DNA of 64,000 bases, taken from positions 1-64,000 of the forward strand of contig CAJFOS010000017.1 of assembly GCA_904397865.1 (NCBI GenBank). The letters are read 5' to 3'. The DNA comes from Candidatus Allochristensenella caecavium. Its GTDB lineage: Bacteria; Bacillota; Clostridia; Christensenellales; QAND01. A program made the translations under genes and the position numbers. Below the pieces are notes generated by a model that searched no databases, was not told the origin of the DNA, and saw nothing but the letters and a program-made list of their open reading frames with translations. The stretch's first letter is position 1; every line of letters begins with the position of its first letter. Positions 1-64,000 of this stretch are shown here, piece by piece.

Positions 1-945
1 AACATTGATGCCGTAGGTGGCGAATTTATCCACCGTCTTGTCGCTGAGGATGTATTTCATCCAGTTCGGCGTCAATACCGCCAGGCCTACGCCGTGGGTC
101 ATGTCGTACTGTGCGCTGAGCTGGTGCTCAATCGTATGCACGCTCCACTGGTTTTCCTTGCTCATGTTGATAAAACCGTTAATCGCCCAGGAGCTGGCCC
201 ACATCAGGTTGGCGCGCGCTTCGTAATTTTCCGGTTCCCTGACGGCAATCGGCCCGTAATGGATACAGGTTTTCATCAGCGCTTCGGCACAGCGGTCTTC
301 CATAAACGTGCCTTCTTCGGTGTTGAAATAGTTTTCCAGGATGTGCGAATAGATGTCCGCCGTGCCTGAAGCCGTCTGGTAGGCGGAAACGGTGTAGGTA
401 ATCGTCGGGTCCAGGATGGAGACCTTCGGCAGCATGGCCGGGTTGCCCACCACCAACTTCTGGCCGAGTTCCAGGTTGCTTATCACGCCGCCGCTGTCCA
501 TTTCCGAACCCGTGGCTGCCAGCGTCAGCACCGTAATCAGCGGAAGCACTTTGTCCGCTTCGATAATCGATGGGTCGCTGATAAAATCCCATGCATCGCC
601 GTCATAATTGGCCGCGTATGCAATCGCCTTGCTGCAGTCAATCGTGCTGCCGCCGCCCACGGCGACAATGACGTCCACGCCGTGTTCCTTGCACAGTGCG
701 CCGCCTTTTTGCACGCTCTGTACACGCGGGTTGGGTTCAATGCCAGCCAGTTCAACCCATTCAATCCCGTTGTCCTTGAAAATCTGAACCACCTGGTCAT
801 ACAGGCCGCTGCGTTTAATCGACGAACCGCCGTACGTCAACAGCGCCTTTTTGCCGTATTCCTTGACCGCCGCGCCCAGGTTCGTGATTTGCCCTTTGCC
901 AAAGTACACTTTGGTCGGGATGGAGTAACAGAAGTTTTGCATCAT
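1..945 (-). CDS. Iron-containing alcohol dehydrogenase (3' end outside window)
   Basis: NAD(P)H-dependent group III alcohol dehydrogenase, BdhA/YqhD-like, reducing aldehydes such as butyraldehyde to alcohols in the cytoplasm. About 315 residues are visible; families of this type are about 390 long, so the C-terminus lies beyond base 1. Seen in translation: an N-terminal PTKVYFGKG start, the nucleotide-binding AVGGGSTID motif near residue 95, and the metal-binding segment TADIFSHILE; the later histidines (HTIEHQLSAQYDMTHG) are also present. The start is the first of two ATGs, seven bases after GGAG. It is transcribed away from the macrodomain gene. The exact substrate cannot be read from sequence. 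Confidence 0.9.
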   Translation of the reverse strand, partial: MMQNFCYSIPTKVYFGKGQITNLGAAVKEYGKKALLTYGGSSIKRSGLYDQVVQIFKDNGIEWVELAGIEPNPRVQSVQKGGALCKEHGVDVIVAVGGGSTIDCSKAIAYAANYDGDAWDFISDPSIIEADKVLPLITVLTLAATGSEMDSGGVISNLELGQKLVVGNPAMLPKVSILDPTITYTVSAYQTASGTADIYSHILENYFNTEEGTFMEDRCAEALMKTCIHYGPIAVREPENYEARANLMWASSWAINGFINMSKENQWSVHTIEHQLSAQYDMTHGVGLAVLTPNWMKYILSDKTVDKFATYGINV

Positions 946-1131
946 TCACACACTCCTTTTCCAAGCTGCGTTTCCTTATTATTTCGGAAACGGAAATATA
1001 TATAGTATCATATCACACTTTCGTCCCGCTGTCCTGCGCTTTTTTTGTCGTCGGGCGCGGACGGCAGGTTTGCCGTCCGGCCAAGGGTGAGGTACAATGA
1101 AAAAAACGATGGAAGGGAAGCGCTGCGTATC

Positions 1132-1650
1132 ATGCAAATCGAACTCTTTGAAGGCGATATCACCCGTTTTGCCGCGGATGCCATCGTCAACGCCGCCAAT
1201 ACCAGCCTGCTGGACGGGGGTGGGGTGGATGGCGCGATTCACCGCGCCGCCGGGCCGGAACTTTTGGCCGAATGCCGTACGCTGCACGGCTGTGCCACCG
1301 GCCAGGCCAAACGTACCGGGGCCTATCGTCTGCCCGCGCGCTACGTCATCCATACGCCCGGCCCCATCTGGCACGGCGGCCATCAAAACGAGGCCGCGCT
1401 TTTGCAAAGCTGTTATACCCAATGCCTGCGCCTGGCGGATGATTCCGGCTGCCGGAGCATCGCCTTTCCCTCCATCAGTACCGGCGTGTACCGGTTTCCG
1501 TTGGATTTGGCCGCCCCCATTGCCATACAGACGCTAGCCGCCTTTTCCGGCGTCTGTCTGCAAAAAGCGACCATGGTCTGTTTCGATGCGGTCACCTATG
1601 CCGCCTATCAGCAGGCCGTACAGGCGCTTGACGACGCGCATGAAGCATAA
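1132..1650 (+). CDS. Macrodomain protein (MacroD/YmdB type)
   Basis: Probable O-acetyl-ADP-ribose deacetylase or ADP-ribosyl hydrolase, about 172 residues, a single macrodomain. Family motifs are visible: the ADP-ribose-binding GDIT and AIVNAAN segments, the GGGVDGAIH loop, and SISTGVYRFP, which binds the diphosphate. The ATG chosen follows GGAAGGG; an upstream in-frame ATG would add a 29-residue basic tail with no family similarity. It is a single gene between a divergent dehydrogenase and a convergent GNAT-VOC gene. A second, zinc-type macrodomain occurs at 25678-26454, so the genome has at least two ADP-ribose-processing proteins in this window. Confidence 0.92.
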   Translation: MQIELFEGDITRFAADAIVNAANTSLLDGGGVDGAIHRAAGPELLAECRTLHGCATGQAKRTGAYRLPARYVIHTPGPIWHGGHQNEAALLQSCYTQCLRLADDSGCRSIAFPSISTGVYRFPLDLAAPIAIQTLAAFSGVCLQKATMVCFDAVTYAAYQQAVQALDDAHEA

Positions 1651-1694
1651 TCTGTTGTTTGTTGAATGGGCCTGCGGTCTAGAATATCCGGCAT

Positions 1695-1729
1695 AAAAAA
1701 GAGCGACTGAATCCCAGACGCTCTTTTTT
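1695..1729. terminator. Bidirectional terminator
   Basis: An 11-bp stem AAAAAAGAGCG/CGCTCTTTTTT with A and T tracts on both sides, placed between the convergent macrodomain and GNAT-VOC genes. Confidence 0.85.
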
Positions 1730-1779
1730 ATATACCCGCTGCCGGCCAGGGAGACAGCTTTTCACCGCAGCTCGCTTTT

Positions 1780-2646
1780 TCAGCGCTCCTGAAAAAATTC
1801 GACGTGTTCGCCCAGCGGCCCGATACAAAAGGCAATCCGCGCTGGATAGGGAGGGTTGGACGGGATGACGATGTCCTTCGGTTCCGTCATGACGGTATAC
1901 CCCGCCGCGCGCACCGCTTCGATGCATCCGTCCACATCCTTTGTCGCAAAGGCCAGATGACGCAGTGGCCCCTGTACCGGTTCATCTGTGCCGGTACAAA
2001 AGATTTCCAGCATCCCGCTGCCCGTGTCCAACATCGTCCCCTCCGGCCATTGGCGTGCCACGGTCAATCCCAGCACGTCGGTATAAAAGTGGAGCGTACG
2101 TGCATATGCCTCTGTTCCCATGCATTTGAGCGCAATGTGGTGTATTCCGTCAATTCGTCCCATTGGACAACCCTCCGTTTTCATACATAGCTGTTTTTCC
2201 ATCACAAAATTCTCCAGCCGCACGCCCCCGCGCTCCACCGTTTGCGCCTGCAGCACGGCAAACCCGCGGCGCAGAAAAAATGGCCGTGCCGTCCGCGAAG
2301 CGTGCGTAACGACGCGCGGATTGCCGTTGCGGTGCGCGGTCTCCAGCAGCCGTTCCACCAGCGCCGTCGCCACGCCGCGCCCCTGGTGGGCCCGGTGGAC
2401 GTACAGGCAGTCCAACAGGCCTTGGCTGTCGATATTGCCGAACCCGATGATGTCCCCTCCCTCTTCGGCCACATAGGTGACCTGACCGGCCAGCATCTGC
2501 GCCCAGCGCGCCGCATCCGCCTGCCGGGGCGCCCAGGCGTCCAGCTGTTCGGGTGTATAATCGCGGGCGTTGACGGTGTGCACCGTGTCGTAAAACAATT
2601 GCATCACCTGCGCGCAGTCTGCCGGTTGATAACGCCGTATGTTCAT
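1780..2646 (-). CDS. GNAT acetyltransferase fused to VOC/glyoxalase domain
   Basis: One 288-residue reading frame holding two enzymes. Residues 1-155 form a YafP-like GNAT N-acetyltransferase: the acetyl-CoA motif HQGRGVATALVERLL is clear, followed by RRGF. Residues about 160-288 form a vicinal-oxygen-chelate (glyoxalase/lactoylglutathione-lyase-like) domain, with HHIALKC, FYTDVLGL, LRHLAFATKD and HVEFFQ carrying likely metal ligands (His, Glu). The join (about 153-165) contains a second Met, but the frame is unbroken. Start: ATG after AAGGAGCGACA. Substrates are unknown; a tolerance or detoxification role is an inference. Confidence 0.88.
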   Translation of the reverse strand: MNIRRYQPADCAQVMQLFYDTVHTVNARDYTPEQLDAWAPRQADAARWAQMLAGQVTYVAEEGGDIIGFGNIDSQGLLDCLYVHRAHQGRGVATALVERLLETAHRNGNPRVVTHASRTARPFFLRRGFAVLQAQTVERGGVRLENFVMEKQLCMKTEGCPMGRIDGIHHIALKCMGTEAYARTLHFYTDVLGLTVARQWPEGTMLDTGSGMLEIFCTGTDEPVQGPLRHLAFATKDVDGCIEAVRAAGYTVMTEPKDIVIPSNPPYPARIAFCIGPLGEHVEFFQER

Positions 2647-2665
2647 TGTCGCTCCTTTTATCTGA

Positions 2666-2693
2666 AAACGGGGAAGCGCGCGCCTCCCCGTTT
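2666..2693 (-). terminator. Stem-loop after the ECF/coaX operon start of GNAT-VOC
   Basis: A 9-bp stem AAACGGGGA/TCCCCGTTT lies just after the ECF S-component stop codon. The following U tract is weak, so termination may be partial and GNAT-VOC may be read through. Confidence 0.5.
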
Positions 2694-2701
2694 CAAGTGT
2701 C

Positions 2702-3325
2702 TTAGTTCAGGTTTTTATTCGCTGTCTTGTCGCGGCCCAGCGCCTTATACAGCGCTTTGGTAATCGCCGTACCGACTACCAGGCATACGCCCATTTCAAT
2801 CACGCTGTTGACGGTAATCATCCCAATCAGGAATTGCAGCACCGAAACGCCTTCGCCCGCCATGTTCAGCGCCGTGTCATAAAACAACACCCCGATGCCG
2901 CCGACGAAAAACACCGTGTTCAGCAACGCGCCGCTCAAACTGGCTGCGGCAAAGCTCAAAAGCCGCGTCTTGTCAACCCGATACAACGCCTTGAAGATAA
3001 GCGCGCTCAGCCAGCCCATCAAAATCCGCGGCACCATGCACAGCACCAGCGTGAAAAACCAGTTGGCTTGCAGCAGCGTTGCGCCGAGCACGCTCATCCC
3101 AAAACATTGGATGAAGCTGGTCAGCCCGAATACGCCGCCTAGCATCGCCCCTGCACCAGGGCCGAGCAAAATTGCCCCTACCACCACCGGAATCATGATG
3201 AACGTGATTTCCACCGGGCCCATCCGCAGATACCCCAGCGGCGTAAACGCCATCAAAATGATGATTGCCGTCAACAGCGCCATCTGCGTCAGATACCGGC
3301 TGTTGACCTTCCCGTTCTGTTTCAT
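2702..3325 (-). CDS. panT: ECF transporter S component, probably pantothenate (PanT-like)
   Basis: Substrate-binding membrane subunit (about 207 residues, six hydrophobic segments) of an energy-coupling-factor vitamin importer. Family signs: LTAIIILMAFTPLGYLRMGPVEITFIMIPV at the N-terminal helix region, the GAGAMLGGVFGLTSF helix, and an Asn/Gly-rich C-terminus. It follows coaX by 52 bases on the same strand, and this pairing with pantothenate kinase suggests pantothenate as the substrate. Start: ATG with GGAGG ten bases upstream; a longer upstream frame overlapping coaX is not supported. The ECF ATPases and T component are not in the window. Confidence 0.82.
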   Translation of the reverse strand: MKQNGKVNSRYLTQMALLTAIIILMAFTPLGYLRMGPVEITFIMIPVVVGAILLGPGAGAMLGGVFGLTSFIQCFGMSVLGATLLQANWFFTLVLCMVPRILMGWLSALIFKALYRVDKTRLLSFAAASLSGALLNTVFFVGGIGVLFYDTALNMAGEGVSVLQFLIGMITVNSVIEMGVCLVVGTAITKALYKALGRDKTANKNLN

Positions 3326-3377
3326 GTGTAAAAAACCTCCCGCTGCCGCCCGCGACGGGTGCGGCGCTTTTGTAGCG

Positions 3378-4148
3378 TCAGGCCTGGTTTTTGCGCCAGA
3401 TGTCCGCCAGCCCATACAGCGTCAGATGCGGCACCTGTTCACAAGGCGTATGAATATACGGCGCAATCGTCTGCGCCGCCCCGCCGGTGAGCAATACATG
3501 CGGCGGCATGCCCAGCGCCTGTGTAAACCGCGCCACCATGCCGTCAATCATGGCCGCCGTGCCGTAGATGGCGCCCGCCTTGATGGCTTCGCCCGTGTTG
3601 CGGCCCAATACGCCGTGTTTAGGCGCTTGCAGCGTCACGCCCGCCAGCTGTGCCGTGCACGACTTGAGCGCATCGAGGGAAATCTGCACGCCTGCGCAGA
3701 TAGCCGTCCCGGTCAGCGCTCCGCTTTCATCCACCACCGTAAACGTCGTCGCCGTGCCCAAATCCACCACCACGCAGGGAAGCGGCGCATGTCCGCACGC
3801 CCAGGCGGCGTTGGCCACCAGGTCGCTCCCCAGCTGGCGTGGCTGTTCGGTTTTGATGTTCACGCCGGTCTTTACGCCGGAGGAAAGGGATAGCACGTCC
3901 GTAATGCCCATCATCCGCAGCCCATCGAGCACCGCCTGCGTGGCCGCCGGCACCACCGAACCGACCACCGCCTGTGTGCACGCCGCCGCCTGTACGCCAA
4001 ATAAGCGGAACAATCCGCCTAATTCCATGGCAACCTGTGCGCCTGTCCGTCGCGTGTCGGTTGCAATCGGGGCGACCCATACCAGCTCGTCCCCGTCAAA
4101 ACCGCCCACGCTGATGTGGCTGTTTCCGATTTCCACTGCCAACAGCAT
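3378..4148 (-). CDS. coaX: Type III pantothenate kinase
   Basis: CoaX, 256 residues, phosphorylates pantothenate with ATP in the first committed step of CoA synthesis; it has the ASKHA (actin/hexokinase-like) fold and is feedback-insensitive in characterised members. Seen: the phosphate-binding MLLAVEIGNSHISVGGF start, the pantothenate-site GSDLVANAAWA segment, DLGTATTFTVVD, and the GAIYGTAAMIDGM and LTGGAA motifs. It lies in a likely operon between the DUF6512 gene and the ECF S component, linking vitamin uptake with its activation. Confidence 0.95.
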   Translation of the reverse strand: MLLAVEIGNSHISVGGFDGDELVWVAPIATDTRRTGAQVAMELGGLFRLFGVQAAACTQAVVGSVVPAATQAVLDGLRMMGITDVLSLSSGVKTGVNIKTEQPRQLGSDLVANAAWACGHAPLPCVVVDLGTATTFTVVDESGALTGTAICAGVQISLDALKSCTAQLAGVTLQAPKHGVLGRNTGEAIKAGAIYGTAAMIDGMVARFTQALGMPPHVLLTGGAAQTIAPYIHTPCEQVPHLTLYGLADIWRKNQA

Positions 4149-4226
4149 GCTGCTTTCCTCATTTCCGGCCTTTCGCCGCCGCTATTATACCGTGTCCGCG
4201 CCCAAAACGCCAGACCTTTAGTGCTT

Positions 4227-4730
4227 TTATGGGGAAACGAACAACCCGATGTTCGGTGGCATGAACGTGAATGCGAAAAATGCCGCCGCCCACAACGCCG
4301 TTGCCCCAATCAACGCTCCCCGCCAGCGGGCCAGGCCTACCCATCGCATCGCACGGCGCGCCACAATGAACGCGACGGCCACACTGACTACAAACGTTCC
4401 GATGTCCAGCGCCAGCAAATGGAACCCGAGTATCCCCGTATAGGTATAAAACACAACCGGAATACACACACAGCCCGCCAGATTTCCCGCCAGAAACGCC
4501 GCTGTTGCCGCCGGCTCCCGCCCATGCGTGCGCACCGCGCGCCATCCGGTGTATAACAGCATCGGAAAAAACAGCAGTTTGATGTGTTCCCAGGTCGATT
4601 CGTTTACCGCACAGAACAGCCCAACCACCGGGTTGTTCCCGCTCCACTCGTATACAAAATGCGCCAGCGTACCCATCGCGCATACCAGGATAGCCCCGGC
4701 GATATGCAGGGCCGTCTGTTTCCGTAGCAT
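4227..4730 (-). CDS. DUF6512-like integral membrane protein
   Basis: A 167-residue protein with about five hydrophobic helices and a conserved-looking VNESTWEHIKLLFFPML segment typical of the DUF6512 family in Clostridia. Function is unknown. It lies 78 bases upstream of coaX on the same strand and may share its transcript. No catalytic motif can be seen. Confidence 0.75.
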   Translation of the reverse strand: MLRKQTALHIAGAILVCAMGTLAHFVYEWSGNNPVVGLFCAVNESTWEHIKLLFFPMLLYTGWRAVRTHGREPAATAAFLAGNLAGCVCIPVVFYTYTGILGFHLLALDIGTFVVSVAVAFIVARRAMRWVGLARWRGALIGATALWAAAFFAFTFMPPNIGLFVSP

Positions 4731-4780
4731 CCTCGTTCACCTCTGGCCTAGTGTACGTTCGTGCCGCATGCCCTATACGC

Positions 4781-4813
4781 AAAAAAACCACCCGTCATTG
4801 AGGCGGATGGTTT
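4781..4813 (-). terminator. Terminator of the zinc-ribbon paralogue cluster
   Basis: An imperfect stem AAACCATCCG/CGGGTGGTTT on the minus strand, followed by a run of T, downstream of the stop at 4830. Confidence 0.7.
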
Positions 4814-4829
4814 CGTTGGGCGGCCGGCT

Positions 4830-5912
4830 TCATATCCCTTTGTCTTCCAGCTCCACCGGCGTGCCGCAGCGGCTGCAAAAACGGTCCGCCGGCACCAGCG
4901 GTTTGCCGCATGTTCGGCAGAGCCGCGGCGTCTCTTCTGACGAGGGGCTGGGCGCAGAAGGTTGCCTGTGCGCAGGCGGTGTGGCTGCACGCGTTTGTCT
5001 CCGCGGCTGCGCAGTGATAGGGGGCAATTCGCGACGCAGCTGTTCCATGCGCGCCTGCCGGCGGCGGTGCTGCATCCAGATGCGCAGGCCCACGATACCG
5101 TATCCAATCAATAGGCCCGCAGGCACGCCATAGATGATAAGAAAGATGAAAATATTGGTAAATCCTGCGCCCGCTCCATCGTCTTGCGCCGTGGGCATAG
5201 GCGTTGCAGGCGGCGCGCTGGGCAACGGCGTTCCCGCCAAGGCCTGCCAAGCCTGTTCGTCCATCCACTGCGCGCTCCAGCGGCAATCGTCCAGCGTGGG
5301 GAAGTACACGGCGGGCGTCTGTGCCTGCAGGGAATAGAGCACATGGGAAATCGGGTCGCCGGCATACGTTTGGTCGAATAGGAAAATCAGTACCATCAAC
5401 CGCCCCTTTACATAGCCGTAGGCAATCTCCGTATGCCCAAGGTTGCCGTTGGTGCCGGCGGTGCGCGCGAACAAACCGCTGGGGAACCGCTGGCTGCCCG
5501 TTTCATGGAGCGGCTGGTCAAACGTGCTGTCCAGTCCGATGGCCTGCAAAAATGCAGCGTCCGGCTCGCTTGCGCCGCTGTTGACGTAAGCGTTGGCCGT
5601 TTGTTCGTCCATTTCAATCTGCCGCAGGAACAAGCGGTTGCCCTGCCCGTCCTGCGCCGCCATGGTGAACCCCAGCCCCTCGGCGGAGGTCATCGTGCCG
5701 TCGGGCAGGCGTACGCGTGCCTGCTGGGAATCATCCTCCGTTTCCCATAGGGACGTCCATCCGTCCGGCAGTTCCAGCGTATATCCGTAGCGCTGGCTGC
5801 TCACCGTGTCCGCGGCAAGGGCCGTTTGTACAGGTAGCCAGCCCACAAGGGCCAGAATGGTCAGCCCCCAGCTTCCGCGCCGGATGCGCATTCGGTTGGT
5901 TTGCCGCCTCAC
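4830..5912 (-). CDS. Secreted PsbP-like domain protein with C-terminal zinc ribbon (paralogue 1)
   Basis: About 360 residues. Layout: signal peptide (to about AALAADTV), an extracellular domain beginning RYGYTLELPDGW that resembles PsbP/Mog1-like folds, a proline-rich linker, one membrane helix (about 245-268), then a cytoplasmic basic tail ending in a double-CxxC zinc ribbon (CRTCGKPL...CSRCGTPV). Start is GTG at 5912, eight bases after GGAGG; it overlaps the upstream gene's stop as GTGA, so the two are translationally coupled. It is one of four related proteins in the window (5909, 7008, 38040). Function unknown; an envelope sensor or signal-transducing role is inference. Confidence 0.82.
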   Translation of the reverse strand: MRRQTNRMRIRRGSWGLTILALVGWLPVQTALAADTVSSQRYGYTLELPDGWTSLWETEDDSQQARVRLPDGTMTSAEGLGFTMAAQDGQGNRLFLRQIEMDEQTANAYVNSGASEPDAAFLQAIGLDSTFDQPLHETGSQRFPSGLFARTAGTNGNLGHTEIAYGYVKGRLMVLIFLFDQTYAGDPISHVLYSLQAQTPAVYFPTLDDCRWSAQWMDEQAWQALAGTPLPSAPPATPMPTAQDDGAGAGFTNIFIFLIIYGVPAGLLIGYGIVGLRIWMQHRRRQARMEQLRRELPPITAQPRRQTRAATPPAHRQPSAPSPSSEETPRLCRTCGKPLVPADRFCSRCGTPVELEDKGI

Positions 5913-6808
5913 ATTCGCGTCCTCCTTCCGGCGTTCTGCGCATCCGGCGGATAGGGCTGCCTGTCTTGTGCCATCCGACGATAGCGGCGGCGCCGCCAAA
6001 CCACTACCTGGATAATGCCCGTGCATGCGAAAATTGCCAAAAAGGGAAGCAGCACTACCGCCGTGTTCTTGGATGCTTTCGGCCTGGAATTGGATTCCAT
6101 GCCCAGCATGGTGTACCATTGCCGTCCGGTTATCGAACGGGTGACACGGATGCTTGCATATACAGAAGGAAAGGAAAAGGCGCATGGTTGGGCTTGAATG
6201 GACGCCAACAGTGATTGAAGCATCGGGATATCCGCCTGCTTGGCAGGCAAATAGAGCACCAGGATTTCCCGGTCGGTTAAGATGGCGCTGGCGATAAACA
6301 TCTGGGGAAATACATTTTCTTCCGCCGTCCGAAGCCGCTGAATCATAAAATCATATCCTTGCGGGGTGGTATACGCAAAGGGAATCCCATTTTCTGTGAC
6401 GCTCCAATCCAGCGCCTGCCAGCGCAGCAATTCTCCCGGCATTTGTACATAAGGTTGACTCGTAACGGTGTCCGGCTCCAATCGGACCTGGCGGAAAATC
6501 AACAGGCTTCCGTCCTCATGTTTGGCGGCCGCGCATACCCCCAGCTCTTCCCATGTCACCTGTGTTTGGTCCGGGTTTGAATTCGGGCCGATGGAATCAA
6601 GGGGAATGCCCTGCAGGACGAAAACGGATTCGTCCTGGAAATAGTTGTGCCAGCCGTCCGGCCAGAGCAGCGAGAATCCGTAGCGTTCACTTTCGATGCG
6701 CTGCCCGTCCTGCGCCGCATGCCCATCGGTTGCCGGACTGAACCCCAGCAACACTATCGCTGTAGCCAGCAACGCCGCGCCCCGTCTCCATTTCATTTTG
6801 CGATGCAT
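5909..6808 (-). CDS. Secreted PsbP-like domain protein lacking the zinc ribbon (paralogue 2)
   Basis: About 299 residues: signal peptide, a PsbP-like extracellular domain (ESERYGFSLLWPDGWHNYF), a membrane helix near residue 255-278 (VVLLPFLAIFACTGIIQVVVW) and a short arginine-rich cytoplasmic tail. Unlike its neighbours it ends before a zinc ribbon. Its stop overlaps the next gene's GTG start by four bases, so the downstream partner may supply the ribbon. The start is uncertain: ATG at 6808 follows GGGGGA, but ATG at 6826 or 6796 is possible. Confidence 0.75.
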   Translation of the reverse strand: MHRKMKWRRGAALLATAIVLLGFSPATDGHAAQDGQRIESERYGFSLLWPDGWHNYFQDESVFVLQGIPLDSIGPNSNPDQTQVTWEELGVCAAAKHEDGSLLIFRQVRLEPDTVTSQPYVQMPGELLRWQALDWSVTENGIPFAYTTPQGYDFMIQRLRTAEENVFPQMFIASAILTDREILVLYLPAKQADIPMLQSLLASIQAQPCAFSFPSVYASIRVTRSITGRQWYTMLGMESNSRPKASKNTAVVLLPFLAIFACTGIIQVVVWRRRRYRRMAQDRQPYPPDAQNAGRRTRM

Positions 6809-6954
6809 CCAATCCCCCACAATCATGAATGTCTTATTTTTATAGCATACCATATCCGCCTCGTTTTCCATACGGGATTTTCCTCGTTTTCCTGTTTTTT
6901 GTATATGTTATGCTACGATAAATGTCCATACGGGTTGGATGAATGATGGATAAG

Positions 6955-6984
6955 AAAAGGCAGGCGTGGTCATCCACGCCTGCC
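6955..6984 (-). terminator. Terminator after paralogue 3
   Basis: An 11-bp perfect stem GGCAGGCGTGG/CCACGCCTGCC with a four-base loop, followed on the minus strand by TTTTCTTAT. Confidence 0.85.
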
Positions 6985-7007
6985 TGCGCTCTGTCAATGG
7001 AAAAGGG

Positions 7008-7985
7008 TCAGGGCTGTAATTTTGCCCCGCAATGCGCACAGAAAGCCTGCCCGGGTTCGTGTTTGGCACCGCATTGTGGGCAGAAGCGCCGCTGGCCGTC
7101 CGGTTGCGGGGCTTCCGTCTGCACCGGTATCTGCGCGGCGTTGGTCGAGGGGGCCGCTTGCGCCGGGTCATCTGGCGTAAACGGCGCAGAGTCGTTCGTC
7201 TGGTTCTTTTTGCGCTTGCTGTACAGCAAGCCTCCCGCCACGGCCGCAATCGCCAGCACGCCGACCACAATCCCTACCACCAGCCAGATGGTTCCTGCGT
7301 TGGAATCGGGTTTACCCAGCGCGCCCCAGTCAATGTTGCCGCCGCCCAGGTTCTGGCTCCCCAGCCGGGCCAAATCCGTCATGGAAGGGAAATCAAAGGT
7401 CGCTTCCGTCAATACCAACGTGTCCAAAACGGCTTCGAAGTCCGCCTTGGCTTGAGAAAGCGTGCCGATGCCGCTCGGCACATATACCAGCATCGCCAGC
7501 CGTTGCTGCGTGCTGCCCATCGCCATCACCATTTGTTGGACCGCACTGCGTTGTGCCATCTCCGCTGAAAAAACGACGTAAGTAGTCTGCGCATTGGTAT
7601 AGGAATCGACATCGCCGTCGAGTTTGTAGTCCTGCCCCAGCCCAAGGTGAAGGCCGGCTTGAAAGATATCGGAATCTGGGTCAATATAGGAACCGGACAG
7701 CCCGCTTTCATCCGCAAACTGCATCAGCATCAGCATGCCGCCGTCCGCTGAAACCGCCATGAATGAAAGCCCCATATCCTCCATTGTCATTCCGTCTGAA
7801 ATTTCCATGGAACCAAAACCGCCTTGGTCGGCGGTATAGCCGGTCCAGCCGTCCGGCAATGAGACGGAAAAGCCATAGCGTGTACTGCGGAGCGTCTGCG
7901 AGGCCGCCACAGCCGTTGCGCTGCATGCCCCTATGCACAGCAATGCGCCCAGCATTATGGCCGCTATACGCGAAGAACATTTCAT
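7008..7985 (-). CDS. Secreted PsbP-like domain protein with C-terminal zinc ribbon (paralogue 3)
   Basis: About 325 residues: signal peptide with a possible lipobox (LCIGAC), extracellular PsbP-like domain (STRYGFSVSLPDGWTGY), an Asn/Gly linker, a membrane helix (about 235-258, IWLVVGIVVGVLAIAAVAGGLL), and a cytoplasmic tail ending in a double-CxxC ribbon (CPQCGAKHEPGQAFCAHCGA). Start: ATG six bases after GGAGGG. It lies 199 bases upstream of paralogue 2 on the same strand but has its own terminator, so it is a separate transcript divergent from gap. Function unknown. Confidence 0.82.
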   Translation of the reverse strand: MKCSSRIAAIMLGALLCIGACSATAVAASQTLRSTRYGFSVSLPDGWTGYTADQGGFGSMEISDGMTMEDMGLSFMAVSADGGMLMLMQFADESGLSGSYIDPDSDIFQAGLHLGLGQDYKLDGDVDSYTNAQTTYVVFSAEMAQRSAVQQMVMAMGSTQQRLAMLVYVPSGIGTLSQAKADFEAVLDTLVLTEATFDFPSMTDLARLGSQNLGGGNIDWGALGKPDSNAGTIWLVVGIVVGVLAIAAVAGGLLYSKRKKNQTNDSAPFTPDDPAQAAPSTNAAQIPVQTEAPQPDGQRRFCPQCGAKHEPGQAFCAHCGAKLQP

Positions 7986-8120
7986 TTGGGTCCCTCCTTT
8001 TTTTGCATTGTAACACACAATCGCCGCAGCGTTCACGCAATTTCGCTGTCCGCGCCCGCCCAGGCCGGAAAAACCACCGAAAAACCGGAAAAATCGCCCA
8101 GATTGACAAAATCTTAACAA

Positions 8121-8157
8121 TGCAAGTCTTGCACATTGGGAAAAAATGCGCTAAGAT
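8121..8157 (+). promoter_or_regulatory. gap promoter with overlapping palindrome
   Basis: -35 TTGCAC (8129-8134), 17-base spacer, -10 TAAGAT (8152-8157), about 67 bases before the gap start. A perfect inverted repeat TGCAAG-T-CTTGCA (8121-8133) overlaps the -35 box and could be a repressor operator. Confidence 0.7.
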
Positions 8158-8200
8158 AAATGCGAATCAAAATCGAACGTTTAGGTTTACCCTATTCTGA

Positions 8201-9235
<1,035 letters not shown>

Positions 9236-9240
9236 TCGCC

Positions 9241-9467
9241 TCAATACGTAAAACAAAGCGTCCGGTGTTAAACCGGACGCTTTTTGTTTTGGGGTTCTTC
9301 TGGGATATACAATACAGGATAGCTCTTTGAAGAGGAACGTAGATAAGGGCTTGAAGAATGGGTATGTATCAGGAAGATGTGACAGGGTGATGCCCGGCGA
9401 CATACACGCGCGTTTTAAATCGGATGGGGATAGCTTTTCGGAATCCGATTCTTATTCAATACGTAAA
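9241..9467. repeat. 12-bp direct repeat TCAATACGTAAA
   Basis: The same 12 bases occur at 9241-9252, directly after gap, and at 9456-9467, upstream of the tRNA-Arg terminator. They flank about 200 bases with no gene. It may be a chance repeat or a trace of an old duplication or insertion. Confidence 0.4.
9255..9290 (+). terminator. gap terminator
   Basis: A 12-bp stem AAAGCGTCCGGT/ACCGGACGCTTT with a five-base loop and a T-rich tail. Confidence 0.95.
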
Positions 9468-9474
9468 GCCGTTA

Positions 9475-9518
9475 ATAGAAAACAGCTAGGGTTATGTTTG
9501 GCATAACCCTAGCTGTTT
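9475..9518 (-). terminator. tRNA-Arg terminator
   Basis: A 17-bp perfect stem (9480-9496 with 9502-9518) and on the minus strand a TTTTCTATT tail, about 20 bases after the tRNA 3' end. Confidence 0.85.
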
Positions 9519-9537
9519 ACCGCTTTGTGCGGTATGG

Positions 9538-9611
9538 TGTGCCCGGCAGGAGTCGAACCTGTGGCCTTCAGAGTCGGAGTCTGACGCTCTATCCAACTGA
9601 GCTACGAGCAC
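9538..9611 (-). tRNA. tRNA-Arg (anticodon CCG)
   Basis: The minus strand folds into a full cloverleaf: acceptor GTGCTCG/CGGGCAC, D arm with GCTC...GAGC, anticodon stem TCAGA/TCTGA with loop CTCCGAC (anticodon CCG, reading CGG), and T arm with TTCGACT. CCA is not encoded; the discriminator base is A. Confidence 0.95.
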
Positions 9612-9622
9612 AAGCACATAGT

Positions 9623-9665
9623 ATTATAGCATAAAAGGATACTATGTTGCAATGTAAACATTGCA
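9623..9665 (-). promoter_or_regulatory. tRNA-Arg promoter with an 18-bp palindrome
   Basis: On the minus strand, -35 TTGCAA (9647-9652), 18-base spacer, -10 TATAAT (9623-9628). The -35 sits inside a perfect palindrome TGCAATGT-AA-ACATTGCA (9648-9665), which is unusual for a tRNA promoter and suggests a bound regulator. Confidence 0.7.
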
Positions 9666-9778
9666 TGCCATCCTATCTTTATTGAGTATACCTTTTATAT
9701 TTGAAACGCGTCAATATAGTGACTCTGTGTTTTATCGATAGAGAACGTAGTACCAGCAAGTGAGTATATACGAGCGTT

Positions 9779-9824
9779 TAAAAGGAGCGGCCCGCCATTT
9801 GTAAATGGAGAGCCGCTCCTTTTG
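9779..9824 (-). terminator. Terminator after the ImmA-like gene
   Basis: Stem AAAAGGAGCGGC/GCCGCTCCTTTT, enclosing a smaller CCATTT/AAATGG hairpin, just after the stop at 9839. Confidence 0.85.
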
Positions 9825-9838
9825 TTAGAGTCTACAGA

Positions 9839-10303
9839 TTATCCTTCCCAGTTGCCCCGCTGTTGCAGCAGGCGCTGTAATTGTGCAAAGGCTTCCGGCT
9901 GTTTGACCTGATAATACGTCAGCGCCCAGCGCAAAAACTCTTCCGTCACCCCCAGATACTCCGCTAGTTCCCAGCGCGACCAACTATCCTGGAGCAAAAT
10001 GCGGCGCAACTTGTCCCAAGGGAGCAGCAGCTCGATAGCCTTGGCAATGGCGCGCGTTTCCTGTTGGCTGATTTGCCAGTACCCCATCGTCCGTTCATCC
10101 CCATAAGAAGTGTAATGGTGGCCGATTTCTTCCGCCAACACGCAGGTGCGTTGCGGCTCTGTCATCTGCGGACAAATCCAAATGACGGCCTGTTCGCCTG
10201 CCCGCGTGTAAAGACCGCGGAAGGGGGGCGGCAAGGGCGTATCATCGATGACGTGCACCCCGTTGTCTGTGGCCCGTTGATAGAGCCATTCGTAATTTGT
10301 CAC
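9839..10303 (-). CDS. ImmA/IrrE-type metallopeptidase
   Basis: A 154-residue putative zinc peptidase of the kind that cleaves or relieves phage/ICE repressors on DNA damage. The characteristic LAEEIGHHYTSYG segment (residues about 57-69) carries the likely zinc-binding and catalytic residues; the C-terminus is helical with WSRWELAEYLGVTEEFLRWAL. It lies on the same strand as the XRE repressor gene, separated by two stem-loops, so it is probably expressed separately or by read-through. Typical of prophage immunity modules. Confidence 0.85.
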   Translation of the reverse strand: MTNYEWLYQRATDNGVHVIDDTPLPPPFRGLYTRAGEQAVIWICPQMTEPQRTCVLAEEIGHHYTSYGDERTMGYWQISQQETRAIAKAIELLLPWDKLRRILLQDSWSRWELAEYLGVTEEFLRWALTYYQVKQPEAFAQLQRLLQQRGNWEG

Positions 10304-10397
10304 AGCGTCCCTCCTTTGAAAAAACCAGAAAACATGTTCCCCTTTTCTGGTTCTATTGTACGGCGGCTATCGAAAAAAGAAAAGGTGAAAAGAGAGT

Positions 10398-10487
10398 AAA
10401 AAAAGCAGACATCCCAAAAAAGGGATATCTGATTTTGTCGAATTTCATCGAAGGAAAGGAGATGAAAAAAAGCGGAATATCCGCTTT
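10398..10487 (-). terminator. Two successive terminators after the XRE repressor
   Basis: On the minus strand: stem AAGCGGA/TCCGCTT followed by TTTTTTC directly after the repressor stop, then AGATATCCC/GGGATGTCT followed by GCTTTTTTTA about 35 bases later. Confidence 0.8.
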
Positions 10488-10815
10488 ATTTTCCCTGTTT
10501 TTTTGCACGGTATCCCGCTAAAAAAGCGTTGACTGCAGCGATTTCATCTTCCGTCATGGGGCCAAGAGCATCGCTGGCACGGTGCGCTGCCAGCGTGGTA
10601 AATCCCTCGGGCACATCGGTCCGTCCCAGCAGGAAATCTACGGAAACGCCAAAATAATCTGCGATTTTGGCAACAGCATCCGGCTTGGGATTGCCCTTGC
10701 CGCTTTTCCAGTCCGAAAGGCGCGTCGGATTTAATCCGACATCTTTGGCCAGACGGTAGGCGGTGATGCCGCGCTGTTCGATGAGTGTAAAGATGCGTTG
10801 TGTCGTTTCGTTCAT
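10486..10815 (-). CDS. XRE-family phage-type repressor
   Basis: A 109-residue cI-like regulator: helix-turn-helix at about residues 8-62 (ITAYRLAKDVGLNPTRLSDWKSGKGNPKPDAVAKIADYFG), then a short C-terminal region rather than a LexA-like protease domain. Start: ATG eight bases after GGAGG; an upstream in-frame ATG lacks a ribosome site. It is divergent from the small gene cluster at 11023 and faces a shared region with TAGAAA-type palindromes, so it probably controls that cluster and itself. Confidence 0.9.
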   Translation of the reverse strand: MNETTQRIFTLIEQRGITAYRLAKDVGLNPTRLSDWKSGKGNPKPDAVAKIADYFGVSVDFLLGRTDVPEGFTTLAAHRASDALGPMTEDEIAAVNAFLAGYRAKKQGK

Positions 10816-10840
10816 CGAAAAAGCCTCCCATCGCAAAATA

Positions 10841-10892
10841 TTAGAAAAATCTAATTAAATAGGTTGACTATATAGAAATTTCTATATATACT
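10841..10892 (+). promoter_or_regulatory. Rightward promoter with repressor operators
   Basis: -35 TTGACT (10864-10869), 17-base spacer, -10 TATACT (10887-10892). The spacer is a perfect 18-bp palindrome ATATAGAAATTTCTATAT (10870-10887). A second related site TTAGA-AAAA-TCTAA lies at 10841-10854. Both share TAGAA...TCTA, which fits a phage-like genetic switch bound by the adjacent XRE repressor. Confidence 0.7.
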
Positions 10893-11022
10893 AGAACCAT
10901 CCCAAGTATCCCATTTGCAACAAGCAATGTCATAAACCATGATACATACAACACTTCAACCGTATTGTATCATGCGCGCGGGGCTTGTGCAAAGGGACAA
11001 AAGCAGAAGAGGAGGGTTTTTC

Positions 11023-11238
11023 ATGTGTAATTGGTGTGGCGTATGGCCTTGCGCGCCAAATTGCCCCAACCGGACGGCTCAACCTGTGGGGCGCTGTGTG
11101 CGCTGCGCAGAGGCGTTATACGAAGCAGACTGGTACATACCTTCGCCCTGGGGCCCTTTATGTGAAGAATGTGCCCGTGAAATGCTGTTGCGCAGTCGAT
11201 GCCGTGTTCAAACTGCGGAGGAAGGGGGCTGTGCATGA
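11023..11238 (+). CDS. Small cysteine-rich phage-type protein
   Basis: A 71-residue protein with ten cysteines arranged in CxxC-like pairs (CNWCG, CVRCA, CEEC), suggesting zinc binding. Start: ATG six to seven bases after GGAGGG. It is the first of three genes joined by ATGA overlaps and lies under the operator-containing promoter. No known function; similar small zinc-finger proteins are common in early phage regions. Confidence 0.75.
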   Translation: MCNWCGVWPCAPNCPNRTAQPVGRCVRCAEALYEADWYIPSPWGPLCEECAREMLLRSRCRVQTAEEGGCA

Positions 11239-11516
11239 ACGAGCCATATAAGACAAGGATGCAGCACTGGGAAGGAGGCGCCGTTCATAGGCGACGTCCA
11301 GCGACGCTTTGTTGGCGATGCCGTCATGCGGCAGGCCCCGATATGTGCAGCTGGGCCCGGGACTTGGTGCCGGTCCCTGGCTGGCAGGCGGACCCCAGCT
11401 TTTTATGGGAAACTTTTAAAGGAGAGAGGATGTCACTGCGTTCCTACCATGTCTGGGCATGCCCACAGTTTGAAGCCGACCTACCGCGTACGCCAAAGGG
11501 AGGAAAGATGCGATGA
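11235..11516 (+). CDS. Small hypothetical phage-type protein
   Basis: A 93-residue basic protein with a Cys pair CWRCRHAAGPDMC. Its ATG overlaps the stop of the upstream gene (ATGA) and its own stop overlaps the next start, so all three are translationally coupled. It contains SYHVWACPQFEAD near the C-terminus. I do not recognise the family. Confidence 0.65.
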   Translation: MNEPYKTRMQHWEGGAVHRRRPATLCWRCRHAAGPDMCSWARDLVPVPGWQADPSFLWETFKGERMSLRSYHVWACPQFEADLPRTPKGGKMR

Positions 11517-11899
11517 TGATACAAAAGCAGAATGCTATAGACCCCGCAGTTCCACTGTCACACCAGACGCTGACGTTCACACAGGTGGAGGCGCTGTTAC
11601 GCCAGCTGCCCATTCTTCGCGCCCAGCAAACGTGTGCGCTTGACCCGGTACGCCGGACGGAAGCCGCCTATATGGTGGAACGGCTGACAGAAGCGATTGC
11701 GTTTCTGCCCGACCCCTGTGGCCGTGTGCTGCAAGCGCTGTATATCGAGCAGTGCACCTGGATTCAAGCTGAGGCGCGGCTGTTTATGGCGCGTAATACG
11801 CTGGCCCGTTACCGCCGCAAGGGAATCGAACTGCTGTGCCAGATGCTCAATGGTCCGCAGGAAGGGCTACATGCGTTCAGTAAAGATGACCTAAAATAA
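11513..11899 (+). CDS. RinA/ArpU-like or sigma-like phage regulator
   Basis: A 128-residue protein with a C-terminal helix-turn-helix-like region: residues 65-115 (LPDPCGRVLQALYIEQ, then WIQAEARLFMARNTLARYRRKGIELL) resemble the sigma-70 region 4-like fold of phage late transcription activators. It is the last gene of the coupled trio and could activate further phage genes, but none follow: the next genes are AT-richer sugar-nucleotide genes. This suggests a remnant. Confidence 0.65.
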   Translation: MMIQKQNAIDPAVPLSHQTLTFTQVEALLRQLPILRAQQTCALDPVRRTEAAYMVERLTEAIAFLPDPCGRVLQALYIEQCTWIQAEARLFMARNTLARYRRKGIELLCQMLNGPQEGLHAFSKDDLK

Positions 11900-11949
11900 G
11901 GGGGAAACTTCGATGCAAATTTTCGTCTTTACCGTAATTTTACAAATTA

Positions 11950-12165
11950 TTTACACTTATATGACATTCTGCTATAATTACGAGAAAAGTAGACCATTTC
12001 TGGCTTTGCCGCGAGTAATATAATACAAAAGAAAACGCCACTCATTTTGAGTGGTGTGGCATAAAATCCTGATGAATGAAATGGTCTATCATTTCGTTCA
12101 ATATGCATTAAAATCAAAGGAATGTTTCCTTGCACTTGCCTGCATACTTTATAAAATAGGAGGAT
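11950..12165 (+). promoter_or_regulatory. Promoter and structured 5' leader of the ispD/tarI-like operon
   Basis: -35 TTTACA (11950-11955), 17-base spacer, -10 TATAAT (11973-11978). The roughly 180-base leader contains an 11-bp long-range stem TAGACCATTTC (11990-12000) with GAAATGGTCTA (12078-12088), which encloses a second perfect hairpin at 12036-12054 (CCACTCA/TGAGTGG). No known riboswitch is recognised. Confidence 0.65.
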
Positions 12166-12168
12166 GCT

Positions 12169-12879
12169 ATGAATATTGCACTCTTAACTGCTGGTGGAAG
12201 TGGAACACGGATGAATCAAGATATTCCGAAGCAGTTCATCCATGTTAACAATCAACCGGTCATTATCTATACAATGCAGGCGTTTCAAAACCATCCCAAT
12301 ATCGATGCAATTTGTGTAGTCTGCCTGGATGGATGGCATGATGTGTTGTGGGCCTATGCGAAGCAATTTAATATCACCAAGCTCAGGCATGTCGTTTCAG
12401 GAGGCTGCTCAGGGCAAGAATCCATTTATCATGGGCTGGTGGAGCTACAAAAATATTATGACGAGACAGATATCATCTTGATTCATGATGGTAACCGGGC
12501 ATTGGTTTCGGCAGAGATTATTTCGGATAGCCTTGCGCAATGCAGCCTGCATGGCAGTGCTGTTGCGGCGATTCCCTGTACGGAAGCCGTTTTTGTCAGC
12601 GCAGATAAACAGACGTCTTGCAAGATGCTCAACCGTGATGAGTTGATGCGTACGCAGACCCCGCACACCTATCCGATGGGAAAATTGCTTTGGGCGCATG
12701 AACAGGCACATCAGAGGGGAATTGTAAACACGGTGGCCACCTGTACGTTGATGTGTGAGCTTGGAGAGCCCATTCATTTTTCAAAAGGATCGGAACGAAA
12801 TATGAAAATTACGACGGTGGAGGACTTGGACCTGTTCCAATCGCTCCTGTGCTGTGAGAAAGTAGATTGGTTGAAATGA
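12169..12879 (+). CDS. IspD/TarI-family cytidylyltransferase
   Basis: A 236-residue nucleotidyltransferase that transfers CMP to a sugar-alcohol phosphate. The N-terminal NTP-binding LTAGGSGTRMNQDIPKQF motif, the VSGGCSGQESIY segment and IHDGNR metal/substrate region are visible. HDGNRALV replaces the HDAARP/HDAVRP of canonical IspD and TarI, so the substrate may differ from methylerythritol- or ribitol-phosphate. It is first in an operon with an SDR epimerase and LicD, a combination seen in capsule and teichoic-acid loci, so a polymer-decorating CDP-linked precursor is inferred. Base composition is AT-richer than its surroundings. Confidence 0.85.
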   Translation: MNIALLTAGGSGTRMNQDIPKQFIHVNNQPVIIYTMQAFQNHPNIDAICVVCLDGWHDVLWAYAKQFNITKLRHVVSGGCSGQESIYHGLVELQKYYDETDIILIHDGNRALVSAEIISDSLAQCSLHGSAVAAIPCTEAVFVSADKQTSCKMLNRDELMRTQTPHTYPMGKLLWAHEQAHQRGIVNTVATCTLMCELGEPIHFSKGSERNMKITTVEDLDLFQSLLCCEKVDWLK

Positions 12880-13925
12880 CAGAAATTTGGAGGCATCCCC
12901 TATACCGGCAAGACATACAAAATATTGCGCAGGGTGAGCTCCCCTGGAAGAAGCTGGAGGGGAAGACCGTACTGGTTACCGGCGCGACAGGAATGATTGG
13001 CTCCTGCCTGGTCGATGCACTACTGATGCACGGCCATATTCGCGTACTGGCTATGGCACGTTCAGAACAACGGGCGCAGTCGCGTTTTGCATATTGTTGG
13101 GACCATCCTCTGTTCTCCTTTTTTGCACAGGATGTATGCCAGCCTTTACAGACAGAACAGCCTATAGATTTTATTGTTCATGCAGCCAGCAATACACACC
13201 CTAAAGCGTATGCGAGCGACCCAATTGGAACGATAACGGCCAATGTAATTGGGATGCAGCAATTGTTGGAGACGGCACGTCTACATAAGACAGAACGGGT
13301 GTGCTTGCTCTCTTCTGTAGAGATATATGGAGAGAATGAAACAGGTAAACCTTTTTGCGAAACGGATATGGGCTATATCGACTGCAATACATTGCGGGCA
13401 GGTTATCCGGAAGGTAAGCGGGTAGCAGAAACCCTGTGTCAGGCGTATCGAAGTACATACGGAATCCAGACGGTGACGATGCGTCTTTGCCGGGTATATG
13501 GTCCAACCGTATTGTCCACAGATAGTAAGGCGCTTTCCCAATTTATCAGTAATGCGGTACATCGGCAAAATATTGTGCTGAAAAGTGAGGGCACGCAGTT
13601 CTTTTCTTACATCTATGCGGCAGATGCAGTCAGCGCACTGCTGACTGGCTTGCTGCGGGGAGAGGACGGGCAGGCGTACAATGTCTCGGATACACGGTCT
13701 GATATTACATTGAGAGATTTAGCGGCTATTTTGGCCAATGTGGCTGGGACAAAAGTTGTATTCGCGCTTCCTGATGCTTTAGAAAAGGAAGGCTTTTCTA
13801 AAGCCATGACAGCAATTTTGGATAGTAGTAAGCTTAAGTCGTTAGGCTGGATGCCCGTGCAGACAATTCAAACAGGGCTGGATAGAACGATAAAGATTTT
13901 AATGGCAGAAGAGGCAAACAAATGA
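12876..13925 (+). CDS. NAD-dependent epimerase/dehydratase (extended SDR)
   Basis: 349 residues. Rossmann motif VLVTGATGMIGSCL, then HAASNTHPKAY, the SSVEIYGEN segment with the catalytic Ser, and YPEGKR (the YxxxK pair). It resembles UDP-glucuronate decarboxylase-like SDRs. Its ATG overlaps the upstream stop (ATGA), and its stop overlaps the licD start, so the three products are made together. The most likely role is reshaping a nucleotide- or polyol-linked sugar for cell-surface polymers; substrate unknown. Confidence 0.88.
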   Translation: MTEIWRHPLYRQDIQNIAQGELPWKKLEGKTVLVTGATGMIGSCLVDALLMHGHIRVLAMARSEQRAQSRFAYCWDHPLFSFFAQDVCQPLQTEQPIDFIVHAASNTHPKAYASDPIGTITANVIGMQQLLETARLHKTERVCLLSSVEIYGENETGKPFCETDMGYIDCNTLRAGYPEGKRVAETLCQAYRSTYGIQTVTMRLCRVYGPTVLSTDSKALSQFISNAVHRQNIVLKSEGTQFFSYIYAADAVSALLTGLLRGEDGQAYNVSDTRSDITLRDLAAILANVAGTKVVFALPDALEKEGFSKAMTAILDSSKLKSLGWMPVQTIQTGLDRTIKILMAEEANK

Positions 13926-14802
13926 TAAACTACTTTTCAAAATACGACCCCGCTACATTGGAACGCCTGCACCAAGTTCAACTTGAGATACTTAAAGATG
14001 CGGATGCCTTGTGCCGCAAACATGGCCTGAACTACTTTGTGTCCGGGGGAACGGCGATAGGTGCTATTCGGCATCAGGGCTTTATTCCCTGGGATGACGA
14101 TATTGATATTTGTTTTCCACGCGCCGACTATGAAAAATTTATGCAATTTGCAGAACAAGAAATGGCTGATAAATATGACCTGTTGACACCGCTGAATACG
14201 GCGGGTTATACGCTTATGTTTGGCCGTATGTCGAAAAAGGGCACAGTTTTTGTTGCAGATACCGATAAACAATGCACATATAAACCGGGAATTTTTATTG
14301 ATTTATTTCCCTATGATAAAGTACCGATAGATAAAAAGCTTCGCCGCAAGCAAATACGTAAGGCGTGGATTTGGGCACGGCTGATTGTGTTGCGGTGTTA
14401 TGGCATCCGACCTTACCCAACACGCTTACAGGCTGGAAGAGAACGTTGGCGCGCATCGGCTGCAAGCTCATTCATGCAGGCCTTGTTGTATGCTGTGTTT
14501 CGAAAAAATGGCTCTATAAGCGATACTGCCGCAATGCGGAGAAATACAATAAGGAGAATACAGGGTTATATACGGACCTGGCGTATTTATATCCTGAACG
14601 GGTGCTCGTGTATGAGAAGGAATTGTATCATACACTTGATTTTCCGTTTGAGGGGCTGCCAGTGAAGGTCTTAAGTGGTTATGACCGGTATTTGACATGT
14701 CAATATGGCGACTATATGCAGCTGCCACCGGAAAATGAGCGCCGTAACCATGCGCCACATCAACTGAAATTTGGTCAGCATGAGCCCTATGCAATCGGAT
14801 AA
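13922..14802 (+). pseudogene. LicD-family phosphotransferase, frameshifted
   Basis: LicD proteins transfer phosphocholine or another phospho-group from a CDP carrier to surface polysaccharide. The N-terminal part (from 13922) has the canonical GGTAIGAIRHQGFIPWDDDIDI catalytic segment and PGIFIDLFPYD. Near base 14400 (after LIVLRCYG) the family sequence continues in the next frame as PTLPNTLTGWKRT and runs to 14802, ending GYDRYLTCQYGDYMQLPP. A net loss of one base (or gain of two) explains this. The reading frame from the start stops at 14665 with an unrelated tail. It could be a true null, a phase-variable site or a sequencing error. Confidence 0.85.
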
Positions 14803-14824
14803 AAGGAGCAGCGCTCCTTTTTTT
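14801..14824 (+). terminator. Terminator of the licD operon
   Basis: Stem AAAAGGAGC/GCTCCTTTT with a three-base loop and a T run, overlapping the licD stop. Confidence 0.9.
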
Positions 14825-14897
14825 CATTGTTAGGAAAGGGAGTGCTGGCGGGTGCACCGGGGTAAGATAGGGCGAGAGACGAAACGTACAGATTGCC

Positions 14898-14926
14898 TTG
14901 ACAAAAAAATCACAATATGATATGCT
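14898..14926 (+). promoter_or_regulatory. but promoter
   Basis: Consensus -35 TTGACA (14898-14903), 17-base spacer, -10 TATGCT (14921-14926) with an extended TGA just before it; about 60 bases upstream of the start codon. Confidence 0.85.
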
Positions 14927-14986
14927 TTGAACGAATTTCAAACAACGTCAATCTATTGAAAAGAATGATATAAGGAGCGGAAGCAA

Positions 14987-16327
14987 ATGGATTTTCAAGC
15001 GGAATATCAACGCAAATTGACGACCGCCGAAGAAGCGGTCAAGGTCGTGAAAAGCGGCGACTGGGTCGATTACGGCTGGTGCGCCTGCCATCCGGTTGCG
15101 CTGGATAAGGCGCTGGCCCAGCGTGCCGATGAACTGACGGACGTCAAGCTGCGCGGCGGCATCGCGCTCTGGCCGCTGGCAATCAGCCAGGTGGACAACG
15201 CGCCCGCGCATTTCACCTGGAACTCCTGGCATATGGGCGGCTTGGAACGCAAGATGATTAACCAGGGCATGGCATTTTATGCCCCCATCCGCTATTCGGA
15301 ATTGCCGCGTTACTATCGGGAAAACGTTGTCCCCAACGACGTGGCGATGTTCCAGGTTGCGCCGATGGACGAGCATGGCTATTTCAGCTTTGGGCCGAGT
15401 GCTTCGCATATGATGGCGATGTGTGAAAATACAAAGGTCATCATCGTGGAAGTGAATCAAAACGTTCCGCGTTGCTTGGGCGGCAAGGAGGATTGCATCC
15501 ATATTTCGCAAGTGGATATGATTGTGGAAGGTGACAATCCGCCAATGGGCATTCTGGGTGGCGGTGGCGCTGCAACGGAAGTAGATGAAGCGGTCGCCAA
15601 ACTAATTGTGGAGGAAATTCCCAACGGCGCCTGCCTGCAGCTGGGCATCGGCGGCATGCCGAATGCAGTCGGTTCGCTGATTGCTAAATCCGACTTGAAG
15701 GACCTGGGTGTACATACGGAGATGTATGTGGATGCATTTGTCGATATTGCCAACGCCGGCAAAATTACCGGCCGTTGCAAAAACATTGACAAAGGCCGCC
15801 AGACCTACGCGTTTGCCGCAGGTACGCAAAAGCTGTATGATTACCTCAACGATAATCCGGAATGTATGAGCGCGCCGGTGGACTATACCAACGATGTGCG
15901 AACCATTTCTGCGCTGGATAACTTCATGTCTATCAATAACGCGGTGGAAGTGGACTTGTTTGGTCAGGTCAGTTCGGAATCATCCGGACTCAAACACATC
16001 AGTGGGGCAGGCGGACAGTTGGACTTTGTGCTGGGCGCGTATTTGTCCAAAGGCGGCAAGAGCTTCATCTGCTGTTCCTCTACATTTAAAACCAAAGATG
16101 GCGAACTCAAGAGCCGTCTGGTGCCGACGCTGGCCCCGGGGTCGATTGTCACCGATACACGAGCCAATATCCATTTCCTTGTCACAGAATATGGCAAGGT
16201 GAACCTTAAAGGTCTGTCGACATGGGAGAAAGCGGAAGCGATTATTTCCGTAGCGCATCCGGATTTCCGTGACCAGTTGATTAAAGATGCGGAAGCGATG
16301 AAAATCTGGCGCCGCAGCAATAAATAA
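14987..16327 (+). CDS. but: Butyryl-CoA:acetate CoA-transferase
   Basis: 446 residues. Transfers CoA from butyryl-CoA to acetate, releasing butyrate, the final step of butyrate formation in gut Clostridia. The sequence closely follows the Roseburia/Faecalibacterium-type enzymes: [21 protein letters not shown], the glycine-rich [17 protein letters not shown], the catalytic Glu245 in [14 protein letters not shown], and [15 protein letters not shown]. The related 4-hydroxybutyrate CoA-transferase family is the main alternative. Start: ATG after AAGGAGCGGAAGCAA. Single-gene unit with strong promoter and terminator. Confidence 0.92.
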
Positions 16328-16340
16328 AACAAGACGAGTG

Positions 16341-16375
16341 ATGGAGGGTTCTGGTAAGAACCCTCCATTTTTTTC
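16341..16375 (+). terminator. but terminator
   Basis: A 12-bp stem ATGGAGGGTTCT/AGAACCCTCCAT and seven Ts. Confidence 0.95.
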
Positions 16376-16672
16376 TGAATGCAAAGCGCTGAAACCAGAT
16401 GCATCCCCGGTATTACACACGGGACTGTGGTGCGCATGCTGGAAGCGTGCGATGCACGCTTTGTCCGGTTGCCACTGGGTATATGGTGGTGGTACTGAGA
16501 CGCGGAAGGATGCACAAAGGAGTACTTATATTAAATAAAAAATAATAAAAAGATATATGACATTTTAGTGTTATATATGATAAAATAATAACAAACAGGA
16601 TAATTGGAAAGCACATGGGGGGAGGCACCGGTACGCACAGGGATGCGTCAAAGCGCGAAAGGGGCAAACAAG
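16376..16672. other. Intergenic stretch without a supported gene
   Basis: About 300 bases between but and carD. The second half is strongly AT-rich (16525-16600) and may contain the carD promoter, but no clear -35/-10 pair, ORF with a ribosome site, or stable long hairpin was found. Confidence 0.5.
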
Positions 16673-17194
16673 ATGGGTTTTTCCATTCACGATGTGGTGG
16701 TGTATGGAACGAATGGAACGTGCGAAATTGTGGACATCTGCGAAAAATCATTTGGTGGTGTGCGCCAGGATTATTATATTCTGCGGCCGGTGTATGATGC
16801 CAAGTCCACCGTATTTGTGCCTGTGGGCAACCCAGCGCTTTGCTCACGCATGAAGCCGCTTTTGCAGAGGGAAGAGGTCGATGCGTTGATTGACGCCTTG
16901 CCGGAAGAGGAATCCGTCTGGATTGAGGATGAAAAACTGCGGCGTGAAAAATACCGCGCCATTTTAGAATGCGGGAACCGTGAAGAACTGGTGAAATTGA
17001 TTCGTACGTTGTACCTGCATCAGCAAAAACAGGTGCGCCAGGGCAAAAAACTACATCTGGCCGACCAGCGTGTTTTTCACAATGCACAGAAAATGTTGCA
17101 TGATGAACTGGCATTTGTGCTGCATATTGCCCCGGAAGAAGTGGGCGCGTTTATTGAAAAACGGCTGGAAGACCATGAACGTACGGCCCAATAA
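16673..17194 (+). CDS. CarD-family transcriptional regulator
   Basis: 173 residues. N-terminal CarD/TRCF RNA-polymerase-interacting domain (MGFSIHDVVVYGTNGTCEIVDICE...YYILRPVYD) followed by a helical C-terminal domain with basic residues (RQGKKLHLADQRVFHNAQKMLHDEL) that contacts promoter DNA in known CarD proteins. It modulates RNA polymerase open-complex stability rather than binding a specific operator. Start: ATG after AAAGGGG; a longer upstream frame is poor family sequence. Single gene with its own terminator. Confidence 0.92.
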   Translation: MGFSIHDVVVYGTNGTCEIVDICEKSFGGVRQDYYILRPVYDAKSTVFVPVGNPALCSRMKPLLQREEVDALIDALPEEESVWIEDEKLRREKYRAILECGNREELVKLIRTLYLHQQKQVRQGKKLHLADQRVFHNAQKMLHDELAFVLHIAPEEVGAFIEKRLEDHERTAQ

Positions 17195-17202
17195 GAGAAA
17201 AC

Positions 17203-17232
17203 GACGGCGGAAGAGCCGCCGTTTTCTGTTTA
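17203..17232 (+). terminator. carD terminator
   Basis: Core stem ACGGCGG/CCGCCGT with a five-base loop followed by TTTTCTGTTT. Confidence 0.8.
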
Positions 17233-17260
17233 AAAACCAAAAAGAAAGCAATGTGAATAC

Positions 17261-17289
17261 TTGTGTAACAGGCATATTTGTGTTATGGT
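17261..17289 (+). promoter_or_regulatory. Promoter of candidate ncRNA
   Basis: -35 TTGTGT (17261-17266), 17-base spacer, -10 TATGGT (17284-17289). No coding gene starts within the next 350 bases. Confidence 0.65.
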
Positions 17290-17295
17290 AAAAAT

Positions 17296-17541
17296 AAGTA
17301 AACAACAGCATGATGAAAAGGGATGTACGTTGGCATAAAAACGGGATACTAAATGGGCAGCGTAGCGTTCCTGAAGATATGAAACCCCAAGGTGGATGGA
17401 AACACGGTTGCTGCACATGCCCCTGTGGTGCGGCGCGCGTGATTGGTTTCGGCATTTGTTGTGGAAAGGCGTCCCAGGGGCAAGGGGCGGCTACCACACT
17501 CCCCCAAAGCAGAGCAGTCTCCCGTTACTGCTCTGCTTTTT
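17296..17541 (+). ncRNA. Candidate orphan structured RNA
   Basis: A roughly 245-base unit with promoter at its 5' end and a strong intrinsic terminator at its 3' end (13-bp stem 17506-17518/17527-17539 plus T run), and no convincing ORF. Nested pairings can be drawn: GTAGC 17362-17366 with GCTAC 17490-17494; CCCC 17385-17388 with GGGG 17484-17487; GCCCCTG 17419-17425 with CAGGGGC 17475-17481. It does not show RNase P, SRP or tmRNA signatures. A 6S-like RNA, or an attenuating leader for the downstream DUF2804 gene, are alternatives. Confidence 0.5.
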
Positions 17542-17647
17542 ATATGCCTATATGCGGAGGAAAAAACAACGCGCTGCGCCGTCGACAAACCGGTGCGGCT
17601 GTGCTACATTCAAAGAAAGAAGGACGCAGCAAAAGGAGGGGCGCCGG

Positions 17648-18679
17648 ATGCAGCATGAAATCACCAAACATAAGCCCTTGCTCAATGCGGATGGTTCGCT
17701 CAGTGAACCTGGGTATGCCAAAGGCCCGTTGCTGGCGTATGACCGCAGCGCGATTCGCGCCAGTGCGCTGCGCATCAAGGAATGGGACTATTATTTGGTG
17801 GCAAACGACCGTTTTGCTTTGGCTTTGACCATTGCGGATAACGGCTATATGGGGCTGGACAGCATTTCGCTGTTGCAATTTGAACGCCCATTTCAACACA
17901 CCAAAAGCCCTATGCGCCTGTTGCCGCTTGGGAGAACGGGCCTGCCGCCCAGCAGTGAAAAGGGCGACGTCAGCGTGCGCGGAAAAGGTTATGCGCTTGG
18001 CTTTGCGCATATGGGAACAACACGGCGCTTGACTGCGCGCATGGATGATTTTTACCAGGGCAAATTCATTGAAGCGGATATCACGCTGTATGACCACGCA
18101 GGGGATTCGATGGTCATTGCCACTCCATTTGACGGCCATCCGCACGCCTTTTATTACAACCAGAAAATCAACTGTCTGCCCGCGGAAGGAACGGTGCGCT
18201 TCGATGGGCGCGTCCTCCGTTTTGACCCGGCGGATTCCTTTGCCGTGCTGGATTGGGGGCGCGGTGTATGGACATACCGGAATACCTGGTATTGGGGCAG
18301 TGCCTCTGGGCTGTTGGAAGGCGAACCGTTCGGGTTCAATATTGGCTATGGATTTGGCGACACCAGCGCAGCGAGCGAAAACATGCTGTTTTACCGGCAC
18401 CGTGCGCACAAGCTTTCGCAGGTCACCTTTCACATTCCGCAAAAAGATGGCCAGGATGATTTTTTATCCCCCTGGCATTTTGACAGTGATGATGGCCGGT
18501 TTATTATGGATTTTCAACCCATCTTGGACCGCGCGGCATATACCAGTGCGCTGCTCATTGCCAGCGACCAGCATCAGGTGTTTGGCCGGTTTACCGGCAA
18601 GGCTGTGTTGGATGATGGCACGGTGCTGCACGTTCGGGATTTTTTGGGCTTTGCAGAGAAGGTAGCAAATCGATGGTAA
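17648..18679 (+). CDS. DUF2804 family protein
   Basis: 343 residues. Matches the DUF2804 pattern: an N-terminal LLNADGSLSEPGYAKGPLLAYDR, an internal WDYYLVAND, and a C-terminal DWGRGVWTYRNTWYWGSASG with GFNIGYGFGDTSAASEN. The family is a predicted beta-rich protein, distantly like AttH/lipocalin-type hydrolases, with no fixed function. Start: ATG after AAAGGAGGGGCGCCGG. Its last seven bases overlap the kinase gene, so the two are co-translated. Confidence 0.88.
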   Translation: MQHEITKHKPLLNADGSLSEPGYAKGPLLAYDRSAIRASALRIKEWDYYLVANDRFALALTIADNGYMGLDSISLLQFERPFQHTKSPMRLLPLGRTGLPPSSEKGDVSVRGKGYALGFAHMGTTRRLTARMDDFYQGKFIEADITLYDHAGDSMVIATPFDGHPHAFYYNQKINCLPAEGTVRFDGRVLRFDPADSFAVLDWGRGVWTYRNTWYWGSASGLLEGEPFGFNIGYGFGDTSAASENMLFYRHRAHKLSQVTFHIPQKDGQDDFLSPWHFDSDDGRFIMDFQPILDRAAYTSALLIASDQHQVFGRFTGKAVLDDGTVLHVRDFLGFAEKVANRW

Positions 18680-19194
18680 CACAGGAAAAACAATTGATTT
18701 TTATTCACGGCACCATGGGTGTAGGCAAGAGCACAGTCTGTGCGGAACTGCAAAAACAACTGACGCCCAGCGTGTATTTGGATGGCGATTGGTGCTGGAA
18801 AATGGAACCGTTTTGCCCCACTGAAGCAGACAAGGACATGGTGATTGACAACATCACCTACCTGCTGCGCAATTTCCTGCGCCATACATCGCTGCGTTAT
18901 GTCATCTTTGGCTGGGTGATGCATGAGGAACGCATCGTGCAGGAGGTGCTGGACCGCCTGCCGGACTGCTCGTTTGATTTGCACATTTTTACGTTGACCT
19001 GCACCGAACAGGCGTTGCGTCAACGGTTGCAGCTGGATGTCGAACAAGGGGTGCGGCAAGAGGATGTCATTGCCCGCAGCCTGCCGCGGCTGGCACTGTA
19101 TCAGCCCATGCCGTATACGAAAATCGATGTCAGCGAACGCAGCGCGGCACAGGCGGCTGAACAGATTGCAGCGTTGGTGCGCGCAACCGAATAG
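18673..19194 (+). CDS. P-loop nucleoside/small-molecule kinase-like ATPase
   Basis: 173 residues with a Walker A motif GTMGVGKST (residues 13-21), a YLDGDWCWKM segment, and a LID-like RQRLQLDVEQGVRQEDV region. This is the AAA_33/chloramphenicol-phosphotransferase-like kinase class. Substrate unknown. Overlaps the DUF2804 stop by seven bases, so a shared role is likely but unproven. Confidence 0.8.
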   Translation: MVTQEKQLIFIHGTMGVGKSTVCAELQKQLTPSVYLDGDWCWKMEPFCPTEADKDMVIDNITYLLRNFLRHTSLRYVIFGWVMHEERIVQEVLDRLPDCSFDLHIFTLTCTEQALRQRLQLDVEQGVRQEDVIARSLPRLALYQPMPYTKIDVSERSAAQAAEQIAALVRATE

Positions 19195-19206
19195 GGCACA
19201 CCGAAC

Positions 19207-19232
19207 AAAAAGGCGCACATATGCGCCTTTTT
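19207..19232. terminator. Bidirectional terminator
   Basis: Stem AAAAAGGCGCA/TGCGCCTTTTT with a four-base loop between the convergent kinase and sod genes. Confidence 0.9.
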
Positions 19233-19240
19233 ATCTTTCC

Positions 19241-19882
19241 TTATTTGGCTTGACAACAGGAGTCAAAGCGCTGTTGAATGACGTCCCAGTCAATCAGCGG
19301 ACGGAACAATTCGATATACGCGGCCCGTCGGTTTTGCTGTTGCAGATAATAAGCATGTTCCCATACATCCATCGGCAGAAGTGGGCAGACGTTCGTTTCC
19401 AGCGGCGTATTCTGGTTGGGTGTGGTATCGATGCGCAGCTTGTGCGTTCCGCCGCATTCGGCCACCAGCCATGCATATCCGGAACCAAACACGCTTAATC
19501 CCGCCTTTTCAAACGCCTGCCAGAACGCATCGAAGGAACCGAAGCACACATCGATGGCCTTGCGCAGCGAACCGGTCGGTTCATTGTGTTCCCGCGGGCT
19601 TCGCATGGAAGCAAAATAGAGCTGGTGGTTGTACACGCCGCCGGCGTTGTTGCGCACGGCTGTGCGGATGGAATCCGGCAGCACAGGCACGGATAGAATC
19701 AGCTGTTCGAGCGAATAGGAATGTAGGGCGGGGTAAGGCTCGAGTGTTTTGTTGAGGTTCTCCGTATACGTTTTCAGATGCTTGTCGTGATGGAATTCCA
19801 ACGTGCGCGCATCGATATTCGGCGCCAGTGCATCGTATGCATATGGCAGCGGTTCAAGGGAAAATGGATAATGTTGGCTCAT
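19241..19882 (-). CDS. Superoxide dismutase (Fe/Mn family)
   Basis: 213 residues; dismutes superoxide to oxygen and peroxide. Metal ligands of the family are all visible: His31 in EFHHDKH, His86 in YNHQLYF, Asp172 and His176 in DVWEHAYY. The second-shell segment FGSGYAWLV is present. Whether iron or manganese is used cannot be told. Start: ATG after GGAGGCGGCTTATACG. Single gene, convergent with the kinase. Confidence 0.95.
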   Translation of the reverse strand: MSQHYPFSLEPLPYAYDALAPNIDARTLEFHHDKHLKTYTENLNKTLEPYPALHSYSLEQLILSVPVLPDSIRTAVRNNAGGVYNHQLYFASMRSPREHNEPTGSLRKAIDVCFGSFDAFWQAFEKAGLSVFGSGYAWLVAECGGTHKLRIDTTPNQNTPLETNVCPLLPMDVWEHAYYLQQQNRRAAYIELFRPLIDWDVIQQRFDSCCQAK

Positions 19883-20014
19883 CGTATAAGCCGCCTCCTT
19901 TGCATGAATCCAACGGTTCTAAGGGCATCCTATGCACAAAGCGCGCCAGGGGTGCCAAGCCGTTCTGGGCACAGTTTGCCCCGTTTTGCATGCGCGCATG
20001 CAAAGGAGGGATGT

Positions 20015-20440
20015 ATCCTTGACCATACAGGGAAAAACCGATGCGCGCTGTTTACCTTGGGGGCAGCCGGCTACAGCGCCATTGAATTGCTTTGGCGCGG
20101 CCGGACGCATTGGAGCATGGGCCTGACGGGCGGCGTTTGCGTGCTGGCCATGCACCATGTCAACGGACGTATGCAAGGCCGGCCGTTGTGGTCGCGGTGC
20201 ATAGCGGGGGGTGCGGTTATCACCGCGGCGGAGCTGGCGGTGGGATGCGTGGTCAATCAGGCGCTGGGCTGGCAGGTATGGGACTACCGGGCGCTGCCGT
20301 TCAACCTGTGGGGACAGATTTGTCCAGGCTACAGTTTTTTATGGACGCTGCTCAGCGCGCCGGTGATGGGCATGAGCAGCACGGTGTATCGGTGGCAGCG
20401 GCATGCCGCCGGCCGCGCATCGATTTCCTCTGCCGAATAA
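20015..20440 (+). CDS. CmpB-like putative ABC-transporter permease (start uncertain)
   Basis: About 140 residues with four hydrophobic helices and the family motif AAGYSAIELLWRGRTHWSMGLTGG, then NLWGQICPGYSFLW. Function unknown. The start is a problem: AAAGGAGGG (20002-20010) is a good ribosome site, but the ATG after it (20011) is in another frame and stops after three codons. In the correct frame only ATC (20015) or upstream codons without a ribosome site are available. A one-base indel near 20015-20030, or a non-standard start, are both possible. Confidence 0.65.
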   Translation: MLDHTGKNRCALFTLGAAGYSAIELLWRGRTHWSMGLTGGVCVLAMHHVNGRMQGRPLWSRCIAGGAVITAAELAVGCVVNQALGWQVWDYRALPFNLWGQICPGYSFLWTLLSAPVMGMSSTVYRWQRHAAGRASISSAE

Positions 20441-20447
20441 ACAAGAG

Positions 20448-20488
20448 AACAAGCAAGGTGCAGGCCCCGGGCCTGCGCCTTGCTTGTT
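20448..20488. repeat. 41-bp near-perfect palindrome
   Basis: Arms AACAAGCAAGGTGCAGGCCC and its complement, with one T-G mismatch and a one-base centre, begin eight bases after the CmpB-like stop. There is no T tract, so it is not a classic terminator; it may be an mRNA 3' end, a binding site or a cruciform-forming repeat. Confidence 0.75.
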
Positions 20489-20743
20489 ATGCGGAAAAGG
20501 TTGCTGGGGAAAAAGTAGAGAAAATCGCTCGTGGTACAACCATGGTTTTCTTCCTCGGATAAGAAAGAAAAAAGCAGAAAACAAAACTGATAGGGGAACA
20601 AAATTAGTCTATTGGTATTATATGGTAAAAGCACGAAAAAGTCTAAAATATCGTTCTTTTGGAAGCGGCAAGCACAGCTTGGCGGGGCTGGAGAAGGCCG
20701 GGGGATACACACGTTAGTCTTCTTACGTTGAGAGGAGGACAAC
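20489..20743. other. Leader region of the surface-protein gene
   Basis: About 255 bases without an ORF. A -10-like TATAT stretch lies near 20618-20624 but no confident -35. A GC-rich stretch 20660-20705 just before the gene could fold but matches no riboswitch I recognise. Confidence 0.4.
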
Positions 20744-23700
20744 ATGAAACACAAACAGAAAGGCGCTGCATTTGCCCTGGCGGCCGCGATGATGCTTTCA
20801 CTCTTTGCGCCTGCGGCGACTGCGGCGGCACAGGCATTTCGTACAGCGCAAAAAGCTGAGACGGCACAGGAGGTGGTACATGTCGATGTGCCGGCGCCGG
20901 TAAACGCCGTGCAGGGAGACGGCTTTTATTGGCAGGAAGATACCAAGACCCTGACCATCACAGCTAGCACGGGCGATTTTACCAGCGCCTATACCGACCG
21001 TCCGTATCAGGCTTATCGTAACCTGGCGGAAAAGATTGTCGTCGATGGAGATGCGAATACCGATATCGGCGACTATGCATTCAATTCCTTTACCAAGCTT
21101 AAAAGCGTAGAGATAAAAAACGGCGGACGCATTGGAAACCGCGCCTTCGGCCAGTGTTCCGCGTTGGAGCAGTTTGTGGCGGAACGCTGCGGGGAGATTG
21201 ACGTATACGCGTTTCAGAACTGCCGGGCGCTGACAGATGTCAAAATCAACACCTGCGGTAACATTGCGGCCAATGCGTTTGCAAACTGCAGCGGCTTGCA
21301 GAGCGTTGTCATCGGCGTCTGCGGCGACCTGGCTGCTTCGGTATTTTCCGGAAAAAGCAAGCTGGCAACGGTATCGCTGGGCACCTGCGGCAATATTGGC
21401 GACAGTGCGTTCAACAACTGCACGGCGCTGACAAGCATTACGCTTAACTGCGGGAATATCGGCAAACGCGCTTTCTATGGATGCACCAACCTCAAAGAAG
21501 CGGTGATTGAAAATGCAGGAGCCATTGGCAACAGTGCATTTGGCAAAACAGGGCTCCAAACGCTGCGCATCATCGCCTGCGGGGATATTGAAAATCAAGC
21601 CTTTGTTGACAACAGCAACCCATTTGGCAATCATCCGCTTCGCACGGTGGAAATTGATACCTGCGGCAAAATTGGTTCGTCCGCATTCGCCTATGCTAAA
21701 AATCTGCAAACGGTGAAGATTGGTACCTGCACGTCCATCGGCAGCCTGGCGTTTGGGTTCAATTCCGCATTGCAGACGGTGGAAGTGGACAACTGCGCAT
21801 CCATTGGCAAGAATGCATTTCAGGCTGCGGGCGCACCGATTGTGGAACTGCATATTCAGAATTGCGCGATTGAACAGGCGGCATTTTACATGGCCAAAAT
21901 CCAGACGTTAACCCTGGAAAATGTATCGGATATCGCGGACGCCGCCTTCCAAAGTTCCACCATCACCAACCTGACCCTGTCCCATATCACCAACTTGGGT
22001 GAAGGCGTATTTGCCGGCTGCAAAGGGTTAACCAACCTCACGATTGAAGATGTGGATACCATCACTGAAGGCACGTTTAAAATATACGATACGACGCTGG
22101 GCAACAACGTGGAAACCATCACGCTGAAAAACGTGAACTACATCGGCAACTATGCCTTTTACGGGTTTACCGGCCTGAAGAAGGTCAACATCGACGGGTC
22201 GTGCGGGTATGTCGGGGCACACGCCTTTTCCGGCTGCGATTCCCTTAACCAGGACGGGGCCATCACCATTGCGGATACGACCAAACTGGGCTACAGCAAT
22301 TCACTGGTTCATCAATCGGCGGTGCTGACGCGCGTAGCAGCCATTCTGCAAAACACCTTTGCTTTGACCGACCCGCAGACCCCCATCGACCCCATCGCCC
22401 CGCAGGGTTGGACATCCGTCCGTACGGGCGCGGACAATGCAACCGAGCAGGTGGGCGACACACAGCTGACCAAGGAAGCCAAATGGAGCGATGAAGAGGC
22501 GACCATCGCCGATGTGCTCATCAAAGCGTATTATACGACCGACCGGCAAATGGATTTTGTTTTTGTGGTGGACTGTTCCAATTCCATGTCCGGCTTTGGC
22601 AGCGCGGATGCCATGAACTCCAATTTCTACAACATGCAGTCCAAATTGATGGATGTCACTGAGGAACTGCTGACCTCCGGCCTGGATACGCGCGTGGCCT
22701 TTTCCACTTTTGGGCAGGAACAGGGCGCGGTCTCCCGTTTTTATCAAAACGGGGAAGCCGATGCAGCGCTTGATTACATTTGGAATGATGTTGTCAATTA
22801 TGAATCCGATACCAACTACAGCACGGGCCTGGCAGGCGGCTTGACGCTGGTACAGCAGAATAAGGGACGCAATACAACCGTCATCTTCATTTCCGACGGC
22901 CAGCCTTATTGCAGCACCGGCGAGGTGCCAGCCGACTATTATGGTGAACAGCAAGCGGCCGCGATTCGGGCCGAAGGCGTACAGATTATCAGCGTGCTTC
23001 AGCAGGTACCGCAGAGCGAACTGGATTCTTCGATGGCCAATATGCAGAAATTGACCGATATCATTTTCTCCTCTACGGATTTGGCGGGCTTTAGCACGGC
23101 GGTCAACGACGCAATCGACTATGCAAACACCACCTACGTTTTGACGGACACCATCCATCCGGATTTCATCCTGGATGAAACGAGCATTCAAGCCTCTGCG
23201 GGCGATGTGGTCATTGGCCAGGATGCGCAAGGCAACACCACTCTGACCTGGACGATTACGGGTCAACCGTATGCCGAACATACCCTTTTCTTTAAGGAAA
23301 ATCTCAAACCGGATGCAGGCGGGGCATATCCGGCCGGCCTGTTTGATACCAACCTGGGCGATGCTGTATTCAACGATGGTTCGCAGGCTGTCAACCGTGT
23401 CGCCTCTCCAGTGCTTCCGCGCGGCGCGGCCTCCTTTACGGTGGAAAAACGCTGGGAAAAGGACGACCCCTCCGAGCGCCCGGAAAGTATCGAAGTCAGC
23501 ATTTTCTGCAACGGCACGCTGTATGATACCGTTACTCTAAATGCACAGACACAATGGGCGTATGCCTGGAACGTAGATTACGCCGACCAGGACCCCACGA
23601 CCTTTACCTGGACGGTGCGCGAAACCGCCGTGCCGGACGGCTATACAAGCGCTGTCACCGCCCAGGGACAGAGCTGGACGATTACCAATACCCGTATTCC

Positions 23701-23833
23701 TCAACCGGCGATTCCCGTAACAGGGCAAGGGGGAACGGCGCCCTGGCTGGCGCTGACACTGTTGGCGGCAGGCGTGGCTGCGGTGGCAGGCGCGTGGCAC
23801 CTGGCGCGCAGACGTACCGGTTGTAGCCGGTAA
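20744..23833 (+). CDS. Large surface protein: BspA-type LRR, VWA, Cna-B, sortase signal
   Basis: 1029 residues. Order: signal peptide (1-29), then about 20 BspA/LRR_5-type leucine-rich repeats (roughly 65-560; repeating I..AF..C..L..V.I), a von Willebrand A domain (about 603-790) with MIDAS DCSNSMS, TNYSTG and SDGQP, a region 800-890, a Cna-B-type beta domain (about 895-985) with pilin-like ETAVPDGY, then IPVTGQGG at 990, a hydrophobic helix and RRR tail. IPVTG is a variant of LPxTG, so it is probably sortase-anchored to the wall. Likely an adhesin. Start: ATG after GAGAGGAGGACAAC. No sortase gene is in the window. Confidence 0.9.
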   Translation: MKHKQKGAAFALAAAMMLSLFAPAATAAAQAFRTAQKAETAQEVVHVDVPAPVNAVQGDGFYWQEDTKTLTITASTGDFTSAYTDRPYQAYRNLAEKIVVDGDANTDIGDYAFNSFTKLKSVEIKNGGRIGNRAFGQCSALEQFVAERCGEIDVYAFQNCRALTDVKINTCGNIAANAFANCSGLQSVVIGVCGDLAASVFSGKSKLATVSLGTCGNIGDSAFNNCTALTSITLNCGNIGKRAFYGCTNLKEAVIENAGAIGNSAFGKTGLQTLRIIACGDIENQAFVDNSNPFGNHPLRTVEIDTCGKIGSSAFAYAKNLQTVKIGTCTSIGSLAFGFNSALQTVEVDNCASIGKNAFQAAGAPIVELHIQNCAIEQAAFYMAKIQTLTLENVSDIADAAFQSSTITNLTLSHITNLGEGVFAGCKGLTNLTIEDVDTITEGTFKIYDTTLGNNVETITLKNVNYIGNYAFYGFTGLKKVNIDGSCGYVGAHAFSGCDSLNQDGAITIADTTKLGYSNSLVHQSAVLTRVAAILQNTFALTDPQTPIDPIAPQGWTSVRTGADNATEQVGDTQLTKEAKWSDEEATIADVLIKAYYTTDRQMDFVFVVDCSNSMSGFGSADAMNSNFYNMQSKLMDVTEELLTSGLDTRVAFSTFGQEQGAVSRFYQNGEADAALDYIWNDVVNYESDTNYSTGLAGGLTLVQQNKGRNTTVIFISDGQPYCSTGEVPADYYGEQQAAAIRAEGVQIISVLQQVPQSELDSSMANMQKLTDIIFSSTDLAGFSTAVNDAIDYANTTYVLTDTIHPDFILDETSIQASAGDVVIGQDAQGNTTLTWTITGQPYAEHTLFFKENLKPDAGGAYPAGLFDTNLGDAVFNDGSQAVNRVASPVLPRGAASFTVEKRWEKDDPSERPESIEVSIFCNGTLYDTVTLNAQTQWAYAWNVDYADQDPTTFTWTVRETAVPDGYTSAVTAQGQSWTITNTRIPQPAIPVTGQGGTAPWLALTLLAAGVAAVAGAWHLARRRTGCSR

Positions 23834-23888
23834 GCACGCTGGGCAAACATAACCGCCCGACCCAATGACGTCTCATTCCATGCAGAAC

Positions 23889-23922
23889 AAAAAAGAACCG
23901 CCTTAAAAGCGGTTCTTTTTTT
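23889..23922 (+). terminator. Terminator of the surface-protein gene
   Basis: A 13-bp stem AAAAAAGAACCGC/GCGGTTCTTTTTT with T tail. Confidence 0.9.
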
Positions 23923-23943
23923 CGATGTCATCGCACGCGGGAC

Positions 23944-23981
23944 AAAGGAAAGAGGACGGCCGCCAAACCGTCCCCTTCCTT
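23944..23981 (-). terminator. Terminator of the VOC/MDR operon
   Basis: On the minus strand AGGAAGGGGACGG pairs with CCGTCCTCTTTCCT (with wobble), followed by TTGTC. Confidence 0.65.
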
Positions 23982-24012
23982 ATTGAGAGAGATGAGAGAG
24001 AAAAAGCGAATG

Positions 24013-24384
24013 TTATTTTTGTTTCTGTACCAGCTTGACATGTTCGCCGCTGGGCCCGCGCACGCCAATCATGCGGATGCCGTCGTCCCAGGCGGGCACC
24101 GGTGCGGGGTTAATCCATTCATAACCCGCGTCTTTGACGGTCTGCATCGCCGCTTCCAAATCATCGACAAACAGGCCGAACATCGGGATGCTGCCTTCGC
24201 CCTTGGTGAACGTGCCGGGTGATTCATACAGTTCCATCGTCACTTCCCCGAGCTTGAGGAAAATGATATTCACGCCCGGGCTGGGCGTAAATCGTTCGGT
24301 TTCCGTAAAGCCCAGTATGTCGGTATAGAACGAGAACGAAGCAGCCAGGTTGTCCGTACGGACGCTAAAGTATCCAAATTTCAT
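24013..24384 (-). CDS. VOC-superfamily protein
   Basis: 123 residues, one vicinal-oxygen-chelate (glyoxalase-like) unit: FGYFSVRTDNLAASFSFYTDILGF, MELYE, FGLFVDDL and GEHVKLVQ. The Glu and His at metal-binding positions are in MELYE and EHVKL. Starts 26 bases after the dehydrogenase stop on the same strand, so it is probably in an operon with it. Substrate unknown. Confidence 0.88.
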   Translation of the reverse strand: MKFGYFSVRTDNLAASFSFYTDILGFTETERFTPSPGVNIIFLKLGEVTMELYESPGTFTKGEGSIPMFGLFVDDLEAAMQTVKDAGYEWINPAPVPAWDDGIRMIGVRGPSGEHVKLVQKQK

Positions 24385-24410
24385 GTCAAGGTTCCTCCTT
24401 TATGCTATTT

Positions 24411-25445
24411 TCATTCTTCTTCGCCCATGGTTACGACGACACGGTACGTGCCCGGGGTGGCCAGCTCCATCGCGTGCTGGAATTGGCTGAGCGGTACGGT
24501 GTGCGCAATCAAGGGTTTGACGTTAATCATATGCGTTTGCAAAATCTTGGTTGCACGGCGGAAATCGTTCGGGGTGGAACTGATGGTTCCAATCATCTGC
24601 GTCTCCCGGTTGTGCATTTCTCCCAGTTTGACCGGCACCGGCGTGTCCGGGTGCATGGAAGCGTACATCATTGTCCGTCCGGTGGGGGCGGACATCGCCA
24701 TCGCCTGCTGGGCCACTTCGTAAATGCTGGTCGTGTTGACGACCACATCCGCGCCGCGCCCCTGCGTCAGTTGTTTGACGGTTTCCACCTGGTCCACCTG
24801 CGAAGGGTCAAACACTTCGTCTGCGCCCAGCTCCTTGGCCAGCGCCCGGCGGACAGGGTCGATTTCCGCCATGATGACGCGCGCCCCGCGCAGCTTGGCA
24901 ATCTGCAGATGCAGCATGCCCATGATGCCCGCACCGATAATCACCATATCGTCGCCGATATCGATACGGCACTGGTCGATGCTGTGCAGCACGCATGCCA
25001 CCGGCTCGCCCAGGCTCGCTTCGGCAAAAGTCAGCGTGCCGTCATAGGGGAAGAACTGTTCCTCCGGCAGGGCCATGTATTCCCCCAGCCCGGCATTGAG
25101 CGGGTCGTTGACGCGTTCGCGCCGGATGCACTGGTCCGGCCGTCCAATCCGGCAGAAGTGGCACACGCCGCATGAAGCGAATTTTCGCACGACCACCCGC
25201 TGGCCAACCGTCCAGTCCTCCGCCAGCCCTTCACCCAGGGCGGCGATGACGCCGGAAACTTCATGCCCGCCCAAAAAGGGGAGCTCCGGTTTGGTGATGC
25301 CGCGAAACACCCGCTGTTCCTGCGTGCAGATGGCACAGGCTTTGACCTGCACCAGGATTTCGCCTTTTTTCGGCACGGGCCGTTCGACGGTTAACAATTC
25401 CGTCTGCCCGACGCCGGTGATTGCGCCGATGCGCATTGTCGCCAT
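24411..25445 (-). CDS. Zinc-type medium-chain dehydrogenase
   Basis: 344 residues, MDR family resembling sorbitol/threonine dehydrogenases; oxidises an alcohol with NAD(P). Visible: catalytic-zinc CAICT (residue about 35) and GGHEVSGVI, a structural-zinc-like C..C..C..C cluster (CGVCHFCRIGRPDQC), and the nucleotide-binding VIIGAGIMGML. Start: ATG eight bases after GGAGG. Its substrate and physiological direction are unknown. First gene of a two-gene operon with the VOC protein. Confidence 0.9.
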   Translation of the reverse strand: MATMRIGAITGVGQTELLTVERPVPKKGEILVQVKACAICTQEQRVFRGITKPELPFLGGHEVSGVIAALGEGLAEDWTVGQRVVVRKFASCGVCHFCRIGRPDQCIRRERVNDPLNAGLGEYMALPEEQFFPYDGTLTFAEASLGEPVACVLHSIDQCRIDIGDDMVIIGAGIMGMLHLQIAKLRGARVIMAEIDPVRRALAKELGADEVFDPSQVDQVETVKQLTQGRGADVVVNTTSIYEVAQQAMAMSAPTGRTMMYASMHPDTPVPVKLGEMHNRETQMIGTISSTPNDFRRATKILQTHMINVKPLIAHTVPLSQFQHAMELATPGTYRVVVTMGEEE

Positions 25446-25677
25446 GTCACATTCCTCCTTGCGCTTCTTTTGTGTTCAGCATACACATCCAAGTAAGTTG
25501 GAAGTCAAGGGGGAAATTATTTTTGTTGCCAAAGGGCATTTTTTAGGAAAATTCTTCTGTTTTTGGCCAACGAACCCTGCCGACAAAGGTTTCATGCAGG
25601 AAACCTGGGGAGAAAAAAGTGCGTACTTTTCTTTTTTGCGGCATTCGTTTATACATGGGAACAGAAGGAGGAGCGCC

Positions 25678-26454
25678 ATGACGCAGGAACAACGATTGGA
25701 GAATTTGATACAAATCCTGGCAACGGAACAGGGGCGCCCGGTTCCGCGTGCCTGTACGCCGGAAGAAAAGGAACAATGGTTCCGCGCCCTGTGCAATGTG
25801 CGTCCGCCCTGGCCGGCCAACCCGGCATTTTTGCGTTTGCAGGATGCCTATCTCAAACAGGCCCTGGATGAAAAGGGCATCACGCCATTGGCCGCGCTGA
25901 CCCCTGTAAAGGAAAACCTTTATCTTTGGCGCGGCGATATAACCACGCTGCAGACCGATGCCATCGTCAACGCAGCCAATGCACAGATGCTCGGCTGTTT
26001 TGTACCCTGTCATACGTGTATTGATAATGCCATCCACACCTTTGCCGGCGTCCAGCTGCGCCTGGCGTGTGCCGCGCTGATGAAGGAGCTTGGCCGGCCA
26101 GCCCGCACGGGCGAGGCCTTTGTCACCCCGGCGTTCAATCTGCCCAGCCGCTATGTGTTGCACACCGTCGGGCCGGTGGTGGAGGGCCCGCTGACCGGCG
26201 TGCATCGCCGTCAACTGGCGGCTTGCTATCGCGCCTGCTTAACATCGGCCTTGCAGCATGGGTGCCGCAGCATCGCCTTTTGCTGCATTTCCACGGGCGT
26301 ATTTCACTTCCCGCCCGCACCCGCAGCGCAGATTGCGGTGGAAACGGTACGTGCTTTCTGCACCGCCCATCCGGAACTGCAGGTGGTGTTTAACGTTTTC
26401 TCCGCAACGGATGAAGCCATCTACCGAAAACTTTTATACAAGGAGGCGCTTTGA
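25678..26454 (+). CDS. Zinc-containing macrodomain protein (Zn-Macro)
   Basis: 258 residues. An N-terminal helical region (1-75) is followed by a macrodomain: LYLWRGDITTL, DAIVNAANAQMLGCF, PCHTCIDNAIHTFAG and SISTGVFHFPP-like CCISTGVFHF. The Cys/His cluster at 107-114 (GCFVPCHTC) is the zinc-binding signature of the SirTM-associated macrodomain class, which removes ADP-ribose put on by SirTM. Start: ATG after GGAGGAGCGCC. Its stop overlaps the SirTM start (TGATG). Confidence 0.92.
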   Translation: MTQEQRLENLIQILATEQGRPVPRACTPEEKEQWFRALCNVRPPWPANPAFLRLQDAYLKQALDEKGITPLAALTPVKENLYLWRGDITTLQTDAIVNAANAQMLGCFVPCHTCIDNAIHTFAGVQLRLACAALMKELGRPARTGEAFVTPAFNLPSRYVLHTVGPVVEGPLTGVHRRQLAACYRACLTSALQHGCRSIAFCCISTGVFHFPPAPAAQIAVETVRAFCTAHPELQVVFNVFSATDEAIYRKLLYKEAL

Positions 26455-27311
26455 TGACGCAACAAACCAATGTCCATGCTGCGCGGCAGGCGCTTGCGGA
26501 TGCCGACGCCGTGCTTATCGGGGCGGGCGCGGGCCTGTCCACGGCCGCCGGGCTGACCTATACCGGCCGCCGTTTTGAACAATATTTTGCGGACTTTATC
26601 GCACGCTATCATTTTCCGGACATGTATGCCGGCGGGTTCTATCCGTTTCCCACCCCGGAGGAGTACTGGGCTTATTGGAGCCGATACATTTTCATCAACC
26701 GTTATCAAAAGGCCCCCAAGCCCGTATATGAACGCCTGCGTTCACTGGTGCAGGGAAAGGATATCTTTGTCCTGACCACCAATGTCGACCACCAGTTCCA
26801 GCTCGCTGGCTTTGACAAACAGCGCCTGTTTTATACGCAGGGGGACTACGGTCTGTTCCAGTGTTCCGTCCCTTGTCATGCAAATACGTATGACAATGAA
26901 AGCACCATCCGCGCGATGGTGGTCCAGCAAACGAACATGCGCGTTCCCACTGAACTAATTCCGCGCTGTCCGGTATGCGGTGCGCCCATGACGATGAATC
27001 TGCGTGCCGACAGCACCTTTGTGGAGGATGCGGGCTGGCAGGCCGCCTACCAGCGCTATGTTTGTTTTCTGCAGCGCACTGCTAAAACGCGTATCGTCTA
27101 TCTGGAATTGGGCGTGGGCTTCAACACCCCGGGCATTATCCGCTATCCATTTGAACAGTTCACCTTTCAGGGCAAGCACGCCACGCTCATACGTCTCAAC
27201 CAGCACGAGGCGGCTGTGCCGGCGGCCCTGGCACAAAAGAGCATTTGCCTACGTGGGGATATCCACCGCACCTTACGGGCCTTGCTCTCCCCCGAGGAGG
27301 AAACGGCATGA
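26454..27311 (+). CDS. Class M sirtuin (SirTM), mono-ADP-ribosyltransferase
   Basis: 285 residues. Sirtuin Rossmann motif GAGAGLSTAAGL, TTNVDHQFQLAG, and a zinc-ribbon Cys cluster (CSVPCH...CPVCG). The usual catalytic His is replaced by Gln129 in TQGDY; with Asn110 and Asp112 this matches the SirTM catalytic triad, eight residues offset from the characterised streptococcal numbering as I remember it. Known SirTMs ADP-ribosylate lipoylated GcvH-L rather than deacetylate. Neither GcvH-L nor its lipoate ligase lies in the window. The start ATG overlaps the macrodomain stop; a TTG one codon earlier is less likely. Confidence 0.93.
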   Translation: MTQQTNVHAARQALADADAVLIGAGAGLSTAAGLTYTGRRFEQYFADFIARYHFPDMYAGGFYPFPTPEEYWAYWSRYIFINRYQKAPKPVYERLRSLVQGKDIFVLTTNVDHQFQLAGFDKQRLFYTQGDYGLFQCSVPCHANTYDNESTIRAMVVQQTNMRVPTELIPRCPVCGAPMTMNLRADSTFVEDAGWQAAYQRYVCFLQRTAKTRIVYLELGVGFNTPGIIRYPFEQFTFQGKHATLIRLNQHEAAVPAALAQKSICLRGDIHRTLRALLSPEEETA

Positions 27312-27940
27312 TTCGTCTGCAAAACACCAGTGTCATGAATTTCGAACACGCGCTGCGCGGCGCCCGCAACCCAAAGAACAGCTGGGCGCGGATGGACAGC
27401 TATACCCGTGCCGACGGTACATTTGTGCTGGGGCCCAATGACCGCGCTCTGGCACAGCGGCTGTGCCGCGCTGGCAGCGACCACCGCAAGTTTCTGCGGC
27501 AAATCTTTATTTGCGTGGATATCACCGCGCCGCTGTATTGGTGGAAGGAGTTTGATACCTATAAAATTGGCACGGCGGCCAATTCCACCAGCACCATGCA
27601 TCGTATACATGCCCGTCCCATCACGCTGACGGATTTCAGTACCGACCAGTTGAATACACAGGCGCAGCGCGCGCTGTCCGCTTATGTGCAGGTGCTCGAG
27701 CAACTGCGCCTGCAGTATGTAGAACAGGCGGATAGGCAGGCCTGGTATAGTTTGATTCAGTTGTTGCCTAGCAGTTATGAACAGATGCGTACCTGCACCA
27801 TGAATTATGAGGCTGTCTTTCGTATGGCACAGGCGCGGCGTACACATAAATTGGCGGAATGGCAGACGTTTTGCACCTGGGCGGAAGGATTGCCGCATTT
27901 CCGTGATTTTTTTGGAGATGAGCCGTCCCAACCCGTATAA
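27308..27940 (+). CDS. ThyX-like protein, divergent
   Basis: 210 residues, coupled to SirTM by an ATGA overlap. Residues 55-105 (DHRKFLRQIFICVDI, then APLYWWKEFDTYKIGT and NSTSTMH) and 160-205 (LIQLLPSSYEQMRTCTMNY, LAEWQTFC) follow the layout of flavin-dependent thymidylate synthases, but the hallmark RHRxxSxxxxSxR motif is replaced by WWKEFDTYKIGT...STSTMH. It may bind flavin or a nucleotide differently, or be unrelated with similar spacing. Function within an ADP-ribosylation operon is not known. Last gene before a strong terminator. Confidence 0.55.
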   Translation: MIRLQNTSVMNFEHALRGARNPKNSWARMDSYTRADGTFVLGPNDRALAQRLCRAGSDHRKFLRQIFICVDITAPLYWWKEFDTYKIGTAANSTSTMHRIHARPITLTDFSTDQLNTQAQRALSAYVQVLEQLRLQYVEQADRQAWYSLIQLLPSSYEQMRTCTMNYEAVFRMAQARRTHKLAEWQTFCTWAEGLPHFRDFFGDEPSQPV

Positions 27941-27944
27941 AAAC

Positions 27945-27976
27945 AAAAACGCCTGTTTGATACAGGCGTTTTTTGT
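27945..27976. terminator. Bidirectional terminator of the SirTM operon
   Basis: A 12-bp stem AAAAACGCCTGT/ACAGGCGTTTTT with T-rich tails on both strands, between the SirTM operon and the MerR gene. Confidence 0.92.
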
Positions 27977-27982
27977 TTTTCC

Positions 27983-28819
27983 TTATCCGTTCGTTTGCAC
28001 GGGCACAAACACTTCATAATATTTGGCATGTCCGTTGCCCTGCTTGACCGTGGCATGCCACATGCCCAGAATATCGCCGTTGATGTGCAGCCCCGTGCGG
28101 CAGATGGACTGCACCAGCGGCCCCAGTGCCCGCAAATCCATCGGGATGTGCGTATTCAGGTTCAGCATCACGCGGGCGCACAGGCAAGCCGGCAAATAGG
28201 AGACCGCTTCGCTTTGCGGCAACGCGCAGCGTGCGGCGTCCTCCGGACGGATGCAGAATCCCCAGGCCAGCATGTGCGCGCTGTCCGTTGCTTCCAAAGT
28301 ATCCAGCCGTTCGGGCGGGCAGCGGAACGCGTATTGCGCCATGGGAAAAGCCTGCACCCAGCGGTGCGTCTGGGCGTGCATAGCGTCGGTGTCCACCAGG
28401 TTGCCCGCGGCGTCGGTATGGCGGAAATACAGCATGGCCGGTCGTGTCTGCAGGCGGAATTCGCCGGGCTGGCAAAGGTCGCTGAGCGCATCGAGCCGCT
28501 GCTCGGTAACATGCAGCCAGCTTTGTATCTGTTCGATTTCAGCCTGCTTTTCCGCACGCTGGGCGCGCAGCGCCTGCTGCCACTGCGCGAGCGTTAAATC
28601 CCAGAAATCAGAACGAATGTCCGAAAGCGTGAAACCCAGCGATTGATAGTACTTAACCTTGAACAGGTGTGCCATGTCCTCCCGCTGGTAATAACGGTAA
28701 CCGTTTTGTACATCGGTCTCCTTTGGCATCAATACCCGCCTTTTTTCATAAAAGCGCAGCGCCTCGCGGCTTAAGCCCAACATCTTGGACACCGAACCCG
28801 TCCGATACCCCTTTGCCAC
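27983..28819 (-). CDS. MerR-family regulator with effector domain
   Basis: 278 residues. N-terminal MerR helix-turn-helix (GYRTGSVSKMLGLSREALRFYEKR...NGYRYY) with a following coiled coil (about 70-115) and a C-terminal ligand-like domain resembling GyrI/BmrR effector folds (QYAFRCPPERLD...). Start: GTG at 28819, seven bases after AAAGGAGG; an upstream ATG would give an extra unsupported tail. Divergent from pstS; what it regulates is not evident from the sequence. Confidence 0.85.
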   Translation of the reverse strand: MAKGYRTGSVSKMLGLSREALRFYEKRRVLMPKETDVQNGYRYYQREDMAHLFKVKYYQSLGFTLSDIRSDFWDLTLAQWQQALRAQRAEKQAEIEQIQSWLHVTEQRLDALSDLCQPGEFRLQTRPAMLYFRHTDAAGNLVDTDAMHAQTHRWVQAFPMAQYAFRCPPERLDTLEATDSAHMLAWGFCIRPEDAARCALPQSEAVSYLPACLCARVMLNLNTHIPMDLRALGPLVQSICRTGLHINGDILGMWHATVKQGNGHAKYYEVFVPVQTNG

Positions 28820-29065
28820 GCCGCGGCCTCCTTTCAAGCGGTTTTTTTTCATTATAAACCATAAATTCATAAAAAGGGTACAAAATCCCCCCATAAAATA
28901 ACGGCAGCGCCGGATACCGCCGGCAATATGATGCAGCGAAGAACAGGCGAATATGTAAATCATCTGTTTTCCAAAAGTTAATCAAGGAAAAACAATCACG
29001 CAACATGTTCTTAACATACCCGCCTTATGATGAACCCGTACCAAACAAGAGGAGGACAAAAACAA

Positions 29066-29932
29066 ATGTTTAAACGCAAATATGTAGTAGCAATGGGATT
29101 GTCCCTGGCGGCTATGCTGGCCATGGCTGGCTGCGGCGGCAGCGGCGACCCGGCGGCCAGCCCCTCCGGCACGGACGGCGCCACGGGCCAAGCGGTAACG
29201 CTGCGTGTGGAAGGCTCCACCTCCGTCGAACCGCTGATGCAGATTTTTAAGGACAAATACAACGTCGCCCATCCGAACGTGACGATTGAAATCACCGGCA
29301 ACGGCAGCGGCAACGGCATCAGCGCCGCGCAGAAGGGCACCACGGACATCGGCATGTCCTCGCGTGGGCTCAAGGAAGACGAAACCGGTCTTGTTCCCAC
29401 CACGATTGCCCATGACGGCATCGCCATCATCGTTTCCAAAGACAACCCGGTCAACGCGCTGACCACCGACCAGATTGCCAAGATTTACAAAGGCGAAATC
29501 AAGAACTGGAAAGAAGTCGGCGGCAACGATGCGGAAATCAACCTGGTGATTCGTGAAGCTTCGTCCGGTACGCGCGGTGCATTTGAAGAACTGCTCGGCC
29601 TGGAAGGGGAAAACGGCACGCTGGTCGATGAAAAGAACGCAGCGGTGATGGATGCAACTTCCGGCGTTATCCAAACGGTCAAAGGCAATGCCAACGCCAT
29701 CGGCTATGTCTCCTTCGGCTCCATGGGTGATGACGTCAAAGCAGTGCAGGTAGACGGTGTGACCTGCTCGGCGGAAACGGTTAAAGATGGCAGCTATAAA
29801 ATCGCCCGTCCGTTCTTGCTGATTACCAAAGAAGGCGCCAACAATGCAGATGCCCAGGCATTCATCGATTGGATTCTCAGCGACGAAGGCCAGGCCATTG
29901 TGACGGATGAAAAATACGTAACCGTCAAATAA
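29066..29932 (+). CDS. pstS: Phosphate ABC-transporter substrate-binding lipoprotein
   Basis: 288 residues. Signal peptide with lipobox AMAGC (Cys23), then the phosphate-binding GSTSVEP motif, GNGSGNGISAAQKGTTDIGMSSR and REASSGTRGAFEELL. Captures phosphate outside the cell for the Pst importer. The pstCAB genes do not follow; a NUDIX gene and a PhoP/PhoR-like two-component pair do. Start: ATG after GAGGAGGACAAAAACAA. A TTAACA-like element sits upstream near 29011, reminiscent of PhoP boxes, but is only a single copy. Confidence 0.93.
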   Translation: MFKRKYVVAMGLSLAAMLAMAGCGGSGDPAASPSGTDGATGQAVTLRVEGSTSVEPLMQIFKDKYNVAHPNVTIEITGNGSGNGISAAQKGTTDIGMSSRGLKEDETGLVPTTIAHDGIAIIVSKDNPVNALTTDQIAKIYKGEIKNWKEVGGNDAEINLVIREASSGTRGAFEELLGLEGENGTLVDEKNAAVMDATSGVIQTVKGNANAIGYVSFGSMGDDVKAVQVDGVTCSAETVKDGSYKIARPFLLITKEGANNADAQAFIDWILSDEGQAIVTDEKYVTVK

Positions 29933-29975
29933 AACGCCATTCCCTCTTTACAATACACTACCCCTCAAAACGCAG

Positions 29976-30005
29976 AAAGCGCCTGGTGTTGCCGGGCGCT
30001 TTTTG
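29976..30005 (+). terminator. pstS terminator
   Basis: Stem AAAGCGCC/GGCGCTTT with extra pairs near the loop and a T run. Confidence 0.85.
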
Positions 30006-30077
30006 CCGCAAAAAAGGTGACGCAGCGCGGGCGGCAGGGTGTATAATGCGCAGGGAAGAAGGAGGCGGCTGTATATC

Positions 30078-30602
30078 ATGCACGCACAAATGGAATTTTG
30101 CTATCAATGTGGAACCAGGCTGGAACACAGGGCGCTTGCCGGCGAGGGCCTTGTGCCGTATTGCCCAGCCTGTCAGGCCTATCGGTTCCCCATCTATAAC
30201 ACGGCAATGAGCACGGCCCTGCTCAACCCTGCGCAGGACCGCGTGCTGCTGCTTCAGCAATATGGACGCAAGGATTATATCCTTCTGGCGGGCTATGTCA
30301 ACCGCGGTGAAAGCGCCGAACAGGCGCTGGTGCGCGAAGTGCGCGAGGAAGTTGGGCTCACCGTCATATCCTATCGGTACATGCAAAGCTGTTTTTTCGA
30401 ACCATCCAACACGCTGATGCTCAACTTTGTTTCGCTTTCGCAAAGCGAGGATTTGTCCGGCATGACCGAAGAAGTGGACAATGCCGTTTGGGTGCCGCTG
30501 GAACGGGCCGTACAGATTATCAAGCCCAACGGTCCCGCCGAATTTTTTCTGCGTGCCATCGTGCAAAAATGGCAGTCCGGCTGGCGGCTGCCCACCCCAT
30601 AG
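30078..30602 (+). CDS. NUDIX hydrolase with N-terminal zinc ribbon
   Basis: 174 residues. N-terminal CYQCG and CPAC pairs (residues 8-35) form a zinc ribbon as in NADH pyrophosphatases; the NUDIX box G-x5-E-x7-REVREEVGL is complete at about residues 74-96. It probably hydrolyses a nucleoside-diphosphate-linked compound such as NADH. Start: ATG after GGAGGCGGCTGTATATC. Short intergenic distances and strand link it loosely to pstS, but each has its own terminator. Confidence 0.9.
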   Translation: MHAQMEFCYQCGTRLEHRALAGEGLVPYCPACQAYRFPIYNTAMSTALLNPAQDRVLLLQQYGRKDYILLAGYVNRGESAEQALVREVREEVGLTVISYRYMQSCFFEPSNTLMLNFVSLSQSEDLSGMTEEVDNAVWVPLERAVQIIKPNGPAEFFLRAIVQKWQSGWRLPTP

Positions 30603-30610
30603 AAAAAAGG

Positions 30611-30637
30611 AAAAAGCGTCCACCGGACGCTTTTTTT
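30611..30637 (+). terminator. NUDIX terminator
   Basis: An 11-bp stem AAAAAGCGTCC/GGACGCTTTTT with a three-base loop and a T run. Confidence 0.9.
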
Positions 30638-30818
30638 GCTTCTGTCAGGCAGCTGCGCCAGGAATAACCCCTTGTATCCCTGCCAAACATGGCAGCATTG
30701 TGGAAAACCAGGAAAACCTTTGCGACACTTGCGTTGTGTGCATTGCAAACCCAGCCGGCATTGTGCTACAAATAAAGTAGAAACTTTGAGAACCATCTCG
30801 ATGGGGAGGCAGTTTGAT

Positions 30819-31517
30819 ATGTCGCAGACAACACCACATATTCTCATTTGTGATGACCAGCCCATGGTGCATGAAACGCTGGGGGTGTACCTGGAAGCGG
30901 AGGGCTTCACCTACGTTTCGGCCTATGATGGCGAACAGGCGCTGAAGATGCAGGAGAGCGAAACGCCGGATTTAATTATCCTCGATTTGATGATGCCGAA
31001 AATGTCCGGCATCGACGTTTGCCGTGAAATCCGCAAAAATTCCAGCGTGCCCATCATCATGCTCACCGCCAAAGGCGAAGAGATTGACCGAATCCTGGGG
31101 CTGGAACTGGGTGCGGATGACTACATTGTCAAACCCTTTTCGCCGCGCGAAGTGGTGGCGCGTATCAAAGCGGTGCTGCGCCGGATGACAGAGGTTAAGG
31201 AACAGGGGACTTCGCCGGTAATTCGCTACGAAGGGCTGGAAATCAACCTCAACCATTACGAAGTGAAGGTCAATGGACAAAATGTGCAGTGCACGCCCAA
31301 AGAAGTGGAAATCCTGCATTTTCTCGCTTCACATCCGGGGCAGGTGTTTGACCGCGAACAGATTCTTTCGCGCATCTGGGGGTATGATTATTTCGGCGAT
31401 ACGCGCACGGTGGATACGCAAATCAAACGCATCCGCCAAAAGCTGCCGCAGGAAAACGTCCCGTGGGGCATCCGCACCATTTATGGCGTAGGATACAAAT
31501 TTGAGGTCAATGCATGA
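30819..31517 (+). CDS. OmpR/PhoB-family response regulator
   Basis: 232 residues. Receiver domain with acidic pocket (CDDQ, residues 11-14), phosphoacceptor Asp56 in LDLMMPKMSG, and Lys in YIVKPFSP; C-terminal winged helix (about 135-230) with LHFLASHPGQVFDREQILSRIWGYDYFGDTRTVD. Start: ATG nine bases after GGAGG; an ATG just upstream is out of a good ribosome context. Coupled to the kinase by an ATGA overlap. Genomic position next to pstS suggests phosphate control (PhoP-like), but WalR-like roles are not excluded. Confidence 0.92.
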   Translation: MSQTTPHILICDDQPMVHETLGVYLEAEGFTYVSAYDGEQALKMQESETPDLIILDLMMPKMSGIDVCREIRKNSSVPIIMLTAKGEEIDRILGLELGADDYIVKPFSPREVVARIKAVLRRMTEVKEQGTSPVIRYEGLEINLNHYEVKVNGQNVQCTPKEVEILHFLASHPGQVFDREQILSRIWGYDYFGDTRTVDTQIKRIRQKLPQENVPWGIRTIYGVGYKFEVNA

Positions 31518-33307
31518 AGCGTTCCGCGTTTCTCAAACGCGTGCTGCTGCTGTTGCTGCTGAGCATTGCCATCACGGCGCTGATGACGGGCGTGTTGTTT
31601 TTCACCGCGTCCGCGCCGGTGTTTGCCAATGAAAAGGCGGACGAGCTGCGCCCGCGCGCGCATGTAGTCGCAGAATATTATCTGCAATATTACAACATGC
31701 AGATTAACCTGCGTGAATTTCAGCGCGCTATGGCCATTTCCGGCGCGCTGACTGGCACACAGCTGCAAATCTATGATACCAACGGCGATTTGATTCTCTA
31801 CTCTTCACAATCGCGCAACGAGTTTCCCTTTGAAGCCAATAGCGATGAAATGATTGCCCTGACCACCAGCACCGCGCTGCAGGCCATGAAAAAAGGGCAT
31901 GATGTGATAAGCACCACCCAGGTGGAAGGCGAAACGGGCGACTATCTGGTCGTCAGCGTGCCGGTGGTGGCCACCAATGCCAACGGGCAGGGCGTCAAGA
32001 CGGTCGGCGCTGTCGTGCTGACCATGCCGTATTCCATGCTGCGTCAGCCGTTGACCAGCATCAACAAAGTGCTTGTATTCTGCCTGCTGGCCGTGTATAT
32101 CGTGTTATGTATCCCGCTGTATTTTGCCGTGCGCAAGATTGGTAAGCCGATTTTACAAATGCGCGACATCGCGATGAGCATGGCCAATGGAGATTTTACC
32201 GTCCGTGCGGATGAATCCATGCCGGGCGAGGTAGGCGAACTGGCGCATTCGCTCAATTATTTGTCCGAACGCCTGGGTGAATCCATCGACATGCTCACCC
32301 TGGAACGTAACCGGCTGCAGCAGCTGATTGACGGCATCACCGAAGGGCTTTTGGCATTGGACAGCAACGGAGAGGTGACGCACGTCAACCCGGCGCTGAT
32401 TCAGATGCTCCGCGGTGACGGCGAGACGGATGACGAAACCGCCATGCAGTTGATTGCCGGCTTGACGGAGGATATGCAAACCGTCCGCGAAAACCGTGAA
32501 CCGATGGAAAAAACACAGCGCATTCATGGGCGTTGGTTGCGCATGATTGCCACGCCCCTGATGGAAGGGGATGTATGCGCAGGCACGGTTGCGCTGTTCC
32601 ACGACATCACCGAAACCGAACGGCTGGAACAGACGCGCAAGGATTATGTCGCCAACGTTTCACACGAATTGCGCACCCCGCTGTCCTCCATTCGCGGGCT
32701 GACAGAAGCGCTCAACGACGGCATGATTAAAACGCCGGAAGCGCGGACGCGCTATTATGGCTATATCCTGCGCGAATGCATGCGCCTTTCGCGGCTGATT
32801 GACGATTTATTGGAGCTTTCGCGCTTGCAGAGCGGCAACGTCGCCCTGAAAAAGGAAGCCTTTTCCCTCACGCCGCTGCTGCAGGATGTGCAAATGCGCT
32901 ATCAGACCATGGCGGATGAGATGGATATCCATCTCTGCGTGCAGATGCCTGCCCAAAGCCCCATCGTCTATTCCAATAGCGACCGCATCGAACAGGTGCT
33001 TATCATTCTGCTGGACAACGCGTTTAAATTCACCCCCGAAGACGGCACGGTGTATATTGAGCTGCACGAGGAGGCGGACCGCGTACTGGTCAGCGTTCGT
33101 GACACGGGATGCGGCATCGAAAAAGAGGATTTGCCCAACGTCTTTGAACGTTTCTATAAAGCGGATAAAGCCCATACCGGCCACGGCACGGGGCTGGGGC
33201 TTTCCATTGCCCGCGAAATCATGGGCCTTTTGGGGGAAACCATCGGCGTGCAGAGCACGCCCGGCAAAGGTGCAACCTTCACCTTTACCATCGCGCGTGC
33301 CCAATAA
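31514..33307 (+). CDS. Sensor histidine kinase (PhoR/WalK-like)
   Basis: 597 residues. Two membrane helices (7-29, about 184-206) bracket an extracellular sensing domain; then HAMP (about 207-260), a PAS-like domain (about 265-365), the HisKA dimerisation box with His384 in VANVSHELRTP, and a HATPase_c domain with N, G1 and G2 boxes (NAFKFT, DTGCGIEKED, GHGTGLGLSI). It phosphorylates the coupled regulator. The domain order is that of PhoR-type kinases. Confidence 0.93.
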   Translation: MKRSAFLKRVLLLLLLSIAITALMTGVLFFTASAPVFANEKADELRPRAHVVAEYYLQYYNMQINLREFQRAMAISGALTGTQLQIYDTNGDLILYSSQSRNEFPFEANSDEMIALTTSTALQAMKKGHDVISTTQVEGETGDYLVVSVPVVATNANGQGVKTVGAVVLTMPYSMLRQPLTSINKVLVFCLLAVYIVLCIPLYFAVRKIGKPILQMRDIAMSMANGDFTVRADESMPGEVGELAHSLNYLSERLGESIDMLTLERNRLQQLIDGITEGLLALDSNGEVTHVNPALIQMLRGDGETDDETAMQLIAGLTEDMQTVRENREPMEKTQRIHGRWLRMIATPLMEGDVCAGTVALFHDITETERLEQTRKDYVANVSHELRTPLSSIRGLTEALNDGMIKTPEARTRYYGYILRECMRLSRLIDDLLELSRLQSGNVALKKEAFSLTPLLQDVQMRYQTMADEMDIHLCVQMPAQSPIVYSNSDRIEQVLIILLDNAFKFTPEDGTVYIELHEEADRVLVSVRDTGCGIEKEDLPNVFERFYKADKAHTGHGTGLGLSIAREIMGLLGETIGVQSTPGKGATFTFTIARAQ

Positions 33308-33352
33308 ACTTGCTTACTGTCCTGCTGCGTCCCCCATCACGCAGCCGTTCGT

Positions 33353-33394
33353 AGAAAAGAGGTGTGAGCCCCCCTTGCGCCTCTTTTCTTTTTA
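33353..33394 (+). terminator. Terminator after the two-component genes
   Basis: Stem AGAAAAGAGG/CCTCTTTTCT with a T-rich tail; the loop is about 17 bases long. Confidence 0.8.
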
Positions 33395-33462
33395 CAGACC
33401 AGGAAACATGCGGCACAAGGCTGCCGAATTATCATACAAATGGACGGAGGATGGAAAAACCC

Positions 33463-34131
33463 ATGCAAAACAAACATCGTATGACATACTGCACAGGGCT
33501 GCTCGCGTGCGTGGGCCTGTGCCTGTGGGGCGTGCCTGCGCAGGCGGCGGCAGCGGATATCCAGCCGCAAAGCCAGAGCTGGATTTGGATTATAATTGGC
33601 GTAGTGGCTGTGATGCTCCTCTTTTTGATTGCCTATCTGGTACGCGGCATGCAAGCGGGTGAGGAAGAGCAGCAGGCGGAGCAAGCACCTGCGTACATAC
33701 CTTATACGCCGCCAAAGCCTATCCGGGCAGGATCCAGCCAGCCAGAGGAAACTGCTTCACTTTTTCATCAGGCGCAGGCGGAAACCGGCGAACCCGCTGC
33801 GTCCGAACCGGAATCGTCCGTATTGGACGAAGAAGCGGACCGGTCATGCGCGCTGAAAACATCGGCGCAGGCAGGCTCGGATATGGAATGTGCACCGCAA
33901 GCTTCGTCTCAAACAGCGTGCGATTTGCAGAACGAACCGGAATCAATGGCGGGCGAGGGAGCGGCCACCGTCTGCTGTGCCGCTGAAAAGGCGGCGGAGG
34001 AATGCGCGGCACCACCCGTTGATACAGTGGTAACGGAGACGCTGCCCATTCGCTTTTGTCCATATTGTGGGCAAAAGCTCAATCAAACACAGCGGTTCTG
34101 TCAGCGTTGTGGCCAACGCGTACGGTCATAA
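33463..34131 (+). CDS. Membrane protein with acidic linker and C-terminal zinc ribbon
   Basis: 222 residues: signal peptide (to VPAQA), a membrane helix about 45-68 (WIWIIIGVVAVMLLFLIAYLV), a long Ala/Glu/Pro/Cys-rich low-complexity region and a final double-CxxC ribbon (CPYCGQKLNQTQRFCQRCG). It resembles a reduced version of the PsbP-like/zinc-ribbon family elsewhere in the window, without the extracellular domain. Start at the second ATG is preferred, since the first directly abuts GGAGG. Function unknown. Confidence 0.7.
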   Translation: MQNKHRMTYCTGLLACVGLCLWGVPAQAAAADIQPQSQSWIWIIIGVVAVMLLFLIAYLVRGMQAGEEEQQAEQAPAYIPYTPPKPIRAGSSQPEETASLFHQAQAETGEPAASEPESSVLDEEADRSCALKTSAQAGSDMECAPQASSQTACDLQNEPESMAGEGAATVCCAAEKAAEECAAPPVDTVVTETLPIRFCPYCGQKLNQTQRFCQRCGQRVRS

Positions 34132-34137
34132 TAAACG

Positions 34138-34166
34138 AAGAACGAGCCATCCGGCTCGTTCTTTTT
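34138..34166 (+). terminator. Terminator after the zinc-ribbon membrane gene
   Basis: An 11-bp stem AAGAACGAGCC/GGCTCGTTCTT with T run. Confidence 0.9.
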
Positions 34167-34296
34167 CCATCAAACATGTGGACCTAGGGAATGCTAGTAC
34201 CTTCATTTTTGACTGGTAATAGATGCGGATAGCTAACAGCCGTTGCAGAATCCCCAGTGTTTTCAAATAATCTGCATTATTTTTTTATAAAGATAG

Positions 34297-34325
34297 TTGA
34301 CAACGAATACAGAAGAGGCTATATT
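34297..34325 (+). promoter_or_regulatory. Promoter of the QueD-like gene
   Basis: Consensus -35 TTGACA (34297-34302), 17-base spacer, -10 TATATT. The leader before the start is AT-rich and contains a short ATGGGTGAATACCCAT hairpin; it does not match a preQ1 riboswitch. Confidence 0.8.
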
Positions 34326-34403
34326 AATAATAACAATAATAATTACTATTTAAAATCAATGGGTGAATACCCATCAATAAAATCAAAAAAAGGAGAACGA
34401 AAA

Positions 34404-34967
34404 ATGAGAAGCATTACAACGCTAGATTTACAGTACGCTCACCGTTTTTATGGATTTAAGGGGGAAGCGCAATATCTGCATGGACATACAGGTGTGCTGA
34501 CCATCGAAGTTGAGGATTCGCTCAACGATGGGGTCAATATGGTATTTCCCTGTAATGAAATACAGAAAACAGCATGGGAAGTATTGAAAAACTTTGACCA
34601 TGCGCTGATTTTGCGTCAAGATGACCCGTTGCTGCCCGCCATTCTTCAGGTATATGAGAAGCAAGGAATTCGGGATGGGGCGCCGCAAAACCAAATGAAA
34701 GGGCCGGCCTTCCAAACGGAACTTGCAACGGCCTATCCGGAATGCCGGCTTGTCGTCACAAAAGAGACGATGACGGTTGAAGGTATGATTAAAATAGTAT
34801 ATGCGCTCCTTAAGGAAAAACTGAACATTGCGAAAATTACCTTTACCAGCGGCGTAAATGCGGCTTCGGCGGAGTTTGAAACAAAGAATAACATCGAACG
34901 CTGCCCATTGTGTGGCATTGCACTGAATAATGACGGCGTTTGCCCCAAATGCGGATATAAAAAATAA
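34404..34967 (+). CDS. 6-pyruvoyl-tetrahydropterin synthase/QueD-like protein with zinc ribbon
   Basis: 187 residues. The zinc-binding histidines of the QueD/PTPS fold are visible (YAHRFYGF and YLHGHTG), as are FDHALIL and the TVEGM segment. The Cys that usually precedes LHGH and serves as catalytic residue is absent (the segment is KGEAQYLHGH). A C-terminal double-CxxC ribbon (CPLCG...CPKCG) is added. No queuosine or folate genes surround it. Start: ATG after AAAAGGAGAACGAAAA. It may act on a related pterin; activity is uncertain. Confidence 0.75.
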   Translation: MRSITTLDLQYAHRFYGFKGEAQYLHGHTGVLTIEVEDSLNDGVNMVFPCNEIQKTAWEVLKNFDHALILRQDDPLLPAILQVYEKQGIRDGAPQNQMKGPAFQTELATAYPECRLVVTKETMTVEGMIKIVYALLKEKLNIAKITFTSGVNAASAEFETKNNIERCPLCGIALNNDGVCPKCGYKK

Positions 34968-34984
34968 GCACACGGGTTTGCTTC

Positions 34985-35019
34985 TGGGACACCTGCATAA
35001 GGTGTCCCATTTGTTTTTT
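34985..35019 (+). terminator. Terminator after the QueD-like gene
   Basis: Stem GGGACACCT/AGGTGTCCC with a five-base loop and TTTGTTTTTT. Confidence 0.9.
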
Positions 35020-35053
35020 GTAAAAGCATTTCATCGCCCTATGCAGACAAAAA

Positions 35054-35120
35054 TGGAAAGTTTACTTGACATTTTGAAGACGGCTTGCTATCCTTAGAAA
35101 TGGAAAGCAAACTTTCCATT
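35054..35120 (+). promoter_or_regulatory. XRE promoter with operator repeats
   Basis: -35 TTGACA (35066-35071), 17-base spacer, -10 TATCCT (35089-35094). A TGGAAAG half-site (35054-35060) lies upstream of the -35, and a perfect palindrome TGGAAAG-CAAA-CTTTCCA (35101-35118) lies downstream of the -10. Both suit autorepression by the following XRE protein. Confidence 0.75.
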
Positions 35121-35134
35121 CAAGGAGGCATCGG

Positions 35135-35338
35135 ATGAAAAACCGGCTGGAGGAAATCCGCAAGGCGCATGGTATCACCCAGGAGGAGCTGGCAGCCGCG
35201 CTGTCCGTTTCGCGACAGACGATTGGTTCGCTGGAAAACGGGCGCTACAATCCGTCGCTCGTGCTGGCATTTAAGATTGCGCGGTATTTCCATATGCGGA
35301 TTGAAGCAATTTTTATCGATGAGGAGGAGTCAATATGA
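35135..35338 (+). CDS. Small XRE-family repressor
   Basis: 67 residues, almost all a single helix-turn-helix (NRLEEIRKAHGITQEELAAALSVSRQTIGSLENGRYNPS), of the YgzD/YozG small repressor type. Start: ATG after CAAGGAGGCATCGG. Coupled by ATGA to a membrane-protein gene. It probably binds the TGGAAAG repeats in its own promoter and so controls the membrane protein. Confidence 0.92.
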   Translation: MKNRLEEIRKAHGITQEELAAALSVSRQTIGSLENGRYNPSLVLAFKIARYFHMRIEAIFIDEEESI

Positions 35339-35763
35339 AACAAAACAAAGGGGCGCTATGGCTTGCAATCGGCTTGGCGCTGGCGGGGCTGGGGCTGTTC
35401 TGGGTTCGTACGCTGCAGGCCCCCCAGGGCATCATGCGGGCCCTGCCGTATATCTGTATCGGACTGGGCTGCGGGCTGTTTGGCCAGGGGGTAGGCAGTC
35501 TGTATAACCGGCATGTGATGCGCCGTTATCCCGACTTTGCCCGACGGCAGCAGGTGGAGGTTAATGATGAACGCAATGTTGCGCTGAGCAACCGCGCAAA
35601 AGCCAAGGGGTATGATTGCATGACGGTGGTGTTCGGTGCGCTGATGGTGGCGTTTGCGCTGATGGGGACTTCCTTCACGTTGATTGTGCCGTTTGTCATT
35701 GCGTATTTATTTGTTGTCGGTTCTGCGGTATATTACCGCATTCGCTTTGAAAAGGAAATGTGA
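35335..35763 (+). CDS. DUF2178-like membrane protein
   Basis: 142 residues with four predicted membrane helices (about 8-28, 38-58, 95-115, 118-138) and a cytoplasmic NDERNVALSNRAKAKGYD segment characteristic of proteins paired with small XRE repressors (DUF2178-like). The start overlaps the XRE stop. Function unknown; the pairing suggests a regulated envelope stress or transport role. Confidence 0.8.
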   Translation: MKQNKGALWLAIGLALAGLGLFWVRTLQAPQGIMRALPYICIGLGCGLFGQGVGSLYNRHVMRRYPDFARRQQVEVNDERNVALSNRAKAKGYDCMTVVFGALMVAFALMGTSFTLIVPFVIAYLFVVGSAVYYRIRFEKEM

Positions 35764-35782
35764 GAGCGTCGCCGGGGTTGGG

Positions 35783-35814
35783 GCAAAAGGGTGTTTTAAA
35801 ACGCCCTTTTGCTT
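35783..35814 (+). terminator. Terminator of the XRE/membrane operon
   Basis: Stem GCAAAAGGGTGTTTT/AAAACGCCCTTTTGC (one wobble) with T-rich tail. Confidence 0.8.
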
Positions 35815-35819
35815 TCTGT

Positions 35820-36410
35820 AAAATCGATTAAATGTTTTAATCCATATATTTTTATTTATATATCCGTCAAAGGAATTAAAAATATTCCCCAAAGCGGGTT
35901 GGCCGGTGTGGGTGATATATTGAATCGACGGCCTGTTGTGCATCGGTCAGACTGTCATATATAGCGGGCTTTGTCAGTAGCTGCACATCACTGGTGTCCA
36001 GGGCGAGGTATGGCTTTTGGTACACAACACCTGCAGGGCATCATGCGCGAAGCGGGAGCGGCAGCAGGTTGCCGACGCGTTGGATTCGCTGTGCCGCGGT
36101 ACATACAGCAATGTAGCACAGAAGAATGGGCCTGATACAAAAATCACCGGCTATATCCGTCCGGCCTAAAACCACAGAAGTGAAAAGTGCCTGAATTGCC
36201 GCTGGCATGGTGGGCATGTTGCTGGTTATTGTGCAGCCGATTGGCGGAAACAGAAAAAAAGAGAAAGACTGCATCGACGCCAGATGCCGCGACGCCGTTC
36301 GCTCAATCGTGAAACGCATGCGTAATGGGTTGCCGCTTCAGGTACATCGGCGTTACAGGATGTGGTTCTGTCCACGCCGTGGCATGGAACTTGGCTCATC
36401 GCATGCATCA
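35820..36410. other. Decayed stretch with possible gene fragments
   Basis: About 590 bases without an intact gene. On the minus strand, about 35877-36010 reads as a plausible protein C-terminus (VYQKPYLALDTSDVQLLTKP...FGEYF, stop). On the plus strand about 36050-36170 reads another (KRERQQVADALDSLCRG...GYIRPA, stop). Neither has a start or ribosome site. Either may be chance; families are not recognised. Confidence 0.35.
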
Positions 36411-36434
36411 AAAAAAGCCCCGAAGGGCTTTTTT
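36411..36434. terminator. Terminator after the SleB-like gene
   Basis: Stem AAAAAAGCCC/GGGCTTTTTT with a four-base CGAA loop. Confidence 0.9.
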
Positions 36435-36445
36435 GATATTCAGTC

Positions 36446-37057
36446 TTAAGACGTCTGTCCACATGTCTGGCAATGCCCGAACCAGTGGTGGCCCAGCTTG
36501 AACGGGGCCTGCATATACCGGGCTTTGCCCTGACTGAAATAGGTCACGTGTTCACAGCAGACGGCGCTTTCACCATTGAGTGCACGCAACGCGATTTGCC
36601 GGTATGCATCCGGAATCGCCGTACGCTTGTATGCGCGGCTTTGCGTGGGTGTGAACTGCGCCTTTTGGTAAATCACGCCGCGGATGGTATTGGGCCACTG
36701 GGCGCTTTTCACCCGGTTCAACACTACGTTGGCGACAGCCAGCTTGCCTGCGTCGCTTTCTCCGCGCGCTTCAAAATAGATGATGCGGGCCAATTCATCA
36801 ATATCGTCCTGCGTATAGGCGTTCTGTCCAGCAGGTTGTTCGTCCGCCTGCTGGGTATCAGCCTCCTGTTTTTCGGGCTGTATAGTAGGTGTGGACGATG
36901 GCGTTGGCAACGGGGTTTCCGTTGGCGTAGCGGCCGGCTGTTCTGTAGCCATGGGCCAGGGGGCGTCCGTTGACGGCAACACGGGTGTAGGGGTTGTCAT
37001 GCCAGACGAACCCAGCCATACCTGTGAAATCGTTAAAAGGGCGGCCAACCATTTCAT
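36446..37057 (-). CDS. SleB/CwlJ-type cell-wall hydrolase
   Basis: 203 residues: signal peptide, a Thr/Pro-rich spacer (about 28-75), then a hydrolase_2 (SleB) domain with DELARIIYFEARGES, the probable catalytic Glu in YFEARGE, VANVVLNRV, TPTQSRAYKR and the C-terminal FGHCQTC. Such enzymes hydrolyse spore-cortex or vegetative peptidoglycan, and their presence fits a spore former. Start: ATG seven bases after AAAGGAGG. Single gene. Confidence 0.9.
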   Translation of the reverse strand: MKWLAALLTISQVWLGSSGMTTPTPVLPSTDAPWPMATEQPAATPTETPLPTPSSTPTIQPEKQEADTQQADEQPAGQNAYTQDDIDELARIIYFEARGESDAGKLAVANVVLNRVKSAQWPNTIRGVIYQKAQFTPTQSRAYKRTAIPDAYRQIALRALNGESAVCCEHVTYFSQGKARYMQAPFKLGHHWFGHCQTCGQTS

Positions 37058-37305
37058 CGCATTTCCTCCTTTTCTCTTTTTTACACAAAACAGCATGAAA
37101 ATACATTGCTTTTTTGTGTGATGCTTTTTTATATACCCGCCGTTTTTTACGGCGCGATGAACGTAGTATGTCCACAATCTGGAAAATTTAACACACCTCA
37201 CCATATTTTCCATCCACTGGGTGTTTGAAAAAAGCGATTTGGGGGACGCTACCTGTATCGTGCAATTCACTGACTTTGCATATAGAAAGGAGGCCCGCAG
37301 CCGCT

Positions 37306-37533
37306 TTGATGGAAAAATTCATTTCTAAACGCCTGCGCAGTCAAATGGACGGCTATTCACGCGCCCTCATCTTTTTCTGCTGTACGACGGAGGAAAACCG
37401 CCGTGCCATCGCACGCTATATTCAAAGCCCGCCAGACGGCCGGACAAAAAAACGGCATGTCCAGCAGGCAGTTACCGCCATGCAAAGCCATGACGTGGGC
37501 CTACTTTGCGATGGCCTGGACAGGCCTGAATGA
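37306..37533 (+). CDS. Small unknown protein (pair member A)
   Basis: 75 residues from TTG at 37306 (12 bases after AGGAGG) or 74 from ATG 37309. Core YSRALIFFCCTTEENRRAIARYI, then P-rich turn and AVTAMQSHDVGLL. It aligns with the next gene: ALxFFC, R.AIA.YI, P.G, AV..M...D are shared. No known domain is recognised. Confidence 0.6.
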   Translation: MMEKFISKRLRSQMDGYSRALIFFCCTTEENRRAIARYIQSPPDGRTKKRHVQQAVTAMQSHDVGLLCDGLDRPE

Positions 37534-37584
37534 ATCGGATGACGCGCGGCTATACAGAGCCCTTTAAAAAAAGGAGGATGTTTT

Positions 37585-37809
37585 ATGCAAACACAGCCAT
37601 CAAAAGACCTTCCCGTTGGTTTAGGTGAAGCACTGGCGGATAATGTGGAAGCGCTGCAGTTCTTCTGCGGCGCCCGGGAGAGTACCCGCGATGCCATTGC
37701 GGACTACATCCTTGCGGCCCCCGGCGGAGAAGAAAGACAAACCCGTCTAACGGCGGCCGTACACGGTATGGCGCAAAAGGACCTATCCTTTTTGTCTCCT
37801 TTGCATTGA
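37585..37809 (+). CDS. Small unknown protein (pair member B)
   Basis: 74 residues, ATG after AAAAAAAGGAGGATGTTTT. Sequence EALQFFCGARESTRDAIADYILAAPGGEERQTRLTAAVHGMAQKDLSFL is clearly related to the upstream gene (about one third identical across 55 residues). Predicted mainly helical, soluble, with one Cys in the FFC motif. Probably co-transcribed with it (51-base gap). Function unknown. Confidence 0.65.
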   Translation: MQTQPSKDLPVGLGEALADNVEALQFFCGARESTRDAIADYILAAPGGEERQTRLTAAVHGMAQKDLSFLSPLH

Positions 37810-37826
37810 ACTTCCGCGCGCTGATG

Positions 37827-37851
37827 AAGCCCCTTAAGGGGGCTTTTTTTT
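37827..37851 (+). terminator. Terminator after the small paralogue pair
   Basis: Stem AAGCCCC/GGGGGCTT with TTAA loop and eight Ts. Confidence 0.9.
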
Positions 37852-38039
37852 GTGCAGGCCCGTGCCTGTAAAAAGCCTAGCAGAACCCAATGGCCCCGCA
37901 GTGCGGAATGTATCCCGCCTTGGTATACATCAGGGGATAAAAAATAGTGATAAAAAATAAATAAATAAATCATCAAAAAAGAATGGAAAAAGTAATTTGA
38001 TTCGTTATAATGAAATTAAAGTGAAAAGGAGGCGATGCA

Positions 38040-39515
38040 ATGAAACGATATCATCGATATATCCGTGTCTTCGTAGCCATTTTGGTAAGCTGCTACGCTG
38101 TGCCCGCTTTTGCGGCGGCTCCCGCTACCCAGGAGGGAACCTGGCGGCGCTATGAAGCAGTGCAGCAAGCAGGCTTGATTGTCCCCGTCCAGCAAGGCTG
38201 GGAGATGCTCACGCCGGACACGCCGGGTACAGATATGCGGTGGCTTGAGGCTTTTCCCAATGGCTTGACGGGCCAAGAGTGGATGAAAGAATCCCGTATT
38301 GCTTACTATCTTTACAACCAGGAAATTGCAGAGGAAATACATATTTATCAGCCAAGCGACTTGAATAATACCGATATTTATATGTCGCAGTTTTCACAAG
38401 CCCAGATGGATACGTGGCTGAAGAACGTTCTACAGGATGTCGATGGTAACCGTTATGAGGTGCTAGAGACCAATGGCATTCGATATTTATTGACCACGAC
38501 CACCATGGAAGAGGGGACTCTCATCGCTGCGTTCACTATTCTTGCAGGGAAGGACGTGCAAATGGGTTATTACGCGCCCGTCGGCGTTACCAGTGAACAG
38601 GCGATGGAAACATTTAAAAAATGGCTGACTGATACGCGCATTTATCAGCAGACTTTTACGTTCCCCGATTATCCTGTGCAGGTGAACGTGCCAGCTGGAT
38701 GGCTTGCGTTTGATGAGGAATTGGTCCAGCAGACTGCGTTCTGGCAACAGTTAGGCGTGGACCCGGGGCAAATCAAACGCACCATGCAGGCGCAGGGGTA
38801 TCAGCAGGCGGTATTTCGTGTCGACTTCCTGGCGGAGATGGATTTCCATTACGAGACAAGCGTGCGTGACGGCGTCAATGCAGCCGGCCAGTTCATGCCG
38901 TATTCGGATATGGAATGTGAACAAATTGCCCAACAGATGCTCGAAGGATTCCGGGAACGTTATCCCGATGTCGTCTATGCGGATGATTATCAGATTTATC
39001 AGACCGAACAGGCAAAGTATCTTTTGTTTTCCGCCCAGGCGGGCAATGCCAAAAACATATTGTCCATTACGATGGTGGATGGAAAAACCTTTCAGATGAC
39101 CTATATCCTCAATGAAAACCGCCCGTTGGATGATACGGATTACGTCCTGGTAAAGCAATGGTTGGACAGTATACATTTTACGGACATACAGGGTTCCATG
39201 CAGGTCAAGGCTATCGATTTAAACGGAAGCAATGTGCTGTTTTATGTGCTGGCCGGGGTGGCTGTGTTGGCAGTTATTATCGTGGTGTGCAGCCTGTCCT
39301 ACACACGTCGGCATAAAAAACAACGGGAGCAGGGACACAATCAATCGTTGCCGCCAGAGGCAACAGGCGCGGCGATGGGCGGGCCGATGCCCGCCGAACA
39401 AACCCGCTGCCCGCATTGCCAGGCGCCTATAATGGCAGGCGAACGGTTCTGCGCACATTGCGGCCAGATGATTGTTCCAGAAAAACCAGAGGAGCCACCG
39501 CATCCACAGACCTGA
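38040..39515 (+). CDS. Large secreted PsbP-like protein with C-terminal zinc ribbon (paralogue 4)
   Basis: 491 residues: signal peptide (to FAAAPA), two extracellular modules (about 35-210 and 215-395; the second starts with the PsbP-like TFPDYPVQVNVPAGW), a membrane helix near 400-420, a basic tail and a double-CxxC ribbon (CPHCQAPIMAGERFCAHCGQ). It extends the family at 4830-7985 and shares its topology. Start: ATG after AAAAGGAGGCGATGCA; a TATAAT -10 lies at 38006-38011. Function unknown. Confidence 0.8.
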   Translation: MKRYHRYIRVFVAILVSCYAVPAFAAAPATQEGTWRRYEAVQQAGLIVPVQQGWEMLTPDTPGTDMRWLEAFPNGLTGQEWMKESRIAYYLYNQEIAEEIHIYQPSDLNNTDIYMSQFSQAQMDTWLKNVLQDVDGNRYEVLETNGIRYLLTTTTMEEGTLIAAFTILAGKDVQMGYYAPVGVTSEQAMETFKKWLTDTRIYQQTFTFPDYPVQVNVPAGWLAFDEELVQQTAFWQQLGVDPGQIKRTMQAQGYQQAVFRVDFLAEMDFHYETSVRDGVNAAGQFMPYSDMECEQIAQQMLEGFRERYPDVVYADDYQIYQTEQAKYLLFSAQAGNAKNILSITMVDGKTFQMTYILNENRPLDDTDYVLVKQWLDSIHFTDIQGSMQVKAIDLNGSNVLFYVLAGVAVLAVIIVVCSLSYTRRHKKQREQGHNQSLPPEATGAAMGGPMPAEQTRCPHCQAPIMAGERFCAHCGQMIVPEKPEEPPHPQT

Positions 39516-39524
39516 AGACTGCGT

Positions 39525-39556
39525 AAAAGGGGGGCCGTCCCGGCCTCCTTTTTTGC
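39525..39556 (+). terminator. Terminator after paralogue 4
   Basis: GC-rich stem AAAAGGGGGGCCG/CGGCCTCCTTTT, partly imperfect, with T tail. Confidence 0.7.
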
Positions 39557-39725
39557 AACCGCCTTTTGTATTGACTTTTGCCCCGCTTGCGATTAGCATG
39601 AAACTGAAAGAATATGGAAAATACGGACGCAAGAACCAACTGGCAAGGTGTTCGGCTTTTCCAGCAGCGGAACCGTGTTCCTGTTCAACAAATCTTATTT
39701 TTGTGTGAAAAAGGAGAGAGCCATT

Positions 39726-40094
39726 ATGCCGAAAATCACTGTTACCACACCGAAATTGCCCGAAGGAATGCCTGAAAAACTTGCCCGTGCACTGCAGGAC
39801 GCGGCCTATCCCATCATTCAAAATCGTGAAATCTATACCTATATCAATGAGCCGCGTTATTTTGTCAATGGGGAAGAACAATTCGACGGCTATATCAATC
39901 TGGAAGTCAACGGCCCGCAGTTGGACGACCAGACGCGCGGCGCGCTTTGCAAAGCATTGTTTGATGTGTGCAAGGAGCTGTTGGGCGAACGCCGCACGCT
40001 GTTTGGCTACAGCAGTACGCCGTTGAACCAAATCGGTATCAATGGCCTTTTGATGCCGGAATATAAAAAAGCGAAAGCAGAAGGCCGTCTGTAA
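39726..40094 (+). CDS. MIF/4-oxalocrotonate-tautomerase-superfamily protein
   Basis: 122 residues. N-terminal MPKITVTTPKLPEG leaves Pro1 as the catalytic base after Met removal; a conserved NGEEQFDGYINLEV and a second half PLNQIGINGLLMPEYKKA are visible. Such proteins isomerise enol/keto acids. Start: ATG after AAAAGGAGAGAGCCATT. It lies just upstream of the glycolysis operon but has a separate promoter between. Confidence 0.7.
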   Translation: MPKITVTTPKLPEGMPEKLARALQDAAYPIIQNREIYTYINEPRYFVNGEEQFDGYINLEVNGPQLDDQTRGALCKALFDVCKELLGERRTLFGYSSTPLNQIGINGLLMPEYKKAKAEGRL

Positions 40095-40138
40095 CGCTGG
40101 ATGGCAGACAGGATGGGGAATCTTTGAACAAAATTCAC

Positions 40139-40200
40139 TTGATTTTTCCCCCCCTTGCGATACAATAAAAGGGTACGCAAACGCGCGGGTTCCGCGCGTT
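40139..40200 (+). promoter_or_regulatory. pgk operon promoter and 5'-UTR hairpin
   Basis: -35 TTGATT (40139-40144), 16-base spacer, -10 TACAAT (40161-40166). A perfect nine-bp hairpin AACGCGCGG/CCGCGCGTT (40180-40200) follows in the leader and may stabilise the mRNA. Confidence 0.65.
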
Positions 40201-40242
40201 GCTGAAAGTTTTGCACAACCATTCTGATAAGGAGTGAACACT

Positions 40243-41433
40243 ATGACCAAACGCAGCATTGAAGACATCCAAGACCTCAAGGGCAAACGCGTGCTCGTCC
40301 GGGTGGACTTCAACGTCCCCATGGACAAAGCCACCGGCAAAATCACCGATGAAACTCGTATCAACGGTGCGTTGCCGACCATCAAATACCTGTATGAACA
40401 TGGCGCAAAGGTCATCCTTTGCTCGCACCTGGGCCGTCCGAAGGGACAGTTCAATATGGAATTTTCTCTCGCGCCGGTTGCCAAACGGCTGGGTGAACTG
40501 GTCAATACCAAAGTCACGATGGCCAAAGACGTGGTAGGCGAAGATGCTAAAGCGTGCGTAGCCGCGATGCAGGACGGCGAAATCGTCGTGTTGGAAAACA
40601 CGCGTTTCCATGCGGAAGAAGAGAAGAACGACCCCGCCTTTGCCAAGGAACTCGCTTCGCTGGCGGATGTATATGTCAACGATGCATTCGGCACGGCACA
40701 CCGCGCGCATGCGTCCACCGCAGGCGTGGCGGATTACCTGCCGGCTTACTGCGGCTACCTGATTCAAAAGGAAGTCGAAGTCATGGGCAAAGCGCTGGAA
40801 GACCCGGTTCGTCCGTTCGTGGCGATTCTCGGCGGCGCGAAAGTCAAAGATAAGATTGGCGTTATCACCAACCTGCTGGGCAAGGTGGATACGCTTATCA
40901 TCGGCGGCGGCATGGCCTTTACGTTCCTCAAAGCCAAAGGATACGAAATCGGCGAATCGCTGTTGGATGAAGAGCGCGTCGAATATGCTTCGCAGCTGAT
41001 GAAGGATGCGGAAGCCAAGGGCGTCAAGCTGTTGATTCCGGTGGATACCGTCGTGGCCAAGGAATTTGCGGCTGATGCGGAACATAAGGTCGTTGATGCC
41101 GACAAAATTCCTTCCGATTGGCAGGGCCTGGATATCGGACCGAAAACACGCGAATTGTTTGCCGATGCCATCAAAAACGCAGGCACGGTTGTGTGGAACG
41201 GGCCGATGGGCGTCTTTGAATTCGAAGCCTTTGCGCAGGGCACCAAAGCGATTGCACAGGCGTTGGCTGAATCCAAAGCCATTTCCATCATCGGCGGCGG
41301 CGATAGCGCGGCAGCGGTCGAACAACTCGGCTTTGCCGATAAGATGACGCATATCTCCACCGGCGGCGGCGCTTCGCTTGAGTTCCTGGAAGGTCTGGAA
41401 CTGCCGGGCATCGCTTGCATTCCCAATAAATAA
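40243..41433 (+). CDS. pgk: Phosphoglycerate kinase
   Basis: 396 residues, usual length. Transfers phosphate from 1,3-bisphosphoglycerate to ADP. Seen: [13 protein letters not shown], the 3PG-site [21 protein letters not shown]-like region, [12 protein letters not shown], and the nucleotide-site [13 protein letters not shown] and [13 protein letters not shown]. Start: ATG eight bases after GGAG; GTG three codons earlier is less likely. First gene of the operon with YbjQ-like, tpiA and gpmI. Confidence 0.98.
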
Positions 41434-41556
41434 GCAGCACATTTAGGCATGCGCGGCGGCGTTCGCTGCGCCTGCCTTTGTTTCATCCGCCGCTATGTCA
41501 GGCGGAGCGGGCTGTGGGGGGAATTCCCCGCAAGCTGAAAAGAAAGGCGGGTTCCC

Positions 41557-42006
41557 ATGTTTTGTACGCAGTGTGGCCATGAAATGGGTGACGCATCCTT
41601 TTGCGGCAACTGTGGCGCCGCACGCACGGGCCAGGCGGCTGCTGCACAACAGCAAACATCCCGTGCGCGTGACCCGAGAACCATTCCTTTTTATACGACG
41701 GAGATTATCCCCGGCCGAACATACACGGTGCTCGGCCTTGCGCAGGGCAGCGTGGTACAGGCCAAAAACATGGGCCGTGATTTTCTAGCCGGGTTCAAAA
41801 ACCTGGTTGGCGGCGAGATAAAGGACTATACGGACATGCTCAATGAAGCAAGGCACATTGCCCTTGAACGCATGCAGATGCATGCGGCTCAAATGGGTGC
41901 AGACGCCATTGTTTCCATGCGTTTTGCCAGCGCCGCTATCATGCAGGGCGCGGCGGAAATGCTCGCTTATGGTACGGCCGTCCGTTTGAATGAAGAAGAA
42001 AAATAA
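41557..42006 (+). CDS. YbjQ-like (DUF74) protein with N-terminal zinc ribbon
   Basis: 149 residues. An N-terminal double-CxxC ribbon (CTQCGHEMGDASFCGNCG) is joined to a YbjQ/UPF0145-type domain (TTEIIPGRTYTVLGLAQGSVVQAKN...MGADAIVSMRF). The family forms beta-rich oligomers; function unknown. Its placement between pgk and tpiA, in the same direction, makes co-expression with glycolysis likely, which is unusual. Start: ATG after AAAAGAAAGGCGGGTTCCC. Confidence 0.85.
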   Translation: MFCTQCGHEMGDASFCGNCGAARTGQAAAAQQQTSRARDPRTIPFYTTEIIPGRTYTVLGLAQGSVVQAKNMGRDFLAGFKNLVGGEIKDYTDMLNEARHIALERMQMHAAQMGADAIVSMRFASAAIMQGAAEMLAYGTAVRLNEEEK

Positions 42007-42041
42007 AAAACCATTTTCATATTTTTAGGAGGAACCATTCC

Positions 42042-42788
42042 ATGCGTAAACCGATTATTGCAGGCAACTGGAAAATGAACAACACGCCGGCCCAAGCCAA
42101 AGAGCTGCTTGAAGGCCTCAAACCGCTTGTTGCGGACAACAAGACGACGGAAGTCGTTGTGTGCGTGCCGGCGATTCTAATCGCGGATGTCAAAAAGCTC
42201 ATTGAAGGCACCAACATTCATCTCGGCGCAGAAAACATGCATTGGGAAGAAAGCGGCGCATTCACCGGCGAAATCAGCCCGCTGATGCTCAACGCCTATG
42301 ATGTGGAATATGTCATCATCGGCCATAGCGAACGCCGTCAGTATTTTGCGGAAACCGACGAAACGGTCAACAAAAAGGTGTTGTCTGCACTGGCGCACGG
42401 TCTCAAACCCATCATGTGCGTTGGCGAAACGCTCGAAGAACGCGAAGCAGGCGTGACCGATAAACTCGTTGCAGAGCAGACGGAAAAAGGCCTGGCGGGC
42501 GTCAAGGACATCTCCAACGTTGTGATTGCGTATGAACCCGTTTGGGCGATTGGCACCGGCAAAACTGCATCCGCGGAAGAAGCGAACCGTGTTTGCGGCG
42601 TGATTCGTCAGACGGTAGAAAAAATGCTGGGCAGCGAAGCAGCGGCCGCTATCCGTATCCAGTACGGCGGCAGCATGAAGCCTGCGAACGTGGCTGAACT
42701 GATGGCGCAGCCGGAAATCGACGGCGGCCTGATTGGCGGCGCAGCGCTCAAAGCGGCGGACTTCAGCGCGTTGGTGAATAACCAGTAA
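42042..42788 (+). CDS. tpiA: Triosephosphate isomerase
   Basis: 248 residues, standard TIM barrel interconverting dihydroxyacetone phosphate and glyceraldehyde-3-phosphate. Catalytic Lys (GNWKMN), His (IIGHSERRQYF) and Glu (AYEPVWAIGTG) are present, as are the phosphate loop YGGSMKPAN and GGLIGGA. Start: ATG after AGGAGGAACCATTCC, 35 bases after the YbjQ-like stop. Confidence 0.98.
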   Translation: MRKPIIAGNWKMNNTPAQAKELLEGLKPLVADNKTTEVVVCVPAILIADVKKLIEGTNIHLGAENMHWEESGAFTGEISPLMLNAYDVEYVIIGHSERRQYFAETDETVNKKVLSALAHGLKPIMCVGETLEEREAGVTDKLVAEQTEKGLAGVKDISNVVIAYEPVWAIGTGKTASAEEANRVCGVIRQTVEKMLGSEAAAAIRIQYGGSMKPANVAELMAQPEIDGGLIGGAALKAADFSALVNNQ

Positions 42789-42815
42789 ACCCGATAAACC
42801 CGAGGTGAAACATAT

Positions 42816-44357
42816 ATGGCAAAACCCATTACAGCACTGCTGATTTTGGATGGCTTCGGCCTTGCATCGCCGGTGGCCACCAATGCAGTTGCACAGGCAA
42901 ATACCCCGTTTTTGGATTCGCTGATGGCGGATTATCCGCATACCACGCTCAAAGCCAGCGGCTTGGCGGTCGGCCTGCCGGAAGGGCAGATGGGCAATAG
43001 CGAAGTCGGCCACCTGAATATTGGTGCCGGTCGTGTGGTCTATCAGGAATTGACCCGCATCACCAAGTCCATCCAAGACGGCGACTTTTTTGAAAACCCC
43101 GCTTTTGTGCATGCCATGCAAAGCGCGAAGGAAAAGGGAACAGCCCTGCACCTGATGGGCCTGTGTTCCGATGGCGGCGTACACAGCCACTTGACCCACC
43201 TGTTTGCCCTGGTCGAAATGGCCAAGCGGCAGGGCCTGGAAAAGGTGTATGTCCATTGCTTCATGGATGGCCGCGATGTTGCGCCCACCAGCGGCAAGGG
43301 TTATGTGGAAGCGTTGCAAAAGAAATTGGAAGAGATTGGCGTAGGCCAAATCGCGACTGTAATTGGCCGTTACTACGCCATGGACCGCGACAATCGCTGG
43401 GAGCGTGTCGAACAGGCGTACAATGCGCTGGTCTGTGGTGAAGGCGTGCAGGCGGAGGATGTCGTAGCGGCAATTCAGCAAAGCTACGATGCCGAAGTGA
43501 CGGATGAGTTTATCAAGCCCATCGTCGCTGTCAAGGGCGGTGCACCGGTTGCCACGATTGGCAGCGGTGACAGCGTGATTTTCTATAATTTCCGTCCGGA
43601 CCGCGCGCGCGAAATTACGCGTACGCTTATCCTGCCGGAATTCGACGGCTTTGCACGCAAGAAGGGGTATTTCCCTGTTACCTATGTCTCCATGACGCAG
43701 TATGACGCCACGTTTGCCGACAAACTGGAAATCGCCTTCAAGCCGGAAACCATGGTCAATACGCTGGGCGAATACGTGGCAAGAAAAGGCCTCAAACAGT
43801 TGCGCATTGCAGAAACGGAAAAATATGCGCACGTTACCTTCTTTTTCAATGGCGGCGTGGAAGCCCCTAATGAAGGGGAGGACCGTGTGTTGATTCCGTC
43901 GCCCAAAGTCGCTACGTATGACCTTAAACCTGAAATGAGCGCATACGAAGTGGCGGATGCGGCGGTGGAGCGCATCGCTTCGGGTGAATATGATTTGATG
44001 ATTCTCAATTTCGCCAACCCGGATATGGTCGGCCATACCGGTGTGCTCAGCGCAGCGATTGCGGCAGTGGAAGCGGTGGACAAATGTGCCCAAAAGGTTG
44101 TAGAAGCGATTTTGGCACAGGGCGGTGCGGCCTTGTTGACGGCAGACCACGGCAATGCAGAATGCATGGCGGATGAACAAGGGCACCCAATGACCGCGCA
44201 TACCACCAACCTCGTGCCGTTGGTGTTGATTGACCCCAAACGCAAACAGGCCAAGCTGCATGAGGGTGCGCTGTGTGATTTGGCGCCGACCTTGCTGTCC
44301 ATGATGGGCCTTGAACAGCCCAAGGAAATGACGGGCCACTGTTTGATTGAAGGGTAA
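42816..44357 (+). CDS. gpmI: 2,3-bisphosphoglycerate-independent phosphoglycerate mutase
   Basis: 513 residues. Cofactor-independent, metal-dependent interconversion of 3- and 2-phosphoglycerate. Ser62 in EGQMGNSEVGHLN is the phospho-carrier; the alkaline-phosphatase-like metal sites ILDGFG, FRPDRARE, NFANPDMVGHTG and LTADHGNAE are intact. Start: ATG after GAGGTGAAACATAT, 27 bases after tpiA. Last gene of the operon; enolase is not in the window. Confidence 0.98.
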   Translation: MAKPITALLILDGFGLASPVATNAVAQANTPFLDSLMADYPHTTLKASGLAVGLPEGQMGNSEVGHLNIGAGRVVYQELTRITKSIQDGDFFENPAFVHAMQSAKEKGTALHLMGLCSDGGVHSHLTHLFALVEMAKRQGLEKVYVHCFMDGRDVAPTSGKGYVEALQKKLEEIGVGQIATVIGRYYAMDRDNRWERVEQAYNALVCGEGVQAEDVVAAIQQSYDAEVTDEFIKPIVAVKGGAPVATIGSGDSVIFYNFRPDRAREITRTLILPEFDGFARKKGYFPVTYVSMTQYDATFADKLEIAFKPETMVNTLGEYVARKGLKQLRIAETEKYAHVTFFFNGGVEAPNEGEDRVLIPSPKVATYDLKPEMSAYEVADAAVERIASGEYDLMILNFANPDMVGHTGVLSAAIAAVEAVDKCAQKVVEAILAQGGAALLTADHGNAECMADEQGHPMTAHTTNLVPLVLIDPKRKQAKLHEGALCDLAPTLLSMMGLEQPKEMTGHCLIEG

Positions 44358-44403
44358 AGAAAACAGCGAAGCCGTTGCACGTGTTTGCAATACATGCACC
44401 ATC

Positions 44404-44435
44404 AAAAAAGCCCCGGTTTTCCGGGGCTTTTTTTG
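44404..44435 (+). terminator. Glycolytic operon terminator
   Basis: Stem AAAAAAGCCCCGG/CCGGGGCTTTTTT with four-base loop. Confidence 0.95.
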
Positions 44436-44498
44436 GATGAACGCCGCCGCCGGTCCCTTGCCAGGGGCGGTGGAAGCCCTTATTTATCCGTATAAAAG

Positions 44499-44528
44499 AA
44501 CCGCCGTTGCTTTACAACGGCGGTTTTT
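44499..44528 (-). terminator. Terminator of the small coiled-coil gene
   Basis: Stem AACCGCCGTTG/CAACGGCGGTT; the minus-strand tail is less T-rich and the plus-strand tail has seven Ts, so it may work both ways. Confidence 0.7.
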
Positions 44529-44741
44529 TTAACTTTCCTTGGTCAGCGCTTCCAGCATATCCATCTCTTCGAGCAAAATCATGCGCTGTCTTCGGCAATT
44601 GTCTACAATCTGCAAGACCAGGGAAAACTGGTCTTCCGTGCATTCCTGCTTGAGGATGCGTAAATACTGCTGAATTTCATTTTCCAGTCGTTCTTCTTCC
44701 GTGTGCACGATTTGCAGATGCGGCGCAAAATTTTGTTTCAT
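44529..44741 (-). CDS. Small helical protein
   Basis: About 70 residues, predicted as a helical hairpin (TEEERLENEIQQYLRILKQE...VLQIVDNCRRQRMILLEEMDML). ATG at 44741 follows AAAGGA by five bases; an upstream in-frame TTG or ATG would lengthen it by up to 24 residues. No known family; spacing from neighbours gives no operon. Confidence 0.6.
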   Translation of the reverse strand: MKQNFAPHLQIVHTEEERLENEIQQYLRILKQECTEDQFSLVLQIVDNCRRQRMILLEEMDMLEALTKES

Positions 44742-45098
44742 CATATTCCTTTCTGGATTGTATTCCCCATCGAACAATCCATCCCTCATTTTCTTCAACC
44801 TATCACACAACAAGTACCAAAGTCAACAAACAGGACAACATTCATCCCCCCGAAAGATGACGAATTTTCACGAATTAAAAAGAAGAAAGGCGGATGAATG
44901 ACAAAGACGGAAAAGTAAAAAAATTGTTTTCTTCCTCGTGATGATATTTGATGGAATAAACTTCGATTGACGCGTGCATCATTGTACAACAAGCTGACGT
45001 TTATTTCCGTATCGTATCGGGAACCGTTCTATTGGCTGCGGGGTTTGCACAGAGATGATTTCTACCGCCGATGGATTGACCGGTTGCACCTGTTGCGG
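44742..45098. other. Intergenic stretch without a supported gene
   Basis: About 360 bases of mixed composition between the small helical gene and the small membrane-protein gene. No ORF with a ribosome site or conserved RNA could be supported. Confidence 0.45.
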
Positions 45099-45104
45099 TA
45101 TGAT
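45076..45104 (+). promoter_or_regulatory. Promoter of the small membrane-protein gene
   Basis: -35 TTGACC, 17-base spacer, -10 TATGAT, about 30 bases before the start codon. Confidence 0.75.
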
Positions 45105-45134
45105 ACAGGAAAGTCGCAGAAAGGAGAATAAAGC

Positions 45135-45383
45135 ATGCAGGTACCCTTGATTCGTTTGCTCTATGAGGGGCTGTGCCTGGCCTTTGGCGGACTGGCGCTC
45201 TGTACGCTTTTACAAATTTTTACATTTTCAGCAGCTGCGCCGGTGCTGGTAGGGCTGGCAGGGCTGTTGCAGGGGCTAATGGCCGTGGATTTTATCCAAC
45301 AACGACGCCATTGGCATGCCATCTTGCCCGCATTGACGGCGGTCCTTTGTTTTATCATCGTTCTAACACGGTTTGGGGTTTAG
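45135..45383 (+). CDS. Small membrane protein
   Basis: 82 residues with two to three hydrophobic helices (about 5-25, 30-50 and 58-78) and short charged ends. ATG after GAAAGGAGAATAAAGC. No family recognised. Convergent with the XRE gene. Confidence 0.6.
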   Translation: MQVPLIRLLYEGLCLAFGGLALCTLLQIFTFSAAAPVLVGLAGLLQGLMAVDFIQQRRHWHAILPALTAVLCFIIVLTRFGV

Positions 45384-45397
45384 AAGAAAGGCAAAAT

Positions 45398-45427
45398 AAA
45401 ACGCCGCTGCCACGGCGTTTTATTTTG
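45398..45427. terminator. Bidirectional terminator
   Basis: Stem AAAACGCCG/CGGCGTTTT with a six-base loop between convergent genes. Confidence 0.85.
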
Positions 45428-45664
45428 TCATTTTGCTTCTGCTACCAGCCACACCAGTGAAACATTTAACACATCCGATAAACATAACAACTCATAATCA
45501 CAGACACTTCGTTCGTTTTTTTCAATCTTACTGATAGCCTGCTGGTCAATGGGAACACCATGCAGCTGCATGCGGGCAGCCAGCTGTTCCTGGGTCATAT
45601 GAGCGGCTTTCCGTGCTTGCCGAACGCGCCGAGATACAATGTTCCGTTTTCCGGTGATATCCAT
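45428..45664 (-). CDS. XRE-family regulator
   Basis: About 78 residues with a helix-turn-helix (RRVRQARKAAHMTQEQLAARMQLHGVPIDQQAISKIEKNER). An acidic-hydrophobic C-terminus follows. Start uncertain: ATG at 45664 or 45673; neither has a strong ribosome site. Target unknown; it lies between secG and a small membrane gene. Confidence 0.8.
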   Translation of the reverse strand: MDITGKRNIVSRRVRQARKAAHMTQEQLAARMQLHGVPIDQQAISKIEKNERSVCDYELLCLSDVLNVSLVWLVAEAK

Positions 45665-45932
45665 CTCTTGCATCCACATCCATATTGTAAAATTCGGGGC
45701 TGAGCTCTTAATAATAGCTCTCGATATGACTTTAGCATGCCCCATTCTCAAACTTTACATAATAAAAATGTAAACAAGAAAAAATTGCGAAAAATGTCGA
45801 ATTTGCCGATGCTAACTTCCATTTGATGTTAAAATGAAATTAGAAAAGTGGCATTTTCAAAAAGAAAAGGTTGCAAGGCGTGACAAGCTATGATAAAATC
45901 CATCTGTTAAATAGTATGAGGAGGTTTGCCCT

Positions 45933-46190
45933 TTGAATATTGTCATGACAATCGGGAAAATCTTATTATGCCTGGTGAGCGTGGTAGTTGTCATCGCGGT
46001 GATGATGCAAAAACCAAAGGATGCAGCCAGCGGAGCAGCGTTCGGCCAAGGCGGTTCGGGCGCCTCGTTTGCAAATAGAATGAAGTCCAAAAGTTTGGAC
46101 GGCCGTCTGGACACCATTGCGAAATACGGTGCTGTCGTTGTGATGGTTCTCTCATTTGCATTGGTTTTGTTGACCAAGACGTCCGCTTGA
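45933..46190 (+). CDS. secG: SecG protein-export subunit
   Basis: 85 residues, two membrane helices separated by the conserved cytoplasmic loop: first helix ending VVVIAVMMQKPKDAASGAAFGQGGSGASF, second YGAVVVMVLSFALVLL. Part of the SecYEG translocon. Start TTG, eight bases after GAGGAGG. Followed by an attenuator-like stem and rnr in the same direction, the usual clostridial secG-rnr-smpB order. Confidence 0.93.
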   Translation: MNIVMTIGKILLCLVSVVVVIAVMMQKPKDAASGAAFGQGGSGASFANRMKSKSLDGRLDTIAKYGAVVVMVLSFALVLLTKTSA

Positions 46191-46203
46191 AAACAGTTCA
46201 TCC

Positions 46204-46237
46204 GAAAGTGCTCCATGTTGAGCACTTTCTTTTCTTT
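46204..46237 (+). terminator. Stem-loop between secG and rnr
   Basis: A 10-bp stem GAAAGTGCTC/GAGCACTTTC with T-rich tail. It lies just before the rnr ribosome site, so it may terminate partially or attenuate read-through. Confidence 0.75.
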
Positions 46238-46254
46238 TAGGAGGAAATGATTCG

Positions 46255-48471
46255 TTGGAACAAACAATTTCGCCGCAGGCGATGCAAGTGCTTGCGGTGC
46301 TCAAACAGCAAAAGACGGCCGTTGATACGGCGCAGCTAGGCCTGTTGTGTGCAATGGAGGGCCCGGGTTTGGCCGCTGCGCTGGAGGAACTGCGCAGCGC
46401 GGGCCATGCGATGGAAAACCGCAAAGGGAAATGGGCGCTTCCAGCGCTGCTGGGCTGCGTATACGGCCGCGTACAGGGGACGCGTAAAGGGTATGCATTT
46501 CTGCTCCCATCGGATGGGACGGACGATATTTTTCTGCCACAGGATGCTTTGGGCAGCGCCATGCATGATGATATGGCACTGGTGCGCGTAATAGCCCGTA
46601 AGGGCCGTGCCCGGGGAACAAACCGTGCCCGTGAGGGGGAAGTGGTGCAGGTATTGCATCGCGCACGCACACGTGTGGTCGGTACGCTGGAACGCGGTGC
46701 GCATGCAAGCTTTGTCGTGCCGGAGGACCGTCGGATTGCAGACGTGTTTATTCCCCGTGATGCCGTAGGGGATGGACAGAGCGGCCAGCTGGTTGTTGTG
46801 GAGATTACAGCCTTTGCCAAACCCGGGCGCAATGCACAGGGACGGGTGATAGAGGTTCTGGGACAGACTGGCAGCAGCAAGGCCGACCGGATGGCCATCA
46901 TCCGCCATTATGGGTTGAAAGACGCGTTTGACCCCGCCGCCTTGCAGGAAGCGGAACGGCGTGCTGTGCCGGTACAAAAAAAGGATTTGCGCGGGCGCAC
47001 GGATTTTCGGGAACAGACGATTGTTACAATAGACGGTGCAGACGCCAAGGATTTTGATGATGCCATCGCGTTGGAAGAAACGCCGGAGGGCGGCTATACG
47101 CTCTGTGTGCATATTGCAGACGTAACGCATTATGTGCTGCCCGACACCGCATTGGACGCTGAAGCCTATGCACGCGGCACCAGCGTCTATTTCCCGGGCG
47201 CCGTATTGCCGATGCTGCCTGAAGCGCTGAGCAATCAGATGTGTTCGCTGCAGGCCGGAGAAGACCGTTTGACGCTTTCCTGTGTGATGGAGCTGGACAA
47301 GGGTGGCCGCGTACAGCATTATGCATTCACCCGCGGTGTGATACGTGTGACCCGCCGGGTGACCTATGAAGATGCCAACCGCATTCTTGAACAGCATGAT
47401 ACGGCCTTGGCGGCGGCCTATGGAGAAGTGACGCCGCTGCTCGAACGAATGCAGACGCTGGCGCGCATCCTGATGCGCAACCGGTTTGGCCGGGGCGCGC
47501 TGGATTTCGATTTTCCAGAACCGGAATTTGTACTTGATGAAAAGGGGCGTGCGGTGGATATATTTCCGCGCCACCGCGGCATTGCAAACCAGATGATTGA
47601 GGAGTTTATGCTGGCGGCCAACGAATGTGCGGCTCGTTTTGCCGTTGAACGGGATTTGCCGTTCCTGTTCCGCGTGCACGAAGAACCGGATGCAGGGCGC
47701 ATGGACGAATATTTTGCCATGCTCAAGGCCCTGGGCGTGCCGGCACAAAAGCCGAAACGGAAAGTTAAACCCCGTGATTTGCAGGCCATCTTGAAACAGG
47801 CGGAAGGGCAACCGTATGAGACGGCAGTCAACCGTGTTTTGCTGCGTTCATTGAAAAAAGCGCGGTATTGTGCGGACAATTTGGGACACTTTGGCCTGGC
47901 CGCCAAATACTACTGTCATTTTACCTCCCCCATCCGCCGCTATCCGGACATCATCGTCCACCGGGGCATTATCGCGGCGCTTAAGGGCGGGCTGCGTGAA
48001 AAGCAGCTGGAAGCGGAACATGCCCGTATGCCGGAAATGGGGCGGCATACCAGTGAATGTGAACGCGTGGCGATGGAAGCTGAGCGCGCGGTGGATGACT
48101 TGAAAAAGACGGAATATATGCAGGACAAGGTTGGGGAGGAATTTGACGGCATGATTTCCGGCGTGACGGATTTTGGCCTGTTTGTCGAGTTGCCTAACAC
48201 CGTTGAAGGGATGATACGGCTCTCTTCGCTGGAAGATGATTTTTATGTTTATGATGAAAAACTGTTTCGCATTGTAGGCCGGAACAGCGGCACCACCTAT
48301 GCCTTGGGGGATAAGGTACATATTCGTGTTATCGGAACGGATATGGGATTGCGGCGGACGGAATTCATGCTGCTTCAACCGGAACGTGACCCCTCGAAGG
48401 ACAATCGCTCCGGCGGTCGCCCGCATCGCCGCCGTAACCATACGAAACATCGGCGCAGAAAGAACGGATAG
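46255..48471 (+). CDS. rnr: Ribonuclease R
   Basis: 738 residues. 3'-5' exoribonuclease that degrades structured RNA, including mRNA released by tmRNA. Order: winged-helix-like N-terminus, cold-shock RNA-binding domains (about 65-210), RNB catalytic domain (about 240-570; IDGADAKDFDDAIAL carries the metal-binding aspartates), S1 domain (about 620-705) and an Arg/His-rich basic tail. Start TTG ten bases after AGGAGG. Convergent with smpB. Confidence 0.96.
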   Translation: MEQTISPQAMQVLAVLKQQKTAVDTAQLGLLCAMEGPGLAAALEELRSAGHAMENRKGKWALPALLGCVYGRVQGTRKGYAFLLPSDGTDDIFLPQDALGSAMHDDMALVRVIARKGRARGTNRAREGEVVQVLHRARTRVVGTLERGAHASFVVPEDRRIADVFIPRDAVGDGQSGQLVVVEITAFAKPGRNAQGRVIEVLGQTGSSKADRMAIIRHYGLKDAFDPAALQEAERRAVPVQKKDLRGRTDFREQTIVTIDGADAKDFDDAIALEETPEGGYTLCVHIADVTHYVLPDTALDAEAYARGTSVYFPGAVLPMLPEALSNQMCSLQAGEDRLTLSCVMELDKGGRVQHYAFTRGVIRVTRRVTYEDANRILEQHDTALAAAYGEVTPLLERMQTLARILMRNRFGRGALDFDFPEPEFVLDEKGRAVDIFPRHRGIANQMIEEFMLAANECAARFAVERDLPFLFRVHEEPDAGRMDEYFAMLKALGVPAQKPKRKVKPRDLQAILKQAEGQPYETAVNRVLLRSLKKARYCADNLGHFGLAAKYYCHFTSPIRRYPDIIVHRGIIAALKGGLREKQLEAEHARMPEMGRHTSECERVAMEAERAVDDLKKTEYMQDKVGEEFDGMISGVTDFGLFVELPNTVEGMIRLSSLEDDFYVYDEKLFRIVGRNSGTTYALGDKVHIRVIGTDMGLRRTEFMLLQPERDPSKDNRSGGRPHRRRNHTKHRRRKNG

Positions 48472-48473
48472 AA

Positions 48474-48522
48474 CAATGAAAAAGCAGGCGTTTCCTTTTT
48501 GAAAACGCCTGCTTTTTCATTG
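48474..48522. terminator. Bidirectional terminator between rnr and smpB
   Basis: Nearly perfect 20-bp stem around CAATGAAAAAGCAGGCGTTT with T tracts on both strands. Confidence 0.95.
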
Positions 48523-48987
48523 CTTACCTGCGTTGCGAAACGCGCGGTCCATCTCGCGTTGGTCATCCCGTTGCTTTATGGTTGCGCGCTTATCGTATAG
48601 TTTCTTTCCCCTGCATACGCCCACGAGCATTTTCGCGTGGTTACCCGAAAAATACACCTTCAGCGGCACCAAGGTGTATCCGTCCCGCCGCGTGGCCATA
48701 TCCAGGTTGCGGATTTCACTTTTGTGAAGCAGCAGTTTTTTGTCCCGCATGGGGTCACGGTTAAAGATATTGCCTTGTTCATAGGGGCTGATGTGAAAGC
48801 CGATGACAAAGGCTTCACCATTTTGCAGAGCGATATAGCTGTCCTGCAAGTTGGCTTTGCCGTGGCGGACGGATTTGACTTCCGTTCCGAAAAGCACCAA
48901 CCCGGCTTCCACCGTTTCTTCGACAAAATATTCATGCCGTGCGCGCCGGTTTTCAATCAAAACCGACCGGTCTTTTGTTTTGGCCAA
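48517..48987 (-). CDS. smpB: SsrA-binding protein SmpB
   Basis: 156 residues. Binds tmRNA and delivers it to stalled ribosomes. Family signatures: RRARHEYFVEETVEAGLVLFGTEVKSVR, LQDSYIAL, and the basic C-terminal tail (LYDKRATIKQRDDQREMDRAFRN). The TTG at 48987 has GGAGG eight bases upstream and gives the standard N-terminus; an ATG ten codons earlier lacks a good site. Lies 1.3 kb from ssrA. Confidence 0.96.
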   Translation of the reverse strand: MAKTKDRSVLIENRRARHEYFVEETVEAGLVLFGTEVKSVRHGKANLQDSYIALQNGEAFVIGFHISPYEQGNIFNRDPMRDKKLLLHKSEIRNLDMATRRDGYTLVPLKVYFSGNHAKMLVGVCRGKKLYDKRATIKQRDDQREMDRAFRNAGKQ

Positions 48988-49127
48988 ACCGACCGCCTCC
49001 TTTTTTGCGAAAAGCAATTTATTATAGCACGCCGTTGCAGGCGGCGCAAAGGCCGCCCGTAGGGCGAATGGCTAGCGAAAGCTTTACGGGTTTGCTACAA
49101 TAAAACAAAGCAAGGGGGGAATTTGAT

Positions 49128-49862
49128 ATGAATATCCGTCGCAAGAGCCTTTGTCTGTTGCTGGCAGCTGCGAGCGCGGCGATGCTTCTGGCCGGGTGCA
49201 AAACGACGCCGGCAGCACCTTCGCCCACCGCAGCGGCCACGCCTTCGGCCAGCCCGATGCGGCCCGTACAGACGGCAGAGCCATCGCCTTTGCCAACCGC
49301 ATCCCCAGACCCTGACCGTCCTCCCATCGGTCTGTACATACCGGAAGAAGGAACGGGCAAACGCACGCGGGTGACTACATTCACAAGCCCTTGGACGCCG
49401 GGGAAGGATATCGATTGCTTTGAAGCAATTGCCTGCACGGAGCAAACGCTTTCGGGCGGTTCGTTCCGCCGTGTCTGGCAGTCACAATGGGACCGTTATC
49501 CCCAGGCGGACGCATATCGAATCGGATTCACACTTTCGTTCACGCTCGCCTCTGGGCAGCAGGTATACAAGACCATTCTTGGGCCAGCGGATATCACGGA
49601 GGATTTTACCCGCTACGTCGAAGTATATTTATATGATGATATCCATCAGCAAGCGGGTGTACGCTATAGCCACCTGTTGGAGTCGGAGATGGATGAACAG
49701 ACTCTTATTACTTCCATTAAACTGACGGCCGGGAAGGAGATTGAACAGGTGCAAGCCATTCAATTGCAGGCATTCGTCTATCGAAATGAAAATGAATTTG
49801 ACGCGCAGACAGGCGTATATACCGGGCCAGGCGGCTGCACCATTTCGATTCAGCAATCCTAA
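49128..49862 (+). CDS. Lipoprotein of unknown function
   Basis: 244 residues. Signal peptide with lipobox MLLAGC (Cys24), a Pro/Thr/Ala linker (25-75), then a beta-rich C-terminal domain of unknown family (RVTTFTSPWTPGKDIDCFEA...). Four Cys remain in the mature part. No operon partner. Start: ATG after AAGGGGGGAATTTGAT. Confidence 0.7.
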   Translation: MNIRRKSLCLLLAAASAAMLLAGCKTTPAAPSPTAAATPSASPMRPVQTAEPSPLPTASPDPDRPPIGLYIPEEGTGKRTRVTTFTSPWTPGKDIDCFEAIACTEQTLSGGSFRRVWQSQWDRYPQADAYRIGFTLSFTLASGQQVYKTILGPADITEDFTRYVEVYLYDDIHQQAGVRYSHLLESEMDEQTLITSIKLTAGKEIEQVQAIQLQAFVYRNENEFDAQTGVYTGPGGCTISIQQS

Positions 49863-49896
49863 GCATGCGAGGGGACACCCGCCGGGAGGGCGGAAC

Positions 49897-49925
49897 AAAG
49901 CACGGCCAGACGGCGGTGCTTTTTA
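49897..49925 (+). terminator. Terminator after the lipoprotein gene
   Basis: Stem AAAGCAC/GTGCTTT with a GC-rich loop and T run. Confidence 0.75.
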
Positions 49926-50048
49926 TATGGGAAGCGGTGCCATTGCACCACGAAAAAGGAAGCATCCGCTTCCTGGCCGACGTATGCTGCTCGATGAACA
50001 CTCTATTTTTAAAATACGTCTTTATAGAGAATCTTTTGCCCCTTTTTC

Positions 50049-50057
50049 TGTTATAAT
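50049..50057 (+). promoter_or_regulatory. Extended -10 promoter for candidate ncRNA
   Basis: TGtTATAAT extended -10 with no good -35; starts the RNA described at 50064-50253. Confidence 0.55.
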
Positions 50058-50063
50058 AGCCAA

Positions 50064-50253
50064 ACATTTGTACATGCGGTCTCGAGAAGGCCGAAAGGGG
50101 AAGAATCGACAAAAAACGCTGGATTTTTGTATTCCTTTTCCCTGGCAAATCGATTAGAATGTACAGGCGTTAGGCCCATATTGCGATTCCCTGTCTCTGA
50201 CAGTTTGGTGATTCTTCTTGTCGACCGGGATGCTGTATGGGCCTTTCCTTTTT
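50064..50253 (+). ncRNA. Candidate structured RNA upstream of ssrA
   Basis: About 190 bases. Domain 1: TGTACAT (50069-50075) pairs with ATGTACA (50159-50165), enclosing a long hairpin (GAAT and ACAAAAA at 50103-50115 with TTTTTGT and ATTC at 50124-50134, extended by AAAGGGG/TTTTCCC). Domain 2: AGGCCCATA (50172-50180) pairs with TATGGGCCT (50236-50244), enclosing a CTGTC-TCT-GACAG hairpin (50191-50203), and TTCCTTTTT follows as a terminator. A second TATGGGCC copy (50253-50260) could compete. No ORF with a ribosome site; not recognised as 6S, SRP or RNase P. Confidence 0.5.
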
Positions 50254-50266
50254 ATGGGCCATTGGT

Positions 50267-50295
50267 TTGTAGAACAGGAAGAATCGTGGTATAAT
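50267..50295 (+). promoter_or_regulatory. ssrA promoter
   Basis: -35 TTGTAG (50267-50272), 17-base spacer, -10 TATAAT (50290-50295), about 34 bases before the mature 5' end. Confidence 0.85.
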
Positions 50296-50328
50296 ACAAC
50301 ACCAGCCTTTTTGGGCGGGCGTGGACAT

Positions 50329-50679
50329 GGGGGTGTAACGGTTTCGACGGGGATTGCCATGGCCATGGTAAGCGAGCCGCAGTGGCCGGAACTGCGATAA
50401 AAGCCGGCAAAACAATAAACGCGAAACAAGATAACTTCGCACTCGCTGCGTAAGCAGTGACGTCCTGCCCGCTTCACCTACCGAGCGGGGTCAGGGCGAC
50501 AATGAGGTAGGGAACCGGCGCCGGTAAGCTTTGCCCGGTGGCCGTTTTGATGAAGCTACTAACCGCAGTATCGAGCAGATGAGAGCCTGCGTGAGGGAAT
50601 GTCAAACCATCTGCTGCGCTCGGAGAAAACCATGGCTGAGGGTCTTCGGACAGGGGTTCGACCCCCCTCACCTCCACCA
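50329..50679 (+). ncRNA. ssrA: tmRNA
   Basis: 351 bases. 5' GGGGGTG pairs with 3' CACCTCC, and the T-arm GGGTTCGACCCC and encoded CCA-like 3' end (TCCACCA) complete the tRNA-like part. The tag reading frame (50421-50453) gives AKQDNFALAA then stop, the standard degradation signal ending. It works with SmpB and RNase R, whose genes lie just upstream. Confidence 0.96.
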
Positions 50680-50700
50680 GCGGCAAGTTGCCGTACCCCA

Positions 50701-50741
50701 ATATCGCAATTCACTTTGGTGAGTTGCGATATTTTTGTTGT
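50701..50741 (+). terminator. ssrA terminator
   Basis: Stem ATATCGCAATTCAC/GTGAGTTGCGATAT (one mismatch) with TTTTTGTTG tail. Confidence 0.9.
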
Positions 50742-51165
50742 GTGAAAGGAAACAGCCATTCCCGTGAGCTATACCCAAACCCTTTCTACGTTGTAGGCGG
50801 TTTTGCCATGACGGTTCGGTGTAATATCTAACAAACAGGGAGCGTTAGCTCCCTGTTTGTGTGTTCCTTACTTTTCCAAGGAGCACGGCCAGTTATTTTT
50901 GGGACCTTGTTGAGTTTGGTTTAAGATAGAGGTTGAAAAGTTATGCTTTTGGCGGATATCATTTGAGATTTTATTTCAAAAAGGTATCTTGTGCAGGCGG
51001 AATGAATGATAAAATAATAAACAAGGGGATGAATGGCGGTTTACGGATGAAGTGCAAGGGGGATGTTTGTGAAATGGTTGTGCATTTGTCAATAATTGCC
51101 GCTCTGTCTATGCGTTTGGCCGCATATGCTAACAAGACAATCTGACAAACAAAAGGAGCGTGGGG
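50742..51165. other. Intergenic stretch with one terminator-like stem
   Basis: Contains a perfect 13-bp stem ACAAACAGGGAGC/GCTCCCTGTTTGT (50831-50860) with no obvious upstream transcript; a short run after it is T-rich. The remainder up to 51165 shows no supported gene. A 70-residue frame at 50933-51145 has no ribosome site or family similarity. Confidence 0.5.
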
Positions 51166-52968
51166 ATGAAACGAGTGAAAAAGGCCGGTGCGTTGCTGCT
51201 GAGTGCGGCACTGGTATTGGGGCTGTGCGGATGCACGCCAAAGCAGGAACAACAGGCGGCATTTGATGCGTTTATGCACCGGCAGTTTGTCGAAACGGTG
51301 CAAAGCGACTATCTGACTGCGCATATTTTGTTGGAAAACCCGCAGGATTACGGTGTGGACATGACGCAGATAGATGTCCGCATCGGTACGCCGCTTTCAG
51401 AGACGGACGCGGCGGAACAGCGGGCAGATTTAGCAGATGTGGAAGCGGAATTTGCCCGGTTTCGCCGCAGTGAACTGACGGCGGAGCAACAGGATACTTA
51501 TGATATTTTTGCGTTCCTGCTGCAGACGAGCATGATGGCCAGCAATACAAAATTTGATGGCTATCCCAACTATTTTGAAACGATGACCGGCATCCACACG
51601 CAACTGCCCACGCTGTTCGCAGACTTGACCTTGCGTGATGAACAGGATGTCAAGGATTGCATCCAATTGGTGCAAAGCGTGCAGCCCTACATACAAAGCC
51701 TGTTGGATTATACGCAAAAACAGGCGGATAACGGTACGCTGATGGTGAACTTGGATGAGGTCATCGCCCATTGTCAGGAAATTGTGGAGGCGGGGATGGA
51801 TAGCGCGGTCCTCCATTCGCTGCAAACGAATATAGACGGCGTGGAGATGGACGCGGCGCAAAGAGAAATTTATAAACAGCAGATGGAACAGGCATTTGCC
51901 GACTCCTTTCTGCCGGCGTACCAGGCCATCATTGGTACGATGGACAGCTTGCGGGAAAAGCCGAACAACACACAGGGGCTGGCACACCTGCCAGAGGGGA
52001 AGGCCTATTACGAACTGCTGGTCCGGCAGAACACGGGCACGACGGATTCGATTCGTCACATCCGCACACAATTGGAACAGCTGGCCAATGAGCAACTGGT
52101 GCAAATCCAGCGCATTATTCGCGCGCACCCGGAGGCCTATACCGCCTGGGCGGCGGGAGAAACCCGAACAGGTTATACGGATTATGCGGAAATGCTGACG
52201 GATTTGGAGCAATTTACCAAACAGAACTTTCCGGACGTCGGTACGTTTGACTATGCCATCGAGCCAATCGACAAGGAGATTGCCACGGGCGGCATTGCTG
52301 CCTATTTCAATATTCCCGCCCTGGACGGCACCACGCCGCAGCAGATTCGGGTCAACACCACGAGTACGGAGGTGGACGTACAATCTCTCTCCACGTTCAG
52401 CACCGTGGCGCACGAGGGCTTTCCTGGTCATATGTACCAGATGCGGTATGCTTATCAGCACATCCAGGAACCCTATCGAAACGGTCTGGCCTCTTTTTCC
52501 GGATATACGGAAGGATACGCGACGTACGTGGAATTCTTGGCATTGGATTATTTGACGGATGTGGATGAAAGCGTGCGGCAACTGGAAACGCGCATGGGCA
52601 TTTTTGAACACTGTCTAACGGCGCTGATGGACATTGGCATTCATTACGATGGATGGAGCAAAGCGGATTTGCGCACCTTTTTTATCCAGAATGGATTGAA
52701 TACGGACGTAGTGGATGTGTTATATGACCAGCTGCAGGCAAATCCAGGTGCTTTTTTACCCTATTATGTGGGCCATATGCAGTTTATGCGCCTGCGTACG
52801 GAGGCGGAGACGGCCCTGGGCGAACAATTTGATGAAAAGGCGTTTCATGCGGCCATTCTGGCAAGCGGAAGCGCACCGTTTGAAGTGGTGGAACGCCATG
52901 TGCAGGCCTATATCCGGCAGACCAAGGCCGATAAGGCGCTGTTGTGTAGGCAACAGCCTGCCGCTTGA
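51166..52968 (+). CDS. DUF885 lipoprotein, putative metallopeptidase-like
   Basis: 600 residues. Signal peptide with lipobox LCGC (about Cys20-23), then a mostly helical DUF885 domain. The HExxxGH motif HEGFPGH (His416-His422) and downstream YTEGYATY (Glu about 449) have the layout of zinc peptidase metal ligands. Likely outside the membrane; substrate unknown. Start: ATG seven bases after GGAG. Single gene with a strong terminator. Confidence 0.88.
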   Translation: MKRVKKAGALLLSAALVLGLCGCTPKQEQQAAFDAFMHRQFVETVQSDYLTAHILLENPQDYGVDMTQIDVRIGTPLSETDAAEQRADLADVEAEFARFRRSELTAEQQDTYDIFAFLLQTSMMASNTKFDGYPNYFETMTGIHTQLPTLFADLTLRDEQDVKDCIQLVQSVQPYIQSLLDYTQKQADNGTLMVNLDEVIAHCQEIVEAGMDSAVLHSLQTNIDGVEMDAAQREIYKQQMEQAFADSFLPAYQAIIGTMDSLREKPNNTQGLAHLPEGKAYYELLVRQNTGTTDSIRHIRTQLEQLANEQLVQIQRIIRAHPEAYTAWAAGETRTGYTDYAEMLTDLEQFTKQNFPDVGTFDYAIEPIDKEIATGGIAAYFNIPALDGTTPQQIRVNTTSTEVDVQSLSTFSTVAHEGFPGHMYQMRYAYQHIQEPYRNGLASFSGYTEGYATYVEFLALDYLTDVDESVRQLETRMGIFEHCLTALMDIGIHYDGWSKADLRTFFIQNGLNTDVVDVLYDQLQANPGAFLPYYVGHMQFMRLRTEAETALGEQFDEKAFHAAILASGSAPFEVVERHVQAYIRQTKADKALLCRQQPAA

Positions 52969-52980
52969 GAAGAACAACCG

Positions 52981-53015
52981 CAGGCTCCTCGAAAAGGGGA
53001 GCCTGTTTTTTTTTA
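52981..53015 (+). terminator. Terminator of the DUF885 gene
   Basis: Stem CAGGCTCC/GGAGCCTG and nine Ts. Confidence 0.95.
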
Positions 53016-53088
53016 TTTTACCGGGAAGAAAAGGGTGGCCAAAGAAGCCGGACGGCTGATACAATGCGTAACAAAAGGAGGCGACGCC

Positions 53089-54327
53089 ATGCACCAGGGC
53101 AGGCTATTTGAAATCCTGTATGTGCTGGTAGAAAAACGGCATGTCACCGCAAGGGAACTGGCTGAACGATTTGAGGTATCGGCACGTACCATTTATCGGG
53201 ATATCGATGCGCTCTCCAGCGCAGGCATCCCCGTTTATACACAGAAAGGCCAGGGCGGCGGCATCCACCTGATGGATGGATTTGTATTGGACCGTACGCT
53301 GCTCAGTACGCAGGAAAAGGGCGAAATTTTGCTGGGACTGCAAACTTTGGCGGTCGGGCACGCGCTCGAAGATGACCGGACGCTCAGGCGTATGGCGGCG
53401 CTATTTCGCTGTGATGCGGCCGATTGGCTGGACGTTGATTTTGCGCAATGGGGTGACGGAGAGGAACAGCGGGCGGCCTTTTGCTGTGTGAAACAAGCGA
53501 TTCTGGACCGGCATATCCTATCCTTCCGCTATTACGGAAGCAACGGAACTTGTACGTACAGGCGGGTGGAGCCCATGCGCCTGCGCTTCAAAGGCGGAAA
53601 CTGGTATGTGCATGCTTACTGTTTGCAAAGGCAGGCGTTCCGTTTGTTTCGGCTGAGCCGTATGGAGGATACAAGGGCGCAGGCAGCTACGTTTGTGCCG
53701 CGCCCGGGCCTGCCTGCGATGCTGGAGACGCCGGATACACAGCCGCCGTCCATGGTGCATTTGTGTTTGCGTTTTGACGCGGCCGCGGCGTACCGCGTGC
53801 GTGATACATTCCATCCCCGCTGTGTCGTTTCCCTGCCGGATGGTACGCTGCAGGTGGAGACGGACTTTCCAGAGGACGGCTGGGTGCTGGGGTTTCTGCT
53901 GTCCTTTGGTCCGCAGGTGCAGATAATTGCGCCCACGCATATACGCAGGCAGGTCCAGAATATGGTGGACGAAATGCAACGCAGGCATCAAAGTGGACAC
54001 AGGGTGTCTAGTTTGCACGGGTATCCTCAAGAAAAAAGCAGGGAGGAACAGATGATGAACCGTGAAAAATTTTGTCAGTGCTGCGGGATGCCGCTTCGAC
54101 AGGAGGCTGATTGTGGCCGGGAAGCGGATGGACGTGTGAACACGGACTACTGCCGCTATTGCTTTGCAAACGGCGCGTTTGTCCAGCCGGAGATGACCAT
54201 GGAAGAGATGATTGCATGGAACCTGGATTTCAACGAAAAGAACGGGCGGCCTTTCGGGCCGCCCGAACAGGCCCGGGCACAGATGGAAGCCTGGTTTCCC
54301 ACGCTCAAACGCTGGCGCAAGTCATAA
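53089..54327 (+). CDS. WYL-domain regulator fused to a C-terminal zinc-ribbon domain
   Basis: 412 residues. N-terminal DeoR-type helix-turn-helix (about 5-60: VTARELAERFEVSARTIYRDIDAL), a WYL effector domain (about 135-220; SFRYYGSNGTCTYRRVEPMRL, WYVHAYCL, FRLFRLSRM), its C-terminal extension, and then from about 323 a zinc-ribbon domain of the Zn_ribbon_2 type (CQCCGMPL...DYCRYC). The two are usually separate genes. An internal AGGGAGGAACAG and ATGATG (54052-54057) in frame could also make the ribbon alone. Start: ATG seven bases after AAAGGAGG. Confidence 0.88.
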   Translation: MHQGRLFEILYVLVEKRHVTARELAERFEVSARTIYRDIDALSSAGIPVYTQKGQGGGIHLMDGFVLDRTLLSTQEKGEILLGLQTLAVGHALEDDRTLRRMAALFRCDAADWLDVDFAQWGDGEEQRAAFCCVKQAILDRHILSFRYYGSNGTCTYRRVEPMRLRFKGGNWYVHAYCLQRQAFRLFRLSRMEDTRAQAATFVPRPGLPAMLETPDTQPPSMVHLCLRFDAAAAYRVRDTFHPRCVVSLPDGTLQVETDFPEDGWVLGFLLSFGPQVQIIAPTHIRRQVQNMVDEMQRRHQSGHRVSSLHGYPQEKSREEQMMNREKFCQCCGMPLRQEADCGREADGRVNTDYCRYCFANGAFVQPEMTMEEMIAWNLDFNEKNGRPFGPPEQARAQMEAWFPTLKRWRKS

Positions 54328-54340
54328 GGGCGGAAAATGG

Positions 54341-54372
54341 AAAAACGGCCGGTTTTTACCGGCCGTTTTTCC
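54341..54372. terminator. Bidirectional terminator
   Basis: A 13-bp stem AAAAACGGCCGGT/ACCGGCCGTTTTT. Confidence 0.95.
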
Positions 54373-54390
54373 ATGGAGCGCATAGGGCGG

Positions 54391-55056
54391 CTATTTGGGC
54401 GCGAGCAGGGTAAAGGTGTTTTTATGAAATAGCAGCACGCCGGCATCCCGCAGCTTGCCCAATTCGGCGGAGAGGGCGCTTCGTTCGACACACAGGTAAT
54501 CGGCCAGCTGCTGGCGGTTGAACGGGATGGAGAAACAGACGCCTGGGGCGGGGGACTGGTCCCGCAGATAGGCGAGCAGTTTTTCACGCGTCTTTCGCTG
54601 GCTGAGGTAGGTGATTTTCCGATGAAGCAGCAGAATGCGTTGGGCGAGGATGGTCATCATATTTTCGGCCAACAGCCGATGTTGGGGACAAGGAGCGCTG
54701 CAGGGGGAAAGAATGCGCTGTGCGTGCAGCCACAACACGGTGCAGGGCGATACGGCAACGACGCTGACCGGCAGCGCCGGCACGCGTGCAAAGGCGAATA
54801 CTTCGCTGAACAGCTGGCCCGGCCCCAGTTCCGCCTGTACATGACGCGTTCCGTCCGCCTCCTGCTGAATCACCTGCACCGTGCCGCTGAGCAACAGCCC
54901 CATGCGCGTGGGCGCATCTCCCTGGGCGAGCAGCGTTGTGTGTGCGGGCACAGTGACTTCCTGCGCCTGCAGGCAATCCAGCAGAGGCGCCAACAGCGGC
55001 GGGTCAATGCCGGCAAAGAGTGGGAGATGGGCCAGGTCTATCCGTTTTTTTGGCAT
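54391..55056 (-). CDS. Crp/FNR-family transcriptional regulator
   Basis: 221 residues: a cNMP/sensor-type beta-barrel (about 20-110; TTLLAQGDAPTRMGLLLSGTVQV, FSEVFAFA), a dimerisation helix and a C-terminal winged helix (NRQQLADYLCVERSALSAELGKLRDAG). No N-terminal FNR Cys cluster is visible, so the signal is not obvious (four Cys are scattered). Divergent from the flavoprotein/ferredoxin pair, which it probably controls; related clusters respond to nitrosative or oxidative stress. Start: ATG seven bases after GGAG. Confidence 0.9.
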   Translation of the reverse strand: MPKKRIDLAHLPLFAGIDPPLLAPLLDCLQAQEVTVPAHTTLLAQGDAPTRMGLLLSGTVQVIQQEADGTRHVQAELGPGQLFSEVFAFARVPALPVSVVAVSPCTVLWLHAQRILSPCSAPCPQHRLLAENMMTILAQRILLLHRKITYLSQRKTREKLLAYLRDQSPAPGVCFSIPFNRQQLADYLCVERSALSAELGKLRDAGVLLFHKNTFTLLAPK

Positions 55057-55141
55057 GCAAGGGCTCCTTTCGTTGGAAAAACAACAGAATTGATGCGATG
55101 AGTATAGTATAATGTGCACGAAAAGAAAAGGGGGAATTTGA

Positions 55142-55636
55142 ATGCGCCGAAAGGACCGCCAGCGGACGTGTGCATTCGCGCAGCAGGTGTTGGACGCCTG
55201 TATGTATGCCACATTGGCGATGACGGATATGCAGGGGAGGCCCTATTGCGTACCCATCAATCCGGTGCGCGAAGGGGACGCGCTGTATTTTCACGCCGCC
55301 ATGGAGGGAAAGAAGACGGACTGCCTGCGGAACAATCCGGCGGTATGCATCGCGGCGGTGGGCCGCACGCGCGTGCCCGCAGGCAAATTCACCATGCAGT
55401 ATGAATCGGCGATTGCAACAGGACGGGCGGAAGAAGTGACGGATACGGAAATGAAAATCCATGCGCTGCGCCTGCTGTGCCAGAAATTTGCGCCCGCAGA
55501 TATGGGCGCATTTGATGAAGCGGTGGCGCGAAGCCTGACGCGCACAGCCGTCTGGCGTGTGCGGCTGCAAACAATCAGCGGCAAATGCAAACCCTATGAA
55601 GGCTGGGACAAACAATCCGGGGAGGGAAATACATGA
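55142..55636 (+). CDS. Pyridoxamine-phosphate-oxidase-like flavoprotein (NimA-like)
   Basis: 164 residues of the split-barrel FMN-binding superfamily: CMYATLAMTDMQGRPYCVPINPV, LYFHAAMEGKK, and CIAAVG. Could reduce small molecules or act as an FMN-dependent redox enzyme. Its last four bases overlap the ferredoxin start (ATGA). Start: ATG after AAGGGGGAATTTGA. Divergent from the Crp/FNR gene. Confidence 0.85.
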   Translation: MRRKDRQRTCAFAQQVLDACMYATLAMTDMQGRPYCVPINPVREGDALYFHAAMEGKKTDCLRNNPAVCIAAVGRTRVPAGKFTMQYESAIATGRAEEVTDTEMKIHALRLLCQKFAPADMGAFDEAVARSLTRTAVWRVRLQTISGKCKPYEGWDKQSGEGNT

Positions 55637-56325
55637 TACGGAAAATTATCACCATCGACGAACAATTGTGCAACGGCTGCGGCTTGTGTGCCGCGGCATG
55701 CCATGAGGGCGCGATTGGCATGGTGGATGGAAAGGCCAAGCTATTGCGCGAAGATTACTGCGACGGGCTGGGCGACTGCCTGCCGGCCTGCCCGGTTGGC
55801 GCCATTACATTTGAAATGCGCGAAGCGCCCGCCTATGATGAGGCCGCGGTTAAGGCGGCCCAGGCGCGCAAGGGGCAGGGGTGCCCAGGCAGCCGCAGTC
55901 AGGTGCTTCATCGCACGCCGGCATCGTCCGGGCCTGTTTTGCATGCACAGAGCGAATTAAGTCAGTGGCCGGTGCAGATAAAGCTGGCCCCTGTGCAGGC
56001 CCCTTATCTGCAAGACGCCGATGTGTTGATTGCTGCGGATTGTACGGCCTATGCCTATGCAAACTTCCATGCCGATTTTATCCGCGGGCATGTGACGCTG
56101 ATAGGCTGCCCCAAGTTGGACGCCGTCTGCTATGCTGAAAAACTGGGAGAGATGCTGCGGCACAATGCGGTGCGCAGCGTGACCGTGGCGCGCATGGAAG
56201 TGCCCTGCTGCGGCGGGCTGGAGCATGCCGTGCGGCAAGCGCTAGCGCAGAGCGGACGGGAGATTCCGTGCGAGGTTGCCATCATAGGAACGGATGGCCG
56301 TATCGTCCGCCGCGAAACGATTTGA
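55633..56325 (+). CDS. 2[4Fe-4S] ferredoxin with C-terminal cysteine domain
   Basis: 230 residues. N-terminal ferredoxin domain with CNGCGLCAAAC (Cys13, 16, 19, 23) and CDGLGDCLPACP, then a linker and a C-terminal domain with LIGCPKLD and PCCGG, possibly binding another cluster or metal. This is the class often found next to hybrid-cluster protein (hcp), but hcp is absent here. Probably passes electrons to the adjacent flavoprotein. Translationally coupled to it. Confidence 0.88.
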   Translation: MIRKIITIDEQLCNGCGLCAAACHEGAIGMVDGKAKLLREDYCDGLGDCLPACPVGAITFEMREAPAYDEAAVKAAQARKGQGCPGSRSQVLHRTPASSGPVLHAQSELSQWPVQIKLAPVQAPYLQDADVLIAADCTAYAYANFHADFIRGHVTLIGCPKLDAVCYAEKLGEMLRHNAVRSVTVARMEVPCCGGLEHAVRQALAQSGREIPCEVAIIGTDGRIVRRETI

Positions 56326-56333
56326 ATGGATGA

Positions 56334-56369
56334 ACAAAGCGCCCGCGTTTAGCGGGCGCTTTGTTTTTT
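56334..56369. terminator. Bidirectional terminator
   Basis: A 13-bp stem ACAAAGCGCCCGC/GCGGGCGCTTTGT between the ferredoxin and antiporter genes. Confidence 0.95.
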
Positions 56370-56371
56370 GC

Positions 56372-57682
56372 TTATTGGTGGGAAGGTGCATCATCGGACG
56401 AATTGCAGCCGGGCAGGGAATCTCCCGTCAAAATCCGGTCGGACAGGGCTTCCAATTGTTCGAGTTCCTGATAGCGTTCGGCTACTGCCGTGGGTTGATA
56501 GGTGGCGTCCACTTCGCCTTTGCTGGAACGGAACGCGAGCTTGAGCAATACCGGTGTCAGGATGGAGCAAAACACCACCATGATGATGACCGGTCCAAAG
56601 AACAGCTGCGGCATCAGCCCGACAGCCAGCCCCTTATTGGCGACAATCAGCGCCACTTCTCCGCGGCAGACCATGCCCACACCGATTTGCATGCTTTCGC
56701 GGCCGGTGCATTTGCATAATTTGGCACCTACGCCGCAGCCGATAACCTTGGAAAAGACGGCTGCCAGCACAAAGCAGACCGAAAGAAGGATGATTTGCAT
56801 CGACATGGGCGGCAATTCCACCTTGATGCCGATGCTGGCAAAGAAAATGGGCGTTAAGAATAGATATTGCACAGGCTGGAATTTGGGCAGGATGTATTCG
56901 CATTTGCTGGTTTGGGCGATGATGACGCCAGCGGCAAACGCGCCGATGATGTCCGCCATGCCGAAGAATTCTTCGGCACAGAACGCGAACAGCAGGCAGA
57001 TGACAAACGCGACGATGGGGTAGCGGCGCAGGTTTTGATTGCCCTTGCGCGCGGCATACCAGTTGAAGCCCCGCTTGACCACGAAGCCCACCACCATGAC
57101 CGCCACAAAAAACAGCACGATTTTGGCCAACACCACAAGCACGTTGACATCCGACCCGGCCAGGCTGGTCACAACTGTCAGCGCGACGAGCCCCAGCACG
57201 TCATCAATGATGGCGGCAGCCAGGATGACGTTGCCCACCTTGGTGGAAAGCTTGCCCATTTCTTCAAGCGTTTCCACCGTGATGCTGACGGATGTGGCGG
57301 TTAAGATAACGCCGATGAACACGTTTTTTAAAAATGAAGCATCTGCCTGGCCGCGGGTAAATGCCCATGCAATCACAAAGCCAGCAATCAGCGGGACGAC
57401 CACCCCGCACAGCGCGACAACGAAACCGGAGCCGCCGGATTTTTTCAAATCTTCCAAATTGGTGCCCATGCCGGCGGAAAACATCATGACGATGACCCCC
57501 AGTTCCGCCAGTTGGGAAAGAAACACCGTTTCATGCAGGATATTGAATACGGCAGGGCCAAAAATCAACCCGGCGAGCAGAGCTCCGACGACCTGCGTCA
57601 TCTGAAATTTGCGCGTGACAAGCCCGAACAATTTGGTGCTGATTAAAATGAGCGCCAAATCAAATAAAAACCGATATGACAT
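56372..57682 (-). CDS. CPA2-type cation:proton antiporter
   Basis: 436 residues with about 12 membrane helices, Na+/H+ or K+/H+ exchanger of the KefB/NhaA-like CPA2 class. The ion-binding AAIIDDVLGL (Asp pair) in helix 5-6 is present, along with GFVIAWAF and the family GLIFGPAVF start. It lacks a C-terminal RCK/TrkA-N nucleotide domain, so regulation differs from KefB. The C-terminus is a hydrophilic tail. Start: ATG after AGGAGGCCATCGAGGAT. Confidence 0.92.
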   Translation of the reverse strand: MSYRFLFDLALILISTKLFGLVTRKFQMTQVVGALLAGLIFGPAVFNILHETVFLSQLAELGVIVMMFSAGMGTNLEDLKKSGGSGFVVALCGVVVPLIAGFVIAWAFTRGQADASFLKNVFIGVILTATSVSITVETLEEMGKLSTKVGNVILAAAIIDDVLGLVALTVVTSLAGSDVNVLVVLAKIVLFFVAVMVVGFVVKRGFNWYAARKGNQNLRRYPIVAFVICLLFAFCAEEFFGMADIIGAFAAGVIIAQTSKCEYILPKFQPVQYLFLTPIFFASIGIKVELPPMSMQIILLSVCFVLAAVFSKVIGCGVGAKLCKCTGRESMQIGVGMVCRGEVALIVANKGLAVGLMPQLFFGPVIIMVVFCSILTPVLLKLAFRSSKGEVDATYQPTAVAERYQELEQLEALSDRILTGDSLPGCNSSDDAPSHQ

Positions 57683-57871
57683 ATCCTCGATGGCCTCCTA
57701 AACGAAAAAATCCGCCCAAACGGCCGGCTTCGGCGGCGATAAAATAACCCCCTTATTATAGAGAAGGAAGCCGAAATTTGTCAATTCAGTGAACGCTTTT
57801 AGGCGGCGATGCACCGCGTTTTTGCCGCTGAGGGAAAACAGCATCAGCGGCGGGGTACGGATAAGCAAATC

Positions 57872-57919
57872 AAACAGGCCGGAATGCCTTCCCTTAAGAG
57901 AATGCCTTCCGGCCTGTTT
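57872..57919 (-). terminator. degV terminator
   Basis: A 13-bp stem AAACAGGCCGGAA/TTCCGGCCTGTTT with a 22-base loop, directly overlapping the degV stop. Confidence 0.8.
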
Positions 57920-58776
57920 TACGCCTGGGTGCGCAGATAGAGTATGCCCAGCGTGTTGGGCCCACAGTGGCTGCTGATGGTGCTTCCTGCAACGGTATAG
58001 AGGATTTCGTCAAAATGCATACAGGCATCGACGGTTTCCCTCACGGCATTGCGGATATGCAAAGGCGTGCCCTGTGTGTAGGTAATAAACAGGCGGCTGG
58101 GGTCAATCGTTTCCGGATGCCGCAGCCGGTCTTTGACGTACTGCACCATGCATTTTTCCAACGGCCCCCGGTATTTTTTACCGACGCCCATTGCGCCGCC
58201 GCGCACTTCAATGCAAGGCTTGAGATGCAGCAGGTTGGAGCCAAAGGCGGCCAGCGCGGAACAGCGCCCGCCTTTATACAGATATGTCAGCGTATCCAGC
58301 ACAAAGCTGGCATCCACCCGTGCGCGCGCCTGCATCAGGGCCTGTGCGATGGAGGCACCGTCCATGCCTTGCTGCGCCCACTGGGCGGCCAGCAGCACCA
58401 GATGGCCGCTGCCGGTGGATAGGTTGGCCGAATCCACCACATGCACGCCGGGCACCTTCTGTGCGGCCAGACAAGCGTTTTGATAGCAGCTGGACATGCT
58501 CTCACTCAGCGTGATATGTACGACCTCACGCCCCTGTTCAGCATAGGAAGTGAACAGGCGGAGATAGTCCATCTCGTTGACGGCGGATGTCCTGGCCAGT
58601 ATCTGGCGTTGGTTATAGGCGTCAAAAATCATCTGGGGATGGATATCCACGCCATCGCGGTACATTGCTTCGCCCAGCCCGACATAGAGCGGGATGGTCA
58701 CGATATGATATTGTGCTATCAGCTCCGGCGAGAGGTCACAGGTGCTGTCGGCGGTAATCTGTACGGGTTGCTGCAA
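57919..58776 (-). CDS. DegV-family fatty-acid-binding protein
   Basis: 285 residues. Binds a fatty acid for the FakA/FakB fatty-acid kinase system. Seen: ITADSTCDLSPELI at the start, TSAVNEMDYLRLF, the ligand-contacting SSCYQNA and HLVVDSANLSTGSGHL-like region, and the basic KKYRGPLEKC. The true start is the TTG at 58776, nine bases after AGGAG; a longer upstream frame is a poor match. FakA is not in the window. Confidence 0.9.
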   Translation of the reverse strand: MQQPVQITADSTCDLSPELIAQYHIVTIPLYVGLGEAMYRDGVDIHPQMIFDAYNQRQILARTSAVNEMDYLRLFTSYAEQGREVVHITLSESMSSCYQNACLAAQKVPGVHVVDSANLSTGSGHLVLLAAQWAQQGMDGASIAQALMQARARVDASFVLDTLTYLYKGGRCSALAAFGSNLLHLKPCIEVRGGAMGVGKKYRGPLEKCMVQYVKDRLRHPETIDPSRLFITYTQGTPLHIRNAVRETVDACMHFDEILYTVAGSTISSHCGPNTLGILYLRTQA

Positions 58777-59042
58777 AAGAGAACGCTCCTCTCCGTGTCC
58801 ATGTGTCAAGAAAAAGACGGACAACCGTCCATCCATAGGGATGGTATATATCTTATTATACACGAATTGTGCGCCTCTCTTGCGACAAACCAAAGAAATT
58901 GACTAAAAAGATGGCGCGTGGTTTAACCGAATGCATACCATTTCTTTACCCGTTCTTTACCAAATCCACGCATATTGATAACCCGGCGCGCTTATCATGC
59001 AAAGTACAAACCAATATACACAAACCGGGGAGGAAACAGAAC

Positions 59043-59327
59043 ATGAAACGATGGGGCCATGCGGTGGTGTGTTTTTTGAGCGTGGTGTTGCTGTTGGGTA
59101 TCAGTTGCATGGCGCTGGCCGGGACGGATGCGCCCGCCGCACGCACGGACACGGCCAGCCTGCCGCGCATTTCCACCGAAGCGGATACGGCGAGCACGCG
59201 CATTGCGCTGCCGACGCAAACGGATACGTCTGCCCGGGCGCTGGTGCCGTTTGTGGTGGTCATAGGCCTGGGAGTAGCAGGCGGGCTGTGTACGTTGCTG
59301 CAGCAGCACCCCCGGCCCAAATCTTAA
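59043..59327 (+). CDS. Small secreted/membrane protein
   Basis: 94 residues: signal peptide or N-terminal helix (about 6-26), a Thr/Ala-rich hydrophilic stretch and a C-terminal membrane helix (about 68-87, LVPFVVVIGLGVAGGLCTLL). ATG after GGGAGGAAACAGAAC. No known family. Confidence 0.6.
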   Translation: MKRWGHAVVCFLSVVLLLGISCMALAGTDAPAARTDTASLPRISTEADTASTRIALPTQTDTSARALVPFVVVIGLGVAGGLCTLLQQHPRPKS

Positions 59328-59464
59328 CGCGCCGCAGCGGCGGGAGGATGCTCCCGCCCTTTTTTATCTGCCGTTGTGTGCGTATTTTGCAGAGAAAGGG
59401 AAATTATAGTAAAATAGCAAACACACCGCCGGACGGTTGGGGCGGATGGAAAGGGTGAAAGGGA

Positions 59465-60025
59465 ATGTGGATAGAAGGGTTAAATACAGCGATGATTTCG
59501 CAGAGTGTGGCGGGTGTATCGCTGGCAATCAGCACGGTGGTTGCGCTGCTGAATTGCTTTTTTGGTTATAAATTCCGCAAGCTGTGGGTGACGCTGGCCG
59601 GGTTCGGCTGCGGATTGCTGGCTGGGTTTATGCTTGCCGTGCAGATGACGGAACAGACGGGCGTGCTGGCGCTGGTGACCATTCTATGCGGCCTGGCGGT
59701 CGCGTTTGTTGCGTTTCGGCTGTATCGGTTCGGCCTGTTTCTGCTGTGCGGATACCGCACGTTTCTGGTGGTGTCGGCGTGGGTCAGCCTGCCTTGGCTG
59801 GCGGTCACGCTGGGCCTTGTGGCCGGTGTGCTGGTGGGCGCGCTGGCGCTCAAGTTTTTACGGCCGGTGGTCATTGCCAGTACGGCGATTGGCGGCGGCG
59901 CGACGGCGGCCCAGGGGCTGTTGGTGTTGTTCAGCATTGCTACGGACGCGACATGGACGCTGGTGGCCAGCCTGGGGCTGGGCGCGCTGGGCGTGGTGTT
60001 CCAGCTGTTGACGACCAAAAAATAA
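59465..60025 (+). CDS. DUF4203-like multi-helix membrane protein
   Basis: 186 residues with about seven hydrophobic helices, a TMEM198/DUF4203-like pattern (GYKFRKLWVTLAGFGCGLLAGF, then repeated helical pairs). Function unknown. ATG after AAAGGGTGAAAGGGA. Separate from the small gene upstream by 137 bases. Confidence 0.7.
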   Translation: MWIEGLNTAMISQSVAGVSLAISTVVALLNCFFGYKFRKLWVTLAGFGCGLLAGFMLAVQMTEQTGVLALVTILCGLAVAFVAFRLYRFGLFLLCGYRTFLVVSAWVSLPWLAVTLGLVAGVLVGALALKFLRPVVIASTAIGGGATAAQGLLVLFSIATDATWTLVASLGLGALGVVFQLLTTKK

Positions 60026-60093
60026 GGGACGGACAGTTGCCGCCGTGGAAGCGGCGAATGGCAGGTCCGGGCGCACGGTAAAAAGAAAGGGAT

Positions 60094-60127
60094 AAAAAAG
60101 CAGACGGCTTATGCCGTCTGCTTTTTT
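60094..60127. terminator. Bidirectional terminator
   Basis: A 15-bp stem AAAAAAGCAGACGGC/GCCGTCTGCTTTTTT with four-base loop. Confidence 0.95.
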
Positions 60128-60449
60128 ATCCGCTTTTTTCTGGCTGCCAGCGACAGCGGGCGAGGTCCACGCGCCCATCGGGTAAAAACAAAACGCCTTC
60201 CTGTTCCAGCAGGTCGCGCTGGATGGCGGGAGAACCGAATACATCCCCCTGGCAAAGGGCGCCATCGGCAAACAAAACCCGGTGGCAGGGCAGCCCGTCG
60301 GCCGCACCGCTGCGCAGGATAAACCCCACGCCGCGCGCCGCACGCGGCCGCCCGGCCAGTGCGGCAACCTGTCCGTAGGTGGCGACGTTGCCGCGTGGAA
60401 TCCGTGCGATGATTTGACAAACGTGCTGGGTGAAAACAGACATCCTCAT
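60126..60449 (-). CDS. Short MGMT-family protein with PCHR active site
   Basis: 107 residues, the size of alkyltransferase-like proteins, which lack the N-terminal domain of Ada/MGMT. Usually such proteins have Trp in place of the alkyl acceptor, but here the Cys is kept in LPCHRVLF (Cys55). Arg-finger ALAGRPRAARGVG and GNVATYGQVA are visible. Could be a minimal O6-alkylguanine transferase or a signalling protein for excision repair. Overlaps the AlkD stop by four bases. Start ATG gives MRMSVF. Confidence 0.88.
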   Translation of the reverse strand: MRMSVFTQHVCQIIARIPRGNVATYGQVAALAGRPRAARGVGFILRSGAADGLPCHRVLFADGALCQGDVFGSPAIQRDLLEQEGVLFLPDGRVDLARCRWQPEKSG

Positions 60450-61150
60450 CCCTCTTTCCGCTGGGCCCGCAGGGCGCGTACAGCCTGTTTATCCGCCGCT
60501 GTGACACGCCGGGATTCGACGATTTTCTGCAGCGCCCGGCGGTAGGTATGTGCATCGAGCCGGCATGTTTTAAGATAGCCCATCGTTTGCGCAGCATCGC
60601 AGACAAAGCAGACCGAAACGGCCCAGGCCACGGCCATGCTGACGGGCGCTTCACAAGCGGGTACGTTGTCCAGCAGAGCGAACACGCGCTCCAGATATCC
60701 CGGTTCGATATAATAGTTGAGCAGCATCACCACGGCAAAGCGGCGGGTATAGGAGGCCGGGTCGGCAAACAGGGGCTGCAGGAACGCCCACATCTGTGCC
60801 GGGTCCTGCCGGGTGGCCTTCAGGCTGCAGCAAAAGCTGTCGCAGACCGACCAGTTGTCAATCCGTGGCAGGAAGGCGGCAATATGGGGCAGCTGTTGCG
60901 CCAGCGGCACCGGCAGCGCACCGATGACCATGCCGTGCAGCATGCGCTGTTCAAACGTCGCGCTGCGTGCATGGGAAAGAAAATCCTCCACATCCGGCCG
61001 ACGGGCGATTTGCCGCGCCAGCGTGCGCAATTGAGGCAGCCGCACCCCCTGTACGTCCGTCACGCCGGGCAGCAGGGAAGCGGCAAAGCGCTGATAATCC
61101 GGGTCGGCCCAGCGCGCCAGTTGTGCGTCGATTGCATCCAGCCAATCCAA
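60446..61150 (-). CDS. AlkD-like DNA alkylation repair protein
   Basis: 234 residues, HEAT-like helical repeats typical of AlkD/AlkC glycosylases that remove alkylated bases without flipping them. Signature WSVCDSFCCSLKATR and RRFAVVMLLNYYI are visible. Start TTG seven bases after AGGAG. With the following mini-MGMT gene (ATGA overlap) it forms a two-gene alkylation-repair operon. Catalytic identity is inferred from the fold. Confidence 0.92.
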   Translation of the reverse strand: MDWLDAIDAQLARWADPDYQRFAASLLPGVTDVQGVRLPQLRTLARQIARRPDVEDFLSHARSATFEQRMLHGMVIGALPVPLAQQLPHIAAFLPRIDNWSVCDSFCCSLKATRQDPAQMWAFLQPLFADPASYTRRFAVVMLLNYYIEPGYLERVFALLDNVPACEAPVSMAVAWAVSVCFVCDAAQTMGYLKTCRLDAHTYRRALQKIVESRRVTAADKQAVRALRAQRKEG

Positions 61151-61316
61151 AGCAAAGCTCCTTTGTTTTCAGGTTGAGGATATCATAACACAGCGTTCTG
61201 CAGAACAAAAGAGCGTTTGCCTTTGGCGTGCGTGGGTGCTACACTGGACGTGCAAAATATCGAAACAGGACGAATGGACGGGAAAAACGTCCGTTCGGCG
61301 GAAGGAGAAGACGCTG

Positions 61317-62930
61317 ATGCCATTGCATTTTCAGCGCCGGATGAAGCGGGCCGCCTCCATTTTAGCGGGGCTGTTGCTTGCATGCGCGGCAGTTGGCTGC
61401 CAGGGCGCCGCACCCGCCCAGTCCAGTCCGGCGCCCACATCGCCCCAGGGGCAGTTTGCCGAACTGGCCAATCTGTATTTCATGGGCCTGGAGGACAAAC
61501 AGCAGGTGGGCGTGACCCAGGCGTATATCGATTACAAGGGCGCCTGTGCATACGCCATTGAATACCCCGCCACCGGGAATGAGATGATTGATGCGCGCAT
61601 CAAGGAAATCGTCGCGCAAATCCGCGCGGATTTTGACCAGACGTATGCGGCATTTGTCGCGGACGGCGATGCATCCGTTTCCTATCAAACCGGTTTTGAG
61701 GCGGAACTGTACGTCGGTTACCAAACCTATCTGGGGGTGGATAAAACCCTGAGCGTTGTGTTTGAAGAGAGCCAGACCGTCCGCAACGGCAATTCGCCCT
61801 ATGAAGGTGTGCATACACATGTGTTTGATTTGTCCAGCGGAAAGGAATTGAACGAAAGCGACGTATGGAAAGAAGGATATCGTGCCGCAGTATCTGCCTA
61901 TGCGGCCAAACATTTCGGCAATGCAACCTTTGCAGAGGATTTGATAGAACCCTCTTACAGGGAACACATCGCTGATGCACCGCAGAATTTTACGCAATAT
62001 GCGCTGACCAATGATGGCGTCCGGTTTTATTTTGATAAATACAGCATCCTGCCCGGCAGTTATGGCATCGTGCAGATGGACGTTCCTTACGCGGCGCTGG
62101 CGGACGTGCTGAACGTGGACATCACCCAGAGCGCCGTCGTACCCGAACCGAATACGGGCATGCATGCGCTGCCTGCCGCGACGGAGACGGCGGCGCCGAC
62201 GGTGGCCCCCACCGCAGCACCATCGGCCAAGCCTGCTTCTACCCCCAAGCCTGCCGCCACCGCTACGCCGGCGGCGACAAACCCGCCCGCATCCGCCCGG
62301 AAGATTGACCCGAATAAACCCATGGTTGCGCTGACCTTTGATGATGGGCCCAGCGTCAAATACGGCAACCAGATTCTCGACACGCTGGAAAAGCACGGAC
62401 AGGTCGCTACCTTCTTTGAACTGGGCAACCTGATGGCCGCCCACCCCCAGGTGGACCAGCGCGCCGCCGGGCTGGGGTGTGAAATTGGCAGCCACACCTA
62501 TTCGCATAAGAACCTAAATAAACTGACAGCCGAGCAGGTCAAAGAGGAAATTGCCAAGACCGATGAGGTGTTTAAGCGTGTTTTGGGGCACCCGTCCGTG
62601 CTGATTCGCCCGCCGTATGGAAATATCAACAAAACCGTCCAGGCATGCCTGGGCGAACACGCTGCGGTCAACTGGTCGGTGGATACGCTGGACTGGAAGA
62701 GCAAGAACGTGGAACAGATTATAGAGACCGTGAAAAAGGAAGGAAACCTGGACGGCAAGGTGATTTTGATGCACTCCATCTATGCCAGCAGCGCCCAGGC
62801 GGTGGAGGAACTGGTACCGTATTTGCTGGAACAGGGGTATCAGCTGGTTACGGTATCGGAATTGATTACCTATAAACATCACGAATCCATACAAATGGGC
62901 AAGGTATATGGATACCGTTATTTCCGATAA
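61317..62930 (+). CDS. PdaC-like polysaccharide deacetylase
   Basis: 537 residues. Signal peptide with lipobox AAVGC (about Cys25), a DUF4163/DUF3298-type N-terminal domain (about 50-275), an Ala/Pro/Thr linker (280-330), and a NodB deacetylase domain from about 336: TFDDGPS, SHTYSH, RPPYG, DTLDWK, LMHSIY. It probably removes N-acetyl groups from peptidoglycan, changing lysozyme sensitivity. Start: ATG nine bases after GGAAGGAG; an earlier in-frame ATG lacks support. Confidence 0.93.
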   Translation: MPLHFQRRMKRAASILAGLLLACAAVGCQGAAPAQSSPAPTSPQGQFAELANLYFMGLEDKQQVGVTQAYIDYKGACAYAIEYPATGNEMIDARIKEIVAQIRADFDQTYAAFVADGDASVSYQTGFEAELYVGYQTYLGVDKTLSVVFEESQTVRNGNSPYEGVHTHVFDLSSGKELNESDVWKEGYRAAVSAYAAKHFGNATFAEDLIEPSYREHIADAPQNFTQYALTNDGVRFYFDKYSILPGSYGIVQMDVPYAALADVLNVDITQSAVVPEPNTGMHALPAATETAAPTVAPTAAPSAKPASTPKPAATATPAATNPPASARKIDPNKPMVALTFDDGPSVKYGNQILDTLEKHGQVATFFELGNLMAAHPQVDQRAAGLGCEIGSHTYSHKNLNKLTAEQVKEEIAKTDEVFKRVLGHPSVLIRPPYGNINKTVQACLGEHAAVNWSVDTLDWKSKNVEQIIETVKKEGNLDGKVILMHSIYASSAQAVEELVPYLLEQGYQLVTVSELITYKHHESIQMGKVYGYRYFR

Positions 62931-62943
62931 AAGAAAGAAACCG

Positions 62944-62980
62944 AAAAGAGGAGGGCAATGTCCTCCTCTTTTTTTGTCAG
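62944..62980 (+). terminator. Terminator after the deacetylase gene
   Basis: Stem AAGAGGAGG/CCTCCTCTT with T run. Confidence 0.9.
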
Positions 62981-63005
62981 TGGGGGAGCTAAAGCGCTAT
63001 ATACA

Positions 63006-63038
63006 TGTCTTGACAGTAGTCATGACTTGTGCCATAGT
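63006..63038 (+). promoter_or_regulatory. nadA promoter with palindromic operators
   Basis: -35 TTGACA (63010-63015), 17-base spacer, -10 CATAGT (63033-63038). Two perfect palindromes lie here: TGTCTTGACA (63006-63015) and AGTCATGACT (63018-63027). A niacin-responsive repressor such as NiaR is a plausible binder, but this is only a guess from position. Confidence 0.6.
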
Positions 63039-63097
63039 AAGAACCATATAAAAGTTTGGCCCGCCAGCCTGCGCGGGCGTTAGAGGGTGTTAGAACA

Positions 63098-64000
63098 ATG
63101 GAAATCACCGAGCAGATTGGGCGGCTCAAGCAGCAGCGCGGCGCGCTGATTTTAGCCCATTACTATGTGCCGGAGGAGATTCAGCAAATCGCGGATTTTG
63201 TCGGCGATTCTTATTTTTTGAGCAAAAAGGCCATGGAAGCGCCGCAAAAGACGATTGTGTTCTGCGGCGTGCAGTTTATGGGCGAAAGCGCAAAGCTGAT
63301 GAGCCCGGACAAGACCATCCTGCTGCCGGATGCCGCGGCGGACTGCCCGATGGCCCACATGGCCACGCCGCAGGAGGTTGCGCGTGTGCGGGCGGAACAC
63401 CCGGATGCAGCCGTCGTGTGTTACATCAATTCCACTGCCGAACTGAAAAGCTGCTGCGATGTATGCGTGACCAGTTCCAATGCGGTGAAGATTGTACGCG
63501 CGTTGCCGCAAAACGAAATTTTCTTCATTCCGGACAGCAATCTGGCGCATTATATCGCCCAGCAGGTGCCGGAGAAAACGTTTGTGTTCGGCACCGGCTA
63601 TTGCCATGTGCACCACAGCATCACCGAGCAGATGGTGCGGCAGGCCCGGCGCGAACACCCGCAGGCATTGTTTGTTGCGCACCCGGAATGCCGCGGGGAT
63701 GTGCTGGCGTTGGCGGATGCGGTAGGCAGCACGTCGGAGATTATCGATTTTGCCACGCAAAACCCGGCGCAGGAATTTATCGTCGGCACGGAGATGGGCG
63801 TATTGTATGAACTGCAAAAGCGCAATCCGGATAAACGCTTTTATCCGGTGCATGCCCACCAGGTTTGCCCCAACATGAAACGCAATTCGCTGGAAAAGGT
63901 ACGCGATGCGCTGGAGAATATGCAGCCGGCTGTGGAATTGCCGGGCCAATGGAGCCGGCGAGCGCTGGCACCGCTGGAACAGATGCATACTCTGGCGGAA
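63098..64000 (+). CDS. nadA: Quinolinate synthase (end outside window)
   Basis: 301 residues visible, nearly full length. NadA condenses iminoaspartate with dihydroxyacetone phosphate to quinolinate for NAD synthesis, using a [4Fe-4S] cluster. Seen: LAHYYVPEEIQQIADFVGDSY, FCGVQFMGESAKLM, CPMAHMATP, the YINSTAELKSCCDVCVTSSNA segment, FIPDSNLAHYI and the cluster Cys candidates C113 region and HPECRG, plus HAHQVCPNMKRNSL. The start ATG (63098) has a weak upstream site GTTAGAAC. nadB/nadC probably follow beyond the edge. Confidence 0.95.
   Translation, partial: MEITEQIGRLKQQRGALILAHYYVPEEIQQIADFVGDSYFLSKKAMEAPQKTIVFCGVQFMGESAKLMSPDKTILLPDAAADCPMAHMATPQEVARVRAEHPDAAVVCYINSTAELKSCCDVCVTSSNAVKIVRALPQNEIFFIPDSNLAHYIAQQVPEKTFVFGTGYCHVHHSITEQMVRQARREHPQALFVAHPECRGDVLALADAVGSTSEIIDFATQNPAQEFIVGTEMGVLYELQKRNPDKRFYPVHAHQVCPNMKRNSLEKVRDALENMQPAVELPGQWSRRALAPLEQMHTLAE

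Follow-up and report, generated by a model that had tools for sequence, protein, structure and literature searches.

A candidate lineage-restricted regulatory RNA gene between CarD-family and DUF2804 genes in an uncultured Clostridia lineage

The small regulatory RNAs (sRNAs) LhrC of Listeria monocytogenes (PMC4132741) and RNAIII of Staphylococcus aureus (PMC3861533) mask Shine-Dalgarno sites, and accessible UCCC motifs are a possible general signature of such sRNAs in Gram-positive bacteria (PMC3861533). Here, we analyzed a 64-kb window (the whole stretch of DNA examined, part of a 118.9-kb contig in a draft genome of 1.6 Mb) in which a gap of 453 bases separates a CarD-family gene (CarD_TRCF_RID; ends at 17194) from a DUF2804 gene (starts at 17648), both on the + strand. 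We suggest, with a probability of roughly 0.5, that positions 17296–17541 of this gap are a separate gene whose product is a trans-acting regulatory RNA restricted to this lineage. A previous sequence-only reading had proposed an orphan transcript with its own start and stop. That is a fair reading of the promoter, the terminator, the CarD terminator upstream, and the DUF2804 promoter downstream, but its argument from nested helices is at chance level. The features of the locus are as follows.

17203–17228, + strand: terminator-like hairpin directly 3' of the CarD-family gene, setting it apart from the candidate; 8-bp stem and T-rich tail
17261–17289, + strand: promoter-like site TTGTGT-17-TATGGT with extended -10 TGT; 7 of 12 consensus matches, transcript start inferred at ~17296
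17296–17541, + strand: candidate noncoding RNA of ~246 nt; promoter and terminator on either side, no family match, no homologue
17319–17372, + strand: predicted 5' hairpin, a 14-bp G-U-rich helix with one bulge and pair probabilities mostly 0.95–1.0; contains GTAGC
17406–17495, + strand: alternative long rod hairpin with GCCCCTG/CAGGGGC; stability near the minimum free energy (MFE), ensemble probability ~0.14
17499–17505, + strand: CUCCCCC motif in the unpaired linker 5' of the terminator; predicted unpaired probability 0.81–0.94
17506–17541, + strand: intrinsic terminator with perfect 13-bp stem, 8-nt loop, and short U tract
17519–17526, + strand: terminator loop CUCCCGUU with a second CUCCC motif at its start; predicted unpaired probability 0.96–1.0
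17582–17610, + strand: promoter-like site of DUF2804 itself, TCGACA-17-TACATT with TG, 3' of the terminator

Start and end signals

The promoter that had been claimed is present as letters, with TTGTGT at 17261–17266, a 17-nt spacer, TATGGT at 17284–17289, and TGT immediately 5' of the latter. It is modest, being weak by consensus and aided by the extended TG -10. When this AT-rich stretch of 77 nt was shuffled, 7% of the shuffles had an equal or better promoter with a TGn, and the site is absent from the list produced by a consensus tool. Therefore, the promoter is plausible but not proven.

The terminator is real and is the sole claimed element above chance. Its perfect stem was confirmed, with AAAGCAGAGCAGT (17506–17518) pairing with ACTGCTCTGCTTT (17527–17539), and is followed by TT and then ATAT. 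In a stability scan in which only 3.7% of + strand windows passed z -2.8, the 60-nt window at 17481 reached z -6.85 relative to shuffles, far outside the shuffled distribution. The interval delimited by the two signals, previously given as about 245 bases, is ~246 nt. As a separate observation, a region of ~1 kb without a long ORF in the same window (44404–45427) has strong, near-symmetric hairpins at 44404, 44499, and 45392 that resemble terminators whichever strand is read; its Rfam matches are all sub-threshold.

The stem of the CarD terminator is just 8 bp and its T run is interrupted, consistent with a possible, though more doubtful, explanation in which the locus is just a spacer or a 3' tail. 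On this view, transcripts that pass the CarD terminator, or that arise pervasively, would stop at a back-up terminator at 17506, and the 250 bases in between would be functionless. The chance-level fold and nested helices and the lack of conservation across order or class, both described below, also favor this explanation; a TGn extended -10 site at the right place, two accessible CUCCC motifs, and a rise in G+C, to 0.53–0.58 over the candidate, count against it. The same genome also encodes another, distant paralogue of the CarD family with 27% identity (L039 1501–1962; G000 contig C6 13359–13820).

On the same strand, ~107 nt separate the terminator from DUF2804 downstream, an arrangement that would also suit a transcription attenuator or riboswitch leader of a DUF2804-kinase operon in which the terminator is the off state. 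We consider this very unlikely. The promoter-like site of DUF2804 follows the terminator, no Rfam leader was matched, and no antiterminator pairing is obvious by eye. Relatives of the DUF2804 protein are of Clostridia/Oscillospiraceae-type gut MAGs, with identities of at most 67%. Across 15 orthologue upstream regions that were read, either another gene abuts DUF2804 or a short region has a promoter adjoining the gene, and such a leader is in none of them. Likewise, a covariance model with the candidate as its only input sequence found nothing at 79 CarD and DUF2804 loci. The conserved read-through leader of DUF2804 that the sequence-only reading had set against its own proposal was thus not found.

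Predicted fold and CUCCC motifs

The three nested complementary segments that had been put forward are present and nested (GTAGC 17362/GCTAC 17490, CCCC 17385/GGGG 17484, and GCCCCTG 17419/CAGGGGC 17475), but they fail as structural evidence. A nested triple of 5-, 4-, and 7-bp helices was recovered in 53.8% of dinucleotide shuffles. In the predicted ensemble, pairing probability is 0.00 for GTAGC/GCTAC and CCCC/GGGG and 0.14 for GCCCCTG/CAGGGGC, the last as part of the longer rod, and forcing all three helices costs ~17 kcal/mol relative to the MFE. We therefore reject the nested-helix architecture as chance-level and thermodynamically disfavored. The stability of the whole RNA is not unusual relative to shuffles (MFE z -1.31). 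The 5' hairpin has a local z of -2.9 for an interval picked after the fact, and the middle of the predicted fold is poorly determined. It is highly improbable that the candidate is the founding member of an undescribed class of structured RNAs in a poorly sampled family of uncultured Clostridia, whose 5' helix would be conserved and whose function would differ from simple Shine-Dalgarno pairing.

Two accessible CUCCC motifs, which the sequence-only reading had missed, are the one non-random feature left that hints at function. Of the shuffles, 0.3% have at least two CUCCC motifs, as do 0.8% of the stretches of 246 nt in the window. Of the ~20 hairpin-plus-T sites that the window has on the + strand, the candidate's terminator is the only one with CUCCC in its loop. 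An accessible (C)UCCC in a loop or single strand is a trait of UCCC-type sRNAs that block Shine-Dalgarno sites, and is predicted at both 17499 and 17519. Because the motif was spotted after the fact, we treat it as a lead. Any C-rich stretch pairs easily with Shine-Dalgarno sites, and in a duplex scan of the genes in the window the predicted targets were not distinctive.

As a working model, we favor an sRNA that acts in trans by masking Shine-Dalgarno sites, with its expression, targets, and repression all inferred. The extended -10 promoter would start an RNA of ~246 nt that ends at the strong intrinsic terminator present in the sequence. This RNA is predicted to fold into the 5' hairpin, a loose middle, the unpaired CUCCCCC linker, and the terminator hairpin with loop CUCCCGUU. 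Going by the motif, the two exposed CUCCC patches may anneal to Shine-Dalgarno sequences of the GGGAG type in target mRNAs and keep ribosomes from binding, in the manner of LhrC, RNAIII, and RsaE.

We count in favor of an sRNA gene the terminator well above chance, the TGn extended -10, and the insulation provided by the CarD terminator upstream and the independent DUF2804 promoter downstream, as well as the finding of neither a conserved protein nor a known RNA at the candidate and the placement of both CUCCC motifs at sites predicted to be unpaired. We count against it the absence of a homologue in any genome searched, a fold stability at the level of shuffles, a promoter that is weak by consensus, and CUCCC motifs seen post hoc whose targets among window genes are not distinctive.

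Homologues and coding potential

Searches with blastn recovered only the candidate's own locus from 100 relatives and 391 genomes of the class. The same was true of 396 genomes of the order, except for one spurious match of ~30 nt (G349), which we attribute to chance since it is within coding-looking sequence (VPEDM) and does not extend. A DNA search of phages, plasmids, and viral contigs found only an identity of 19–20 nt, located in a coding frame that ends ...VVPEDMKPKKI and is small-heat-shock-like by eye. We rejected an Hsp20 remnant, as the genome has its own Hsp20 on contig C7 and the candidate has no family match and no domain-sized room. In 150 relatives, the single-sequence covariance model recovered only the candidate above chance level, the best of its other hits having E 0.0085 per genome in 151 genomes. 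The closest comparison genomes are two of the same family (G001 and G002), with none of the same genus, and DUF2804 is absent from both. The same-family genomes therefore offer no orthologous position for comparison, and for an sRNA that evolves fast, missing homologues argue only weakly against function.

The claim that no ORF with a ribosome site occurs was supported: the open frames have neither a ribosome site nor a family, and those on the + strand, from 17310 and 17396, are without a spaced Shine-Dalgarno and cross the terminator. The open frame of 84 codons at 17396–17647 spans the terminator and leads in frame into the DUF2804 start; because homologues begin at the downstream ATG, it looks accidental. 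The frame from 17310 is open to 17828, through the terminator and into DUF2804. Over 17310–17540 it reads CPCG...CCG...SRYC, with a faint likeness to the N terminus of YchJ (E 0.019). We rejected this YchJ/SEC-C likeness, as it has no Pfam or NCBIfam backing and is partly on the terminator repeat. The open frame, the YchJ likeness, and a pair of short DNA matches to other genomes, each of which reads VPEDM in this frame, would nonetheless favor a protein-gene remnant or a small protein that has escaped recognition. We judge this reading very unlikely, given the missing Shine-Dalgarno and the run across the terminator into DUF2804, a codon score of -0.03 versus a coding median of 0.31, and the lack of a Pfam (including SEC-C), PHROG, or NCBIfam family (best NCBIfam E 0.72). 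Matches by tblastn in the 396 genomes of the order were chance-like only, many with stops.

Comparison with described RNAs

The Rfam scan that had been proposed as a check matched no known family, LhrC-type included, at E up to 10; the sole match is due to chance and is on the CarD terminator. The genome's tmRNA is at window position 50329, its RNase P RNA on contig C16, its SRP RNA on contig C13, and its only 6S RNA match on contig C2. The candidate is thus none of these, as had been supposed for the first three. 6S RNA (RF00013) is likewise a noncoding RNA with a gene of its own and is roughly comparable in size (its model has 187 positions), but the candidate is without a 6S match and we rejected that identity.

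If it is an sRNA gene, the candidate is an ordinary kind of object and leaves knowledge of sRNA mechanism unchanged. It would add an sRNA that acts by base pairing to an uncultured lineage of Clostridia, for which one literature search found almost no sRNA work, and would be a further case of a terminator loop carrying the seed. Like S. aureus RNAIII and the Rsa sRNAs, it has accessible UCCC motifs for which pairing with translation starts is predicted (PMC3861533), although no sequence relationship to them was detected. Loop A of LhrC holds a third CUCCC copy, and LhrC is multicopy (PMC4132741), whereas the candidate occurs once in its genome. Nevertheless, the candidate resembles LhrC in having CUCCC both in a single-stranded stretch and in the terminator loop (PMC4132741), through which it may likewise mask Shine-Dalgarno sites.
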